Shown: positions 1 to 40,869 of the stretch, piece by piece
How positions within the stretch are numbered: the first letter of the stretch is position 1
How the letters are laid out: each line of letters starts with the position of its first letter
The notes under the pieces: generated by a model
Told to the model about the DNA's origin: nothing
What the model saw: the letters and a program-made list of their open reading frames with translations, nothing else
Database searches by the model: none
Translations under genes and position numbers: made by a program
IMG/VR virus record: IMGVR_UViG_3300042882_000526
Coordinates: 1-40,869 of that record
Length of the DNA stretch: 40,869 nt
Source of the DNA: a virus
Direction: 5' to 3' (one strand)

Positions 1-127
1 AGCATAGTCGGTCCAAGCTACTGGGTACCGCCTCCGCGATCGGCGCGGCCTTCGGGGTATTCGGCGGCTGGCTGACCACCAACCTCCTGCCCCGCATCCC
101 CCACTAGCTTCGCTTCTTCCCGCGCGA
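1..127. repeat. Terminal direct repeat, left copy (contig closure)
   Basis: Bases 1-127 are identical to 40743-40869. A 127-base exact overlap is a typical assembler k-mer length, so this most likely shows a circularly closing contig and not a measured physical end. The repeat falls inside coding sequence (the 3' ends of the XhlA-like gene and of the DUF3310 gene), which also argues against a natural packaging end. The real termini (direct terminal repeats or headful ends) cannot be read from this. Confidence 0.95.
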
Positions 128-464
128 TCAGACGGTTCAGCATGTCACGCGCCTTGTGCAGGTCTTCCACGCCGTTCTTGAACGGGAAGCGCACGAGGTA
201 CTTCAGCACACTGGCCTGAAGGAAGTCCAGGCCGTTGGCCTCGATGAAGTCGATCGGCTGGATCGCGAACCGGGCGTAGTGCGCCGGGGACGAGATCACG
301 TTGTAGCTACCGGCCCGCGAAGGCTCCTGCCACACAGGCTTCACCGCGCCCGCTTGCTGATCCCGGTCGGGTTGGGCCTCGTCCAGATGCTTAACCCCAC
401 ACCACTTGTAGTGCCCGCCCTTCGCTCCACAGTCATTGCATCTAGCCACGCCATTCTCCTCCAT
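18..464 (-). CDS. DUF3310 family protein with N-terminal zinc ribbon
   Basis: Last gene of the minus-strand early operon, 148 aa. The middle region (HYARFAIQPIDFIEANGLDF followed by LKYLVRFPFKNG and LHKARDML) matches the DUF3310 pattern of phage proteins often labelled nucleotide kinase, although no P-loop is visible and the activity is unproven. The N-terminus adds a Cys cluster (CNDCG then WCG) that could bind zinc. It overlaps the 3' end of the A1-like gene. A GGAGG lies 8 nt upstream of a GTG at 449-447, so initiation there, five codons in, is at least as likely as the ATG at 464. Its 3' end crosses the contig closure and overlaps tail-to-tail with the plus-strand XhlA-like gene by about 90 nt on the circular map. 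Confidence 0.75.
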   Translation of the reverse strand: MEENGVARCNDCGAKGGHYKWCGVKHLDEAQPDRDQQAGAVKPVWQEPSRAGSYNVISSPAHYARFAIQPIDFIEANGLDFLQASVLKYLVRFPFKNGVEDLHKARDMLNRLIAREEAKLVGDAGQEVGGQPAAEYPEGRADRGGGTQ

Positions 465-1845
465 AGATAGTCACCATCTGACGCTTGCCGTTAGGCTGCG
501 CTATTCCGAACGTGTGTGTCCAACCGGATGGCCCCGAGTTGTACCCCAGATCGAGGAGGCTAGAAGTACCAACCATCCAAACGCCATCAACGATGCCAGC
601 GCGGTGGCCATGCCCGATAAATGACTTGCGGCCCATTCGGGCGAAACCAAGCATAGAACCACGCCCGCCATTGACGCCAAGATGGCCGTGCATACCAAGC
701 TCAATCCCACCATTAGCGTCCTTACAAATGACATAGCTGTCGTCCTCCCGCAGGAAGTTCACGCCCTTGATGCCGCGTTTCATCATAGCATGTTCGAACA
801 CGGAGAACCTACGGTCTTTTTCCGCTTCCGATCGGTAGACCGCGGACTGGAGATCGAGGAACGTCAGCGCGTTGCGCGGGTCGCTCCGGTAGTCCGCACT
901 GTCCAGCCAACGCAGCAGCGCGCCGTCGTGGTTGCTGGCCACGACAATGCTCTCGCACCAGGAGCGGCTGCGCTTGGCCAGGGCTACCGCCACCTCGTCC
1001 AGTTCCGCACCGACGCAGTCATCCTCCGGGTCCCCGACGTAGCGCCGGAAGCGCATCCGCCCGTTGCCGATCTCGTGGTGGTTCCGGCTATGGAAGTCGA
1101 GCATATCATGGAATACCTGCCGCTTGGGGCGCAGGGTATCCAGGATACCTCCCTTGGCCCAGGCCAGCTTGGCCACGACCGGGTCGGCCTTGCGGACGTG
1201 GGCGTCACCCCACACGATCGCTTCGACCCGGTGGCCTGTCGTCACCTTGCCGTCCTTCACCCGCAGGTCGAGGTCGTACATGGTGCCGTTCTCGGTGGCC
1301 GTGATCTGGCGGCAGAACCACCCGTGGTCGGACACCTCGACAAGGAGCGCGCCGTAGGCATGGTGGAACTGCGCCACCTGGCCTGCCTTCTTCTGGATAT
1401 AGTTCTTCCGGGTGACGCAGCCCGTCGTGTAGATCAGCTTGGTGCTTTCGTGCTTGCCCGAGGCCACGCTCTCCAGCGCCACCTTGGGGTGCGGGATGAT
1501 GCACGAGTTGCGCCCGGTGTAGCTTTCGAAGCCGCTGATCGGGCGGCGTGCGGTGGGCAGGATTTGCAACTCGCCGCACCACTCAAGACCCTTGGCCACG
1601 ACCATGCGCTCGTCGAGGACATAGGGCATGGCATCCCGCGCCCACGACCGATCAGTGCGCGCCGACTTCATGTTCGGCTTGGCGCTCTCGTTGTGCGTCG
1701 CCATGTCGTAGACGAAGCGCGACAGAACGATCTGTGCGTTGTAATGCTTGGCCAGGGCCAGCAGGTTGTTCCATGTCGGGCGATGCAGAGGAGTATCGTT
1801 CTGCATGCACGAGAACAGATATCGCTTAACGGCCAAAGAAGTCAC
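442..1845 (-). CDS. T5 A1-like metallophosphoesterase / putative nuclease
   Basis: 467 aa with the ordered motifs of a calcineurin-type dimetal phosphoesterase: VWGDAH (about residue 212), DMLDFHSRNHHE (about 245), VVASNHDG (about 302), a lone MHGH (about 382) and a final GHGHR (about 405). These are the expected D-x-H, GNH(D/E), H and GHxH metal ligands. The overall layout recalls phage T5 A1, linked to host DNA degradation and the pre-early switch; that assignment is from family resemblance only. The GTG start at 1845 overlaps the upstream small membrane gene by 20 nt; ATATGGG precedes it. The last third has lower GC3 than the rest and contains an out-of-frame two-TM ORF (501-734). Likely role: early nuclease attacking host DNA or processing phage DNA. 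Confidence 0.6.
   Translation of the reverse strand: MTSLAVKRYLFSCMQNDTPLHRPTWNNLLALAKHYNAQIVLSRFVYDMATHNESAKPNMKSARTDRSWARDAMPYVLDERMVVAKGLEWCGELQILPTARRPISGFESYTGRNSCIIPHPKVALESVASGKHESTKLIYTTGCVTRKNYIQKKAGQVAQFHHAYGALLVEVSDHGWFCRQITATENGTMYDLDLRVKDGKVTTGHRVEAIVWGDAHVRKADPVVAKLAWAKGGILDTLRPKRQVFHDMLDFHSRNHHEIGNGRMRFRRYVGDPEDDCVGAELDEVAVALAKRSRSWCESIVVASNHDGALLRWLDSADYRSDPRNALTFLDLQSAVYRSEAEKDRRFSVFEHAMMKRGIKGVNFLREDDSYVICKDANGGIELGMHGHLGVNGGRGSMLGFARMGRKSFIGHGHRAGIVDGVWMVGTSSLLDLGYNSGPSGWTHTFGIAQPNGKRQMVTIYGGEWRG
501..734 (-). CDS. Nested two-TM protein inside A1-like gene (holin/antiholin candidate)
   Basis: 77-aa ORF on the same strand as the A1-like gene but out of frame. ATG at 734 is preceded by GGGAGG with 9 nt spacing. 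The product is strongly hydrophobic: TM1 about residues 8-30, a short polar loop (SPEWAASH), TM2 about 41-62, then a hydrophilic tail with Arg, His and Glu. This is class II holin architecture. Its second codon positions coincide with the third positions of the A1 frame, and there the A1 frame uses far more T-ending codons (hand count about 56% GC3 against about 83% in the preceding 125 codons). No dedicated holin gene is otherwise evident in the lysis cassette. Expression is unproven; it could still be a fortuitous ORF. Confidence 0.5.
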   Translation of the reverse strand: MSFVRTLMVGLSLVCTAILASMAGVVLCLVSPEWAASHLSGMATALASLMAFGWLVLLASSIWGTTRGHPVGHTRSE

Positions 1846-1975
1846 CCCATATTCCCTTGATGGTCGAGAGGGCGATCAGCCACATGAACCAGACGAGTAC
1901 CCCTGTCAGGATGATCGACGCGGCGATGACCGGCCAGAACAGGAGGGCCAACCCTATGATGATCCAGCTATCCAC
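1826..1975 (-). CDS. Small membrane protein, 49 aa
   Basis: The GTG start at 1975 was chosen because GGAGG lies 5 nt upstream, within the end of the preceding 63-aa gene. The product begins VDSWIIIGLALLFWPV and is almost entirely hydrophobic from residue 4 to 37, enough for one long or two tight TM helices, ending in a basic/aromatic tail (KGIWGDFFGR). It overlaps its neighbours on both sides (8 nt upstream, 20 nt downstream), so it is translationally coupled in the early operon. Function unknown; a role in lysis timing or superinfection exclusion is possible but not shown by sequence. Confidence 0.7.
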   Translation of the reverse strand: MDSWIIIGLALLFWPVIAASIILTGVLVWFMWLIALSTIKGIWGDFFGR

Positions 1976-2159
1976 GGAAACCTCCGACGTTCTTGTAGAC
2001 GATCTTGTAGCCCGAGGCCACCTTGCGCTCGACGAACCGCTCGTTGGATATACGGAAGTTCGTCCGCTCGGCGGCCCTGCGGCGGCGCTCCATGTCGCGA
2101 AACACGCCTTCCGCTTCGCCCGGATACAGTTCCTTGCTAACCCCATCCAGCTTCGCCAT
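1968..2159 (-). CDS. Hypothetical protein, 63 aa
   Basis: Starts at ATG 2159, overlapping the stop of the endonuclease gene by one base, and ends inside the next small membrane gene. The sequence is charged and mostly helical in character, with a basic central stretch (MERRRRAAERTNFRISNERF) and a Gly-rich end. No family is recognised. The tight packing and good reading frame between two coupled genes support it as real. The basic stretch could contact nucleic acid, but that is speculation. Confidence 0.65.
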   Translation of the reverse strand: MAKLDGVSKELYPGEAEGVFRDMERRRRAAERTNFRISNERFVERKVASGYKIVYKNVGGFRG

Positions 2160-2470
2160 TAGAACCCCCTCACCATCTTCAGGAAATCACTGGCATCCAT
2201 GATGACAACCCAATCTTTCTTGCTCTTGCGGTGAAGCACCATGGGGGTGTTGCCACCGCAGTCCGCTCGTGCCTGGGCCATGGCCGCCTCAAGGTCCAGC
2301 TTCTCCGTGCGCTTGACCTCGATATGAAAGCCCGGCAGGCCGGTGACGTCGGCGCTGTCTTTGCCGCCCTGATACTGCACCCCCCTCTTGCCGTCGAAGC
2401 CGTACTCGCGGAGGAGCGCGGCCACTTCGCGCTCTCCCACCTTTCCCTTGTCGCGACTTAGTTTTCCCAT
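2159..2470 (-). CDS. PDDEXK endonuclease / Holliday junction resolvase-like
   Basis: 103 aa from the ATG at 2470, which overlaps the TAA stop of the DNA polymerase (TAATG). The pattern KGKVGEREVAALLREYGF, then DSADVTGLPGFHIEVKRTE and a following helix (AMAQARADC) is that of small PD-(D/E)XK nucleases related to archaeal Hjc and phage VRR-type resolvases: E in the first helix, D of SADV, and E-x-K of HIEVKR. Likely role: cleavage of branched recombination or replication intermediates before packaging. A longer in-frame extension to 2527 exists but has no ribosome-binding site and lies within the polymerase gene. Confidence 0.75.
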   Translation of the reverse strand: MGKLSRDKGKVGEREVAALLREYGFDGKRGVQYQGGKDSADVTGLPGFHIEVKRTEKLDLEAAMAQARADCGGNTPMVLHRKSKKDWVVIMDASDFLKMVRGF

Positions 2471-4470
2471 TATTTCCTGTACCTCTTGCCACACCAGCCT
2501 TCCGCCTTGACGGGCCAGTGGGCGCACCAGGCTGGAAGATCGCCTACCATAAATTCTATCAGCCTCTCGACCGGGAGATCAACTCCTAATCCCTCGTCGA
2601 CCTCCGTTACGATCTCGTCGTAGACGGTCATCAGCACAGGCATTTCGGGGTCGCACCTACGCTGGCCATGCACCAGGATATCGCGGCACGTCGCCTGCGT
2701 CACGCCCTGCGCCAATTTCCCGCCCCATGTGTCGATGCGCTGCCAGTGGCCGGACTTCTGGCTCATGTAAGTTAGTACCACTTCGGACCTATCCGTGTGG
2801 GGGTTGACCTTCTCCTTGAGCAGCGGGTCGTAGTAGGCGATGTTGCGGGATGACGGCAGGGTGCAGACGAGCCACCGCCCACGCACCTGGTACTTCACCC
2901 CGAACGCCTCGCACTGCTTGCCCGGCTTCAGCACCGCCTCGTGCGCCGCGTCCTGGAGGCCATACCACAGGCCCACACCGGCCTCGCCGTCCTTGACCTC
3001 CTGGTCCCACGGCGGGCGGGCGATGTTGGGGTGCTTGCGCCGCCATGCGTTCTTGAAGCCGTTTACTTCAGTATCGCAAAAGCGATCGCTGTCATCAAAG
3101 TTGCGCCAAGCGCCGACGCCACCGCCAAACCCGAAAGCAAGCTCCCCAACTTTGCCAACCTCCTGCCGGGCCACGGGATCAGTAGCTTTAGTGATTGCAC
3201 GGCCAAGAGCAGCACTAGCAAAAGCGCAATAAGGATCATCCCCACGTCTGAATAGATCAAGTTTGCTCTCCTCTCCTGCGATAGCTGCGATGCCCACGCT
3301 CTCGATCGACGCCAGGTCGACGGAGCAGAGGTTCTTCCCCTCCCCCGCCATGAACATGGGACGCAGGGCGTCGGCCACGCATTGCATGGGGTCGCCGTAC
3401 ATCATGCGCAGCCAGTCGGGATCGCGTGTAGCGATGGCCTCGATCAAGCTCTCCGGGTCGGCGTCTAGCTTAGGTCGCGGTAGGTTGAGCGGCTGGACGA
3501 GACGCCCCGCATTACGGCCCGTGAAAGCGCCGTGATACTGCGAGAGGCCACGAACACGGCCATCCGCGCATACAGCAGACAGTAGTCCAGCCAGCTTCTT
3601 CGTACTGGCCTTCGCAAGCGACGCTCTGATCTCAAGTACACGCCGCTCGACGGAGCCTTGTTCCGCGCGAGGGATCGCCGCTGCGACGGTGTCTGCCGTG
3701 AGGTCATCCAATCCTCCATCCACTTTCCATTGAACGAAGTCCAGTATCTCGGCCACCTGATTGGCCGTCTCTATCCTGCCGCCCGTGATCTCGACAAGCT
3801 CCGCGGTCAGTTCCTTCTCGACTTCCTTCACGATCGCGATGGCGTTATGCACGCTTTCCACGTCGATCGTAATGCCCCGCGAGTTCATCTTCTCGTTGAG
3901 CAGGAACACCCCGCGCTCCGGGGCGGGCAGCGCGCCCAGTTCCCTGCGGATACGCTGCTCGACGCGCACGTCCTGCTTACAGTAGTCGTATAGCTCGGCC
4001 AGAAGCTCCGGGTCTTGGACGCGGGTGCGCGGGTCTTTCTTCTTGGGCTTCTGCGGCTTGCACAACAGGTTGATTAGCTGCTTGCCACGCTTGTCCTTGC
4101 GCACGTCCAGCCCGAGAGCCGCGGCGCACTGTTCCAGCCCCAGGGGCAGCGCCCGACTGGCCGCGCGAGCCATCGTGCAGTCGTACTGGTGGGCCTCTAT
4201 CTCGGGCCAGCCCATACGCTTGACACAGACGTTCTCCCATATGGCGCGCTCAAAGCCGACATTGTGGGCGTCAACAACCGCGCCCTTGGCTATCGCTCGC
4301 AGCAGGCCGACCGGAAAAATCTCACCTGCTTTCCACAGGCGCGGCTCACCTTCGTTGTAAGCGTAAGCCATGCACAGGACTTCGGTGCTGGGATGCTCCG
4401 AGTACTTATAGGCCCCTGTCTTCTTCAGGTCGGCATCGCTGTATGTTTCGAAGTCGATCGTGATATGCAA
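2470..4470 (-). CDS. Family A DNA polymerase with 3'-5' exonuclease
   Basis: 666 aa replicative polymerase. The N-terminal DEDDy proofreading domain shows TIDFET (D6, E8), DAHNVGFE (about 67-74) and YDYCKQDV (Y163, D167). The polymerase domain has motif A LCSVDLASIES (about residue 380), motif B RQEVGKVGELAFGFGG (about 430-446) and motif C MTVYDEIVTEV (about 620), where the usual HDE is YDE. There is no 5'-3' exonuclease domain. Start: TTG at 4470, with GAGG 7 nt upstream; no better ATG fits the exonuclease motif so close to the N-terminus. A minus-strand terminator lies just upstream, so expression may be set by read-through from DUF2815. Codons 404-469, covering motif B, have sharply lowered GC3 and overlap a nested two-TM ORF. 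Confidence 0.93.
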   Translation of the reverse strand: MHITIDFETYSDADLKKTGAYKYSEHPSTEVLCMAYAYNEGEPRLWKAGEIFPVGLLRAIAKGAVVDAHNVGFERAIWENVCVKRMGWPEIEAHQYDCTMARAASRALPLGLEQCAAALGLDVRKDKRGKQLINLLCKPQKPKKKDPRTRVQDPELLAELYDYCKQDVRVEQRIRRELGALPAPERGVFLLNEKMNSRGITIDVESVHNAIAIVKEVEKELTAELVEITGGRIETANQVAEILDFVQWKVDGGLDDLTADTVAAAIPRAEQGSVERRVLEIRASLAKASTKKLAGLLSAVCADGRVRGLSQYHGAFTGRNAGRLVQPLNLPRPKLDADPESLIEAIATRDPDWLRMMYGDPMQCVADALRPMFMAGEGKNLCSVDLASIESVGIAAIAGEESKLDLFRRGDDPYCAFASAALGRAITKATDPVARQEVGKVGELAFGFGGGVGAWRNFDDSDRFCDTEVNGFKNAWRRKHPNIARPPWDQEVKDGEAGVGLWYGLQDAAHEAVLKPGKQCEAFGVKYQVRGRWLVCTLPSSRNIAYYDPLLKEKVNPHTDRSEVVLTYMSQKSGHWQRIDTWGGKLAQGVTQATCRDILVHGQRRCDPEMPVLMTVYDEIVTEVDEGLGVDLPVERLIEFMVGDLPAWCAHWPVKAEGWCGKRYRK
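3063..3260 (-). CDS. Nested two-TM protein inside DNA polymerase (holin candidate)
   Basis: 65-aa ORF on the polymerase strand but out of frame. TTG at 3260 is preceded by AGGAGAGGAGAG, a near-ideal Shine-Dalgarno 5-7 nt away; an alternative ATG is at 3239. TM1 (about 8-28) is a run of Leu/Val/Ile/Ala, followed by the basic turn PWPGRRLAK and TM2 (about 38-64, small and hydrophobic residues), ending in Lys. Length and topology match class II holins. Second codon positions of this ORF are third positions of the polymerase frame, which here falls to about 43% GC3 by hand count (21% over the first 29 codons) against 86% in the 50 codons upstream and 94% in the 48 downstream. That is what selection for hydrophobic residues in the second frame would produce. 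Expression is not demonstrated. Confidence 0.6.
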   Translation of the reverse strand: MIYSDVGMILIALLLVLLLAVQSLKLLIPWPGRRLAKLGSLLSGLAVASALGATLMTAIAFAILK

Positions 4471-4486
4471 TGGCCGACCTCAATTT

Positions 4487-4515
4487 AAAAAAGTGCCCGG
4501 ACTTTCACCGGGCTC
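4487..4515 (-). terminator. Intrinsic terminator between DUF2815 and DNA polymerase
   Basis: Read on the minus strand, GCCCGG, a 7-nt loop and CCGGGC are followed by ACTTTTTT. It lies after the SSB-like gene and directly before the polymerase TTG start, so it probably acts as an attenuator that keeps polymerase expression below that of the SSB-like protein. Confidence 0.7.
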
Positions 4516-4569
4516 ACGGTAGCCTGCCGTGTCAGTGCGGTGTTTACGACCCGCCGTCTGTTCGCACGA

Positions 4570-5223
4570 CTAGAAGTCTTCGTCACCCGACGTCGGGTCC
4601 TGGGCGGAGGAGCCCCCCAGCACACCCTTGAACACGTCGTCGCGGCTCTTGCGGCCAAGACGTTCACCTTCGCCAACCTTCACGATGAAATTGACATAGG
4701 CCGTCAGGTAGCGATTGACGTTCTCGCCGCTCTCGATCTGGCTACCGACCAGGTTGAGTTCGGCCTTCACCAGGCATCCCGAGTAGAACTCCCGGTCCGC
4801 CGTCTCTGCGGGCACCTCGACCGCCTTGCCACCGACCGCCTTACTCAGGTCGGGAGCGAACTTGGACTTGGCCTCCAGCACCCACGCGCCCTTCATGTAC
4901 GCCATGCGATCGGCGGACTTGTCGGGGTTCTTCTTCATCGCCTTCTCGATCACCTTCTCACCGAGGGTGAACTTCTTGCTCCAGTCCTTGAACTCGACGC
5001 TGGAGTTGGTTTCCTTCGCCGCCTTGATATAGGCCGCCTTGACCGCCTCGACCGTATCCGTGTCCGACTGCGGGATCAGGAAGGTAGCGTTGTAGCTGCC
5101 GTTCTGATCGTCCACGACGGACTTGCGGGTGCGGGCGTCGAACTTGGTCTTGGCGAGGATCGGATGGTACAGCACCAGCTTGGCGGGACCGATCACGACG
5201 AGGGAGGGAGTAATCTTAGCCAT
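4570..5223 (-). CDS. DUF2815 single-stranded DNA-binding-like protein
   Basis: 217 aa. The opening (MAKITPSLVVIGPAKLVLYH), the central NGSYNATFLIPQ and the C-terminal NRYLTAYVNFIVKV fit the DUF2815 family, which accompanies DUF2800 and Pol A in many phages and is regarded as an ssDNA-binding protein. The acidic, Phe-ending tail (SGDEDF) resembles the partner-binding tip of SSB proteins and supports that role. Just before the tail is SRDDVFKGVL, a segment also found at the extreme C-terminus of the upstream DUF2800 protein. It has its own minus-strand promoter candidate (5258-5286) and a terminator right after it, suggesting a separately boosted, abundant product. Confidence 0.85.
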   Translation of the reverse strand: MAKITPSLVVIGPAKLVLYHPILAKTKFDARTRKSVVDDQNGSYNATFLIPQSDTDTVEAVKAAYIKAAKETNSSVEFKDWSKKFTLGEKVIEKAMKKNPDKSADRMAYMKGAWVLEAKSKFAPDLSKAVGGKAVEVPAETADREFYSGCLVKAELNLVGSQIESGENVNRYLTAYVNFIVKVGEGERLGRKSRDDVFKGVLGGSSAQDPTSGDEDF

Positions 5224-5257
5224 TTACAATTCGCCTTTCAAAGTAGTTAACCCAACT

Positions 5258-5286
5258 ATTATGCCACGCTACGATTACGCTTACAA
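5258..5286 (-). promoter_or_regulatory. Promoter candidate for DUF2815 (minus strand)
   Basis: TTGTAA (complement of 5281-5286) and CATAAT (complement of 5258-5263) are separated by 17 bp, a fair match to a sigma70-type promoter. It overlaps the stop codon of the DUF2800 gene and points to the DUF2815 start at 5223. Confidence 0.5.
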
Positions 5287-6450
5287 TACCCCTTTGAAAA
5301 CTTCATCACGGTTGCGCACCGCCTGCCCAGCCCTGGCGTCGGTATCCGGGGCCACGGTCATGCCGGTGTCGGGCTTGTAGGCGTACTTCTTCACGAAGTC
5401 CTTGCCGCCTTCCAGCTTCTCAATGGCCGGGGGTGTCTTCAGCTTCTTCTCGTAGGCGGCCTCACCGAACGTGTCGACCACCGGGGCGTCGTCCTTGAAC
5501 ACCCGATCGGACTTCTTCGCCACCATCTTCCAACCGCTGATCTGCTTGCCTGCACGCAGCCGGGTGAAAATCTCCTCGTCGAAGACCTTGGCGAGGCCCT
5601 TCACGATGTTCGTCTCGGTGGCCGCGAGGCCCAGTTCCCAGTCTTCCATAGCCTTGATGATCTCCGGTGTGTAGGTCAGAACACGCGCCCGCATTTCCTT
5701 GATGGCGGGGCAGGTCAGCCTTTTAGGGCAGAAGGAGGAGTTGCACCACGGACCGGGCTGTAAAAAAGGCTCCGGTTGTTCCGTGCGTCGGGCGGCGGCA
5801 AGCCAATCGTCACGCAGCCATGCCTTGAGCACGCCCACGCTTGTCCACCACGATCTAACAGGCTCCACCCCGTATACACGCGGCTGACAGATGTTGATCT
5901 CAACGGGGAAGTCGTCATCCTGCCATGCCTCCGTTCCGTACAGCGCGCCCACGGCGTACTGCATAAGCTGGGTGTTCTTCTCTGCCGATACCATGATACC
6001 GGCGCCGTGCTTGTAATCGGCCACAACCGCTTGCTTGTCCCCAATAAGGGTGCAGTCCGTGGTCCCGAAGAAGTCAGGATGCACTTCGGCCAGGTGGAAG
6101 CGCTCCTCCACCAGGACCCGCGACCCCAGTTTACTTCCCCGCAGGCCAAGCTCGTCTATCTTGCCGCGGATATGGTCCAAATATATCTGAACCGCCTCCG
6201 CATCACTTTCGCCAAATTCCGCGTCCGTGGCAAAGTCGGCTTCGCCAATATGCACTTTGGCGTCTTCGCCCGACACAAGACAACGGGCCGCGATATCATG
6301 CGCCAGAGTGCCGTCGTCGGCGTAGGAGCTTCTGGTATTTGCGCCGGGGCCAAGCTCCTGGATCAGCTTCACACTGCCAGGGCAATGGAACCAGCGGTGC
6401 GTACTCGACGCGCCGAGTTTGGAGTGGATCGTAGGAGAAGTTTCACCCAT
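5281..6450 (-). CDS. DUF2800 Cas4/RecB-like nuclease
   Basis: 389 aa. N-terminal GASSTHRWFHCPGSVKL is typical of DUF2800. A PD-(D/E)XK core is visible as HPDFFGTTDCTL (motif II) and QAVVADYKHGAG (motif III, D-x-K). A late Cys group, CNSSFCPKRLTC, with an earlier Cys (HCPGS) resembles the Fe-S cluster ligands of Cas4/AddB-type exonucleases. Predicted role: 5'-end resection or recombination during replication, together with the DUF2815 protein encoded next. The start at 6450 overlaps the preceding gene by 8 nt. The protein ends NRDEVFKGVL, nearly identical to a C-terminal segment of DUF2815. Confidence 0.85.
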   Translation of the reverse strand: MGETSPTIHSKLGASSTHRWFHCPGSVKLIQELGPGANTRSSYADDGTLAHDIAARCLVSGEDAKVHIGEADFATDAEFGESDAEAVQIYLDHIRGKIDELGLRGSKLGSRVLVEERFHLAEVHPDFFGTTDCTLIGDKQAVVADYKHGAGIMVSAEKNTQLMQYAVGALYGTEAWQDDDFPVEINICQPRVYGVEPVRSWWTSVGVLKAWLRDDWLAAARRTEQPEPFLQPGPWCNSSFCPKRLTCPAIKEMRARVLTYTPEIIKAMEDWELGLAATETNIVKGLAKVFDEEIFTRLRAGKQISGWKMVAKKSDRVFKDDAPVVDTFGEAAYEKKLKTPPAIEKLEGGKDFVKKYAYKPDTGMTVAPDTDARAGQAVRNRDEVFKGVL

Positions 6451-7192
6451 TGTTGCACACTACCCCACATTCAATGTCCGGTTCGTCGTTGTAGCGCCCC
6501 GCGTCCGGGTCCAGCTCGTCCAGATACACGCGGCTGGTGACACCCCAGCTACGGTCCTTCAGTATCGTGGCACCGATCTCGCGCTCCATCTTTGCCATGC
6601 GCTCAAAGTCCTCCGGGAAGTCGCGACGTATCTTGTTCCAGTATCCCATGCCTCCCTTCACACAGCCAATACAATTATTGTTCTTGTAGCCCAGCTTATA
6701 CATTTCCGGCATCGCGATACCCGCTTCACGGATACGGAGGTAGCACTCTCGCTTGCTCACGCCCTGATCCAGAAGCAGAAAGTCTCCGATGACTTCGAAG
6801 TTCTCGGCCTTGAACCGCTCGATACGAGCCTTCTCATCCGACGTAAAGCCAAACACCTGGATATCGTCGGGTAGTTGAAACTCCTTACGCACGTTCTTTT
6901 TTAGCTCTGTGGTGCAACGCGCGCCCTTGTTGCCCACCAGCCAGCGTGTACGGCGGAACACGTCCATGATATCGGTGTACTCCGACGACTTCAATAGCTG
7001 AATGGGAAGATCGTACCAACGCGACACGTCGTCCAGAAAGCGTCGGTTGTCCGGGTGTTCGTAGCGCAGCGTGTCACAGTAGGCAACGGTGACGCGCTCC
7101 TTTCCGTACTTCTCGATCGCCAGCTTACCGGCTACCGCGCTGGCCGCGCCGCATGAAAACCATACGACCACGCGGGGAAGTTCTACTTGCAT
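6443..7192 (-). CDS. PAPS reductase-like PP-loop protein
   Basis: 249 aa from the ATG at 7192 (a GTG four codons upstream at 7204 is possible). N-terminal VVWFSCGAASAVAGKLA is the PP-loop of phage PAPS-reductase/ATP-pyrophosphatase proteins; YCDTLRYEHPDN, GARCTTELKK and CIGCVKGGMGYW follow in family order, with the Cys pair likely functional. In phages these proteins have been linked to sulfur chemistry, including DNA or tRNA modification; the true substrate is unknown. It overlaps Rz1 upstream and DUF2800 downstream, so it is co-transcribed with both lysis and replication genes. Confidence 0.85.
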   Translation of the reverse strand: MQVELPRVVVWFSCGAASAVAGKLAIEKYGKERVTVAYCDTLRYEHPDNRRFLDDVSRWYDLPIQLLKSSEYTDIMDVFRRTRWLVGNKGARCTTELKKNVRKEFQLPDDIQVFGFTSDEKARIERFKAENFEVIGDFLLLDQGVSKRECYLRIREAGIAMPEMYKLGYKNNNCIGCVKGGMGYWNKIRRDFPEDFERMAKMEREIGATILKDRSWGVTSRVYLDELDPDAGRYNDEPDIECGVVCNNG

Positions 7193-7365
7193 AGCTTCTT
7201 CCACACCGCGTTGTTCTCCTGAACCTGGCGCACCGTCTCGGGCGTGTCACGCGCCGCCGAGTAAGTGACCGGAATGTAGCTGGTGCAGAAGGTATCGACC
7301 GGGACGGGGGTGCAGCTAGCGAGGACCCCAGCGATCACGGTTAAATTCATCATCTTCAGCATCAA
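7183..7365 (-). CDS. Rz1: Rz1-like outer-membrane spanin lipoprotein
   Basis: 60 aa (58-59 from the alternative starts at 7362/7353). A short signal peptide ends in the lipobox VLASC, giving a mature lipoprotein of about 43 residues with the common o-spanin text YIPVTYSAARDTPETVRQVQ and NNAVWKKLC. It starts inside the 3' end of the Rz gene, overlapping about 50 nt in a different frame, the classic embedded Rz/Rz1 arrangement. Role: outer-membrane half of the spanin that fuses the two membranes in the last step of lysis. The 3' end overlaps the PAPS-reductase-like gene. Confidence 0.85.
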   Translation of the reverse strand: MMLKMMNLTVIAGVLASCTPVPVDTFCTSYIPVTYSAARDTPETVRQVQENNAVWKKLCK

Positions 7366-7564
7366 TCGGCTTTCCTCTTGCTTGTGCGCGGGCCTCCGCG
7401 GCGCGGCGCACGTTGGTCAACGTAGCTTCAACCTGCTTGATCTTCTCCTCGTTACGCCCCGCGTCGAACACCCTCCATAATAGTATGCCGACGAACACCA
7501 GCGCAATACCCGCGCCGATCGCCCACAACTTTATCTTCGGCCACAGGGTCAGGAACCAGGTCAC
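7316..7564 (-). CDS. Rz: Rz-like inner-membrane spanin
   Basis: 82 aa with one N-terminal TM helix (about 10-32, KLWAIGAGIALVFVGILLW) and a periplasmic charged helix (NEEKIKQVEATLTNVRRAAE) expected to form a coiled coil, as in i-spanins. Start: GTG at 7564, overlapping the stop of the previous gene (GTGA), with GAGG 7 nt upstream. It pairs with the overlapping Rz1 lipoprotein. It is short for an i-spanin but in line with other small-genome phages. Confidence 0.85.
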   Translation of the reverse strand: MTWFLTLWPKIKLWAIGAGIALVFVGILLWRVFDAGRNEEKIKQVEATLTNVRRAAEARAQARGKPIDAEDDEFNRDRWGPR

Positions 7565-7902
7565 GAGCGCACCTCACCGGGGACGAAGCAGAAGATATGG
7601 CCGTGCATTTCACACAGATGGCTGCGTCCGTCCGGGGACTGGATCGGGCGGATGGCCTGCGGCGGGATGCGATACTCTTTCCCTCGCTCGTAGGCGATCC
7701 AGTTGCCGTCCATGTCCTGCGTCGCGCGCACCGGGCGGCAGTCACCCGTCACATGGCCGTTCGGGTGTTCAACCCGTTCGGAGCAGCATGAGCCACCGTC
7801 CCATGCTTTCCAGTCCTTGTACTGGTCGTGGGCCTGGGCCGGGACGGCCAGGAAAGTAGACGCCCACAGGATGATCGCTGCGGCGAGGACCCACCACTTC
7901 AT
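7561..7902 (-). CDS. Secreted Cys-rich protein of the lysis cassette
   Basis: 113 aa from the ATG at 7902. A clear Sec signal peptide (MKWWVLAAAIILWASTFLAV) ends PAQA, with cleavage before HDQYKDW. The mature part carries an early CC pair (GGSCCSERV), GDCRPV and a late C-E-M-H-G-H-I-F-C segment, five Cys in all, and a His-rich end. No catalytic family is recognised; similar small exported proteins occur near spanins in alphaproteobacterial phages. The metal-ligand-like Cys/His content suggests a disulfide or metal-stabilised periplasmic protein. Coupled by overlap to a 54-aa gene upstream and to Rz downstream. Confidence 0.75.
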   Translation of the reverse strand: MKWWVLAAAIILWASTFLAVPAQAHDQYKDWKAWDGGSCCSERVEHPNGHVTGDCRPVRATQDMDGNWIAYERGKEYRIPPQAIRPIQSPDGRSHLCEMHGHIFCFVPGEVRS

Positions 7903-8063
7903 TCTTCCAGCCTCATGCGCTTGGCCAGTTCGTTGCCCAGCGCCGCATGGAACTCCTCCCACTTGGCGTAGGGCATCTTCAGTTCCAGGCCATCCATGCC
8001 CGGAACCACGAAAGAGAAGTCGGCCCGGTTCAGGTCGGGGATCACCTCGCGCTTGCTAGGCAA
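7899..8063 (-). CDS. Hypothetical protein, 54 aa
   Basis: Small ORF fitting exactly between the hydrolase gene and the secreted protein: TTG start at 8063 overlaps the hydrolase stop, and the stop (ATGA) overlaps the next ATG. The product contains FVVPGMDGLELKMPYAKWEEFHAALG and a basic/acidic helical end. No family recognised. Gapless coupling on both sides is the main support. The start is uncertain because the upstream Shine-Dalgarno is weak. Confidence 0.6.
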   Translation of the reverse strand: MPSKREVIPDLNRADFSFVVPGMDGLELKMPYAKWEEFHAALGNELAKRMRLEE

Positions 8064-8820
8064 TGCCGTTCTCGTGCATCATCTTGCGATCCTTTCGCAG
8101 ACGCCAGAAGTAGAACGCCGTGCCCGCACCCGCGATCAGGATAACCCCGGCCACGATCGCCGCGATCCTCCAATCGCTGATCGCAGAGAAGGCTGTCACC
8201 GCCGCCGTGCCCGTGGCCGCGACGTTGGCCACCTGGCCTTGCGTGCTGAGCTTCAGGCTCTCGGACTGCTTCATGTCCTCGCGGATGATGTTGCCGTCGT
8301 CCTGCCGGGTGTAGCCTTCCGGCACGCCCAGCGCCATGTTGACGCCCGCCTGCGCCTCCAGGAGCGTGATCGTGGACTTGCCCGCCTCGACGACGTTCAT
8401 GGCCCGGACGATCGAGACGATCTTGCCCTTGAAGTAGGGCGAGCTATTGGACGACACCAGCGCGGTGACGTCGAAGTCGGCGGGCAGGCCGGTCTGGCGG
8501 CACACAGACTGGAGGTAAGCCGCGGTGTGGTTCATGTCCACCCCGCCGACCGCCGAACCGGCCTGCCCAATGATCTCGCCGCCAGGAGGAGGGGGTGCCC
8601 AGCGGTAGATCACATCCTTCAGGGTCTTGACCCCCGAGAACTTGACGTAGGAACGCATGTTGATGACCGCGGCGCGGACGCCGTGTTCATTGTCCTTGAA
8701 CACGCAGAACTTGCCCGTGACCGGGTTCGTGCTGATCCCGGTCTGGCCCTGCCACTTCTCCCCGCCCGGCAAGGGGCGGAGATTGAGCGGGTTCTTGTTC
8801 GTCTCGGCCAGGGTCGGCAT
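8056..8820 (-). CDS. Putative peptidoglycan hydrolase with C-terminal membrane anchor
   Basis: 254 aa. The N-terminal part has NKNPLNLRPLPGGEKWQGQTG, then FCVFKDNEHGVRAAVINMRSY and IYRWAPPPPGG, the signature of a family seen in phage endolysins and virion-associated wall-degrading proteins (NPxNLR pattern, Glu 45 in DNEHG). A TM helix at about 218-239 (WRIAAIVAGVILIAGAGTAF) is followed by a basic tail (RLRKDRK). There is no N-terminal signal. Its position directly before the exported protein and Rz/Rz1 makes it the best endolysin candidate. A tail-anchored lysin is unusual: the positive-inside rule puts the basic C-tail in the cytoplasm and the enzyme outside, as a reversed SAR-like topology. 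Alternatively it is a structural protein. Confidence 0.6.
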   Translation of the reverse strand: MPTLAETNKNPLNLRPLPGGEKWQGQTGISTNPVTGKFCVFKDNEHGVRAAVINMRSYVKFSGVKTLKDVIYRWAPPPPGGEIIGQAGSAVGGVDMNHTAAYLQSVCRQTGLPADFDVTALVSSNSSPYFKGKIVSIVRAMNVVEAGKSTITLLEAQAGVNMALGVPEGYTRQDDGNIIREDMKQSESLKLSTQGQVANVAATGTAAVTAFSAISDWRIAAIVAGVILIAGAGTAFYFWRLRKDRKMMHENGIA

Positions 8821-8822
8821 TG

Positions 8823-9407
8823 CTATTCCTTCGGCTTGTTGGCTTCGACGAGGGCCGCGAGGTCAGCCAGGAAGTCCTTGCGTTCCTCGGGCTTGATCTT
8901 GGCGACCAGGGTGGTGCCGTACTTGGTCCCAAACAGCTTCTTGACCTTGGAGGCGTCCATGCCCGGCTTCTTGGATGCCGCAGCGCAGGCTTCCTGAAGC
9001 TGCTTGTCGCTGATGGCCTCGATCGGCTTGTCCTTCGGATCACCGAAGTCGTCGTCCTCGACCGGGGCCTCGATCGGCTTGCCCTCGTCCTCCTGCGGCA
9101 CCGGCTGCGGGGCGGCCTTCTCGACCGTCTTCTCCGCTTCCTGCCCCTGCACGGCTTCCTTGCGCGGGCGGCCCGGACCACGCTTCTGCGGGTCGGCGGC
9201 CACGGCGGTCAGAGTACCGGCTTCCTTGCCCAGCGCGATCATGACCTGCCTGCGCACCATGCTCATGGTGCCCTCGATCGTGGCCTGGGCGTCAGCGCCG
9301 TCCTCGACCTTGCATTGCGCCGAAATCTCGGCCTTTTCGCTCTCGTAGGGTGCGGTCTGCACCGTCTTGGAAAACAAAGCGGAGATTACAAAAGGCACGT
9401 CGGTCAT
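8823..9407 (-). CDS. AT-hook-containing DNA-binding protein
   Basis: 194 aa from the ATG at 9407, chosen because AAGGA lies 5 nt upstream; an extension to 9455 would run into the promoter. The N-terminal half resembles a small folded domain (VPFVISALFSKTVQTAP, then VRRQVMIALG). In the middle is a canonical AT-hook, KRGPGRPRKEA, followed by a Pro/Glu-rich linker. The C-terminal region (DKQLQEACAAASKK ... VKKLFGTKYGTTLVAKIKPE) is a helical module seen at the end of various phage replication proteins. Probable role: DNA-binding accessory of replication or transcription. First gene after a strong promoter. Confidence 0.65.
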   Translation of the reverse strand: MTDVPFVISALFSKTVQTAPYESEKAEISAQCKVEDGADAQATIEGTMSMVRRQVMIALGKEAGTLTAVAADPQKRGPGRPRKEAVQGQEAEKTVEKAAPQPVPQEDEGKPIEAPVEDDDFGDPKDKPIEAISDKQLQEACAAASKKPGMDASKVKKLFGTKYGTTLVAKIKPEERKDFLADLAALVEANKPKE

Positions 9408-9443
9408 GTTGATCCTTGCTGCAAGAAATTCGGGAGCCCGTAT

Positions 9444-9473
9444 ATTATCGGGCATTTACGGGTAGGCTGTCAA
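9444..9473 (-). promoter_or_regulatory. Strong sigma70-type promoter (minus strand)
   Basis: TTGACA (complement of 9468-9473) and GATAAT (complement of 9444-9449) with an 18-bp spacer. It reads into the AT-hook gene and the lysis cassette. The short inverted repeat CCCG/CGGG overlaps the -10 element and may be an operator. Confidence 0.75.
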
Positions 9474-9662
9474 CTACGGCTGGAACTCGCAACGAGCGTC
9501 GACCTTAACCACCTGGTTAAGTTTCTCCAGCGCCCGGTAACGCTCCGCGGCCAGGGTGCAGTTGGCTTCCTTGGTGAAGCCACGCTCCATGAACACGTCC
9601 GTGCGGTACGGGTTCAGCATCGCCCCGTTACCTGTGAGAACCGCTACGACTAGAAACCACAT
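9474..9662 (-). CDS. Small exported hypothetical protein, 62 aa
   Basis: ATG at 9662 with AGGAG 6 nt upstream; the Shine-Dalgarno overlaps the SNF2 stop. The N-terminus (MWFLVVAVLTGNGA) is hydrophobic, like a short signal peptide or membrane anchor. The remainder is soluble with two Cys (EANCTLAAERY and DARCEF) that could form a disulfide after export. Similar short two-Cys proteins occur in many phages without known function. It ends right at the -35 element of the next promoter. Confidence 0.65.
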   Translation of the reverse strand: MWFLVVAVLTGNGAMLNPYRTDVFMERGFTKEANCTLAAERYRALEKLNQVVKVDARCEFQP

Positions 9663-9671
9663 TTCAATCTC

Positions 9672-11291
9672 CTAGGCCGGTTGGCCGTCCAATACCTTCT
9701 GCACTGTGCGCCCCTTGGAAATGCTACGCCCCAGGATGCGCTCTGAAATTGAGCCCGGCGCGACCATGATCTGCGCTAGGACCGAACCTTTCTGCCCCAT
9801 GCGATGCAGGCGATCTACGGCTTGCTCATTATCCCCTGCCACCCAACTGGGCTCAACAAGAACACAGTGCGTGGCTACGTCCTGCAAGCCGTCCGTGCCC
9901 GTAGCGATCGACTGCTGCTGGCCGAGAAACACCTTCAGCCGAGGGTCAAACTTAAACTTCTCGACCGCCTGGTTCTTTCCCCTGGCACTGGTCGAACCGT
10001 CCACTCTAAGACAACCATGTCGCGCCATACCTTTTTGGAGGACCTCCAAGACAGAGTGGTGATGCGCAAATACGACGAGTTTTTCCACGCCGCCGTCCAA
10101 GAGCATAAGCAGATGTTCCAGAACCGCAGGAGCCATCGCCTCTCCCATTTGTCTTCGAACGGTCGAGATTGCTCCATCGATCTTCCCTCCTGATCTGCGC
10201 AGCATTTCTTCTTCGTCAAAGTCCAGCATCTTCTCGGCGTGCAGGGCCATCGCAATCTTGCCCGTCATTTCCACCGGGACGATCTCGTACCGCTTGGCCG
10301 GAAGGTCCTTCAGCACGTCTTCCTTCAAGCGCCGCACCATGAAGTTGCAGCGCAGGCGGGCGTTCAACTCGGGCAACCTGGCCACATATTCCCATGTCGC
10401 CCCGCTGTCCATGTCCCGGCCACCAGGATTGAACCTGTCCTTGAACGAGTTGAAGTTCATCCAGTCAACAGACGAGGGGTCCAGTGCATTTGCCAGCGTA
10501 TAGCATTCGCGGGGTCGGTTGGGCAGAGGAGTTCCAGTGAGGGCAACGATCTGCTCGGCTCGTTCAGAAATGCCGCCAGTTCCAGCATAGCGGCATTTAC
10601 TCTGCCTGCTAGCACCAAAAAGCGCGCGTGTTCTTGCGGCGTCAGGGGTCTTGAGATAATGTCCTTCATCGATCACCAACAGGTCCCAGTTGTAGGAGCG
10701 TAGCGTGTCCCATAGCCCGTCACGGGCTACTTCGAAGCTCGTGATGACGTAGTTCGCGGTCGGGTGTACCCCATCTGAAGACTTGAACACCGGATAGACG
10801 ACGACGCGCGGCAGCGTAGACCAAATTTTAATTTGGCGTGCCCACTGGGGGCGCACGTTTGCTGGACAAACCACAAGGACCCTTTTGCATCCTCGCAGAT
10901 TAGCCAGGGCGATGGCTTGGATCGTCTTACCAAGACCCGGTGCGTCCCCAATAAGGCAGTTAGCTCGGTCTTTTGCATAGTGCACGCCTGCAATCTGAAA
11001 TGGCATCAACTCACAGAACTCGGGCACCGGGACGCTGAAGCCCGGTGGGGCCACGTTAAGGTTGGAACGCTCCCACTCGGTACGGAGCGGTTGTAGCGCC
11101 GCCTTGGCCTTCTCGTCCGCGTGGTTCCACAGATGCAGAACCGCGTGGGGCTCGGGTGTGAAGTAGACGTTGTGCCCGCGCGAGCGCGAAGCCGTGGTCG
11201 AGAGGGTAAGACCGGCATCCTTGGCCAGTGTCTCGACTTCTGGTTCGCGCCCGCCCCACAGGTAGACGTCGTCGTTGAGCGTGAGTTTCAA
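9672..11291 (-). CDS. SNF2/DEAD-like superfamily II helicase
   Basis: 539 aa. Motif I GDAPGLGKT (115-123), motif II DEGH (208-211), motif III ALTGTP, and C-terminal motifs including DNEQAVDRLHRMGQKG (about 494-509) define a SNF2-family ATPase. The N-terminal about 90 residues carry the HARP-like segment common in phage versions. Predicted to remodel replication forks or recombination intermediates. The start is TTG at 11291, overlapping the previous stop (TTGA). Such helicases sit beside DUF2800/DUF2815/Pol A modules in many phages, as here. Confidence 0.9.
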   Translation of the reverse strand: MKLTLNDDVYLWGGREPEVETLAKDAGLTLSTTASRSRGHNVYFTPEPHAVLHLWNHADEKAKAALQPLRTEWERSNLNVAPPGFSVPVPEFCELMPFQIAGVHYAKDRANCLIGDAPGLGKTIQAIALANLRGCKRVLVVCPANVRPQWARQIKIWSTLPRVVVYPVFKSSDGVHPTANYVITSFEVARDGLWDTLRSYNWDLLVIDEGHYLKTPDAARTRALFGASRQSKCRYAGTGGISERAEQIVALTGTPLPNRPRECYTLANALDPSSVDWMNFNSFKDRFNPGGRDMDSGATWEYVARLPELNARLRCNFMVRRLKEDVLKDLPAKRYEIVPVEMTGKIAMALHAEKMLDFDEEEMLRRSGGKIDGAISTVRRQMGEAMAPAVLEHLLMLLDGGVEKLVVFAHHHSVLEVLQKGMARHGCLRVDGSTSARGKNQAVEKFKFDPRLKVFLGQQQSIATGTDGLQDVATHCVLVEPSWVAGDNEQAVDRLHRMGQKGSVLAQIMVAPGSISERILGRSISKGRTVQKVLDGQPA

Positions 11292-11467
11292 TTGGACTTT
11301 TCTTTTTCGTCGGCGTCACCAGAAATAGCGATCGCGAAGTGCTGGACGTAGCCGCAGTTCTCGGCAAACGCCTTGACGTCGCGCAGCTTGTCCAGTGCGT
11401 CGTCGAAGTCATCGTCAGGCACCGTGCGGCGCGTGACGACCAGTTCAAGGCGAAATGCTGAAGCCAT
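11288..11467 (-). CDS. Hypothetical protein, 59 aa, first gene of the leftward operon
   Basis: ATG at 11467 with AAGGAGG 4 nt upstream, the best Shine-Dalgarno in the divergent region. The sequence (MASAFRLELVVTRRTVPDDD, then DALDKLRDVKAFAENC) suggests a small alpha/beta fold with an acidic C-terminus (DADEKEKSN). No family recognised. Being promoter-proximal in the early operon, it may be a host take-over or regulatory protein, which is inference from position only. Confidence 0.75.
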   Translation of the reverse strand: MASAFRLELVVTRRTVPDDDFDDALDKLRDVKAFAENCGYVQHFAIAISGDADEKEKSN

Positions 11468-11548
11468 CCATGATCCCTCCTTCAAATTCGACGGAAATAT
11501 TGTACCGTGATATAGACCACTGGCGCAACAGGCAACTTTTCGGGTATC
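11468..11548. promoter_or_regulatory. Divergent early promoter region
   Basis: Intergenic space between the leftward and rightward early operons. On the minus strand TTGCGC and TACAAT are 18 bp apart, upstream of the AAGGAGG/ATG of the 59-aa gene. On the plus strand the best candidate is the weaker TTCGAC-N18-TATAGA reading toward the HTH gene. The two overlap, so a regulator (perhaps the HTH protein) could control both directions. Confidence 0.55.
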
Positions 11549-11914
11549 ATGGATACGCTAGACCGACGCCGGGTGTTGACCGTCAAGCAGGCTGCGAAGG
11601 TGGCCAAGGTGTACCCAAACACTGTAAACCGTTGGATACAAAGCGGTTTTCTGAAAGTAGTGCCGAAGTTCGGGAGGGAGAAGGGCGATCGTGTTCTGCT
11701 CGGAGAAGTTCTGGACTGTGCTGCGGCCAAACGACGTGGAGCTTCGACGAGCCGCGGCGGAACACGTACAATGCCTCGTGACCGGCTTTGGTACAAGCGC
11801 CAGATTGCTGCAACCCGTTTCCGTCGTCTTCTCGAAACCGCCGAAGAACGAGAGCGTCGCCTTGCCTGGCAGCGCGAATACAACCGCAGACGAGCCAAAG
11901 GAGTGAAGGCATGA
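11549..11914 (+). CDS. Helix-turn-helix (excisionase/MerR-type) DNA-binding protein
   Basis: 121 aa. Residues 9-40 (VLTVKQAAKVAKVYPNTVNR followed by WIQSGFLKVVPKFG) are a winged HTH of the excisionase/HTH_17 type; the C-terminal half is very basic (RRLLETAEERERRLAWQREY, RRRAKG). First gene of the rightward operon, beside the divergent promoters, so a regulator of the early region is likely. No integrase is present, so excisionase function is unlikely. No clear Shine-Dalgarno precedes the ATG. The gene ends in an ATGA overlap with the next. Confidence 0.75.
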   Translation: MDTLDRRRVLTVKQAAKVAKVYPNTVNRWIQSGFLKVVPKFGREKGDRVLLGEVLDCAAAKRRGASTSRGGTRTMPRDRLWYKRQIAATRFRRLLETAEERERRLAWQREYNRRRAKGVKA

Positions 11915-12063
11915 CCGAACGTGAAGAAGTGCTGGAGGCGCGGAGGGCGTTTGAGGAGTTGAAGAAAGCAGAAGGAGCCTGGATATCGGGGCAGGCGCTT
12001 GACGACCTCCTGGACGAAGCACTGGGGCCGCGCGTTGACACCGTCAAGGAAACCAATAAGTAA
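11911..12063 (+). CDS. Small acidic helical protein, 50 aa
   Basis: ATG at 11911 (AAGGAG upstream) overlaps the HTH stop, and the TAA overlaps the ATG of the primase-helicase. The product (MTEREEVLEARRAFEELKKA) is a charged helix with an acidic second half. No family recognised. Its position directly before the primase-helicase suggests a small accessory or partner of that enzyme. Confidence 0.7.
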   Translation: MTEREEVLEARRAFEELKKAEGAWISGQALDDLLDEALGPRVDTVKETNK

Positions 12064-14021
12064 TGCTCGATCGTGCATTGGCCTGGGCCCGGCAAGGGTG
12101 GCCCGTGTTCCCCTGTAGCTCAACCGGCCACCCGGCCATCAAGGAGTGGCAGAAGAAGGCTACCACGGACGAGGCCGTCATTCGTGCGTGGGACTGGGAA
12201 GACAAGCGCGTAGCAGCGGTGCCGGGTCTGGCGGGCTGCTTCGTGATCGACGTGGACGTGAAGAACGGCAAGGACGGTGAAGCGTCGCTGGCCAAACTGG
12301 AGGCAGAACATGGCTTTGAAGCGTGGGAATACCCGCAACAGGATACACCGAGTGGTGGAAGACACATCTTCGTCAATGGACACTTCCGCACAAGCGTCCA
12401 GAAGCGACTTGGCGAGGGCCTTGACACTCGTGGTGGAAATTCAGACGGGGGGCTCGGTTTCATCTACTGTTATGGAGAGGAGCCCCCGGCTTCTAGTAGT
12501 GAAATTCCACATGGACCAGCTTCCCTCTTGGCTCTTTCAGGGGAAGGGCACGAGGTCAGCGAAGACCGGGAAACGCCGCGGGTCGAGCTAGACCAGCCCG
12601 CCAACATCGAGCGGGCGCTGGCCTATGTGCGTAACCTGCCTTCCCCGGACGAGGGGCAGCGCAACATCAGCGTTTTCAAGACCGCTTGCACTTTGAAAGA
12701 TTTGGGGCTTTCCCTTTCAAAGATATTCGAAGTGCTGGAGGATCATCCCAGTGTGACGGGCACCCCGCCCCTGTGTGAAGAAAACGAGGAGGAGTTCAAT
12801 GCCACAGTCAGGTCGGCATACAAGAATGGGCAAAGGCAGCCGGGCATCGACGCAATCGACGAAGAAGCCCGCAACGCAGCGGCCAGTGGCTATGACGTGG
12901 GACCAGTATCGGGAGACGGGCGGCCCAGTTCCGATTTACATAGTGCCTCGCGTAAGCGCCTCGGCCTGTGGAGCGAGCGCAAAAACCGCCCGCCCCCGGA
13001 ATGGCTCGTCCGAGGATTGCTGACGAAGTCGAGCCTGGCCGGGCTGTACGGCCCCGGCGGGTCCTACAAGTCGTTCATCGCGCTAGACCTGGCTGCGGCC
13101 ATCGCAACCGGGCAGGCACAATGGGGTGGCAGAAATGTCACACATGGGCCTGTGGTGTTCATCAGTGGTGAGGGCAGCGTGGAGCCTCGCGCCCTGGCCA
13201 TCGAGACGAGGGGCATCCAGATCACGGACAACTTCGCGATCCTGGACGGCATTAACCTCGACGACACGGACCAGCTTGCAGAGGCCGTGGACGATATCAA
13301 CACGGCGATCGAGCAGAACTGGGGTGGGCAAGCCCCTGTCCTGATCGTGGTCGACACCCTGGCGCGTGCGGCACCGGGGCAGGACGAGAACAGTGCCAAG
13401 GACATGGGCAGGGTGGTGGCATCGTGCGACGGATTTCGCAAGTTGTACGGGTGCTGCGTCCTGTTGGTGCATCATACCCCCAAGGGCGGCCATGACTGGA
13501 GGGGCAGTACGGCGGTGTGGAACGCCCTCGACACCGGCCTGGCGGTGAAGCGCACCGGGCTCAACCACGCCTCCCTGAAGGTCGAGCGGCAGAAGGATGG
13601 TGCCATAGGACAAGTGTGGAAGATTGCCCTGGAGAAGGTCGAGACAGGCCGCGAGCGAGATGACGAGAAGGAGAGTTCCCTCGTGATCTCGGCCATCGAG
13701 GCGGTGGCGCAGGAGGAGCGCAAGGGGGAGGATGCGGAGAAGATCGCCGCGGCGGCTCGCGCCCGGTCGATGACGGTAAACGACCACAGAGCCCAATGCG
13801 CGGCCAGGATTTTGGCGGAAACCGCGCCGGGGTACGAGGTGAGCTACGGGGCACTGGTGGCGCAAATTATGGTGGAAAATCAAGGCGCTAGCAGGGAAGC
13901 GGTGAGCGAGTGGGTGCGGGGCGTGGTGAAGAAGGGAGAAGTGCAGGGCGAACACCCGTTGGCAAAATTTGTGAGCAATATCAAGCCCTTAGCGTTTCAG
14001 AGGGTGTCCGAGGAAACGTAG
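12063..14021 (+). CDS. Bifunctional PrimPol primase-polymerase / RepA-like helicase
   Basis: 652 aa. The N-terminal PrimPol domain shows ALAWARQGWPVFPCS, the metal-binding FVIDVDVKNG (D63, D65), TPSGGRHIF (97-103) and LDTRGGNSDGG. A primase C-terminal-like linker follows (about 180-260, EGQRNISVFKTACTLKDLG). The C-terminal AAA/RecA-type helicase domain has Walker A GPGGSYKS (about 329-336), Walker B VLIVVDTLAR (about 425) and LVHHTPKGG (about 470). A winged-helix-like tail ends the protein. It should synthesise primers and unwind DNA for the phage polymerase. Unlike the other replication genes it lies on the plus strand, with a terminator right after it. Confidence 0.9.
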   Translation: MLDRALAWARQGWPVFPCSSTGHPAIKEWQKKATTDEAVIRAWDWEDKRVAAVPGLAGCFVIDVDVKNGKDGEASLAKLEAEHGFEAWEYPQQDTPSGGRHIFVNGHFRTSVQKRLGEGLDTRGGNSDGGLGFIYCYGEEPPASSSEIPHGPASLLALSGEGHEVSEDRETPRVELDQPANIERALAYVRNLPSPDEGQRNISVFKTACTLKDLGLSLSKIFEVLEDHPSVTGTPPLCEENEEEFNATVRSAYKNGQRQPGIDAIDEEARNAAASGYDVGPVSGDGRPSSDLHSASRKRLGLWSERKNRPPPEWLVRGLLTKSSLAGLYGPGGSYKSFIALDLAAAIATGQAQWGGRNVTHGPVVFISGEGSVEPRALAIETRGIQITDNFAILDGINLDDTDQLAEAVDDINTAIEQNWGGQAPVLIVVDTLARAAPGQDENSAKDMGRVVASCDGFRKLYGCCVLLVHHTPKGGHDWRGSTAVWNALDTGLAVKRTGLNHASLKVERQKDGAIGQVWKIALEKVETGRERDDEKESSLVISAIEAVAQEERKGEDAEKIAAAARARSMTVNDHRAQCAARILAETAPGYEVSYGALVAQIMVENQGASREAVSEWVRGVVKKGEVQGEHPLAKFVSNIKPLAFQRVSEET

Positions 14022-14049
14022 GGGCCGGGAAAGGACCATAGGAAAGACT

Positions 14050-14079
14050 AACCCGTTGAAATATAACGGGTTTTTCTTT
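14050..14079 (+). terminator. Intrinsic terminator after primase-helicase
   Basis: AACCCGTT, a 7-nt loop (GAAATAT) and AACGGGTT run directly into a T-rich tract. It lies 28 bp after the primase-helicase stop and closes the rightward early operon. Confidence 0.85.
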
Positions 14080-14336
14080 GTCTGGAAATAAGGTGGAAAG
14101 TGCCTTATTTGAGGGGTGGAAAGCTAAGTCATTGAAATCATTAGATAAAAAGCTGAAAACTCTATACTCTCTTATCTACCACCCCCCTATGAAGGGGGGT
14201 AGTAAGAGGGGTATAGAGGTGGAGAGTGTTATTACGCGGTTCGCGCTCAAGAACGCGCCTGCTGGCCGAACGGTGGTCGAGGGGCGGTGGGGTGCCGTAG
14301 ATTGCAGACGGGGCGGGGGTGGTGTAGGGTGGTTCG
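14080..14336. other. AT-rich intergenic segment with large stem-loop (origin candidate)
   Basis: No convincing gene. AAATAAGG/CCTTATTT (14086-14093, 14103-14110) form an 8-bp inverted repeat with a 9-nt spacer. At 14160-14218 a 59-nt stem-loop pairs CTCTATAC with GTATAGAG, CTCTTA with TAAGAG and a C-run with a G-run, about 24 pairs with small bulges. A TTATCTACC inside resembles a DnaA box. The stretch is far more AT-rich than its surroundings and follows the primase-helicase gene, so a replication origin is possible. Read on the minus strand the stem is followed by TTTT, so it could instead be a terminator. Confidence 0.5.
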
Positions 14337-14780
14337 ATGACAGATATCACCAGCAAGCCCGACCTGGAGACGTTGAGGGATGATCTGAGGATGGGGAGGC
14401 ACCGCAAGGCGTTCTCCAGTCTCAGGGCCATGCGCAGGCTCCTGGAGCGTACCACAGTGGAGTGCTACGAGGGGCTGAGGCCCATGAAGGACATGGCGGC
14501 GGTTGCAGTCGCCGTGAAGGCCATGGCCGAGATATTCGTTGCCGAGAAGACCTTGGTCGCCGCGGGCCTCGACATGGAGGAGAGCAGCCAGCATCCGCTG
14601 GGGCATGACGGCGGGATGCCCGAGCTATCCCCCAGGAACTACAGGTCGGTCACGAAGTCGTACAAGAAGGGCACAGGAGCCCGTGGGACGCCGGTCAGCG
14701 AGTTCAAGGTCGTGGAGGAGGGGGAGAGCGTCGGAACGCCCCTAGACCAGATTACGGACCAGATGGAAGATCAGTTCTAG
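14337..14780 (+). CDS. Hypothetical protein, 147 aa
   Basis: ATG at 14337, weak Shine-Dalgarno. The first half is helical (LETLRDDLRMGRHRKAFSSL, RAMRRLLERTTVECYEG, AAVAVAVKAMAEIFVAEKTL); the second half is polar, probably disordered, with an acidic end (LDQITDQMEDQF). No family is recognised. No small terminase subunit is evident elsewhere; helical N-terminal oligomerisation with a flexible tail would be compatible with TerS, but the gene lies 3.6 kb before the large subunit, so this stays a guess. Confidence 0.65.
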   Translation: MTDITSKPDLETLRDDLRMGRHRKAFSSLRAMRRLLERTTVECYEGLRPMKDMAAVAVAVKAMAEIFVAEKTLVAAGLDMEESSQHPLGHDGGMPELSPRNYRSVTKSYKKGTGARGTPVSEFKVVEEGESVGTPLDQITDQMEDQF

Positions 14781-15094
14781 CTTTTCCCGCGGGGCAATTC
14801 GAAATCCTGCCAGCCTGATTTCAGGCGCGCGATCAGAAAAGCACTTGGCGATATAGGATCGAAAAGTGGCCGGGCGGCCCCTGGCTCGATCGCCTGGTGC
14901 GGGCGGCGCTACGAGCGTTATAACATACCAAATGAGCCAGGGCTCATCTTAGCGGCGCTAATGTGAGCGTGCGCTTATTTCCGGGGCGAGCCCGGTCGAT
15001 CTGCGTCCTGGGTAGCGTCCAGCTAGCGCCCGGCATTATTTCTCAGGATGGCGCGTTTTTCCGCTTGCATGCAGCCCCTGGCCATGGGAGGAAT
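14781..15094. promoter_or_regulatory. Intergenic regulatory region with clustered palindromes
   Basis: No supported gene (an ORF from GTG 14963 lacks support before 15095). Palindromes cluster at GTTATAAC (14917-14924), ATGAGCC-AG-GGCTCAT (14932-14947) and TTAGCG-G-CGCTAA (about 14950-14962). The first fits a -10-like element, the others look like operators. They precede the accessory operon beginning at 15095/15172. Confidence 0.5.
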
Positions 15095-15175
15095 ATGAAC
15101 CGGCCAGGCAATCGCCTCCGGTTTGCCGACGGGTTAGCCGTCTATTGTAGCACTGTTGAGGAGATAGACAAATGA
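15095..15175 (+). CDS. Micro-ORF, 26 aa, coupled to the Cys-rich gene
   Basis: ATG at 15095 directly after GGGAGGAAT, a strong but closely spaced ribosome-binding site. It encodes MNRPGNRLRFADGLAVYCST and a short acidic end; its TGA overlaps the ATG of the next gene (ATGA). It may act as a translational-coupling leader or a real micro-protein. An in-frame upstream extension (from 14963) crosses the palindrome-rich regulatory area and is less likely. Confidence 0.45.
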   Translation: MNRPGNRLRFADGLAVYCSTVEEIDK

Positions 15176-15924
15176 CGAAAAAGCCTACGGGCTACGTCAT
15201 CTATCGCGGGCCTAGCCTGCTAGATGGCAAGCCGATCGTGGTGGTGGCCATCACGAAGAGCAAAAACACAAAGACCGCAAACATGGTGCAAACCTACATT
15301 CTGCGGGCCGACATCGATCCTCGCGAGGCGAACCGCACCGGGCAGGATGCTTCTATCTGCGGTACCTGCCCGCATCGCGGCACGCCGACGAATGCTACAA
15401 TTGGACTAGCTGCGAACCGCACCTGTTATGTGCGCATCGATCAAGGCCCGCTCATTGTCTACAAATCCATGTTGCGAGGGATTTACCCGCGCGCCAATGG
15501 CCACAAGGCTATTACCGCGATTGGCGCGGGTCGCATGGTGCGCATTGGCACGTATGGCGACGGCGCCGCCGTGCCGTCCTATGTATGGGACAGTCTGTTG
15601 TTCCAAGCTGTGGGCCATACGGCATACACCCATCAGAGCGGCGTCAATGGCGCGTCGTTCGATCCCGCGCGCTACATGGTATCGGCTGACAGTGAAAGTG
15701 CAGCGTGGGATGCCTGGAAGATTGGCGCGCGCACGTTTCGTGTGATCTGGGACAAGTCAGACGTGGTGCGCCATAAGGAGGTGCTGTGCCCGGCATCTGA
15801 GGAAGCCGGGCGGCGCACCACATGCGACAAGTGCGGGCTTTGTGGCGGTGCCAGCGTGTCCGCCAAATCCATCGCGATCGTTGCCCATGGCGCGGGCGCT
15901 AGCGCTATTCAGGCTGGGAGATAA
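15172..15924 (+). CDS. Cys-cluster protein of DUF7227 type, 250 aa
   Basis: ATG at 15172 with GGAG upstream. Residues 1-45 form a beta-rich start (TGYVIYRGPSLLDGKPIVVV). Conserved-looking clusters are ICGTCPHRG (about 62-70) and CDKCGLCGG (about 225-233), plus isolated Cys, ligands suitable for zinc or Fe-S. Between them is IYPRANGHKAITAIGAGRMV and GTYGDGAAVPSYVWDSL. The layout recalls the DUF7227 proteins of sphingomonad/rhizobial phages and plasmids; function unknown. It heads a string of small coupled genes ending at the terminator at 16196. Confidence 0.7.
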   Translation: MTKKPTGYVIYRGPSLLDGKPIVVVAITKSKNTKTANMVQTYILRADIDPREANRTGQDASICGTCPHRGTPTNATIGLAANRTCYVRIDQGPLIVYKSMLRGIYPRANGHKAITAIGAGRMVRIGTYGDGAAVPSYVWDSLLFQAVGHTAYTHQSGVNGASFDPARYMVSADSESAAWDAWKIGARTFRVIWDKSDVVRHKEVLCPASEEAGRRTTCDKCGLCGGASVSAKSIAIVAHGAGASAIQAGR

Positions 15925-15928
15925 GACC

Positions 15929-16102
15929 ATGGTAACGCGAATTCATGACGACAACGACGCAGCCCCCCTGGCGCGTTTCCTCGCGCGCTATAGCCCGCAA
16001 GGTGCGATGCCTGTAGACGTGGCAATCGCGATGCAGGATGCGCACCAGCGGAGGCCGGGTATCTTGACGCCGCGCGCCGATATCGAGGAACGGGAGGAAT
16101 GA
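15929..16102 (+). CDS. Hypothetical protein, 57 aa
   Basis: ATG at 15929 with GGGAG 8 nt upstream, overlapping the previous stop region. The protein (DNDAAPLARFLARYSPQGAM, then VDVAIAMQDAHQRRPG) is hydrophilic with a mixed-charge C-terminus. Its TGA overlaps the ATG of the next micro-gene. No family recognised. Confidence 0.6.
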   Translation: MVTRIHDDNDAAPLARFLARYSPQGAMPVDVAIAMQDAHQRRPGILTPRADIEEREE

Positions 16103-16191
16103 AGCCGCGCCATGTGATCGAAGGGCGCGAAACACTCGCGACCCTGGGGGCAATAGCCTTAGCTGTCATGCTGATAGGCTGGATAATGTGA
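16099..16191 (+). CDS. Single-TM micro-protein, 30 aa
   Basis: ATG at 16099 overlaps the previous TGA; GGGAGGA lies directly upstream (short spacing). After a basic start (MKPRHVIEGRE) it forms one TM helix (LATLGAIALAVMLIGWIM), N-in by the positive-inside rule. It is the last gene before the terminator at 16196. Function unknown. Confidence 0.55.
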   Translation: MKPRHVIEGRETLATLGAIALAVMLIGWIM

Positions 16192-16195
16192 AGGG

Positions 16196-16226
16196 AAGCC
16201 CGGTTTATGCCGGGCTTTCTTTTTTG
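16196..16226 (+). terminator. Intrinsic terminator
   Basis: AAGCCCGG, loop TTTATG and CCGGGCTT are followed by TCTTTTTT. It closes the 15.1-16.2 kb unit. Confidence 0.9.
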
Positions 16227-16286
16227 CTTGTCATGCCCGACTGCCTCGGGATAAGGTCCAGTTATCGCAATTGAGGAGATATTGAA

Positions 16287-16424
16287 ATGACCACCGCAAT
16301 AGTTATCTTTTCCGCCCTTGGGCTCGCTGTACTCTTTGGCATTCTGATTGCCGACATGCGCGCTAGCGCAGCGTATCAGCGGTGGGTCGAGGAAAATGAT
16401 AAGCGCCGGTTTGGGAAGGAATAG
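16287..16424 (+). CDS. Small single-TM protein, 45 aa
   Basis: ATG at 16287 with GAGGAG 8 nt upstream, just after a terminator. The N-terminal TM helix (AIVIFSALGLAVLFGILIAD) is followed by a charged cytoplasmic or periplasmic tail (RWVEENDKRRFGKE). Small TM proteins of this shape are common in phage early regions; function unknown. Confidence 0.6.
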   Translation: MTTAIVIFSALGLAVLFGILIADMRASAAYQRWVEENDKRRFGKE

Positions 16425-16428
16425 CGCC

Positions 16429-16572
16429 ATGCACGAACCAGTCTTTAACTTCTACACTCGCCGTGTCGGGGGATTGCGCTTTGTGTGGCTTGGGCGCTTC
16501 GTCTTTTCATTCTGCGTGCGCCGTGAAATGCGCGACCCTCGCCCCTGCCCCTGGCAGGGCGGGGATAGTTAA
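16429..16572 (+). CDS. Small phage protein, 47 aa
   Basis: ATG at 16429 follows the previous stop by 4 nt, with GGAAGGA upstream. The text FYTRRVGGLRFVWLGRFVFS followed by FCVRR is recurrent among small phage proteins of unknown function, often found in such accessory gene strings. Aromatic and basic; probably not membrane-spanning. Confidence 0.6.
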   Translation: MHEPVFNFYTRRVGGLRFVWLGRFVFSFCVRREMRDPRPCPWQGGDS

Positions 16573-16597
16573 CCAGATGATTGACCAAGGAAAGGAC

Positions 16598-16678
16598 ATG
16601 GAAATGTTATCGAATGATACAAAAGCCCCTCGGGCGGCTGATCCCTCTCCGGACAGAGTGACATTTCTGCAACACTGA
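16598..16678 (+). CDS. Micro-ORF, 26 aa
   Basis: ATG at 16598 preceded by AAGGAAAGG; an in-frame ATG at 16577 is also possible. The product (MEMLSNDTKAPRAADPSPDR then VTFLQH) has no visible fold or family. Its 3' end lies in the first copy of an 18-bp direct repeat, so coding status is uncertain. Confidence 0.35.
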   Translation: MEMLSNDTKAPRAADPSPDRVTFLQH

Positions 16679-16715
16679 AACGGTGCAAGCGCCCGGTGTG
16701 ACATTCTTGCAACAC
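16658..16715 (+). repeat. Two near-identical 18-bp direct repeats
   Basis: GTGACATTTCTGCAACAC (16658-16675) and GTGACATTCTTGCAACAC (16698-16715) match at 16 of 18 positions, 40 bp apart. The second copy sits in GGTGT...ACACC inverted arms. The phase (about four helical turns) suits paired protein-binding sites. Confidence 0.7.
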
Positions 16716-16779
16716 CTAGCACCACGTCCAGCTAGCCAAGCCTGATGCCAACCTAGCCTAATCCCCCTCAATCCAGCCT

Positions 16780-16807
16780 AACCCCCGCTTGTCGGGGGTT
16801 TTTCTTT
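16780..16807 (+). terminator. Intrinsic terminator
   Basis: AACCCCCG, loop CTTGT and CGGGGGTT continue into TTTTCTTT. It isolates the small-gene string from the regulatory region at 16.84-16.97 kb. Confidence 0.9.
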
Positions 16808-16838
16808 GCCTGCGGCCCAGGCCAGATAGGCTAACTCA

Positions 16839-16973
16839 TTGACATCATTGGCGGTTATAACGCCGCATGCGCAAGAAGATCGCGTAATAGGCATTACGGC
16901 ACATCTAACCCCATAGCCGGTTGGCGATAGGTAGTGAGCGCTCACTCGCCCCTGTGTTGGAACGTTATAACGT
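16839..16973. promoter_or_regulatory. Regulatory region with GTTATAAC sites and a 14-bp palindrome
   Basis: Gene-free stretch between a terminator and the HNH gene. It holds TTGACA (16839-16844), GTTATAAC (16854-16861), the perfect palindrome AGTGAGCGCTCACT (16933-16946) and the perfect palindrome ACGTTATAACGT (16962-16973). The TTGACA-to-TATAAC spacing (11 bp) is too short for a standard promoter. The rest, to 17089, is C-rich and then AT-rich with no further feature. Confidence 0.55.
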
Positions 16974-17089
16974 CGCCCTCGAAATCTGGCGATCGCGACC
17001 CCCCTACCCCCGCCGCCAGGATGGGTCCCCGGCCCCTGCCCCATCACGGTTGGAAATATTGGGTTATTTTTTAAAATTTAGGATGAACT

Positions 17090-17659
17090 ATGGACAGAAC
17101 GAGTTATACGAATTATATTGGATGGATGGCAATTTCATACCCCGTCGCGGTTATGCGACAAAAGCTGCTCGATCGCTCCGAAGTCCTGTGGGACACGGGA
17201 TGCCGAGAATGGAAAGGCGCAAAGAACGAGAACGGCTACGGTCGTGTCTGGGACGGCGAGCGCCTGGTCTACGCCCACCGCGCCATGTGGGAGACGGAGC
17301 ATGGGCCCATCCCACTGGGCATGAGCATTTGCCATTCCTGCGACAATCCCAAGTGCATCGACCTCGACCACCTGTTCTGCGCTACACACCAGGAGAACAT
17401 GAAAGACTGCGACGTGAAGCGCCGCCGCAAGAACGGTGCGGCCAAGATGCGTGGCCAGCCCAGCCCGGTCCGGGGCGAGAAGCATGGTCTGGTGAAAATC
17501 AGCGAGGCGGACGTGCGAACCATTCTCACGGACCATGGCGACTGGACCGCCCGAGCCGTGGCCGAGAAGTTCAATATCTCGATCAGCCTGGTCTATGGCA
17601 TCCGCGCGGGCCGGAACTGGGGCTGGCTCAAGGCCGACTTGGAGGCGAACCAGTTTTGA
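17090..17659 (+). CDS. HNH homing endonuclease
   Basis: 189 aa. The central region GCREWKGAKNENGYGRVW, VYAHRAMWETEHGPIPLG, SICHSCDNPKCIDLDHLFCA and THQENMKD is the HNH_3 homing endonuclease fold, with zinc-type Cys pairs and the catalytic His of AHR. The C-terminus carries a HTH (ILTDHGDWTARAVAEKFNIS) for target recognition. ATG at 17090 has AGGA 6 nt upstream; later starts at Met 12 or Met 22 are possible since the first residues look atypical. The AT-rich lead-in (17045-17110) differs from its surroundings, consistent with insertion of a free-standing selfish gene. Confidence 0.88.
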   Translation: MDRTSYTNYIGWMAISYPVAVMRQKLLDRSEVLWDTGCREWKGAKNENGYGRVWDGERLVYAHRAMWETEHGPIPLGMSICHSCDNPKCIDLDHLFCATHQENMKDCDVKRRRKNGAAKMRGQPSPVRGEKHGLVKISEADVRTILTDHGDWTARAVAEKFNISISLVYGIRAGRNWGWLKADLEANQF

Positions 17660-17668
17660 TGCTACAAT
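17639..17668 (+). promoter_or_regulatory. Promoter candidate before late region
   Basis: TTGGAG, an 18-bp spacer and TACAAT, overlapping the 3' end of the HNH gene. The predicted start site falls at or next to the ATG at 17674, so the transcript could be leaderless. Confidence 0.45.
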
Positions 17669-17673
17669 AGACC

Positions 17674-17937
17674 ATGGCCCACGCACCCTTCACGATGCCC
17701 ACCCGTCTTGTCCGCATCCGCTGGGAAGACGCCTCCAGCCAGGACACGGGTGGGTGGATCAGTTGGGAGGAGATACAGAACTCCGGTCCGGCCATCATCC
17801 AGTCGGTCGGCTTCCTGGCCAAGGAGGATGACAAGTGCGTGGTCCTCGTGGGCTCGATCTGCGAGGAGGACGGCACCGCGGGTAGCGACGTGTGTATCCC
17901 GAAGGCGTACATTGTGGAATTGAAGGAGTTGGTGTGA
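17674..17937 (+). CDS. Hypothetical protein, 87 aa
   Basis: Begins at ATG 17674, or at an in-frame ATG at 17695 (MPTRLVRIRWEDAS). No Shine-Dalgarno is visible for either. The protein looks like a small beta domain (GWISWEEIQNSGPAIIQSVG, DDKCVVLVGSICEEDG, then VCIPKAYIVELKEL). No known function. Its last codons carry the ribosome-binding site and start of the XF1762-like gene, so the two are translationally coupled. Confidence 0.7.
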   Translation: MAHAPFTMPTRLVRIRWEDASSQDTGGWISWEEIQNSGPAIIQSVGFLAKEDDKCVVLVGSICEEDGTAGSDVCIPKAYIVELKELV

Positions 17938-18389
17938 CCCTTGAAGTGTTCCCGCTCACATTGAAACAAGCCAACGAAATTGTTGCGACCGGCCACCGCC
18001 ACCACAAGCCCGTGACGGGGCACCGCTTTAGTCTGGGGGTGCGCAACGAATGGGGAGGCGTCCACGGCGCGGCCATCATTGGACGACCTGTCGCGCGCAA
18101 GACAGAGCAGTACGAGACGGCGGAAGTTACTCGCATGGTAACGGATGGCACAAAGAACGCCTGCTCTATCCTGTACGCCGCCGCCGCGCGTGCGTGCAAG
18201 GCCATGGGCTACAGGTCTATCCAGACATTCATCCTGGACGAGGAGCCGGGGGTGTCGGTGGAGGCGGCGGGGTGGACGCTGGTGGCCACGACACGAGGGG
18301 GCGACTGGAACAGCGCGTCGAAACCGGGGCGCAGAACGGATCAGCCGATGGGGGCCAAGAAGAAATATGAGAAGGTGCTGAACGCTTGA
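17934..18389 (+). CDS. XF1762-like GNAT-fold protein
   Basis: 151 aa from GTG 17934 (GGAG 5 nt upstream), overlapping the previous stop. The sequence (LEVFPLTLKQANEIVATGHR, HHKPVTGHRFSLGV, GVHGAAIIGRPVAR, AEVTRMVTDGTKNACSILYA, then AGWTLVA) matches phage/plasmid XF1762-family proteins, predicted N-acetyltransferase-like. The substrate is unknown. It often sits upstream of phage packaging genes, as here, and ends overlapping the terminase TTG start. Confidence 0.8.
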   Translation: MTLEVFPLTLKQANEIVATGHRHHKPVTGHRFSLGVRNEWGGVHGAAIIGRPVARKTEQYETAEVTRMVTDGTKNACSILYAAAARACKAMGYRSIQTFILDEEPGVSVEAAGWTLVATTRGGDWNSASKPGRRTDQPMGAKKKYEKVLNA

Positions 18390-19837
18390 GCCTCATTGCC
18401 AAGGTCGCCGCGATCGTCAAGGCGACGCAGAACAACCGCATCGTAGACCTGCCCGAGGACGTGAGGGAGCTTACGCGCTTCATCCCACGCCCCTTGCAGG
18501 GCCAGATGTACGAGCGCATGAAGCGCTTCAACTCGTGGGTGGTCCACCGCCGCTTCGGGAAGTCCGTCCTGGCCGTGAACGCCCTGGGCGAAAAAGCAAT
18601 CGAGTGCCCATTCCCGAACGGAAGATACGCCTATCTGGCCCCGACCTATGACATGGCGAGGAACATTGCATGGACGTATTTGAAAGATTTTGCGGACCGC
18701 ATACCAACTGCCGAAAAAATGGAGAGCAAGTTGACTGTCGAGCTTCCTACGAGGCTTGGTGGCCGGGCGCAGATTGCCCTTTACGGGACGGATACGCCAA
18801 AGCAGCGCCTCCGGGGTATGTACCTGGACGGTGTAGTGTTCGACGAGTGGGCGCAGATACCCCCGCACGTGTGGACGCAGCAGGTCCGCCCGATGTTGTC
18901 GGACGTAAACCGTAACGGCTTCGACAATCGCCTCGACCCGAACCAGTGGGCGATCTTCATGACGACCCCGTTCGGGCGCAACCATGCCCACCACATGCAC
19001 CGCCGCGCGGAGTTGTGGGCGCAAGGGTTGGGCGCGAAGATGGGTGGCGGCGAGATAGACAGTGCGGCGGGCGACGAGTTGGTGTATCGTAGTGACTGGG
19101 CCGCGGAACTCTGGAAGGCCAGTCAGACCGGCGTCCTCAATCCCGAGGAGCTACGCCTGGCCAAGATGGACATGAACGATGACGACGCCTACGAGCAGGA
19201 GTACGAGTGTAGCTGGGACGCCGCCGTCAAGGGAGCCATCTACGCCAAGCAACTGGCCGAACTCAAGGACCGCGATCGTATTCGGGCAGTTCCCTACAAT
19301 CCGCTTCTTCCGGTCCACACGGGATGGGACCTTGGATTTGACGATTGCACCGCAATCTGGTTCGTACAGTGTGTTGCAAATGAAGTAAGGGTCATCGACT
19401 ACTACGAGGCCGCAGGAGCCGCGCTGGACCACTACGCCGATATACTGGAGAAGAAGGGGTATCGCTATGGAAGACACTACTGGCCACATGATGTGGAAGT
19501 TACCGAACTCGGCTCCGGCAAATCGAGAGCCTCCGTCCTCCGTGCCCTTGGAGTTCGCGGCGTCACTGTTCCGCGCGCCAACGTGGAGGACGGCATTGCA
19601 GCGGTACGAACACTACTGCCGCGCTGCCTATTCGACGCAAGCTCAACGCAGGATGGCCTTGACCGCGTGGCTCTGTACCACCGAGAGTATGATGAACGGC
19701 AGCAGGTATTCCGCCAGAAGCCCAAGCACGATTGGACGTCTCACAGTGCGGATGCACTGAGGACCCTGGCCATGGGTCTTCGCAAGTTCGCCCCCGAGCA
19801 GGGGCAAGACTATCTCCAACAGACGGCGGTATTGTAG
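18386..19837 (+). CDS. terL: Terminase large subunit
   Basis: 483 aa packaging motor. The N-terminal ATPase domain has a variant Walker A WVVHRRFGKS (51-60) and Walker B VVFDEW (about 150-155). The C-terminal RNase H-like nuclease domain begins at HTGWDLGFDDCTAIWF (about 310, first catalytic Asp), with later acidic residues around HYWPHDVEV and TSHSADALR. The start is TTG at 18386, overlapping the previous stop (TTGA), with GAAGGTG upstream. It cuts and pumps DNA into the prohead through the portal encoded at 24.5 kb. Confidence 0.93.
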   Translation: MSLIAKVAAIVKATQNNRIVDLPEDVRELTRFIPRPLQGQMYERMKRFNSWVVHRRFGKSVLAVNALGEKAIECPFPNGRYAYLAPTYDMARNIAWTYLKDFADRIPTAEKMESKLTVELPTRLGGRAQIALYGTDTPKQRLRGMYLDGVVFDEWAQIPPHVWTQQVRPMLSDVNRNGFDNRLDPNQWAIFMTTPFGRNHAHHMHRRAELWAQGLGAKMGGGEIDSAAGDELVYRSDWAAELWKASQTGVLNPEELRLAKMDMNDDDAYEQEYECSWDAAVKGAIYAKQLAELKDRDRIRAVPYNPLLPVHTGWDLGFDDCTAIWFVQCVANEVRVIDYYEAAGAALDHYADILEKKGYRYGRHYWPHDVEVTELGSGKSRASVLRALGVRGVTVPRANVEDGIAAVRTLLPRCLFDASSTQDGLDRVALYHREYDERQQVFRQKPKHDWTSHSADALRTLAMGLRKFAPEQGQDYLQQTAVL

Positions 19838-19838
19838 A

Positions 19839-20360
19839 GTGCAGTTTCGTACAGCGTCGGGTGCAGAACTACTGGTTGCGCATTGCGTGTGGGGCAATTA
19901 CCTTTGGCGTGGGCTGAAGAACGTAAGGATCGTGGATGACCATTTCCGGGAAGACTACGTCGAAACCCTCGTCAACGAGTGGGGATACACCCGTCCAACT
20001 GGACCTGTTCATTCCGGAAGACCAGCTTTCGTCTCCGATACTGCGGCAGATACCGCATTTCTTTTCTGTCCCGCGACAGCAGGAGTGGCGCAACTTGTTC
20101 ATGAGATTGGGCATGCCGTTCACGATCGCGTCTATCCTGCCAGCCGGGACTGGGGACATGAGCAGGCCGAAGCCTTCGCGCTACTAGCCGACGTGAACGC
20201 CGGGCGGTGGCGTACCCTGGAGCCCGCCGAACGGGCGGCGTTCCGCGACCACATCAAGGCGTGCCGGAACAACCCTGGCTACGAGCGTCCCTTGCGCTGG
20301 GCGTTTTCGTTGCGTAAGTTGAAACTCAAGGAGCAGATGGATGCAATCGCCAAAGGATGA
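19839..20360 (+). CDS. HExxH zinc metallopeptidase-like protein
   Basis: 173 aa. GVAQLVHEIGHAVHDRV (HEIGH at 88-92) is a zincin active site, followed by WGHEQAEAFALLADV, where a Glu about 19-22 residues downstream could be the third ligand. The GTG start directly after the terminase stop has no clear Shine-Dalgarno, so an internal start is possible. The rest of the chain is basic toward the C-terminus (LRKLKLKEQMDA). A role in prohead maturation, in host protein turnover or in defence is conceivable; none is shown. Lies among small packaging-region genes. Confidence 0.65.
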   Translation: MQFRTASGAELLVAHCVWGNYLWRGLKNVRIVDDHFREDYVETLVNEWGYTRPTGPVHSGRPAFVSDTAADTAFLFCPATAGVAQLVHEIGHAVHDRVYPASRDWGHEQAEAFALLADVNAGRWRTLEPAERAAFRDHIKACRNNPGYERPLRWAFSLRKLKLKEQMDAIAKG

Positions 20361-20493
20361 AGAAGCCGAGTGCGACGACTGCGGGTGGAGCGGCCCGGTG
20401 AAGGCACTGCTCCCCAATCCGCGATCGCCCATTCCCGATTGCTGCCCGCAATGCGGTTCGCCGGAAACCTGGTGGCCGAGCGCCAATGGCTGA
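20341..20493 (+). CDS. Zinc-ribbon protein, 50 aa
   Basis: ATG at 20341 overlaps the metallopeptidase 3' end, with AAGGAG about 11 nt upstream. Two Cys pairs, CDDCGW (about 11-16) and CCPQCGS (about 34-40), form a classic rubredoxin-like zinc ribbon. The stop overlaps the next ATG (20486) by 8 nt. Function unknown; zinc ribbons in phage often bind nucleic acid or proteins. Confidence 0.7.
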   Translation: MQSPKDEEAECDDCGWSGPVKALLPNPRSPIPDCCPQCGSPETWWPSANG

Positions 20494-20704
20494 CGAGAAG
20501 CCCAGCGAAACCGTCCGCCCGCGGCGCATCAAGTACCACTCCTCGACGCAGCGCGGGGTGGGGTCGAGCGGCAGGGACGACAGCGACAACCCCCTGTCGC
20601 AGAACTTCCTCCCCCTCGACGACCGTGGGGAGCGTGGCCGGGCGCGTTGGTGGGCGCTGCACGGCAAGAAGTACGCCCGCAAGGACGTGGTTGAGTTCGA
20701 TTAG
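20486..20704 (+). CDS. Hypothetical basic protein, 72 aa
   Basis: ATG at 20486 within the end of the zinc-ribbon gene. Hydrophilic and probably disordered in its first two thirds (SETVRPRRIKYHSSTQRGVG), with an aromatic/basic end (RARWWALHGKKYARKDVVEF). No family recognised. The overlap with the preceding gene supports coupled translation. Confidence 0.6.
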   Translation: MADEKPSETVRPRRIKYHSSTQRGVGSSGRDDSDNPLSQNFLPLDDRGERGRARWWALHGKKYARKDVVEFD

Positions 20705-20726
20705 CTAATGTGCTAGGCTCCAGCCT

Positions 20727-20999
20727 ATGCAGGTCCGTTACGACATTGGCGCGATCTTCGCGCCCATCGCCCGCCTCTTTGGTGGCGGCCAACAGTCCGA
20801 AGCCAAGTATTTCAATACGGGGCCGAGCGCTGCGGACACCCGCGCGCAGGAGCAGCAGGCCGCGCAGGAGGCCAAGAACAAGAGCATGGCCGAGCAGGCC
20901 AACCGCCAGGGCGCGGCTTCATCCCTTCTCACCGCAGCGGATAGCGGCTCCGAGTTCTCGGGCCTGAAGACGCGCAAGACCCTCCTGGGAGGCGCGTAA
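20727..20999 (+). CDS. Hypothetical virion-region protein, 90 aa
   Basis: ATG at 20727, no obvious Shine-Dalgarno; TTGAGT-N17-TAGGCT lies just upstream as a weak promoter candidate. Hydrophobic N-terminus (YDIGAIFAPIARLFGGG), then a Gln/Ala-rich helix (AQEQQAAQEAKNKSMAEQAN). Resembles short virion or tail-associated helical proteins without a named family. Its TAA overlaps the next ATG (TAATG). Confidence 0.6.
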   Translation: MQVRYDIGAIFAPIARLFGGGQQSEAKYFNTGPSAADTRAQEQQAAQEAKNKSMAEQANRQGAASSLLTAADSGSEFSGLKTRKTLLGGA

Positions 21000-21340
21000 T
21001 GGCTTATGCAACAGGCGGCAACGTCCGCACCCGTCAGGCGACGGTAAGTGCGCAGAATATGTTTACGGACTGGGTTCGCGTCGAAGGGCGGGGGGCTCCT
21101 GCCTCGTTCACGGCCAGCCTTGTCGACAACAGCACGACGCTGAACGTCGTCTGGACAGTCCAGGCCCGCAGGGTGCTATCGGACGGCACGAGCGGAGGTG
21201 TCACGGATATTTACGTTTCAAGCGCCGCGTCGAGCGGGGGAGTGCAGACCGCCAGTATCGTGGGGGTGTGGGACATTCGGGTGGGGGTCAAGACAGGTAA
21301 TTACACAGCCGGGACGGGCGTTGCGGCGATCGACTGGTAG
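20999..21340 (+). CDS. Predicted beta-rich virion protein, 113 aa
   Basis: Overlaps the previous stop. Composition (Thr, Ser, Gly, Val; few charged residues) and alternation in ASFTASLVDNSTTLNVVWTV and GVWDIRVGVKTGNYTAGTG suggest a beta-sandwich such as a head decoration or fibre-associated protein. Immediately upstream of the S74 fibre gene, so it may be part of the same receptor-binding assembly. No family recognised. Confidence 0.6.
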   Translation: MAYATGGNVRTRQATVSAQNMFTDWVRVEGRGAPASFTASLVDNSTTLNVVWTVQARRVLSDGTSGGVTDIYVSSAASSGGVQTASIVGVWDIRVGVKTGNYTAGTGVAAIDW

Positions 21341-21356
21341 CGAAAGAGCGCGATAA

Positions 21357-23834
21357 ATGACCTCCAATGTATTCGGCTATGTTCTAACCGCGGAGGCCAT
21401 CGAAAGCGCCTTGGGCTTTGCCCCGGCTGCGGCTGCGGGGGTGGACTGGATCGACGGTTCCGTCACCTCGCCCGGCGCTTTCTTTGCGTCAGACGCCAAC
21501 ACTGGCTTCTTCCGCCCCGCCGCAGATACGATTGGTGTGGCGGTGGGCGGCGTGCAGGGAGGTGTTATCACCCCCGCCGCGGGCACGGCCAATGCTGCGT
21601 GGGGCGCGGGGGCGCTTGTCTCCGTCACGACCGGCGCGGACAACGTAGCGATCGGGGCCTCGGCCCTGGCCGCGAACACCACCGGGGCGAACAATACCGC
21701 AGTAGGCTACCAGGCTCTTACCTCCAACGTCAGCGGGTCCAACGCGGTCGCGGTGGGGGCCAACGCCCTGTCTTCGCATACAAATGGTGTCGGCAACACG
21801 GCGGTCGGAACGGGAACGCTCGCTGCGATCACGTCCGAAGACTACAACACCGCGGTAGGCACTTCCGCACTGGCGGTCAACACCGCTGACGGCAACACGG
21901 CTATCGGCCACAATGCAATGGCCGCAAATACTGTGGGCGCTAATACCGTGGCGGTCGGTCGCGATGCGCTTGCGGCCAACACGACGGGCACGTCCAACGT
22001 GGCGGTCGGCTATCAGGCCATGCGGGTCAACACCACGGGCCGCAGCAACACGGCGGTTGGATACCAGGCTCTTGCCGCAAACACCGTGGGCTTTAGCTGT
22101 ACCGCAGTCGGCACGCTTGCCTTATCGCAGAATATCGACGGCACGCACAATGTAGCGGTCGGGCACCAGGCGCTCCGCGACAATACGACGGGCTGGTACA
22201 ACGTCGCGGTCGGCCAAGCCGCGCTGCATCTGAACACCACCAATCAGTACAACATTGCTGTAGGTTATTCGGTCCTTGGCAACGCCACGGCGGACGCGAA
22301 TGTCGCTATTGGCCACAACTGCATGGATGCGACGACTACGGGCGCGGGCAACACGGGCGTCGGCCATGAAGTTCTGGCCTGGAACCTGGTCGGCACTCGT
22401 AATGTTGGCGTGGGCTATCATGCGTTGTGGAACACCGAGACGGACGACAACACGGCAGTCGGCTACGAGGCGCTGGTAACAAACACGACCGGTACGCAGA
22501 ACACGGCGGTTGGTTCCCGTGCGCTCGCGACGATCAACCGGGCGGGCCCGAACGTGGCGGTCGGATATAGCGCCATGCGTTACACCACGACCGGCGCGAA
22601 CAACACGGCGGTTGGTCCAAGCGCACTGGCCGCGAACACGACCGGCAGTTTCAACACGGCAGTCGGCTCTGGCGCGCTCACGACAGCGGTGAGCGGCGCG
22701 AACAACACGGCGGTTGGCTACAACGCTCTGACGCTTCTTATCAGCGGCACGAACAACACGGCGGTTGGTTCTGGCACTCTCGCGGCCATGACGACGGGCG
22801 TGCAGAACGTCGCGGTTGGCGCGGGCGCTCTTGCAGCGTCGGCTACCGGTACGCTCAACGTGGCGGTCGGTTACAACGCCCTGAACGGCGGCACGACGGG
22901 CTCGTCCAACGTGGCGGTTGGGGCTGCGGCCATGCTGGTGTCCACTACAGCCGCCCACAACGTCGCCATCGGTGCGACGGCTCTGACGGCCACGACAACC
23001 AGTTCGTCCAACGTGGCGGTTGGCTCGGGCGCAATGGCCGCGACGACTTCCGGTTCGTCCAACGTAGCTGCCGGGCGTGATGCCATGTCGGCCAATACGA
23101 CTGGAGCGAACAACGTCGCCATAGGCCGCGATGCGCTGAAGACTTCGACGGTGGGCGCGAGCAACGTCGCCATCGGTGAAAGCTCGCAAACGCTCTCCAC
23201 GGCGAGTAACAACACCTCTGTTGGACGCAGCACGCTCGCGGCTAACACGACGGGCGCGAACAACGCCGCTCTGGGCAACAACGCCCTGGCGGCAAACACA
23301 ATCGGTGTTTCCAACGTGGCGGTCGGTTTTGACGCGCTGGTGGGCAACACCACGGGTATTCAGAACACGGCGCTGGGCCGCCTTGCGGGCAGCACGGCCA
23401 CGACGGGTAGCAACTTGACGGTGCTGGGATATAACGCACAGCCGTCTTCTGCTGCGGCCACGAACGAAATCACTCTGGGCAATTCCAGCGTGGCGACGAT
23501 CCGCGCGCAGGTCACGACCATCACCGCGCTTTCAGACGAACGCGACAAGACCAATATCCGTCCGCTGGACCTGGGTCTTGATTTCATCGACAAGGTAGAG
23601 CCGGTATGGTTTGAATGGAACATGCGCGACGGCGGCAAGGTCGGCGGGACCGAGGGCGGTTTCATTGCGCAGCAGCTACAGGCGGCGCAGGCCGAACACG
23701 GCGCAGAGGCGCTTGGCTTGGTCTTTGACGCCAACCCCGATCGGCTGGAAGCCACGCCTGGCAAACTACTCCCTGTTGTGGTAAAAGCACTTCAAGAGGT
23801 GAGCGCCCGGTTGCGGGCACTGGAGGGAAATTGA
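21357..23834 (+). CDS. Repeat-rich tail fibre/spike with peptidase S74 chaperone domain
   Basis: 825 aa. The N-terminus includes the common fibre segment SPGAFFASDANTGFFRPAAD (about 38-57). Residues about 85-690 are about 35 repeats of 17 residues with core NTAVGxxALxxNTTGxN, like the trimeric beta-roll heads of autotransporter adhesins. The C-terminal about 100 residues are a peptidase S74 intramolecular chaperone: LSDERDKTNI (catalytic Ser about 725 with Lys), then VEPVWFEWN, FIAQQLQAA and a terminal coiled coil (LPVVVKALQEVSARLRALEG). It should trimerise, fold and self-cleave to release the mature fibre. It lies between terminase and portal, away from the gp17-like fibre gene. Confidence 0.88.
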   Translation: MTSNVFGYVLTAEAIESALGFAPAAAAGVDWIDGSVTSPGAFFASDANTGFFRPAADTIGVAVGGVQGGVITPAAGTANAAWGAGALVSVTTGADNVAIGASALAANTTGANNTAVGYQALTSNVSGSNAVAVGANALSSHTNGVGNTAVGTGTLAAITSEDYNTAVGTSALAVNTADGNTAIGHNAMAANTVGANTVAVGRDALAANTTGTSNVAVGYQAMRVNTTGRSNTAVGYQALAANTVGFSCTAVGTLALSQNIDGTHNVAVGHQALRDNTTGWYNVAVGQAALHLNTTNQYNIAVGYSVLGNATADANVAIGHNCMDATTTGAGNTGVGHEVLAWNLVGTRNVGVGYHALWNTETDDNTAVGYEALVTNTTGTQNTAVGSRALATINRAGPNVAVGYSAMRYTTTGANNTAVGPSALAANTTGSFNTAVGSGALTTAVSGANNTAVGYNALTLLISGTNNTAVGSGTLAAMTTGVQNVAVGAGALAASATGTLNVAVGYNALNGGTTGSSNVAVGAAAMLVSTTAAHNVAIGATALTATTTSSSNVAVGSGAMAATTSGSSNVAAGRDAMSANTTGANNVAIGRDALKTSTVGASNVAIGESSQTLSTASNNTSVGRSTLAANTTGANNAALGNNALAANTIGVSNVAVGFDALVGNTTGIQNTALGRLAGSTATTGSNLTVLGYNAQPSSAAATNEITLGNSSVATIRAQVTTITALSDERDKTNIRPLDLGLDFIDKVEPVWFEWNMRDGGKVGGTEGGFIAQQLQAAQAEHGAEALGLVFDANPDRLEATPGKLLPVVVKALQEVSARLRALEGN
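21609..23427 (+). repeat. Tandem 51-bp coding repeats of the fibre
   Basis: Period of 17 codons, with occasional 16-codon units, each containing a variant of AACACGGCGGTCGG. Copies are diverged but share enough identity to allow unequal recombination and therefore length variation of the fibre. Boundaries are approximate. Confidence 0.85.
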
Positions 23835-24484
23835 CGCAGGTTATGGTGGCCACTCCGTCGCACGACGGAAAGGTCCGTGTGGAATACGCCTACGCTATGG
23901 GCGAAAGCATCCGCCTGTGTGCGCGGGCAGGCGTCAGTTTGTGCCCGGTATACTTCCCCGGTGAAAGCATACTGCCGTGGGCGCGTAATGAGTTACTGGC
24001 CATCGCGGTGGCGTCCGGGGTGGATCAGGTAATATGGATCGACGCCGACATGGCATGGGAACCGGACAGCATCATTCGCCTCTTGGGGCATGAAGTGGAC
24101 GTCGTGGGGTATCCGTGCGTCAAGCGCACGGACGATGAAGCCTACAATGTCAAGGCGCGGCCCGATCAACTGGTCGCCAACGACCGGGGCCTGATGCAAG
24201 TTCTGTCGGTTGGAACCGGGTTCCTGCGCATGTCACGCAGCGCCGTCAAGGCATTGTGGGATAATTCCCGGCCATACAACACGCCGAACGGAGAGCGGCG
24301 TAATGTTTTTGAAATAGGCATCATGCAGGGAGAACCGATCAGCGAAGACGTTATGACCTGCGGTAAACTGGCGGCGCTTGGATTTCCGGTGCATATAGAC
24401 CCCAGTGTGACCTGTTCGCACGTTGGCTCCAAAACTTTCACAGGCAGCTTTTCCGGTTTTGTGGACCGGTTGAAAGCCGCGTAG
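23831..24484 (+). CDS. GT-A type glycosyltransferase
   Basis: 217 aa. VMVATPSHDGKVRVEYAYAM opens a nucleotide-sugar-binding Rossmann-like fold, and VIWIDADMAWEPDSI carries the DxD metal motif (D71-D73). Later VDVVGYPCVKRTDDE and VGTGFLRMSRSAVKAL are typical of phage GT2-like enzymes. TTG start at 23831, overlapping the fibre stop (TTGA), with GGAGG 4 nt upstream. Direct coupling to the fibre gene suggests it may glycosylate a virion protein or host surface/phage component; the acceptor is unknown. Confidence 0.8.
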   Translation: MTQVMVATPSHDGKVRVEYAYAMGESIRLCARAGVSLCPVYFPGESILPWARNELLAIAVASGVDQVIWIDADMAWEPDSIIRLLGHEVDVVGYPCVKRTDDEAYNVKARPDQLVANDRGLMQVLSVGTGFLRMSRSAVKALWDNSRPYNTPNGERRNVFEIGIMQGEPISEDVMTCGKLAALGFPVHIDPSVTCSHVGSKTFTGSFSGFVDRLKAA

Positions 24485-24493
24485 CAAGGCAGC

Positions 24494-26128
24494 ATGAAGA
24501 ACAAACTGGCCGACGCGATCGTAGAGCGGGAGAAGACCAAGCGCGGCGAGCGGGGATCGTGGGAGAGCCTGTGGCAGTCGATCGCCCGGTACTGCCTGCC
24601 GAACTCCGCGTCCTTCATGGAACAGGTCACGCCTGGCCAGGACCGCATGCGCTGGATTTTGGACAGCACCGCACCGCGGTCGCTGGAAATGTTCGCGTCC
24701 TTCCTGCACACGCTTCTGAACAACCCGGCCTCCGAGTGGGTGCGCCTGGGCGTCGAGGGTGAGCCCGAGCTCCAGCTTTCGTCCACGGTCAGGGCGTATC
24801 TGGAGACGTGCCAGAAGAAGATCATGAACGCGCTCACCTCCCCGAGCGCCGATATCTATTCTCAGCTTCACCAAGTCTACCTCGATATCGGTGCGTTCGG
24901 CACGGCGGTCATGTTCGAAGACGTCGTCAACAAGAAGCTGCGCTGCCGCGTCTATCACCTCGACGACTGCGTCATCGACGAGGGCGAAGACGAGAACATC
25001 GACAGCATGATCCGCCAGCGCCACCAGACGAAGCGCGCGGCGCTCCAACGCTTCAAGGCCGACAAACTCGGCCGCGAGTACGAGAACCTGTCCGACGACA
25101 AGCTCGGCAACAAGGACCGCTTCCTGCACGCGGTAATCCCCGCCACAGACCCACTGGCCGCAGAACTGCCCGAGCGCCAGAAGCTCAAGGGCGCAGCCTA
25201 CTACTCGTGCTGGATTTTGACCGGCCACGAGAACCGTATTCTGGAGTACGGCTCCTACGAGGAGTTCCCCTACTTCGTGCCGCGCTGGTACAAGGCCCGC
25301 GGCGAAATCTATGGGCGCAGCCCGGCCATGACGGCTATGCCGGATATCCGCATGGTAAACCGCATGTCGGACACGATCCTGCGCGGTGCCGAGAAGATCG
25401 TCGACCCGCCACTGGTGATCCCCGATGGCTCGCTGGTATCCCCGGTGCGCCTCCATGCCGGTGGCCTCACGTTCACCGAGGGGCAGGTCGATATCAAGAC
25501 ACTGATCCCACCGGGCACGTCGCGCATCGAGACGGGTAACGAACTGCTCATCGCGCGCCAGCAGTCGATCAAGGAAGCCTTCTTCACCCCGCTGTTCGTC
25601 ACCCCGGACAGCCCGGTCAAGACGGCCACGCAGGTTCTCCAGGAAGTCGACGAGCGCAACCGCGCTCTGTCCCCCATGCTCGTGCGTATGCAGACCGAGT
25701 TGTTCTCGCGCCTCGTCACCCGCACGTTCAACATCCTCGATCGCTCTGGTATCCTGCCCAAGCCCCCTATGGAACTGGCCGGAAAGCAGTTGAAGCTGGA
25801 GTACGTCTCGCCGCTGATCGCGTCGCAGAAGCAGATGGAGGGCCTGTCCCTCGTCCGCACCTTCGAAATGATGGCGGCGTGGGCGCAGGTCGACAAGGGC
25901 TTGTTCGACTGGATCGACACTGATATGGTGGCCCAGCTTCTCCCGCTTGCCAACGGTGCGTCGGCCAAGATCGTGCAGACCAAGACCAAGGTGGACAGCG
26001 TCCGCAAGGCTCGCGCACAGCAGGAAGCGGCGCAGATGCAGGCCCAGTTGATGCCGGAAGCGGCGCAGGCGGGTGCGGCTCTCATGACGGCTGGAGCGAA
26101 GGTAACACAGGCCAATAATGCAGGCTAA
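24494..26128 (+). CDS. Portal protein (T7 gp8-like head-tail connector)
   Basis: 544 aa, close to the 536 of T7 gp8. Family-type segments include RGSWESLWQSIARYCLPNSA (residues 20-39), LDSTAPRSLEMFASFLHTLL, then FGTAVMFEDVV and FFTPLFVTPDSPVKTATQVL. A Gln/Ala-rich C-terminal helix (QQEAAQMQAQLMPEAAQ) ends the protein. It forms the dodecameric ring at the packaging vertex that binds terminase, scaffold and tail tube A. The first gene of the head block; ATG with a short AAGG upstream. Confidence 0.93.
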   Translation: MKNKLADAIVEREKTKRGERGSWESLWQSIARYCLPNSASFMEQVTPGQDRMRWILDSTAPRSLEMFASFLHTLLNNPASEWVRLGVEGEPELQLSSTVRAYLETCQKKIMNALTSPSADIYSQLHQVYLDIGAFGTAVMFEDVVNKKLRCRVYHLDDCVIDEGEDENIDSMIRQRHQTKRAALQRFKADKLGREYENLSDDKLGNKDRFLHAVIPATDPLAAELPERQKLKGAAYYSCWILTGHENRILEYGSYEEFPYFVPRWYKARGEIYGRSPAMTAMPDIRMVNRMSDTILRGAEKIVDPPLVIPDGSLVSPVRLHAGGLTFTEGQVDIKTLIPPGTSRIETGNELLIARQQSIKEAFFTPLFVTPDSPVKTATQVLQEVDERNRALSPMLVRMQTELFSRLVTRTFNILDRSGILPKPPMELAGKQLKLEYVSPLIASQKQMEGLSLVRTFEMMAAWAQVDKGLFDWIDTDMVAQLLPLANGASAKIVQTKTKVDSVRKARAQQEAAQMQAQLMPEAAQAGAALMTAGAKVTQANNAG

Positions 26129-26417
26129 GAGGGAAGTATCACCGGAGGAGTTGGTTCTCCTCTATCAGGACTGTTTTGGCTCGCCCGCGGGCAAGATCGT
26201 CCTGACACATCTGGCCAGCAAGTTTGGCTTTATCAACCGATCGACGAACGTGCCCGGCGACCCCTACGGCACGCACGTCAACGAGGGTCATCGAGGGGTG
26301 CTGGTGTATATCGGCAAGATGCTGTCGATGACGCCGGACGACATGAAGCAGCCAACACAGGCAGAGAGTGAGACGTCCGTTGAGAGAAAGGGTGCAGGAC
26401 ATGACGAAGAATTCTAG
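26118..26417 (+). CDS. Bbp19-like phage protein
   Basis: 99 aa, overlapping the portal 3' end by 11 nt. The pattern LYQDCFGSPAGKIVLTHLAS, then GTHVNEGHRGVLVYIGKML matches the Bbp19-type domain commonly encoded between portal and scaffold or capsid genes. Function unknown, likely structural or assembly-related. The C-terminus is acidic (TSVERKGAGHDEEF) and overlaps the start of the scaffold gene by 17 nt. Confidence 0.75.
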   Translation: MQAKREVSPEELVLLYQDCFGSPAGKIVLTHLASKFGFINRSTNVPGDPYGTHVNEGHRGVLVYIGKMLSMTPDDMKQPTQAESETSVERKGAGHDEEF

Positions 26418-27396
26418 TTTCCGAATTTATTACGACGGAGAAGCAGGTGGAAGTGGAGGTAGCGGAGCTACGGGCGGCGCTGGTGCAGGCGGGGATGGTG
26501 CGGGAGGAGCAGGCGCTCCGAATAGCCTCCTTGGAGGCGGAACTGGAGGTGCTGCGCCAGGAGCGGGGGCGGGAGATACTGGAAAAAGCGAACAGCCAAG
26601 CGGCGAAGTTTTTAAGCTCCCTGACAACTGGGACTACCGATCCGCTCTCCCCCCGGAGTTGAAGGAAAGCCCTTCGGCCAAGAAGTACGCCAACATCGAG
26701 GAACTGGTGCGCGGTTTCGACCACGCTTCGCAGTTTATCGGGCGTCCTACGGACCACCTGGTCGAGCTTCCCCCGAACGCGACCCCCGAAGTCCAGCGCG
26801 CAGCCTTCGAAAAGATGGGCCTGCCGAAGGATATCGCAGGCTACAAGCTCGACCAGAAGGCGGTGGGCGAGAGCATCAAGCTCGACGCGCCGGGCATGAA
26901 GACCCTCACCGAGGCGGCCTTCAAGGCGGGCGTGCTGCCCAAGCAGCTTGAGGGCTTGCTGGGTACGTTCAACGGCATGATCGAGCAGGGCCAGAAGGAC
27001 ATGGCTGCGGCAGAGATCGAGCGCAACAGCCAGAACATCGAGGCGCTGAAGAACGAACTGGGCGAGGCGTTCGACGGCAGCGTGGCCGCGGCCAACTTCG
27101 CGGTCGGGAAACTGGGTGGCGATCCGCTGCGCGAGAGCCTCAATCGGGCAGGATTGGGTACGGACGGTCCGGTCCTGAAGATGCTTGCCAAGGTCGGCAA
27201 GATGCTGGCCGAGGACGAGGGCGGCGGCGACAAGCCGGGCGACTTCGGTTCGGGCATCACCCCCGACGACGCCAAGGCCGAGGGCCAGAAGCTCATCAAC
27301 CAGGCCATCAACGAGCCCAACCTGACGAAGCGCCGCGAGCTTGAGACGAAGGCCCAGGAGTTCTTCGCCAAGGCCGAGAAGCGGAGCGCCAAATGA
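26401..27396 (+). CDS. Scaffolding protein (T7 gp9-like)
   Basis: 331 aa from ATG 26401. The first about 60 residues are Gly/Ala-rich low complexity; the core is helical and charged (LKESPSAKKYANIEELVRGF, HASQFIGRP, then a long alternating-charge helix and GGGDKPGDFGSGITPDDAKA), ending in basic helices (KRRELETKAQEFFAKAEKRS), as in podovirus scaffolds. Located between portal and capsid. It directs prohead assembly and is then removed. The Gly-rich part uses many A/T-ending codons and overlaps an out-of-frame coiled-coil ORF. Confidence 0.88.
   Translation: MTKNSSFRIYYDGEAGGSGGSGATGGAGAGGDGAGGAGAPNSLLGGGTGGAAPGAGAGDTGKSEQPSGEVFKLPDNWDYRSALPPELKESPSAKKYANIEELVRGFDHASQFIGRPTDHLVELPPNATPEVQRAAFEKMGLPKDIAGYKLDQKAVGESIKLDAPGMKTLTEAAFKAGVLPKQLEGLLGTFNGMIEQGQKDMAAAEIERNSQNIEALKNELGEAFDGSVAAANFAVGKLGGDPLRESLNRAGLGTDGPVLKMLAKVGKMLAEDEGGGDKPGDFGSGITPDDAKAEGQKLINQAINEPNLTKRRELETKAQEFFAKAEKRSAK
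26447..26662 (+). CDS. Nested coiled-coil ORF within the scaffold gene
   Basis: 71-aa ORF out of frame with the scaffold. GTG at 26447 has GGAG 6 nt upstream. The product VAELRAALVQAGMVREEQAL, then RIASLEAELEVLRQERGREI is a convincing heptad coiled coil, unlike a typical shadow frame. The scaffold frame here is Gly-rich with low GC3 (hand estimate about 40%, against about 90% later in the gene). GGN-rich codons read in this frame naturally give Glu, Val and Ala, which weakens the case. Confidence 0.35.
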   Translation: MEVEVAELRAALVQAGMVREEQALRIASLEAELEVLRQERGREILEKANSQAAKFLSSLTTGTTDPLSPRS

Positions 27397-27503
27397 TGAC
27401 CGCCCTGTGGATTTTCCTGGGCGTTCTCGCGGGCGTGGCGATCGGCGTGCTGGTGCTGGGCCTGGCGCTGAAGGGCGCGCTCTCTAGCCTTTGGAAGAAG
27501 TAG
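27393..27503 (+). CDS. Single-TM micro-protein between scaffold and capsid, 36 aa
   Basis: ATGATG at 27393 overlaps the scaffold TGA. The product MMTALWIFLGVLAGVAIGVL with a following VLGLALKGAL is one TM helix with small-residue packing (GxxxG-like spacing) and a basic end (LWKK). It lies within the head operon, an unexpected place for a membrane protein. Possible roles: assembly at the membrane, a lysis regulator, or a late small holin. No family recognised. Confidence 0.6.
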   Translation: MMTALWIFLGVLAGVAIGVLVLGLALKGALSSLWKK

Positions 27504-27506
27504 GAC

Positions 27507-27610
27507 TTGACAATTCCGTGGGAGTGTGACAACCATACTCCCACGGACCAAGTTCGGCCCCTGGATAGGGACACCCGGCGCGGTTCCACCGAACCCCCAC
27601 AACCTATCCA
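27507..27610 (+). promoter_or_regulatory. Capsid leader: promoter candidate and stem-loops
   Basis: TTGACA (27507-27512) is followed 18 bp later by the weak AACCAT. A 13-bp stem with a 5-nt loop (27516-27546, CCGTGGGAGTGTG against CATACTCCCACGG, one G-T mismatch) covers the spacer and -10, so it may be an operator in DNA or a hairpin in read-through RNA. Farther on, TGGATAGG (27562-27569) can pair with CCTATCCA (27603-27610), or CCTAT with ATAGG next to the weak ribosome-binding site of the capsid gene. Confidence 0.55.
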
Positions 27611-27626
27611 ATAGGCAACGTATCTG

Positions 27627-28505
27627 ATGCGTATTCTTTACTCTGTCGACATTCCGGTGTCGTATGTCACCCAGTTCTCCAGCAACGTGCATCTGCTTGC
27701 AGAGCAGCGCTACTCGCGCCTGCTTCCCGCGGTCATGCGCGAGCAGGGCACGGGCGAGAGCGGCGCGATCGAAATCACGGGCGGCATCGATGCCCCGAAC
27801 GAGATCAACGAGCGCCATGGCGACACGCCCCTGAACAGCACGCCGCAGACCCGGCGCTGGTGGTTCATGAAGGACTACGACGTGGCCGACCTGATCGACA
27901 AGCAGGACCGCGTCAAGATGCTGATCCAGCTTGACAGCATCTACACCATGCGCCACGCAGGCACGATGGGCCGCGGCATGGACGACGCCATCATCGACGC
28001 GCTGTACCGCACCGCCGTCACGGGCCACACCGGCTCGGGCACGACTTCCTTCCCGACCTCGACCCAGCAGCTTGCTTCGGGCTCGACGGGCCTGACGATC
28101 GACAAGCTCAACCGCGCCAAGGAAATTCTCGACGCCAACGAGGTCGACGAGTTCTACCCGCGCTTCTTCGCTGCCACGTCCCGCCAGATGCGCGAGCTTC
28201 TGGAAGACGACAAGGTCACGTCGCAGGACTTCAACACGGTCAAGGCCCTCGTGCAGGGCCAGGTCGACACCTTCCTGGGCTTCAAGTTCATCCGCACTGA
28301 GCGCCTGATCTCGACGTCCAGCGTGCGCAACTGCTTCGCCTGGGCGCAGCCCGCCATCCGTTTCATCGACGGCATGGCCCCGAACACCACGGCCTCTCCC
28401 CGCCCGGACAAGCGCTACGCGCAGCAGATTTATACCTGCGGCTCGTGGACTGCCCTCCGCACGGAAGACGAAATGGTCGTCTCGGTCCTGTGCAGCGAAG
28501 CCTAA
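27627..28505 (+). CDS. Major capsid protein
   Basis: 292 aa HK97-fold-type capsid protein. The start (SVDIPVSYVTQFSSNVHLLA, EQRYSRLLPAVM), the EITGGIDAPNEINERHGDTP region, RRWWFMKDYDVADLIDKQD and VDEFYPRFFAATSRQMRELL are typical of a widespread podovirus/siphovirus capsid family. Located after the scaffold. GC-rich, strongly biased codon use fits high expression. ATG at 27627 has only a weak AGG upstream, so the structured leader may matter. Confidence 0.9.
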   Translation: MRILYSVDIPVSYVTQFSSNVHLLAEQRYSRLLPAVMREQGTGESGAIEITGGIDAPNEINERHGDTPLNSTPQTRRWWFMKDYDVADLIDKQDRVKMLIQLDSIYTMRHAGTMGRGMDDAIIDALYRTAVTGHTGSGTTSFPTSTQQLASGSTGLTIDKLNRAKEILDANEVDEFYPRFFAATSRQMRELLEDDKVTSQDFNTVKALVQGQVDTFLGFKFIRTERLISTSSVRNCFAWAQPAIRFIDGMAPNTTASPRPDKRYAQQIYTCGSWTALRTEDEMVVSVLCSEA

Positions 28506-28528
28506 TCGTTAACCAAGGAACCTGACAC

Positions 28529-28957
28529 ATGGCTACTCTCTACTCCGATATCATCACCGGGCTTCGCGCTACTCCGCAGACGAAGCCGGACAGCGGTCAG
28601 TCGAACGGCAAGGTGCGCTGCGACGTGTTCTCCTGGACGGGCGACGCTGCGCAGAACGATCTCGTCGAACTGGCGAAGCTCCCGGTGGGCGCTCGCATCC
28701 TCAACGGGTTCGTCGACTTCACCGATTTCGGTACGTCGATCACCCTCGACATTGGTGACGGCACGACCGAGAACAAGTACCTGTCGGCGCTGGACGTCGC
28801 TACGGCGGCGGGCACGTCGGCCTTCGCGAATACCTGGGCGCTGTATGGCCTGGGACGCGAGCGCCTGTCGACGGCGATCACGCTGACGGCCAAGTTGGAA
28901 GGCGGCAATCCGGCTTCCGGCTCGCTGTACGGCTACGTCCTCTACATGGTGGAGTAG
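28529..28957 (+). CDS. Capsid decoration/head-associated protein
   Basis: 142 aa, directly after the capsid with AAGGA about 10 nt upstream of the ATG. Beta-rich and soluble: KVRCDVFSWTGDAAQNDLVE, then LPVGARILNGFVDFTDFGTS, ITLDIGDGTTENKYLS and SLYGYVLYMVE. Similar proteins are found next to capsid genes in many phages and are usually head-associated. Its codon bias equals that of the capsid, consistent with an abundant virion component. The exact role is inferred. Confidence 0.7.
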   Translation: MATLYSDIITGLRATPQTKPDSGQSNGKVRCDVFSWTGDAAQNDLVELAKLPVGARILNGFVDFTDFGTSITLDIGDGTTENKYLSALDVATAAGTSAFANTWALYGLGRERLSTAITLTAKLEGGNPASGSLYGYVLYMVE

Positions 28958-28961
28958 GCTC

Positions 28962-29192
28962 TTGGCCACTCTTACCCTCAATGCCTCGATCACCCCGTCT
29001 CGGCAGGTCACTGTGACCTACGGGACGGGAGGGTCCCTCACGGGGTCCGTGGCCCTCCTGATCGACAACACGATTACGGCGGGCATGGACGTCGAGAAGA
29101 TGATTGCGGCGCTGGTGCGTTCTTACCACCGCCAGTCTTCCAAGGCGTCTTCGGTAGGTGGCATCGCCACCACCGGCACCACGGCAGAGTAG
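28962..29192 (+). CDS. Small virion-region protein, 76 aa
   Basis: TTG start at 28962 with GGAG 7 nt upstream, 5 bp after the previous stop. Beta-type N-terminus (TLTLNASITPSRQVTVTYGT), a helix (MDVEKMIAALVRSYHRQ) and a Gly/Thr end. Transcribed with the capsid genes and followed by a strong terminator, so probably a minor head protein. No family recognised. Confidence 0.65.
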   Translation: MATLTLNASITPSRQVTVTYGTGGSLTGSVALLIDNTITAGMDVEKMIAALVRSYHRQSSKASSVGGIATTGTTAE

Positions 29193-29235
29193 TCCTAGCG
29201 GCGGGCGTTTCCCTCACCCTCCTCCCCCGCCGCGG

Positions 29236-29269
29236 CCCCCTGTCCCTCGTGGACAGGGGGTTTCTCTTT
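29236..29269 (+). terminator. Strong intrinsic terminator after capsid block
   Basis: CCCCCTGTCC, loop CTCGT and GGACAGGGGG form a perfect 10-bp stem followed by TTTCTCTTT. The position after the capsid genes is like that of the T7 late terminator after gene 10: it would raise capsid transcripts over tail transcripts. Confidence 0.92.
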
Positions 29270-29296
29270 GCCCTCCATCCGTGATAGTATCCGGGT

Positions 29297-29923
29297 ATGG
29301 CGAGCCAAATCCAAATCTGTAATGTAGCGCTCACCCATTGCGGCGAGCCGTCCATCACGTCGCTGAACGAGGACGGCAAGGCGGCGCGGGTCCTGAAGCG
29401 CGTCTACGACCTCGTCCTCGACCAGGCGCTCACCGACTACCGCTGGTACTTCGCGATCGAGCGCGCCGAACTGGCCGCCGATCCCGCTGCCCCACTGTTC
29501 GGCTTCACCAACCGCTTCACCGTGCCGTCCGACCTGCTCCAGCTTATCGGCATTGGCGACGACCAGAACGAGAGCAAGCGTAACTACACGGCCAGTGAAA
29601 CTATCTTCAAGCGCGAAGGAAACTACATCCTGGCCGACGATGCCCCGCTCAAGATCGTCTACGTCAAGCGCGTTACCGACCCCGGCATGTACTCCCCCGA
29701 GTTCGTGAAGTATCTGTCATACCTCCTGGCCACGACCATCTTCTACGACCTGACCAAGGGCGCTGACCGCTACACCGCGCTCGTGCAGGGCCGCGAGCAG
29801 GCCGCCAAGCAGGCCAAGTTCAAGGGCGCGATCCAGAACACCCCCGAGGTCATCGTGGCGTCTGACTGGATCGACAGCCGCTTCTCCGACAACTATCCCT
29901 ACCGCATTGGTCCTGTCGTCTAG
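29297..29923 (+). CDS. Tail tubular protein A (T7 gp11-like)
   Basis: 208 aa (T7 gp11 is 196). QICNVALTHCGEPSITSLNE, RVLKRVYDLVLDQALTDYRW and FYDLTKGADRYTALVQGREQ are family hallmarks. It forms the adaptor ring between portal and nozzle. The ATG has no Shine-Dalgarno; TAGTAT lies 6 nt upstream, right after the terminator, so a leaderless transcript is possible. Confidence 0.9.
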   Translation: MASQIQICNVALTHCGEPSITSLNEDGKAARVLKRVYDLVLDQALTDYRWYFAIERAELAADPAAPLFGFTNRFTVPSDLLQLIGIGDDQNESKRNYTASETIFKREGNYILADDAPLKIVYVKRVTDPGMYSPEFVKYLSYLLATTIFYDLTKGADRYTALVQGREQAAKQAKFKGAIQNTPEVIVASDWIDSRFSDNYPYRIGPVV

Positions 29924-32295
29924 TGGCAAGATACAACCCGATCCAAGCCAACTTCACGGCGGGCCTGCTTACCCGCCGTCTGCGCGGGCGCGACGACCTG
30001 GAGGCGTACCACCAGGGTATGCGCCAGGCGCTCAACGGGCAAATCCTGCCGCACGGCGGGTTCATGCGCCGCGCGGGCTCTATCTTCGTGAACGAGGTCA
30101 AGAACCGCACCAGCGCCAAGAACGCCCTGATCCCGTTCGACGTAGCCACCGATCAGCAGTACATCATGGAGGTCGGGCACAACTATATCCGCTACTACGC
30201 CAACCACGGCCTCGTGGAGAGCAGCCCCGGCACGCCGCTGGAGACGGTGACGACCTACGGCAATGACGAACAGCAGGACCTGCGCACGGCCCAGCAGGTC
30301 GACGTCATGTACATGGTTCACCCCAACGGCCATCCGTACAAGCTGTCGCGCACCAGCCTGACCTCCTTCACCTGGACAAAGGTGACGTGGAAGGACGGCA
30401 ACGCGCCGATGCAGCCGTCTAACATCACGGCCATTACCTGCACCAAGACCGGTGGCGGTAGCCCCTACACCTTCACCTTCTCCGCGGTTCCGAAGCCGGG
30501 TGGCTTCACGACCGCCGACGACGTCGGGCGCACGCTGCGCTTCCACGACGGCGTGTACGAGATCACCACAGTATCCTCGACCACGGTCGTCATCGCCACC
30601 GAACTGAAGGTGCTGGCCGACCCGGCAGGCAGCAGCGCAACACCGGACTGGGCGCTTGGACTGTTCTCCAACACGGACGGCCCCCGTGCTGTGATCTTCC
30701 ACGACGGTCGCCTGTGGTACGGCGGTTCGCGCACGGCACCGGACGTGATCGTCGGCTCCATGTCGGACGACTACGACAACTTCTTCCGCGGCCTCGCCTA
30801 CGGCGTAACGCCCACGATCAACGAGGACGACAAGTCGATCGTGAAGCGCGTGCAGGGCAAGCGCCTCCAGACGGTCATGTGGCTGGCCTCGCAGGCGGAC
30901 TACATGGCGATCGGTTCGGCGGGCGGCGAGTTCCGCATGTTCTCGGCGGACAGCAGCGGCGTGCTGACCCCAAACGCGGCGGTCATCCGTTCGGCCACGT
31001 ACCGCGGCTCCGCGTACAAGACCCCGGTGCAGATCGACAACCAGATCATGTTCGTGCAGTCGAACCTGCGAGAACTGTTCGAACTGCGCTATGAAGTGGT
31101 CAAGGACAACTTCTCCTCGCGTAACCTCATGCTGCTGGCCGAGGACGTGCCGGACAGCGACGTCAACGGGCGCGGCGGCCTCCTGCGTATGGCGTACCAG
31201 GCTACGCCCGACAGCACGATCTGGATGGTGCATGGCGACGGCTCGCTGATCGGCCTCACCTACGAGCCCGACCAGAAGGTAATCGGCGTCCACCCGCACT
31301 CGATCGCCAACGGTCTCGCGCGGGTCGACGATATCGCGGTATGCCAGAACCCGTCCTCGACCGCTCACGAATTGTGGTTCCTGGCCACGATCGAGGTCGA
31401 TGGTACGACGGAACAGTACGTCTGTTACATGGATCAGCAGTACCGCCCGGCGTTGTCCTACGAGCGCGCCACGAACGACGAGAGGATCAGGGCGCTCGAC
31501 GAGGCGTACTTCGTGGACCTTGGCCTCAAGTTCGACAACCCGGTCCTGATCGCCAGCTTCACCAAGGCGGCGCAGGGTGTGTTCACGGCCACGGCGCACG
31601 GCTTCCTGGACGGCGACCGCGTCAAACTGCGCGCCCCGCAAGGCCCCACGGAAATGGACCGCCTGTCCGCTATCGTGTCCGACAAGACAACCAACACGTT
31701 CAAGCTCAAGGACGGCGACGGCAATTATATCAACACGACGGGCTGGGACGACCTGGGAGACGTGGTCGACCCCTCCATAACCAACTACAACTCCCCGCTC
31801 GTGCGCGAGGAGGTGACGACGATCACGGGGCTAGGCCACCTGGAAGGCTTGACCGTCTCGGTGCTGGCGGACGGCATGGTTCATCCCGACGTCGTGGTCG
31901 ATAGCGGCGCGATCACGCTTCAACGCCGCGCCTCCATCGTGGCCGTGGGTCTACCCTACAGTTACCGCGGCGAGACGCAGCGCTTCACCGAAGGAGCCCG
32001 GATGGGCTCTGGCCAGGGACAGCCTACGTCGATCGACAAGGTCGCTGTCGTGCTGCACAACACCGTGGGTGGGTCCTTCGGTGTGGGCAATGGCCTCGAC
32101 CGCCACCTGTCTCCGCTTAACCTGCGCGAAGGCAACGGCCCCATGGATCAGTCGCCCCCGCTGTTCACCGGCACCAAGGAGATTTCCGTGGAAGGTGGAT
32201 GGGGCGTCGAGCCCACGGTCTACTTCGAAAACACGCAGCCCCTTCCCATGACCGTGCTGGCCGTGTGCCCGAGGCTCATGCTCAATGAAGGGTAA
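29923..32295 (+). CDS. Tail tubular protein B (T7 gp12-like nozzle)
   Basis: 790 aa, almost the T7 gp12 length (794). The start ARYNPIQANFTAGLLTRRLR, then LIPFDVATDQQYIMEVGHNY, VIFHDGRLWYGGSRTAPDVI, FRGLAYGVTPTINEDD and YMAIGSAGGEFRMFS fit the family closely. It forms the hexameric tail nozzle that contacts the fibres. GTG start at 29923 overlaps the stop of the preceding gene (TAGTG). Confidence 0.92.
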   Translation: MARYNPIQANFTAGLLTRRLRGRDDLEAYHQGMRQALNGQILPHGGFMRRAGSIFVNEVKNRTSAKNALIPFDVATDQQYIMEVGHNYIRYYANHGLVESSPGTPLETVTTYGNDEQQDLRTAQQVDVMYMVHPNGHPYKLSRTSLTSFTWTKVTWKDGNAPMQPSNITAITCTKTGGGSPYTFTFSAVPKPGGFTTADDVGRTLRFHDGVYEITTVSSTTVVIATELKVLADPAGSSATPDWALGLFSNTDGPRAVIFHDGRLWYGGSRTAPDVIVGSMSDDYDNFFRGLAYGVTPTINEDDKSIVKRVQGKRLQTVMWLASQADYMAIGSAGGEFRMFSADSSGVLTPNAAVIRSATYRGSAYKTPVQIDNQIMFVQSNLRELFELRYEVVKDNFSSRNLMLLAEDVPDSDVNGRGGLLRMAYQATPDSTIWMVHGDGSLIGLTYEPDQKVIGVHPHSIANGLARVDDIAVCQNPSSTAHELWFLATIEVDGTTEQYVCYMDQQYRPALSYERATNDERIRALDEAYFVDLGLKFDNPVLIASFTKAAQGVFTATAHGFLDGDRVKLRAPQGPTEMDRLSAIVSDKTTNTFKLKDGDGNYINTTGWDDLGDVVDPSITNYNSPLVREEVTTITGLGHLEGLTVSVLADGMVHPDVVVDSGAITLQRRASIVAVGLPYSYRGETQRFTEGARMGSGQGQPTSIDKVAVVLHNTVGGSFGVGNGLDRHLSPLNLREGNGPMDQSPPLFTGTKEISVEGGWGVEPTVYFENTQPLPMTVLAVCPRLMLNEG

Positions 32296-32695
32296 TGTCC
32301 GGTTCCGCCCGCTGAAGGTGTCGGACTTCTACGAGATCGAGCTTCAGCCCCGCCATGCCTCCTCACAGCCGGTGTTCCGCGCCAACCCCCTCGTGCTGCA
32401 CTCGCTCACCGAGAGCCCGTTTTCCTTCGCAATGGAGGTCGACGGCAAGGCTGTGGCCGCGCTGGGGCCGAATGAGGACCGCGAGATTTGGGCGTATTTG
32501 GGCGCAGATTTGAAGCGCCACATGGTCCGCCTCGTGCGCTACACCCGCGCCATGCTGGGCATGTACGGCAAATGCTGGGCCAGGGTGGACCGTACCAACT
32601 GCGACGGGGAGCGCTTCATGTTGCTATTGGGCCTCCGAAAGGTTAAAATGGCCGAGGAAGGCGTAATGGATACCTGGATTTACGATGCGCGTTAG
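32285..32695 (+). CDS. Internal virion protein A-like (T7 gp13-like)
   Basis: 136 aa (T7 gp13 is 138), in the gp13 position between gp12 and gp14 homologues. VRFRPLKVSDFYEIELQPRH, ESPFSFAMEVDGKAVAALG and MVRLVRYTRAMLGMYGKCWA suggest a GNAT-like fold as seen in this family. Predicted assembly factor. Overlaps neighbours at both ends. Confidence 0.75.
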   Translation: MKGNVRFRPLKVSDFYEIELQPRHASSQPVFRANPLVLHSLTESPFSFAMEVDGKAVAALGPNEDREIWAYLGADLKRHMVRLVRYTRAMLGMYGKCWARVDRTNCDGERFMLLLGLRKVKMAEEGVMDTWIYDAR

Positions 32696-33143
32696 GTACG
32701 ATCCCATGACCGCCATCTTTGCGGGTGTATCCGCTGTTGGCTCGATTGCTGGCGGCCTGATGAACAGCAACCAAGCCTACGACGAAGGCGTCTACAACCG
32801 CGACTTCTACAACTACCAGGCCGAGCAGGAGAAGATCGGTCTTAACCGCGATCTCGACGCCGCGCAGCGTGAGCGCACGGCCACGATCTCCCGCACGCGC
32901 GCCATCATGGCCGCGCAGGGCGGCGGCATGGACGGCGACTTCATCGCCTCGCGCGAGGGCCTGTTCGAAACCCAGCGCCTCTCCCTGATCCAGGACAGCG
33001 AGGCGCGGCAGTCCGTCCTCCGCACCAAGGCTGGGTTCGCTATGAAGGCGGGCCAGCAGGCGGCGGATGCGGCGGTCATCAAGGGCTTCACGAACGCCAT
33101 TCCTGGCATGACTTCTTTGTACGGTGAGGTTACGAAGAAGTAA
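32685..33143 (+). CDS. Internal virion protein B-like (T7 gp14-like)
   Basis: 152 aa (145 from an ATG at 32706). Hydrophobic start (MTAIFAGVSAVGSIAGGLMN) followed by long amphipathic helices (YNYQAEQEKIGLNRDLDAAQ, RQSVLRTKAGFAMKAGQQAA). In T7 this protein forms a channel in the outer membrane on ejection. Syntenic position supports the call; shorter than T7 gp14 (196). Confidence 0.8.
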   Translation: MRVRYDPMTAIFAGVSAVGSIAGGLMNSNQAYDEGVYNRDFYNYQAEQEKIGLNRDLDAAQRERTATISRTRAIMAAQGGGMDGDFIASREGLFETQRLSLIQDSEARQSVLRTKAGFAMKAGQQAADAAVIKGFTNAIPGMTSLYGEVTKK

Positions 33144-35350
33144 TGGCGAACAAGTCTACCCGCCTCCCCGGCACCGAGTTCGAAAGCACCGGCAACCGCG
33201 CCCGATCGGTAGCGAGCGGTAGCCCCGGCTCCGCGGGCCTGAACCGATCGGTGGCCACGGACATTGGCGCGGGCGCTCTTGTTGCGCTTGAAGCCCTCCA
33301 GAAGATCAACGCCGAACGTGACGCCGTTACATCGGTGAAGGCCGAGAGCGCCTATGTCATCGAGCGCGAAAAGAAGATGGCCGAGCTTGATCCCATGGCC
33401 GCGGACTACCCGGAGCGCATCAAGCAGATTTGGGGCGACGGTAAGGACGTTATCGCGGCGGCGGGTCTGACCACCCCCGCGGCGCAGGCCGACCTTGAGC
33501 GCCGCTTCGCCCGGCATGGAGCCAGTGCCGAGCTTATCGGCATCAAGCTGCGCAAGGACGCGGTAAGCCGCGAGGGCCTGCTCACGGCCAAGGATACAGC
33601 GGACGCTATCGGCGCCAAGATCAGGAACGACCCGGCCAACGCCAACGCCTATCTGGCCGAGTTCCAGGGCAGCATGGAGCGCTTGAAGGGGGTCATGGAC
33701 CCCAACCAGATGCGCGAGTTTGCGCGTACCGCTGCTGACAAGCTCGCGGGCGACCAGATATTCGGATACGCAGAGAAGGGAAACTTTGCTGCGGCTCGTG
33801 CGGCGCTGAAGGAACAAGCCCCCAACCTTAGCAGGAACGAAGCAGAGGGCTTGTCTCGCCATATCGACAGCAAAGAGAGCAAGGCTCGTGCTGACGGCGA
33901 CCGCGCCCGCACGCAGAACATCGCCACCTACCTCGTCGACGTTGACGACCAGTTCTCCGGTAACAAGGAGATCAACCCGAACAACCGCGCTAACCTGGAC
34001 GCGATGAAGGCCAAGGGCGCGATCTCGCCCGAGGGCTATCTGACGGCGGTACGCACGCTCAACAACCGCGAGGAGAACCTGCGCAAGGAGCAGGCTAAGG
34101 ACGCGGTGGCGCTGGAGGAGTTCAACACCGGAACGCCTAAGAACCAGGAAAACCTCGACCGCGCGGTTAACATTGCGCTGGGGCGTATCCCCATCGGGCG
34201 TATCGCGATCGAGGGCACACCGGAGCAGCGCGCTACCGCAATCAAGGTCATGGCCGGGATCGCGGGCACGAGCGGTATGCTTTACGGCCAGTTCAAGGAC
34301 TTACTGGAGAACAGCGACAAGACGACAGACAAGTCCCGCGCCGGGCAGGTGGCCTTTGCCGCCGAGGCCGCCGACGACCTGGAGAACACCGCCCCGCGTG
34401 CGCTCGACAACGCCAAGCTCGACAAAGTTGGCACGCTGGCCATCGTGCGCAGCGAGGCCAAGCGCATGATCGAGCAAGGTATGCCGAAGGCGGAAGCGTA
34501 CAAGCAGGCTGCTTCGACGTATATGAGCAAGGGTCCCCTCACCATCACGGAGGAGAACGACCGCAAGGAAGCGCTCAGTAAGAGCCTCGCGAAGATCGAC
34601 CTTGCCAGCAAGGTACAGGCGGCCACGACGTCTTGGGGCGAGCGCAACGTACCGTTCGTGAAGCTCCCCGGCCAGGACGCCGCGTTGCAGGGTGAGTGGA
34701 AGCGCGCATATGAAACTGCCTACATGCGTACCGGCAGTGAGGAGCAGGCCGAGGCGATCGCCAAGACTGCGCTGAACCAAATCTTCGGCACGACCATGGT
34801 AGGCGCGGTGGGCAAGCCCGCGGACCCCAATGTGGACGTGCGCCTCGCGCTCGTGAACCCCGGCATGGACCCTGCGGGCAGCCGCTCGCAGATCGCCCGC
34901 CGCCCCATCGAACGCTACTCTCCGCCCAGCATGCGTGCCCTGCCGCAGGAAGAGCAGGCCCGTATTTATCAGAACCAGATCGAACCTGGCCTCAAGACCG
35001 CAGGCATCAATCTGGTCAAGGACCCGAAGTTCCCTCACCTGTCGTCCTATCGTCTGGTGGCGGACAACCAGACCGAGCAGGACTTGCGCGATGGCCGCCT
35101 GCCGACCTACCAGGTGCAGGTCCTCCGCGTGGGCGGCGAGGGCGAATACTACAACGTGGACGGCATGAAGCGCTTTCGCCCGCCCACCGAGGCCGAGGTG
35201 CTACAGGACCCGACGTACATCGAGATTAACAACGCCCGCCTCATGAACGACATGAAGGCCCGCCAGTTTGACGTCCGCCAGCAGACGGAAAAAGCAAGGA
35301 ATACAGAGCGTATGGGCAACCGCCCGCCGCTTCGCAGGGGGGCTGAGTAG
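33143..35350 (+). CDS. Internal core protein (T7 gp15-like)
   Basis: 735 aa (T7 gp15 is 747), mainly helical and charged throughout (IKQIWGDGKDVIAAAGLTTP, RHIDSKESKARADGDRARTQ, AEAYKQAASTYMSKGPLTIT). The last about 150 residues carry NVDVRLALVNPGMDPAGSRS, the type of ending seen in internal core proteins. It should form the periplasmic tunnel with the next protein during DNA ejection. Identified mainly by size, order and style. Confidence 0.8.
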   Translation: MANKSTRLPGTEFESTGNRARSVASGSPGSAGLNRSVATDIGAGALVALEALQKINAERDAVTSVKAESAYVIEREKKMAELDPMAADYPERIKQIWGDGKDVIAAAGLTTPAAQADLERRFARHGASAELIGIKLRKDAVSREGLLTAKDTADAIGAKIRNDPANANAYLAEFQGSMERLKGVMDPNQMREFARTAADKLAGDQIFGYAEKGNFAAARAALKEQAPNLSRNEAEGLSRHIDSKESKARADGDRARTQNIATYLVDVDDQFSGNKEINPNNRANLDAMKAKGAISPEGYLTAVRTLNNREENLRKEQAKDAVALEEFNTGTPKNQENLDRAVNIALGRIPIGRIAIEGTPEQRATAIKVMAGIAGTSGMLYGQFKDLLENSDKTTDKSRAGQVAFAAEAADDLENTAPRALDNAKLDKVGTLAIVRSEAKRMIEQGMPKAEAYKQAASTYMSKGPLTITEENDRKEALSKSLAKIDLASKVQAATTSWGERNVPFVKLPGQDAALQGEWKRAYETAYMRTGSEEQAEAIAKTALNQIFGTTMVGAVGKPADPNVDVRLALVNPGMDPAGSRSQIARRPIERYSPPSMRALPQEEQARIYQNQIEPGLKTAGINLVKDPKFPHLSSYRLVADNQTEQDLRDGRLPTYQVQVLRVGGEGEYYNVDGMKRFRPPTEAEVLQDPTYIEINNARLMNDMKARQFDVRQQTEKARNTERMGNRPPLRRGAE

Positions 35351-38300
35351 TTGCCGTTTGAAACAGAAGTCGAGCCCCTAGCGCCGGAAGTCGTCGCGCG
35401 CTTCAATAAGCCGGAAGGCCAAGACCAAGCGCTCATGTCCCGCCTGGCGCAGCAAACCCGCGCGGCGTTCAGGCTGGAGAACACGGTAGGCTCCCTGATG
35501 AGCGACAGCGCGCTGCCTGACGCCAACCTGGCGCAGACGGACCCGTTGGCCGTGGCGCTGTTCGACGCCGAGGAGTTCCTGTCCCCCGAGGAGAAGGCGT
35601 ACAGCGATCGCTTCACCAGGGCCAACAGCTACCGCGATATCGAGGCCATCCGCTTCAGGATCGCAGACGAGAAGGCGGCGCGCGAGGCCATGGCCAGCGG
35701 CCCCCTGCCCGAGTGGCTGATCGGTACGGTCGCTGCGGTGGTCGACCCTACCACGGTCCTCCCCATGGCCGGGCCGCTCGTCAAGGGCGGCAGGGCGGCG
35801 GTAGCGCTGGGTTCCTTTGGGCGCGTGGGCGTGTCCGCTGCGGCGGGCGCGGGCGCGCAGGAGGCCATCCTACAGGGCACACAGGTCAGCCGTACCGCGG
35901 AGGAGAGCGCGGCCAGCGTGCTGGGTGCCCTCATCGTGGGCGGCGTCATTGGCTCCGTGGCGGGCACGCTGGGGCGGCGCGAGCTTGCGCAGCTTACCAA
36001 GACCATGCAGGACGGCGTGCGCAAGCAGGTCGAGAACGACATTACGCAGGTCCTTCGCGCGTCCAGCCTGGGGGACCTGCCTCCCCCGAAGGCGGGCCTG
36101 TTCGACACCACCGCGGTGGGACGCTACCTTGACGCCAACAACGCGCCGAACTTCACCCTGCCCCGTAACAACGTGGTCAAGGCGGCGGACAACGATATCC
36201 TGAACTACGTCGCGGAGACGCAGCCCAAACTCCTCGACGACGTCACCCGCCTGGCCACAGAAATCCAGAAGGCCGACGAGCGCATTTCCCGCCTGGCGGC
36301 CGACCCCACCACGCCCGTCACGCGCATGGTCATGCCGCGCGACCAGCTTACCATCGACCTGATGGACGCGCTGGCCAAGGAGGGTACGCCCGCAGCCAAG
36401 GCGCAACTGGCCAATATCCAGGAAAGCCTCCAGCCGCAGGTCACGCTCAACCGCCTGAAGCGCGAGAACGAAGACCTGATCGCGGAGTGGGAAGCGGCGG
36501 AAACCCGGCTGGCCAAGACGATCGAGAAGACCAAGAAGGCGATGGCCGAGATCGAGGCCAGTCTCACGCCGAAGGACCGCGCCGAGGCCGCTCTGGAGAT
36601 CGCCCGCCTGCAAGCCGCTATGGAAAAGACGCTGAGTGAGGGCAAGGACCCGCTGAAGCTGTACCCACAGGGCGATCCTATGGACTGGCTGCGCGGCTTC
36701 GCGCGGTTCCCCGCCGAGCCCAAGCCGAAGGTCGAAGCGCCCAAGGTCGAACCCCCGAAGCCGGGCGATCCTCCTGCGCCCAAGGACGCCTCGTCCGCAG
36801 CCACCGGCCCCAACGCCCCGGCATCTGACCTGACGGCCCGCCTGCGCAGTTCGTTCAAGGTCGCGGAGATCACCGCCAAACTGGCCAAGATCGGCATGGC
36901 TTCGCCGTCGCTCTACATGGCGACGTCCCTGTTCGAAACCTCGCGCAGGGTTATCCAGCGCTTCGCCTACACCGGCCTCCTGTTCGACGACTACTACAAG
37001 GGGGCGCGGGCGGTCGACGACTTCGAAACCGAGGTCAAGATACTGGGTCAGCCCGCGGTCATGCAGGTCCAGCGCATCGCGGATACGGCGTGGTCGGACT
37101 ACAAGCAGGCGGTCAAGGCGGGCGACGCCCCGCCCATGACACGCGCCCAGGTCTACGACGCGATCGGCAAGGCCATGACGGAGAATGACGTCGGCCCGCA
37201 CAAGATCATTTCGGATGCGGCCAAGGCGTACCGTCTGATCGACAAGCACTTCGCGGACCTGGCGACGGAGTGGGCGGTCGGCGTGTTCAAGAACCCCGAA
37301 ACCGTGGCCAAGAAGCGTGGCGGCAAAAGCCATCTTCAGCGTGTGTGGCACTCGGAGCGCATCAAGGCCAACCCGGTAGGCTTCAAGGAACTGGTCAAGG
37401 ACTGGGTGGTGCGCACCAGCCCGAAGGCCCCACCCGACCTGCTCGACGATATCGCAGACGACGTCATGCACAAGATATTGGGTATGCCGGACGGTCGCCT
37501 GCCGCCCGAGATCAAGGTAGCGGAAGGACGTGGGTCGGCCAAGGAGCGTACATTCGAAATCCCCGACGACTGGAAGACCGCGGACGGGCGCTACTCCGTG
37601 GCCGACTTCGTCGATCGCAATGTCATCAACGTCATGGCGCGCTACTCCCGCACCATGGCCGCGGACATAGCCTACCAGAAGATAATGGGCGGTGACGAAG
37701 GCATCGAGGTCATCCGCAAGGAATTGAAGGCCGAAGCGCGCGACATGCAGAAGGCACTGGCCGAGCAGGCTGACGCCAAGATGGGCAAGGGCGAACCGCC
37801 CAAGGCCGGGGAACTGGAAAAGAAGAACCTCCAGATCGAAAAGATGCTGGAGCGCGACCTGGCCACGATCGACATGCTGGTTCACCGCATCCGCGGCACC
37901 GACCCGGCAGGCGCAGCCGACCCGCGCTATGCGGGCGCTCGCACGGTGTCGAAGATCATCCGCGATATCAACGTCCCGATTTTCATGGGCTCGTCCCTCC
38001 TGTCGCAGCTTCCCGATCTGGCCAAGATGGTCATGACAGAGGGGCTCATGCGCTCGTTCGGCTCACTGGTGGGCGACTTCGCGGACGGCTTCAAGACCCT
38101 GAAGATCGGCATCAAGGAAGCCCAGCGTATTGGCACCGCCGACGACATGTATCTGGGCGGGCGTGCGGGCCAGCTTGCGGACATGTCGGAGCAATATACC
38201 CGCCAGTCGAAGGTCGAAATGATGACCGGCCTGGTGGCCCACAAGTCGCTCATGCTGTTCGGTGTGTCCCCGTGGAACACCATGATCAAGGGCCGCGCGT

Positions 38301-39151
38301 CCTACCTGGGGGCGGACACCATCCTGCGTACCGTCTCGGCCATGGCCGAGGGCAAGCCTGTCAGCAAGTCGCGGGCGGCGTATATGCGCGCGATCGGCAT
38401 TGGCGACTACGAAGTCGAGCAGATCATGAAGGAGCAGGGCATCTGGGGTGAAGGCACCCGCGGCCTCCTGATCTCCAACGCCGACCAGTGGAAGAACCTG
38501 GAGGCCCGTGCGGCGTTTGAACGCGCCCTCCTGCGCTACATCGACGGCAACATCCTCACCCCCGGCGCGACCGACCGCCCCCTGTGGACGCAGGGCGAGG
38601 TGGGCAAAGTTCTTACCCAGTTTCAGGGCTTTGGCTTCGCCGCCCACCAGCGCATCCTTGTGGCAGGATTGCAACAGCGCGACGCCAACGCCCTGTCGTC
38701 CGTGCTGGCCATGACCGCACTGGGCATGACCTCCGTGGCCCTGCGGGACCTCGTGCGGGACGGCAAGATCGACGACAAGCGCGACGCCCGCTCGTGGGTA
38801 CGCGACGGTATCGACCGCTCCGGGGTGCTGGCCCGTGTCATGGAACTGGACACCATGCTGGGCAAGGCTACGGGCGTCAACGCGCAGCGTACCCTCACCG
38901 GGCAGGACGCAGAGCGCTTCCAGGGGCGCAGCCTCGTGGGCCAGCTTGGCGGCCCTACGGCGGCCACGATCGACGGCACGGCCAGGGCGCTGCGGGGCAT
39001 TGCGGACCGCGACGTGACCGGGGCGGACGTCCACGCCATCCGCAAGATGATCCCGTACCAGAACTTTCTCGCGACAAAATGGCTGTTCGACAGCGTCGAG
39101 CAGGGCATCGTCGACCAGTATGGCCTGGCACCTCGACAGAACCCCCGCTGA
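35351..39151 (+). CDS. Internal core/ejection protein (T7 gp16-like), no transglycosylase domain
   Basis: 1266 aa (T7 gp16 is 1318). Ala/Gly-rich hydrophobic stretches (about 125-210, GALIVGGVIGSVAGTLG), long helices, a Pro/Lys linker (about 455-480) and a C-terminal region with NVPIFMGSSLLSQLPDLAKM, FGVSPWNTMIKGRASYLGAD and LTQFQGFGFAAHQRILVAGL typical of gp16-type ejection proteins. The N-terminus starts with polar sequence and shows no lytic transglycosylase signature (no ES motif or SLT core), unlike T7. TTG start directly after the previous stop. Confidence 0.85.
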   Translation: MPFETEVEPLAPEVVARFNKPEGQDQALMSRLAQQTRAAFRLENTVGSLMSDSALPDANLAQTDPLAVALFDAEEFLSPEEKAYSDRFTRANSYRDIEAIRFRIADEKAAREAMASGPLPEWLIGTVAAVVDPTTVLPMAGPLVKGGRAAVALGSFGRVGVSAAAGAGAQEAILQGTQVSRTAEESAASVLGALIVGGVIGSVAGTLGRRELAQLTKTMQDGVRKQVENDITQVLRASSLGDLPPPKAGLFDTTAVGRYLDANNAPNFTLPRNNVVKAADNDILNYVAETQPKLLDDVTRLATEIQKADERISRLAADPTTPVTRMVMPRDQLTIDLMDALAKEGTPAAKAQLANIQESLQPQVTLNRLKRENEDLIAEWEAAETRLAKTIEKTKKAMAEIEASLTPKDRAEAALEIARLQAAMEKTLSEGKDPLKLYPQGDPMDWLRGFARFPAEPKPKVEAPKVEPPKPGDPPAPKDASSAATGPNAPASDLTARLRSSFKVAEITAKLAKIGMASPSLYMATSLFETSRRVIQRFAYTGLLFDDYYKGARAVDDFETEVKILGQPAVMQVQRIADTAWSDYKQAVKAGDAPPMTRAQVYDAIGKAMTENDVGPHKIISDAAKAYRLIDKHFADLATEWAVGVFKNPETVAKKRGGKSHLQRVWHSERIKANPVGFKELVKDWVVRTSPKAPPDLLDDIADDVMHKILGMPDGRLPPEIKVAEGRGSAKERTFEIPDDWKTADGRYSVADFVDRNVINVMARYSRTMAADIAYQKIMGGDEGIEVIRKELKAEARDMQKALAEQADAKMGKGEPPKAGELEKKNLQIEKMLERDLATIDMLVHRIRGTDPAGAADPRYAGARTVSKIIRDINVPIFMGSSLLSQLPDLAKMVMTEGLMRSFGSLVGDFADGFKTLKIGIKEAQRIGTADDMYLGGRAGQLADMSEQYTRQSKVEMMTGLVAHKSLMLFGVSPWNTMIKGRASYLGADTILRTVSAMAEGKPVSKSRAAYMRAIGIGDYEVEQIMKEQGIWGEGTRGLLISNADQWKNLEARAAFERALLRYIDGNILTPGATDRPLWTQGEVGKVLTQFQGFGFAAHQRILVAGLQQRDANALSSVLAMTALGMTSVALRDLVRDGKIDDKRDARSWVRDGIDRSGVLARVMELDTMLGKATGVNAQRTLTGQDAERFQGRSLVGQLGGPTAATIDGTARALRGIADRDVTGADVHAIRKMIPYQNFLATKWLFDSVEQGIVDQYGLAPRQNPR

Positions 39152-39162
39152 TAGGGTATAAT
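39133..39162 (+). promoter_or_regulatory. Promoter before tail fibre gene
   Basis: TCGACA, an 18-bp spacer and a perfect TATAAT inside the 3' end of the gp16-like gene. The ATG is 6 nt after the -10, so the start site would be at or next to the start codon. Confidence 0.65.
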
Positions 39163-39168
39163 CCGACC

Positions 39169-40599
39169 ATGAAGGTACGTTATACTGTTCCCTCCGACGC
39201 CTCGCGGGTGGGGTACTCCACCAACGGGTCGACCACGGTATTCTCCGTACCGTTCGTGTTCTTCGACGACACGGACCTTCAAGTCATCCTGGTGAACAAC
39301 ACCACGGCGGTCGAGACTGTCTTGACGCTGACCACGAACTACACCGTGACGGGTGGGGCGGGGTCCACCGGCTCGCTCACCACCGTCTCGACCTACGCTT
39401 CCGGCTCGACCCTCGTGATCCAGCGCGAAGTGCCCTACACCCAGGAAATCGACTACCAGGCCAACGATGGCTTCCCCGCGGAGGTCAACGAGGAAGGGCT
39501 CGACCGCTCGACCATGCAGATACAGCAGGTCCGCCGCCGCGCCCGCCAGACGCCCAAGCTCCCGGCCACCTATGATCCGGAGAGCGGGGATATCACCCTC
39601 CCCATGCCGGTATCGGGCAAGGTTCTCGCGGGGAACAGCGACGAGGACGGATGGGAAAACGTAGACGCCTTTGAGGGCGGCACTGATCTGCCTACCCTGA
39701 TCTCTACCATACAGAACCTCGACCTCCTGGAGTATAACGCCAGCGGCTCTGTGTGGCGCAACAGGACCCGCGCGCAGGTTCTTGGCGACCTTCTCCCCCT
39801 GGCCGGGGGCACCATGACCGGCACGCTGGCCATGTCCGGGGCGGCCATCAACGAGGCGGTGCGGGTCGACGTGGCCAGCGCCACGACCTGCGCGATCGGC
39901 GCAGCCGCGTCCAACTACGTGCGGATCACGGGCACGACGACCATCACAGGGCTGGGCACCGTCGCTTCCGGTATCCGCCGCAAGGTTGTCTTCGCAGGCG
40001 CGCTCACCCTGACGCATAACGCCACGTCCCTGATCCTGCCCACGGGCGCGAACATCACGACGGCGGCGGGCGACACCGCGGAGTTCATTTCGGAGGGCTC
40101 GGGCAACTGGCGCTGCACCGACTACCAGCGCGCTATTGGCCTGCCTGCGGCGGGCGGTATCCTGCAAAGGGTCAGCACCCTGACCGGAACGTACTCGTCC
40201 AACGCAGCTACCATCCCGATCGACAACACCACGCCGCAAAGCAGCGAGGGGACGGAGCTTCTTACCCAAGCCTTCACGCCCAAAAGCGCGAGCAGCACTC
40301 TCGTCGTGGACGTGACGCTGGTTCTCGGCTGCACTACGTCGGTCGATACCGGGGCGATTGCACTGTTCCAGGACTCGGGGACCGACGCCATTGCGGCCAA
40401 CGCCGTGAGCTTGTCCGGGTTCGCGGACCCAAAAACCCTGCGCTACGAAGTCGCGAGCGGCTCGACGACGGCGCGCACTTTCAAGGTTCGTGCCGGTTGC
40501 AACACCAACACCCTCCTGTTCAACGGGGTCAACACCGTCGGCGCGGTCATGAACAGCCTGTGTCGGTCCTTTATCACCGTCACCGAGATCGCGAGCTAG
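39169..40599 (+). CDS. Tail fibre protein (T7 gp17-like N-terminus)
   Basis: 476 aa. The N-terminal about 150 residues (RYTVPSDASRVGYSTNGSTT, FVFFDDTDLQVILVN, IDYQANDGFPAEVNEEGLDR, MQIQQVRRRARQTPKLP) are the gp17-type tail-attachment domain. A stem with LLPLAGGTMTGTLAMSGAAI follows and the C-terminal half is beta-rich and presumably receptor-binding. No Shine-Dalgarno is evident and the -10 element lies 6 nt upstream, as noted for the promoter. Second receptor-binding candidate besides the S74 fibre. Confidence 0.9.
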   Translation: MKVRYTVPSDASRVGYSTNGSTTVFSVPFVFFDDTDLQVILVNNTTAVETVLTLTTNYTVTGGAGSTGSLTTVSTYASGSTLVIQREVPYTQEIDYQANDGFPAEVNEEGLDRSTMQIQQVRRRARQTPKLPATYDPESGDITLPMPVSGKVLAGNSDEDGWENVDAFEGGTDLPTLISTIQNLDLLEYNASGSVWRNRTRAQVLGDLLPLAGGTMTGTLAMSGAAINEAVRVDVASATTCAIGAAASNYVRITGTTTITGLGTVASGIRRKVVFAGALTLTHNATSLILPTGANITTAAGDTAEFISEGSGNWRCTDYQRAIGLPAAGGILQRVSTLTGTYSSNAATIPIDNTTPQSSEGTELLTQAFTPKSASSTLVVDVTLVLGCTTSVDTGAIALFQDSGTDAIAANAVSLSGFADPKTLRYEVASGSTTARTFKVRAGCNTNTLLFNGVNTVGAVMNSLCRSFITVTEIAS

Positions 40600-40603
40600 G
40601 GCT

Positions 40604-40849
40604 ATGATGCAGGCCCATGAACTAGATCGCGCGCTGGGGAGAGTAGAGGGAAAAGTAGACGGGCTGGAACACAGCATACACGAGATAAAGAGTATGCTCC
40701 AGGAAAGCCACAAGGATATTACCAAGCGTGTGTCTTCCCTGGAGCATAGTCGGTCCAAGCTACTGGGTACCGCCTCCGCGATCGGCGCGGCCTTCGGGGT
40801 ATTCGGCGGCTGGCTGACCACCAACCTCCTGCCCCGCATCCCCCACTAG
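40604..40849 (+). CDS. XhlA-like coiled-coil/TM protein (holin accessory?)
   Basis: 81 aa. Residues 5-50 are a coiled coil (ALGRVEGKVDGLEHSIHEIK) and about 54-72 a TM helix (LLGTASAIGAAFGVFGGWLT). This coiled coil-TM order is that of XhlA/hemolysin-type proteins that assist holins, but is also common in small membrane proteins of other kinds. Last gene of the virion operon. On the closed map its stop (equivalent to base 107) overlaps the 3' end of the opposing DUF3310 gene. Confidence 0.7.
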   Translation: MMQAHELDRALGRVEGKVDGLEHSIHEIKSMLQESHKDITKRVSSLEHSRSKLLGTASAIGAAFGVFGGWLTTNLLPRIPH

Positions 40850-40869
40850 CTTCGCTTCTTCCCGCGCGA
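40743..40869. repeat. Terminal direct repeat, right copy (contig closure)
   Basis: Identical to bases 1-127; see the left copy. Joining the two gives a closed map of about 40,742 bp. Confidence 0.95.

Follow-up and report, generated by a model that had tools for sequence, protein, structure and literature searches.

A candidate overprinted membrane-protein gene, nested +1 within the DNA polymerase gene, in an uncultivated podovirus-like phage

The question raised by this locus is whether a short out-of-frame ORF, preceded by a good ribosome-binding site and lying inside a phage DNA polymerase gene, is a second gene or a by-product of the local composition of the polymerase codons. The window, i.e. 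the whole stretch of DNA that was analysed, is the 40.9-kb record (40,869 nucleotides) of an uncultivated virus whose connector, terminase, head and tail genes match those of podovirus-type phages. Its minus strand also carries an SNF2-type helicase, an endolysin, a spanin-like gene, an exonuclease and a single-strand binding protein, together with a family-A DNA polymerase, a RusA-like gene, a small transmembrane (TM) gene and a T5 A1-like gene. The features of the polymerase locus are the following:

2470..4470, minus strand: family-A phage DNA polymerase of 666 aa, host of the nested ORF (phrog_17, 7.5e-75)
3063..3260, minus strand: nested +1 ORF of 65 aa with a TTG start and a TAA stop, predicted two-helix membrane hairpin
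3266..3277, minus strand: Shine-Dalgarno (SD) sequence AGGAGAGGAGAG of the nested TTG, 5 nt before it

A previous reading, made from the sequence only, had described at 3063-3260 a 65-codon TTG ORF, out of frame in the polymerase gene and with two hydrophobic segments, and this description was confirmed. The ORF, which is in frame +1 from polymerase codon 404, covers codons 404-469, motif B region included, and its product is LIYSDVGMILIALLLVLLLAVQSLKLLIPWPGRRLAKLGSLLSGLAVASALGATLMTAIAFAILK. The claim of a near-ideal SD sequence was also borne out, AGGAGAGGAGAG lying 5 nt and its GAGGAG core 7 nt before the TTG. This core is kept in 9 of 9 lineages, and the SD sequence doubles as codons for a conserved Gly-Glu-Glu of the polymerase. 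The start itself, TTG, is a weak one, which was counted against the nested gene. The GC content at third positions (GC3) of the polymerase codons falls sharply over the ORF, the computed values (0.44 for codons 397-462 and 0.27 for codons 397-429, against 0.91-0.94 in the flanks) being in agreement with the earlier hand count; the minimum GC3 of a 33-codon window in the gene is 0.24. The recoding of polymerase third positions to T over the ORF puts T at the second positions of the nested codons and thus makes the nested product hydrophobic. Other GC3 dips, absent from the earlier reading, are present in the polymerase gene at codons 242-335 and 627-666.

Openness alone is no evidence for a gene, because the window contains 242 ORFs of 60 aa or more. 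Two scans for relatives gave ten related polymerase loci besides duplicates, with 74-97% polymerase identity to the window; a megablast of the region against phage records returned no match, and a scan of genome contigs no relative. The +1 frame is open over the nested ORF in every related locus. Its stop is kept in 9 of 9, as TAA, TGA or TAG, and its TTG is kept everywhere except in the most distant relative, G009 (L055), where CTT GA is replaced by CTA AA, so that the TTG becomes TAA, with an ATG directly after it (one codon on). The conservation of frame and start, proposed earlier as a check, is thus seen in the relatives, with a start that is shifted in G009. Conservation of the hydrophobicity, proposed as well, holds in most lineages but not in all, since TM1 has been lost in one of them (G001-G003; L001-L003) and a charged N-terminus is found instead. 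The nested products share 37-63% identity with that of the window, where the polymerases share 81-94%, and some of the retention of start and stop is accounted for by conserved polymerase residues. Two antisense ORFs over the low-GC3 patch (2840-3232 and 2941-3255, plus strand) were rejected as candidates, being kept in only about half of the relatives.

All 126 alternative-frame ORFs that span 50 codons or more within aligned genes were scored for retention of start, stop and openness. The best retained were the polymerase-nested ORF, for which all three were kept in 7 of 7 tested relatives, and a second two-helix ORF, nested in the A1-like gene, which was absent from the earlier reading and surfaced in this scoring:

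442..1845, minus strand: T5 A1-like DNA transfer protein of 467 aa, host of the second nested ORF (phrog_1745, 3.5e-165)
501..734, minus strand: second nested +1 ORF of 77 aa with an ATG start and a TAG stop, predicted two-helix hairpin with a basic C-terminal tail
743..749, minus strand: SD sequence GGGAGGA of the second nested ORF, 8 nt before the ATG

The ATG and the TAG of the A1-nested ORF are kept in 10 of 10 lineages, and this ORF is better supported than the polymerase-nested one. AlphaFold gave two helices for both the polymerase-nested and the A1-nested products, with modest confidence (pLDDT 68 and 69, respectively). In the cultured Agrobacterium phages Atu_ph03 and Atu_ph02 (L130, L131; A1 gene at 409-1866), the last part of the A1 gene has an open +1 frame that encodes a hydrophobic sequence with two TM segments, over T-rich third positions; the origin of this frame is either deeper or parallel.

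A blind likelihood segmentation of GC3 pooled over the relatives delimited the polymerase patch to codons 403-469, the ORF covering codons 404-469, with 5-logL ranges of 393-404 and 469-472 for the two ends. The sole GC3 breakpoint of the A1 gene was placed at codon 370 or 371 (range 369-373), and the nested ATG is codon 371. Since SD-led start codons are rare in the +1 frames (20 in 11,034 codons), these matches between breakpoints and starts are unlikely by chance, the probability being about 0.02 and 0.009 for the two starts and about 0.10 for the polymerase stop; the tests were chosen post hoc, after the data had been seen, and the relatives are not independent. The placing of stop-prone codons was considered as well. 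A stop arises in the +1 frame only when a host codon NTA is followed by A or G, or a host codon NTG by A. Among the Ile, Val and Leu columns inside both ORFs, NTA is found at 0 of 18 stop-capable columns and at 4 of 5 safe ones (Fisher 5.6e-4), and the terminal columns of both nested ORFs are stops in all sequences. When the third-base vectors were shuffled among Ile/Val/Leu columns, with composition and relatedness preserved, the permutation P for stop avoidance was 0.0125 (exact) for the ORF nested in the polymerase gene and 4e-4 for the one in the A1 gene. This avoidance is partly general, as NTA before a purine is avoided about twofold elsewhere too. The retention in relatives, the match of the composition boundaries to the ORF ends and the distribution of stop-prone codons all exceed chance.

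Suppression of synonymous change in the polymerase frame, which had also been put forward as a check of the nested gene, failed: the synonymous divergence is raised, with 0.51 inside the nested ORF versus 0.27 in the flanks, and the best-fitting segment of altered rate, about 403/409-466, corresponds to the ORF in four pairs. By BLOSUM, the amino-acid replacements in the nested product are not milder than a random choice of synonymous codons would give, and in hydropathy they are milder by a small margin only. For the A1-nested ORF, 6 of 68 synonymous columns are variable inside the ORF against 108 of 322 outside among close relatives (P = 1.6e-5), a suppression seen only within this close group and absent between distant lineages. 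Because synonymous divergence is raised over the polymerase-nested ORF, and suppression over the A1-nested ORF is confined to close relatives, the status of overprinted gene is probable, not proven. Judging from these rates, the polymerase-nested product, if real, would evolve fast, with a constraint acting mainly on its being hydrophobic and open.

The same data could be read with no nested gene at all, the patch being a recombination or co-conversion tract at the homing site of an intein or a homing endonuclease, or a zone of relaxed codon selection, in which T-rich third positions open the +1 frame and make it hydrophobic as a by-product. Hydrophobicity does follow from T at third positions, and a history of co-conversion could both lower GC3 and raise divergence; low-GC3 parts in general show raised synonymous divergence, and the identity between the window and L001 is 73% in the patch versus 96% outside. 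Inteins of distant relatives also sit in both interior polymerase dips, that of L065 near codon 320 and those of L036/L041 and L066 at codons 441-447, and at the third dip an HNH gene is present at the 3' end in L005. However, at codons 404-469 no intein, intron or endonuclease gene was found in the 11 related records, but only in relatives below 45% identity; the intein sites are off the centre of the patch, close relatives have none, and the intein-bearing L036 has no GC3 dip. Moreover, the boundaries of the patches coincide with an SD-led start and with a stop, in two genes, a coincidence not expected of a tract, NTA occurs at safe positions only, and the synonymous suppression of the A1-nested ORF in the close group is the opposite of what a tract of relaxed selection would give. 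Because of the GC3 segmentation and the A1 case, the reading of the patch as a scar of a homing site is demoted, and we consider it unlikely.

The inserts themselves were described in the other polymerase loci. L036 and L041 bear an intein at polymerase motif B (6336-7200), the middle of which encodes an HNH endonuclease (phrog_374, 4e-29) in a frame (6452-7198) other than that of the intein, both frames being open. At nearly the same polymerase site, the low-GC phage L066 has an intein (3827-4727) containing, out of frame, an HNH endonuclease (phrog_374, 1.5e-23; open frame 3969-4727). An out-of-frame HNH endonuclease inside a polymerase intein is apparently a recurrent arrangement. The intein-like insert of L065 (3446-4360) lies after polymerase codon 319/320, at the second GC3 dip of the window's clade, and its residues before the +1 Ser end in GN. 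In L005, an HNH-type endonuclease gene (6546-7128) overlaps the polymerase stop and is followed by a diverged second copy of the last 39 polymerase codons; this locus has the appearance of a homing insertion in which the end of the gene was recoded.

A sharp local change of composition could by itself mark a signal at the RNA or DNA level, such as a pause, a structure, an origin or a promoter, and explain the recoding without a protein. No Rfam family was matched in the window or in the intein-bearing loci. The effect of the recoding is, however, frame-specific (+1), and the fast divergence of synonymous sites in the patch leaves no room for a structure or motif conserved over about 200 nt; such a signal appears highly improbable.

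Taken together, the retention of start, stop and open frame and the agreement of the composition breakpoints with the ends of the ORF support the claim of a nested gene, and comparison of the sequences leads us to propose, with a probability of about two in three, that the polymerase-nested ORF is a genuine overprinted gene. Ribosomes would enter the polymerase message at the internal SD/TTG site and make a membrane protein of about 65 residues, in which two helices would form a hairpin around a basic loop. This gene and the A1-nested gene (501-734) would both have been born by overprinting in the clade's ancestor. No GC3 dip was observed in 45 more distant polymerases or in the distant A1 genes, and among the distant polymerases and A1 genes checked no hydrophobic +1 frame was found, save for the A1 genes of Atu_ph02 and Atu_ph03; both nested ORFs are therefore regarded as clade-specific rather than as an old shared gene. 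No free-standing homologue of the polymerase-nested product was found in PHROGs, in Pfam or in phages by tblastn, and the A1-nested product gave nothing convincing against PHROGs and Pfam.

The function of an overprinted membrane protein is best considered together with the lysis genes of the window:

8056..8820, minus strand: endolysin with a C-terminal transmembrane segment, ordinary lysis gene
7316..7564, minus strand: Rz-like i-spanin candidate (weak matches)

The C-terminal transmembrane segment of the endolysin is kept in all covering relatives, and this end of the protein has a weak similarity to holins. No separate holin was seen beside the endolysin (8056-8820), and the remaining small TM genes are present in only some relatives. 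A lysis role is favoured because no other small two-helix protein occurs in all relatives and because the endolysin has no neighbouring holin. We tentatively suggest that the nested protein could act in the control of lysis at the inner membrane, as a holin, an antiholin or a pinholin-like protein, probably with the A1-nested protein; as far as the sequences indicate, a lysis role for the nested pair is plausible. Class II holins of the S21 type are proteins with two TM helices and an N-in/C-in topology, encoded by stand-alone genes of the lysis cassette. The nested products, of 65 and 77 aa, are like them in length and number of helices and agree with the size and helix number of class II holins (60-150 aa, two TM helices), except in the L001 lineage, in which TM1 is missing; neither product matches a holin family in PHROG or Pfam. 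Topology was assigned by the positive-inside rule. The loop of the polymerase-nested product is basic in all lineages, which would point to N-out/C-out, the reverse of the S21 arrangement, whereas the A1-nested protein, predicted to be N-in/C-in with a basic tail, fits it more closely and would be the better class II holin candidate.

If the nested gene is real, the main alternative to lysis is a membrane protein that acts early, for instance in superinfection exclusion or in anchoring the replication machinery to the membrane. Both host genes, polymerase and A1-like, are of the early or replication type, an antagonistic role would suit the fast divergence of the polymerase-nested product, and the N-out/C-out topology predicted from the basic loop is unlike that of a class II holin. 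Phage Fc02 is known to have small overlapping genes for exclusion (PMC9936078). No homology to exclusion families was found, however, and only topology and rate favour such a role over lysis; it is considered possible, but less likely than not.

Several known systems resemble this locus in part. In phiX174, gene E, nested in gene D, encodes a lysis membrane protein that has one TM segment and blocks MraY. As in the present case, a membrane protein gene lies in the +1 frame of another gene, but E differs by its single TM segment, by its host gene, which encodes a scaffold protein, and by having no homology to the ORF described here. In leviviruses, lysis genes arise de novo, most of the functional ones being +1 within the replicase gene, and a genome sometimes holds two nested lysis genes (PMC7693330). 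Like the overprinted genes proposed here, these single-gene lysis (sgl) genes lie +1 within a polymerase gene and encode small hydrophobic proteins; they show no sequence conservation, have a de novo origin and sometimes number more than one per genome. They belong to ssRNA phages with an RNA replicase, whereas here the host gene is the DNA polymerase A of a dsDNA podovirus-like phage, the starts are SD-led, the phage also has an endolysin and the lysis role is only a candidate. Since levivirus rep genes hold +1 lysis genes, the idea of a nested lysis gene is not without precedent (PMC7693330); for the DNA polymerase of a dsDNA phage, no precedent was found in the literature searched. More generally, no gene nested in the DNA polymerase A or the A1 gene of a tailed phage is described in this literature, subscription journals lying outside it. 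Tailed phages also have the spanin gene Rz1 nested out of frame within Rz (PMC6139136), but there both partners are lysis genes, while the host here is a replication gene. The ShiLan domain is a hidden out-of-frame HNH endonuclease inside a phage enzyme gene (PMC11855218); it is an inserted mobile element absent from relatives, whereas here there is no insertion and the host codons themselves are dual-coding.

The pattern could extend to other genes of the clade. The window has five interior low-GC3 segments in all, at codons 242-335 and 403-469 of the polymerase, 370-468 of the A1 gene, 171-272 of the exonuclease and 72-170 of the primase, and all five begin at most 13 codons upstream of an SD-led +1 start (codons 255, 404, 371, 178 and 83, respectively), an observation made post hoc. 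The SD-led +1 ORF of the primase gene (12310-12591, plus strand, inside the primase at 12063-14021) coincides with the low-GC3 codons 72-170, and its ATG, SD sequence and stop (within two codons) are kept in 5 of 5 relatives. SD-led +1 ORFs at polymerase codon 255 (3465-3707, minus strand) and at exonuclease codon 178 (5715-5918, minus strand) show partial retention in relatives. These polymerase-255, exonuclease and primase ORFs are less well kept than the polymerase-404 and A1 ORFs. It is conceivable, though doubtful, that the clade has overprinted several DNA-metabolism genes with +1 genes, giving two membrane hairpins that would act together in lysis (polymerase 404-469 and A1 371-448), with as many as three additional products encoded at codons 255-335 of the polymerase, 178-245 of the exonuclease and 83-176 of the primase.

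Same-strand ORFs nested in large phage genes are thrown out by gene finders. If the reading proposed here is true, phages of this type may have further genes, so far overlooked, superimposed on essential ones, and pooling GC3 breakpoints across relatives would be a cheap means of finding them. Replication genes of tailed phages would then host de novo membrane genes, dual-coded over the catalytic region of the polymerase, and the occurrence of a lysis gene within a polymerase gene would extend from RNA phages to dsDNA phages. Since the start codon of the most distant relative is already shifted, this clade would also offer a system in which gene birth by synonymous recoding could be watched.

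Follow-up and report, generated by a model that had tools for sequence, protein, structure and literature searches.

A conserved nuclease-SSB gene pair with a peptide in common

The stretch of DNA analysed here (the window) comprises 40,869 nucleotides of an IMG/VR virus record. The three genes considered below all lie on its minus strand, in the order DUF2800, DUF2815 and polymerase, and their features are as follows:

5281-6450, minus strand: DUF2800 gene (389 aa), RecB/Cas4/EXO5-like exonuclease (PF10926, E 5.1e-67; phrog_69, exonuclease)
5284-5310, minus strand: C-terminal motif of DUF2800, RDEVFKGVL, the last nine residues; the motif Phe is F385 (from the sequence)
4570-5223, minus strand: DUF2815 gene (217 aa), T7 gp2.5/Enc34-type OB-fold ssDNA-binding protein (PF10991, E 7.8e-17; phrog_112)
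4618-4644, minus strand: proximal tail motif of DUF2815, RDDVFKGVL, between the last β-strand and the acidic end, outside the modelled core (pLDDT about 58)
4573-4590, minus strand: acidic tip of DUF2815 (...SGDEDF), distal to the motif, a tail of the usual acidic SSB/gp2.5 type that ends with Phe, absent from the DUF2800 of the window
2470-4470, minus strand: family A DNA polymerase (phrog_17, E 7e-75), third gene of the duf2800-gp2.5-polA module

The gene order and the families are those of the known duf2800-gp2.5-polA module, in which DUF2800 is a PD-(D/E)XK nuclease; that report describes the gene neighbourhood only, and neither a physical link nor a shared peptide (PMC8093625). The DUF2800 model matches AdnA/AddB, Cas4, EXO5, MGME1 and lambda exonuclease, with Z-scores of 15.2 for the AdnA nuclease domain, about 10-11 for AddB/Cas4 and 8.7 for lambda exonuclease. 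Four cysteines (C23, C236, C241 and C247) are invariant among 47 homologues. They are arranged as in the Fe-S cluster nucleases of the RecB family (AddB, AdnA, Cas4 and EXO5), and the folds of these Fe-S enzymes are the best matches of the model.

DUF2815 matches PF10991 (Enc34_ssDNA-bd) with 61.9 bits against a cut-off of 26, while its model returned Z-scores of 17.4 to 5odl, 16.1 to 5odj and 13.0 to T7 gp2.5 (16-17 to the Enc34 SSB, 4jg2 and 4klk); sequence identity to the crystallised proteins is just ~15-23%. On these profile and model matches, the DUF2815 of the window is a member of the Enc34/gp2.5-type SSB family (PF10991, phrog_112), with the same fold and acidic tail as Enc34 ORF6 and T7 gp2.5, and it is predicted to prefer ssDNA over dsDNA. 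DUF2800 adjoins DUF2815 in the window and in its relatives, and DUF2800 was present at each of the 77 loci newly fetched by means of DUF2815, without a single orphan of either kind among them, such that the two appear to be near-obligate partners. One query returned 984 public phage records with a DUF2800 match, and a scan of genome contigs matched 81 stretches, none of them a confirmed relative.

The initial annotation drew attention to SRDDVFKGVL near the end of DUF2815 and to NRDEVFKGVL as the end of DUF2800, and both peptides are indeed present. DUF2800 ends in VRNRDEVFKGVL (NRDEVFKGVL), its copy being the true C-terminus; DUF2815 ends in GRKSRDDVFKGVLGGSSAQDPTSGDEDF, its copy being subterminal, ~16 residues before the end of the protein, and its tail, which reads SRDDVFKGVLGGSSAQDPTSGDEDF, closes with the acidic TSGDEDF. 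The identical residues are encoded (DUF2815/DUF2800) by CGC/CGT, GAC/GAT, GTG/GTT, TTC/TTC, AAG/AAA, GGT/GGG, GTG/GTA and CTG/TTG, which bears out the earlier count of different codons at seven of eight residues, with TTC alone in common. Eight IMG/VR relatives, with DUF2815 proteins 55-97% identical, retain both copies, in the form RD[EDA]VF[KER]G[VAK]L at the C-terminus of DUF2800 and R[DE][DE]VFKG[VAS]L in DUF2815. Furthermore, pN/pS in the motif codons is about 0.18 in both genes among close relatives, indicating purifying selection.

As a separate observation, the DUF2800 motif copy (5281-5310) uses mostly A/T-ending codons and the DUF2815 copy (4618-4644) mostly G/C-ending ones, and the same contrast is seen in several relatives; it may reflect a signal for translation or regulation where the two genes meet.

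The motif across the family and its variation within phages

More distant relatives were drawn from annotated phages and 160 IMG/VR loci, sampled via conserved DUF2800 or DUF2815 patterns (a sample and no census), and statistics were computed on 77 DUF2800/DUF2815 pairs dereplicated at 80% DUF2815 identity. The proximal motif was located by alignment column, and motif fit decided between the aromatics in the 18 tails that have two or more of them. Across the 77 pairs, the nuclease tail and the SSB tail alike contain A-x-x-[D/E/A/V]-F-x-x-[V/I/L] (A at -4, D/E/A/V at -1 and V/I/L at +3 relative to the Phe) within short disordered segments, which in distant relatives follow a conserved 'VPxSDKR' in the case of DUF2800 and 'DGExLGG' in that of DUF2815. 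The aromatic is present in 77 of 77 DUF2800 tails, and the strict motif in 53% of them versus 9.5% of shuffled tails; F385, conserved in at least 90% of 47 diverse homologues, is among the most conserved residues of DUF2800. Both tails bear an acid at -1 in 47 of the 77 pairs. Typical nuclease/SSB pairs are TAKNDF/SAESDF, DAKSAF/PASKAF and AKSVFSA/AASVFSP, and further ones LANEYFKRK/LANKFFKAK, SVSVNDFD/SVSVDDFE (the nuclease peptide being terminal) and ADDFDVIDE/DDDFDVFDD. The motif is found in phages of Firmicutes, of Proteobacteria and of Gardnerella, and switches per phage lineage. The two conditions under which the initial annotation would have been refuted were examined, and neither applies: the motif occurs family-wide, in both proteins across the 77 pairs rather than in one of them without conservation, and lies outside both folded cores.

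Other genes of the module were considered as carriers and set aside, the polymerase, upstream and downstream genes being mostly without the motif: it occurs in 3 of 54 polymerase-like proteins and in 5 of 63 products of the immediately upstream gene, versus 41 of 77 DUF2800 proteins, and the polymerase of the window ends in GWCGKRYRK, without the tail motif. The SSBs of loci L154 and L171 bear a second motif-like tip (SVDDLFGED and SADDLFG, respectively) at the extreme end, after a long low-complexity spacer, and many other SSB tails finish in xxLFD or DDFLS.

The two tails of a phage match one another beyond what other pairings yield. The best 9-mer tail score within a phage averages 19.7, as compared to 15.0 ± 0.5 for permuted partners (77 pairs; p ≤ 5e-5; highest mean in 20,000 permutations, 17.5) and to 13.5 for the phage's own shuffled tails. 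This match holds when partners are restricted to 40-80% identity (p = 0.001), at dereplication to 60, 50, 45, 40 and 35% identity (below 35%: n = 12, p ≤ 5e-5), upon removal of the window clade, and in a partial Mantel test with core divergence controlled (r = 0.13, p = 0.0015). When the tails are aligned on the Phe, the co-varying positions are -1 (z 6.8), -4 (6.0), +1 (4.6), +2 (3.9), +3 (3.9) and -5 (3.5). Joint lineage switches (nuclease/SSB) comprise RDEVFKGVL/RDDVFKGVL in the window, LANEYFKRK/LANKFFKAK in L131, AKSAF/ASKAF in the L133 clade, AKSVFS/AASVFS in L167 and NGAYDDEDED/SDAYDEDED in phage Enc34.

The nuclease and SSB tails are each short, disordered and A/D/E-rich, and one might ask whether chance or the common composition of disordered acidic tails could account for the resemblance; the permuted-partner and shuffled-tail controls refute this, leaving it hardly any credibility. 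Neither are the tails a recent DNA copy, because codon agreement equals the expectation from codon usage: the best pairs have 115 identical residues, at which 56 identical codons were observed and 56.2 expected. A DNA-level duplication is accordingly rejected, and the earlier proposal that the motif is kept at the protein level stands. An old copying of the end of one gene onto the other, retained without any binding function, would suit tails that are alike in length and position, as are the acidic ends of Enc34; it is nevertheless very improbable, given codon agreement at chance, the low pN/pS of the motif, and the repeated joint switches in distant lineages, which would require continuing selection or repeated copying. 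That the two proteins share a linear motif under joint selection is, to our mind, near certain.

Structural indications of the docking site

In published crystals of Enc34 ORF6/T7 gp2.5-type SSBs, the C-terminal tail lies on an adjacent SSB molecule (PMC5686142). Eleven C-terminal residues of the Enc34 SSB are invisible, and the last visible part of its tail enters the concave, seven-stranded sheet of the neighbouring molecule, with similar tail contacts in 4jg2, 4klk and gp2.5; in a chain model presented there, the C-termini touch the N-terminal strands and ssDNA lies in a separate cleft (PMC5686142). Loss of the last 21 residues, a truncation that takes the motif with it, leaves ssDNA binding unchanged and confers dsDNA binding (PMC5686142). 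Counting residues on the sequence, the last visible one is the Asp right after the motif Tyr, and the inserted piece of tail therefore includes the motif. From these crystals and this count we deduce that the SSB tail motif sits in the groove of the neighbouring SSB, bearing in mind that tail contacts seen in crystals may be artefacts of the lattice and that the Enc34 authors themselves ask for further evidence on them (PMC5686142).

Enc34 also served as a test case, as the PDB alignment revealed that Tyr replaces the motif Phe in its SSB tail (SDAYDEDED), and a Tyr was expected in its nuclease before the nuclease sequence was examined. The Enc34 DUF2800 protein ends in NGAYDDEDEDDDEV versus SDAYDEDEDEWDEDEV in the SSB, that is, NGAYDDEDED...DDEV and SDAYDEDED...DEDEV, and the aromatic is switched in both. 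The acidic ends at this locus (L205, 4463-6420) are also alike, with DDEDEDDDEV in the nuclease and DEDEDEWDEDEV in the SSB. The portion of the Enc34 work available to us treats the tail as the SSB's own and makes no mention of a motif in the adjacent nuclease (PMC5686142).

A read-through fusion of DUF2800, the 57 intergenic bases and DUF2815 in one frame was folded with AlphaFold2, with the same DUF2800 plus linker, without DUF2815, as control. The motif block (residues 381-390) reached a mean pLDDT of 77 in the fusion, with a short helix at 381-384, and 58 in the control, as one straight helix from 381 to 390, in runs that differ in alignment and chain length and in which the 20-residue read-through linker, by tethering the nuclease tail near the SSB N-terminus, could bias both the gain in pLDDT and the apparent place. 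The rest of the protein was predicted slightly better in the control, and the SSB's own motif stays at 58 in the fusion. These models suggest that the nuclease motif is better ordered with the SSB present, and the rise from 58 to 77 is an indirect basis for predicting a physical DUF2800-DUF2815 interaction. When the fusion is aligned structurally to 5odl, 5odk, 4jg2 and 5odj, the first aligned residues are 377-384 of the model; these belong to the nuclease tail and are paired with the SSB N-terminal region (the ranges being first and last aligned residues only). The alignment to 4klk begins at 416, inside DUF2815. The alignments agree with a predicted docking beside the SSB N-terminal strands, and are no proof of it.

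Proposed coupling of nuclease and SSB, and alternative receptors

We propose that the C-terminus of the DUF2800 exonuclease copies its partner SSB's proximal tail motif. The SSB motif would dock in the concave β-sheet of a neighbouring SSB, beside the N-terminal strands, and help to chain SSBs along ssDNA; the nuclease copy would occupy that same groove on an SSB that is free or stands at the end of a chain, and the docked nuclease would recruit or seed the SSB/annealase on freshly made ssDNA. Tail mimicry of this kind would couple exonuclease to annealase, linking resection to ssDNA coating or annealing, and both peptides would diverge together in each lineage because one groove reads two peptides. 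We assign a probability of about 0.6 to the docking of the nuclease tail in the SSB groove and the resulting coupling of resection to the SSB; the use of the groove by the nuclease tail and its recruitment or hand-over function are what we infer. The odds seem to us about even for a general principle of this widespread phage replication and recombination module, in which a nuclease mimics the self-assembly peptide of its cognate SSB and thereby seeds or caps the SSB chain, a lineage-specific peptide-groove code keeping the pair specific.

The initial annotation had envisaged a linear motif through which both proteins bind one partner, for example the polymerase, the helicase or a host factor. 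Conservation, within-phage co-variation, codons and the place outside the cores strongly support the motif and one binding site; for the partners suggested the support is weaker than for the SSB itself, in view of the SSB-on-SSB crystals (PMC5686142) and the ordering of the nuclease tail by the SSB in the model. If both tails bound a third phage protein, it would most likely be the module's family A polymerase, with nuclease and SSB alternating at the fork. The module made up of the three genes is conserved (PMC8093625), the acidic tail of T7 gp2.5, which interacts with T7 polymerase and primase-helicase, offers a precedent (PMC5686142), and two ligands that diverge together would be compatible with any receptor common to them. 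However, the part of gp2.5 involved in this precedent is the acidic end, and the nuclease of the window has no such end, whereas the shared motif is the proximal one; the crystals put the tail on another SSB (PMC5686142), and the nuclease motif is predicted to gain order when the SSB alone is added. We therefore consider the polymerase an unlikely common receptor. The prospects are much poorer for a host replication protein such as the β sliding clamp, whose QxxLF-type motif has Gln at -4 and Leu/Met at -1 relative to the Phe. Some tails are clamp-like (SDLF in the AL nuclease, ADQMF in the L028 nuclease), yet the consensus of the 77 pairs has A at -4, D/E at -1 and no Gln (RDEVF in the window), acidic residues dominate at -1, and the motif spans phages of such diverse hosts while switching per phage lineage.

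Lambda Exo/Red-beta and HSV UL12/ICP8 are exonucleases encoded with an annealing or binding protein and thought to work in tandem with it, and DUF2800/DUF2815 are likewise a co-encoded nuclease and SSB, the latter a putative annealase; the RecB-family exonuclease fold and a gene adjoining the SSB/annealase gene are features of such two-component recombinases found here. The E. coli SSB-Ct is a short acidic peptide with a Phe at the extreme C-terminus, serving as a docking tag read by partner proteins, whereas in the present pair it is the partner that bears the peptide, with the SSB as its proposed reader. Nor is the shared motif an SSB-Ct-type tip, which is an acidic extreme C-terminus with a terminal Phe: the DUF2800 of the window ends in VFKGVL, and the shared motif of DUF2815 is subterminal. 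Red-beta binds lambda Exo via a folded C-terminal domain (PMC7496540), in contrast to the short tail peptide common to both partners proposed here. In ICP8, an aromatic motif (FNF) in the disordered C-terminal tail docks on the neighbouring molecule, leading to cooperative ssDNA binding (PMC12409425); the docking is similar and the proteins are not homologous, and the ICP8 literature examined reported no copy of this tail in the UL12 nuclease.

Both families, the gene module (PMC8093625) and the SSB fold with its swapped tails (PMC5686142) are already known. As far as the literature was searched, what appears from the sequences to be new is the presence of the SSB's motif in the nuclease and the co-variation of the two copies; the same searches gave no account of the way in which nuclease and gp2.5-like protein work together. 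Public phage records with DUF2800 and DUF2815 number in the hundreds, from phages of Firmicutes and of Gram-negative bacteria, and a co-varying peptide would provide a simple, testable answer on their cooperation: one peptide, one groove, one Phe. It also suggests a route to predict matching exonuclease/annealase combinations for recombineering.

Elsewhere in the window, a PAPS-reductase-like gene (6443-7204, phrog_424) lies immediately upstream of DUF2800, a relative of a phage DNA transfer protein is encoded at 442-1845 (phrog_1745, E 3.5e-165) and a Mom-like DNA modification protein at 17892-18389 (phrog_1384, E 7e-32). Finally, an 825-aa protein with many short NTAVGYxAL-type repeats (21357-23834) is likely a tail fibre or adhesin-like protein.
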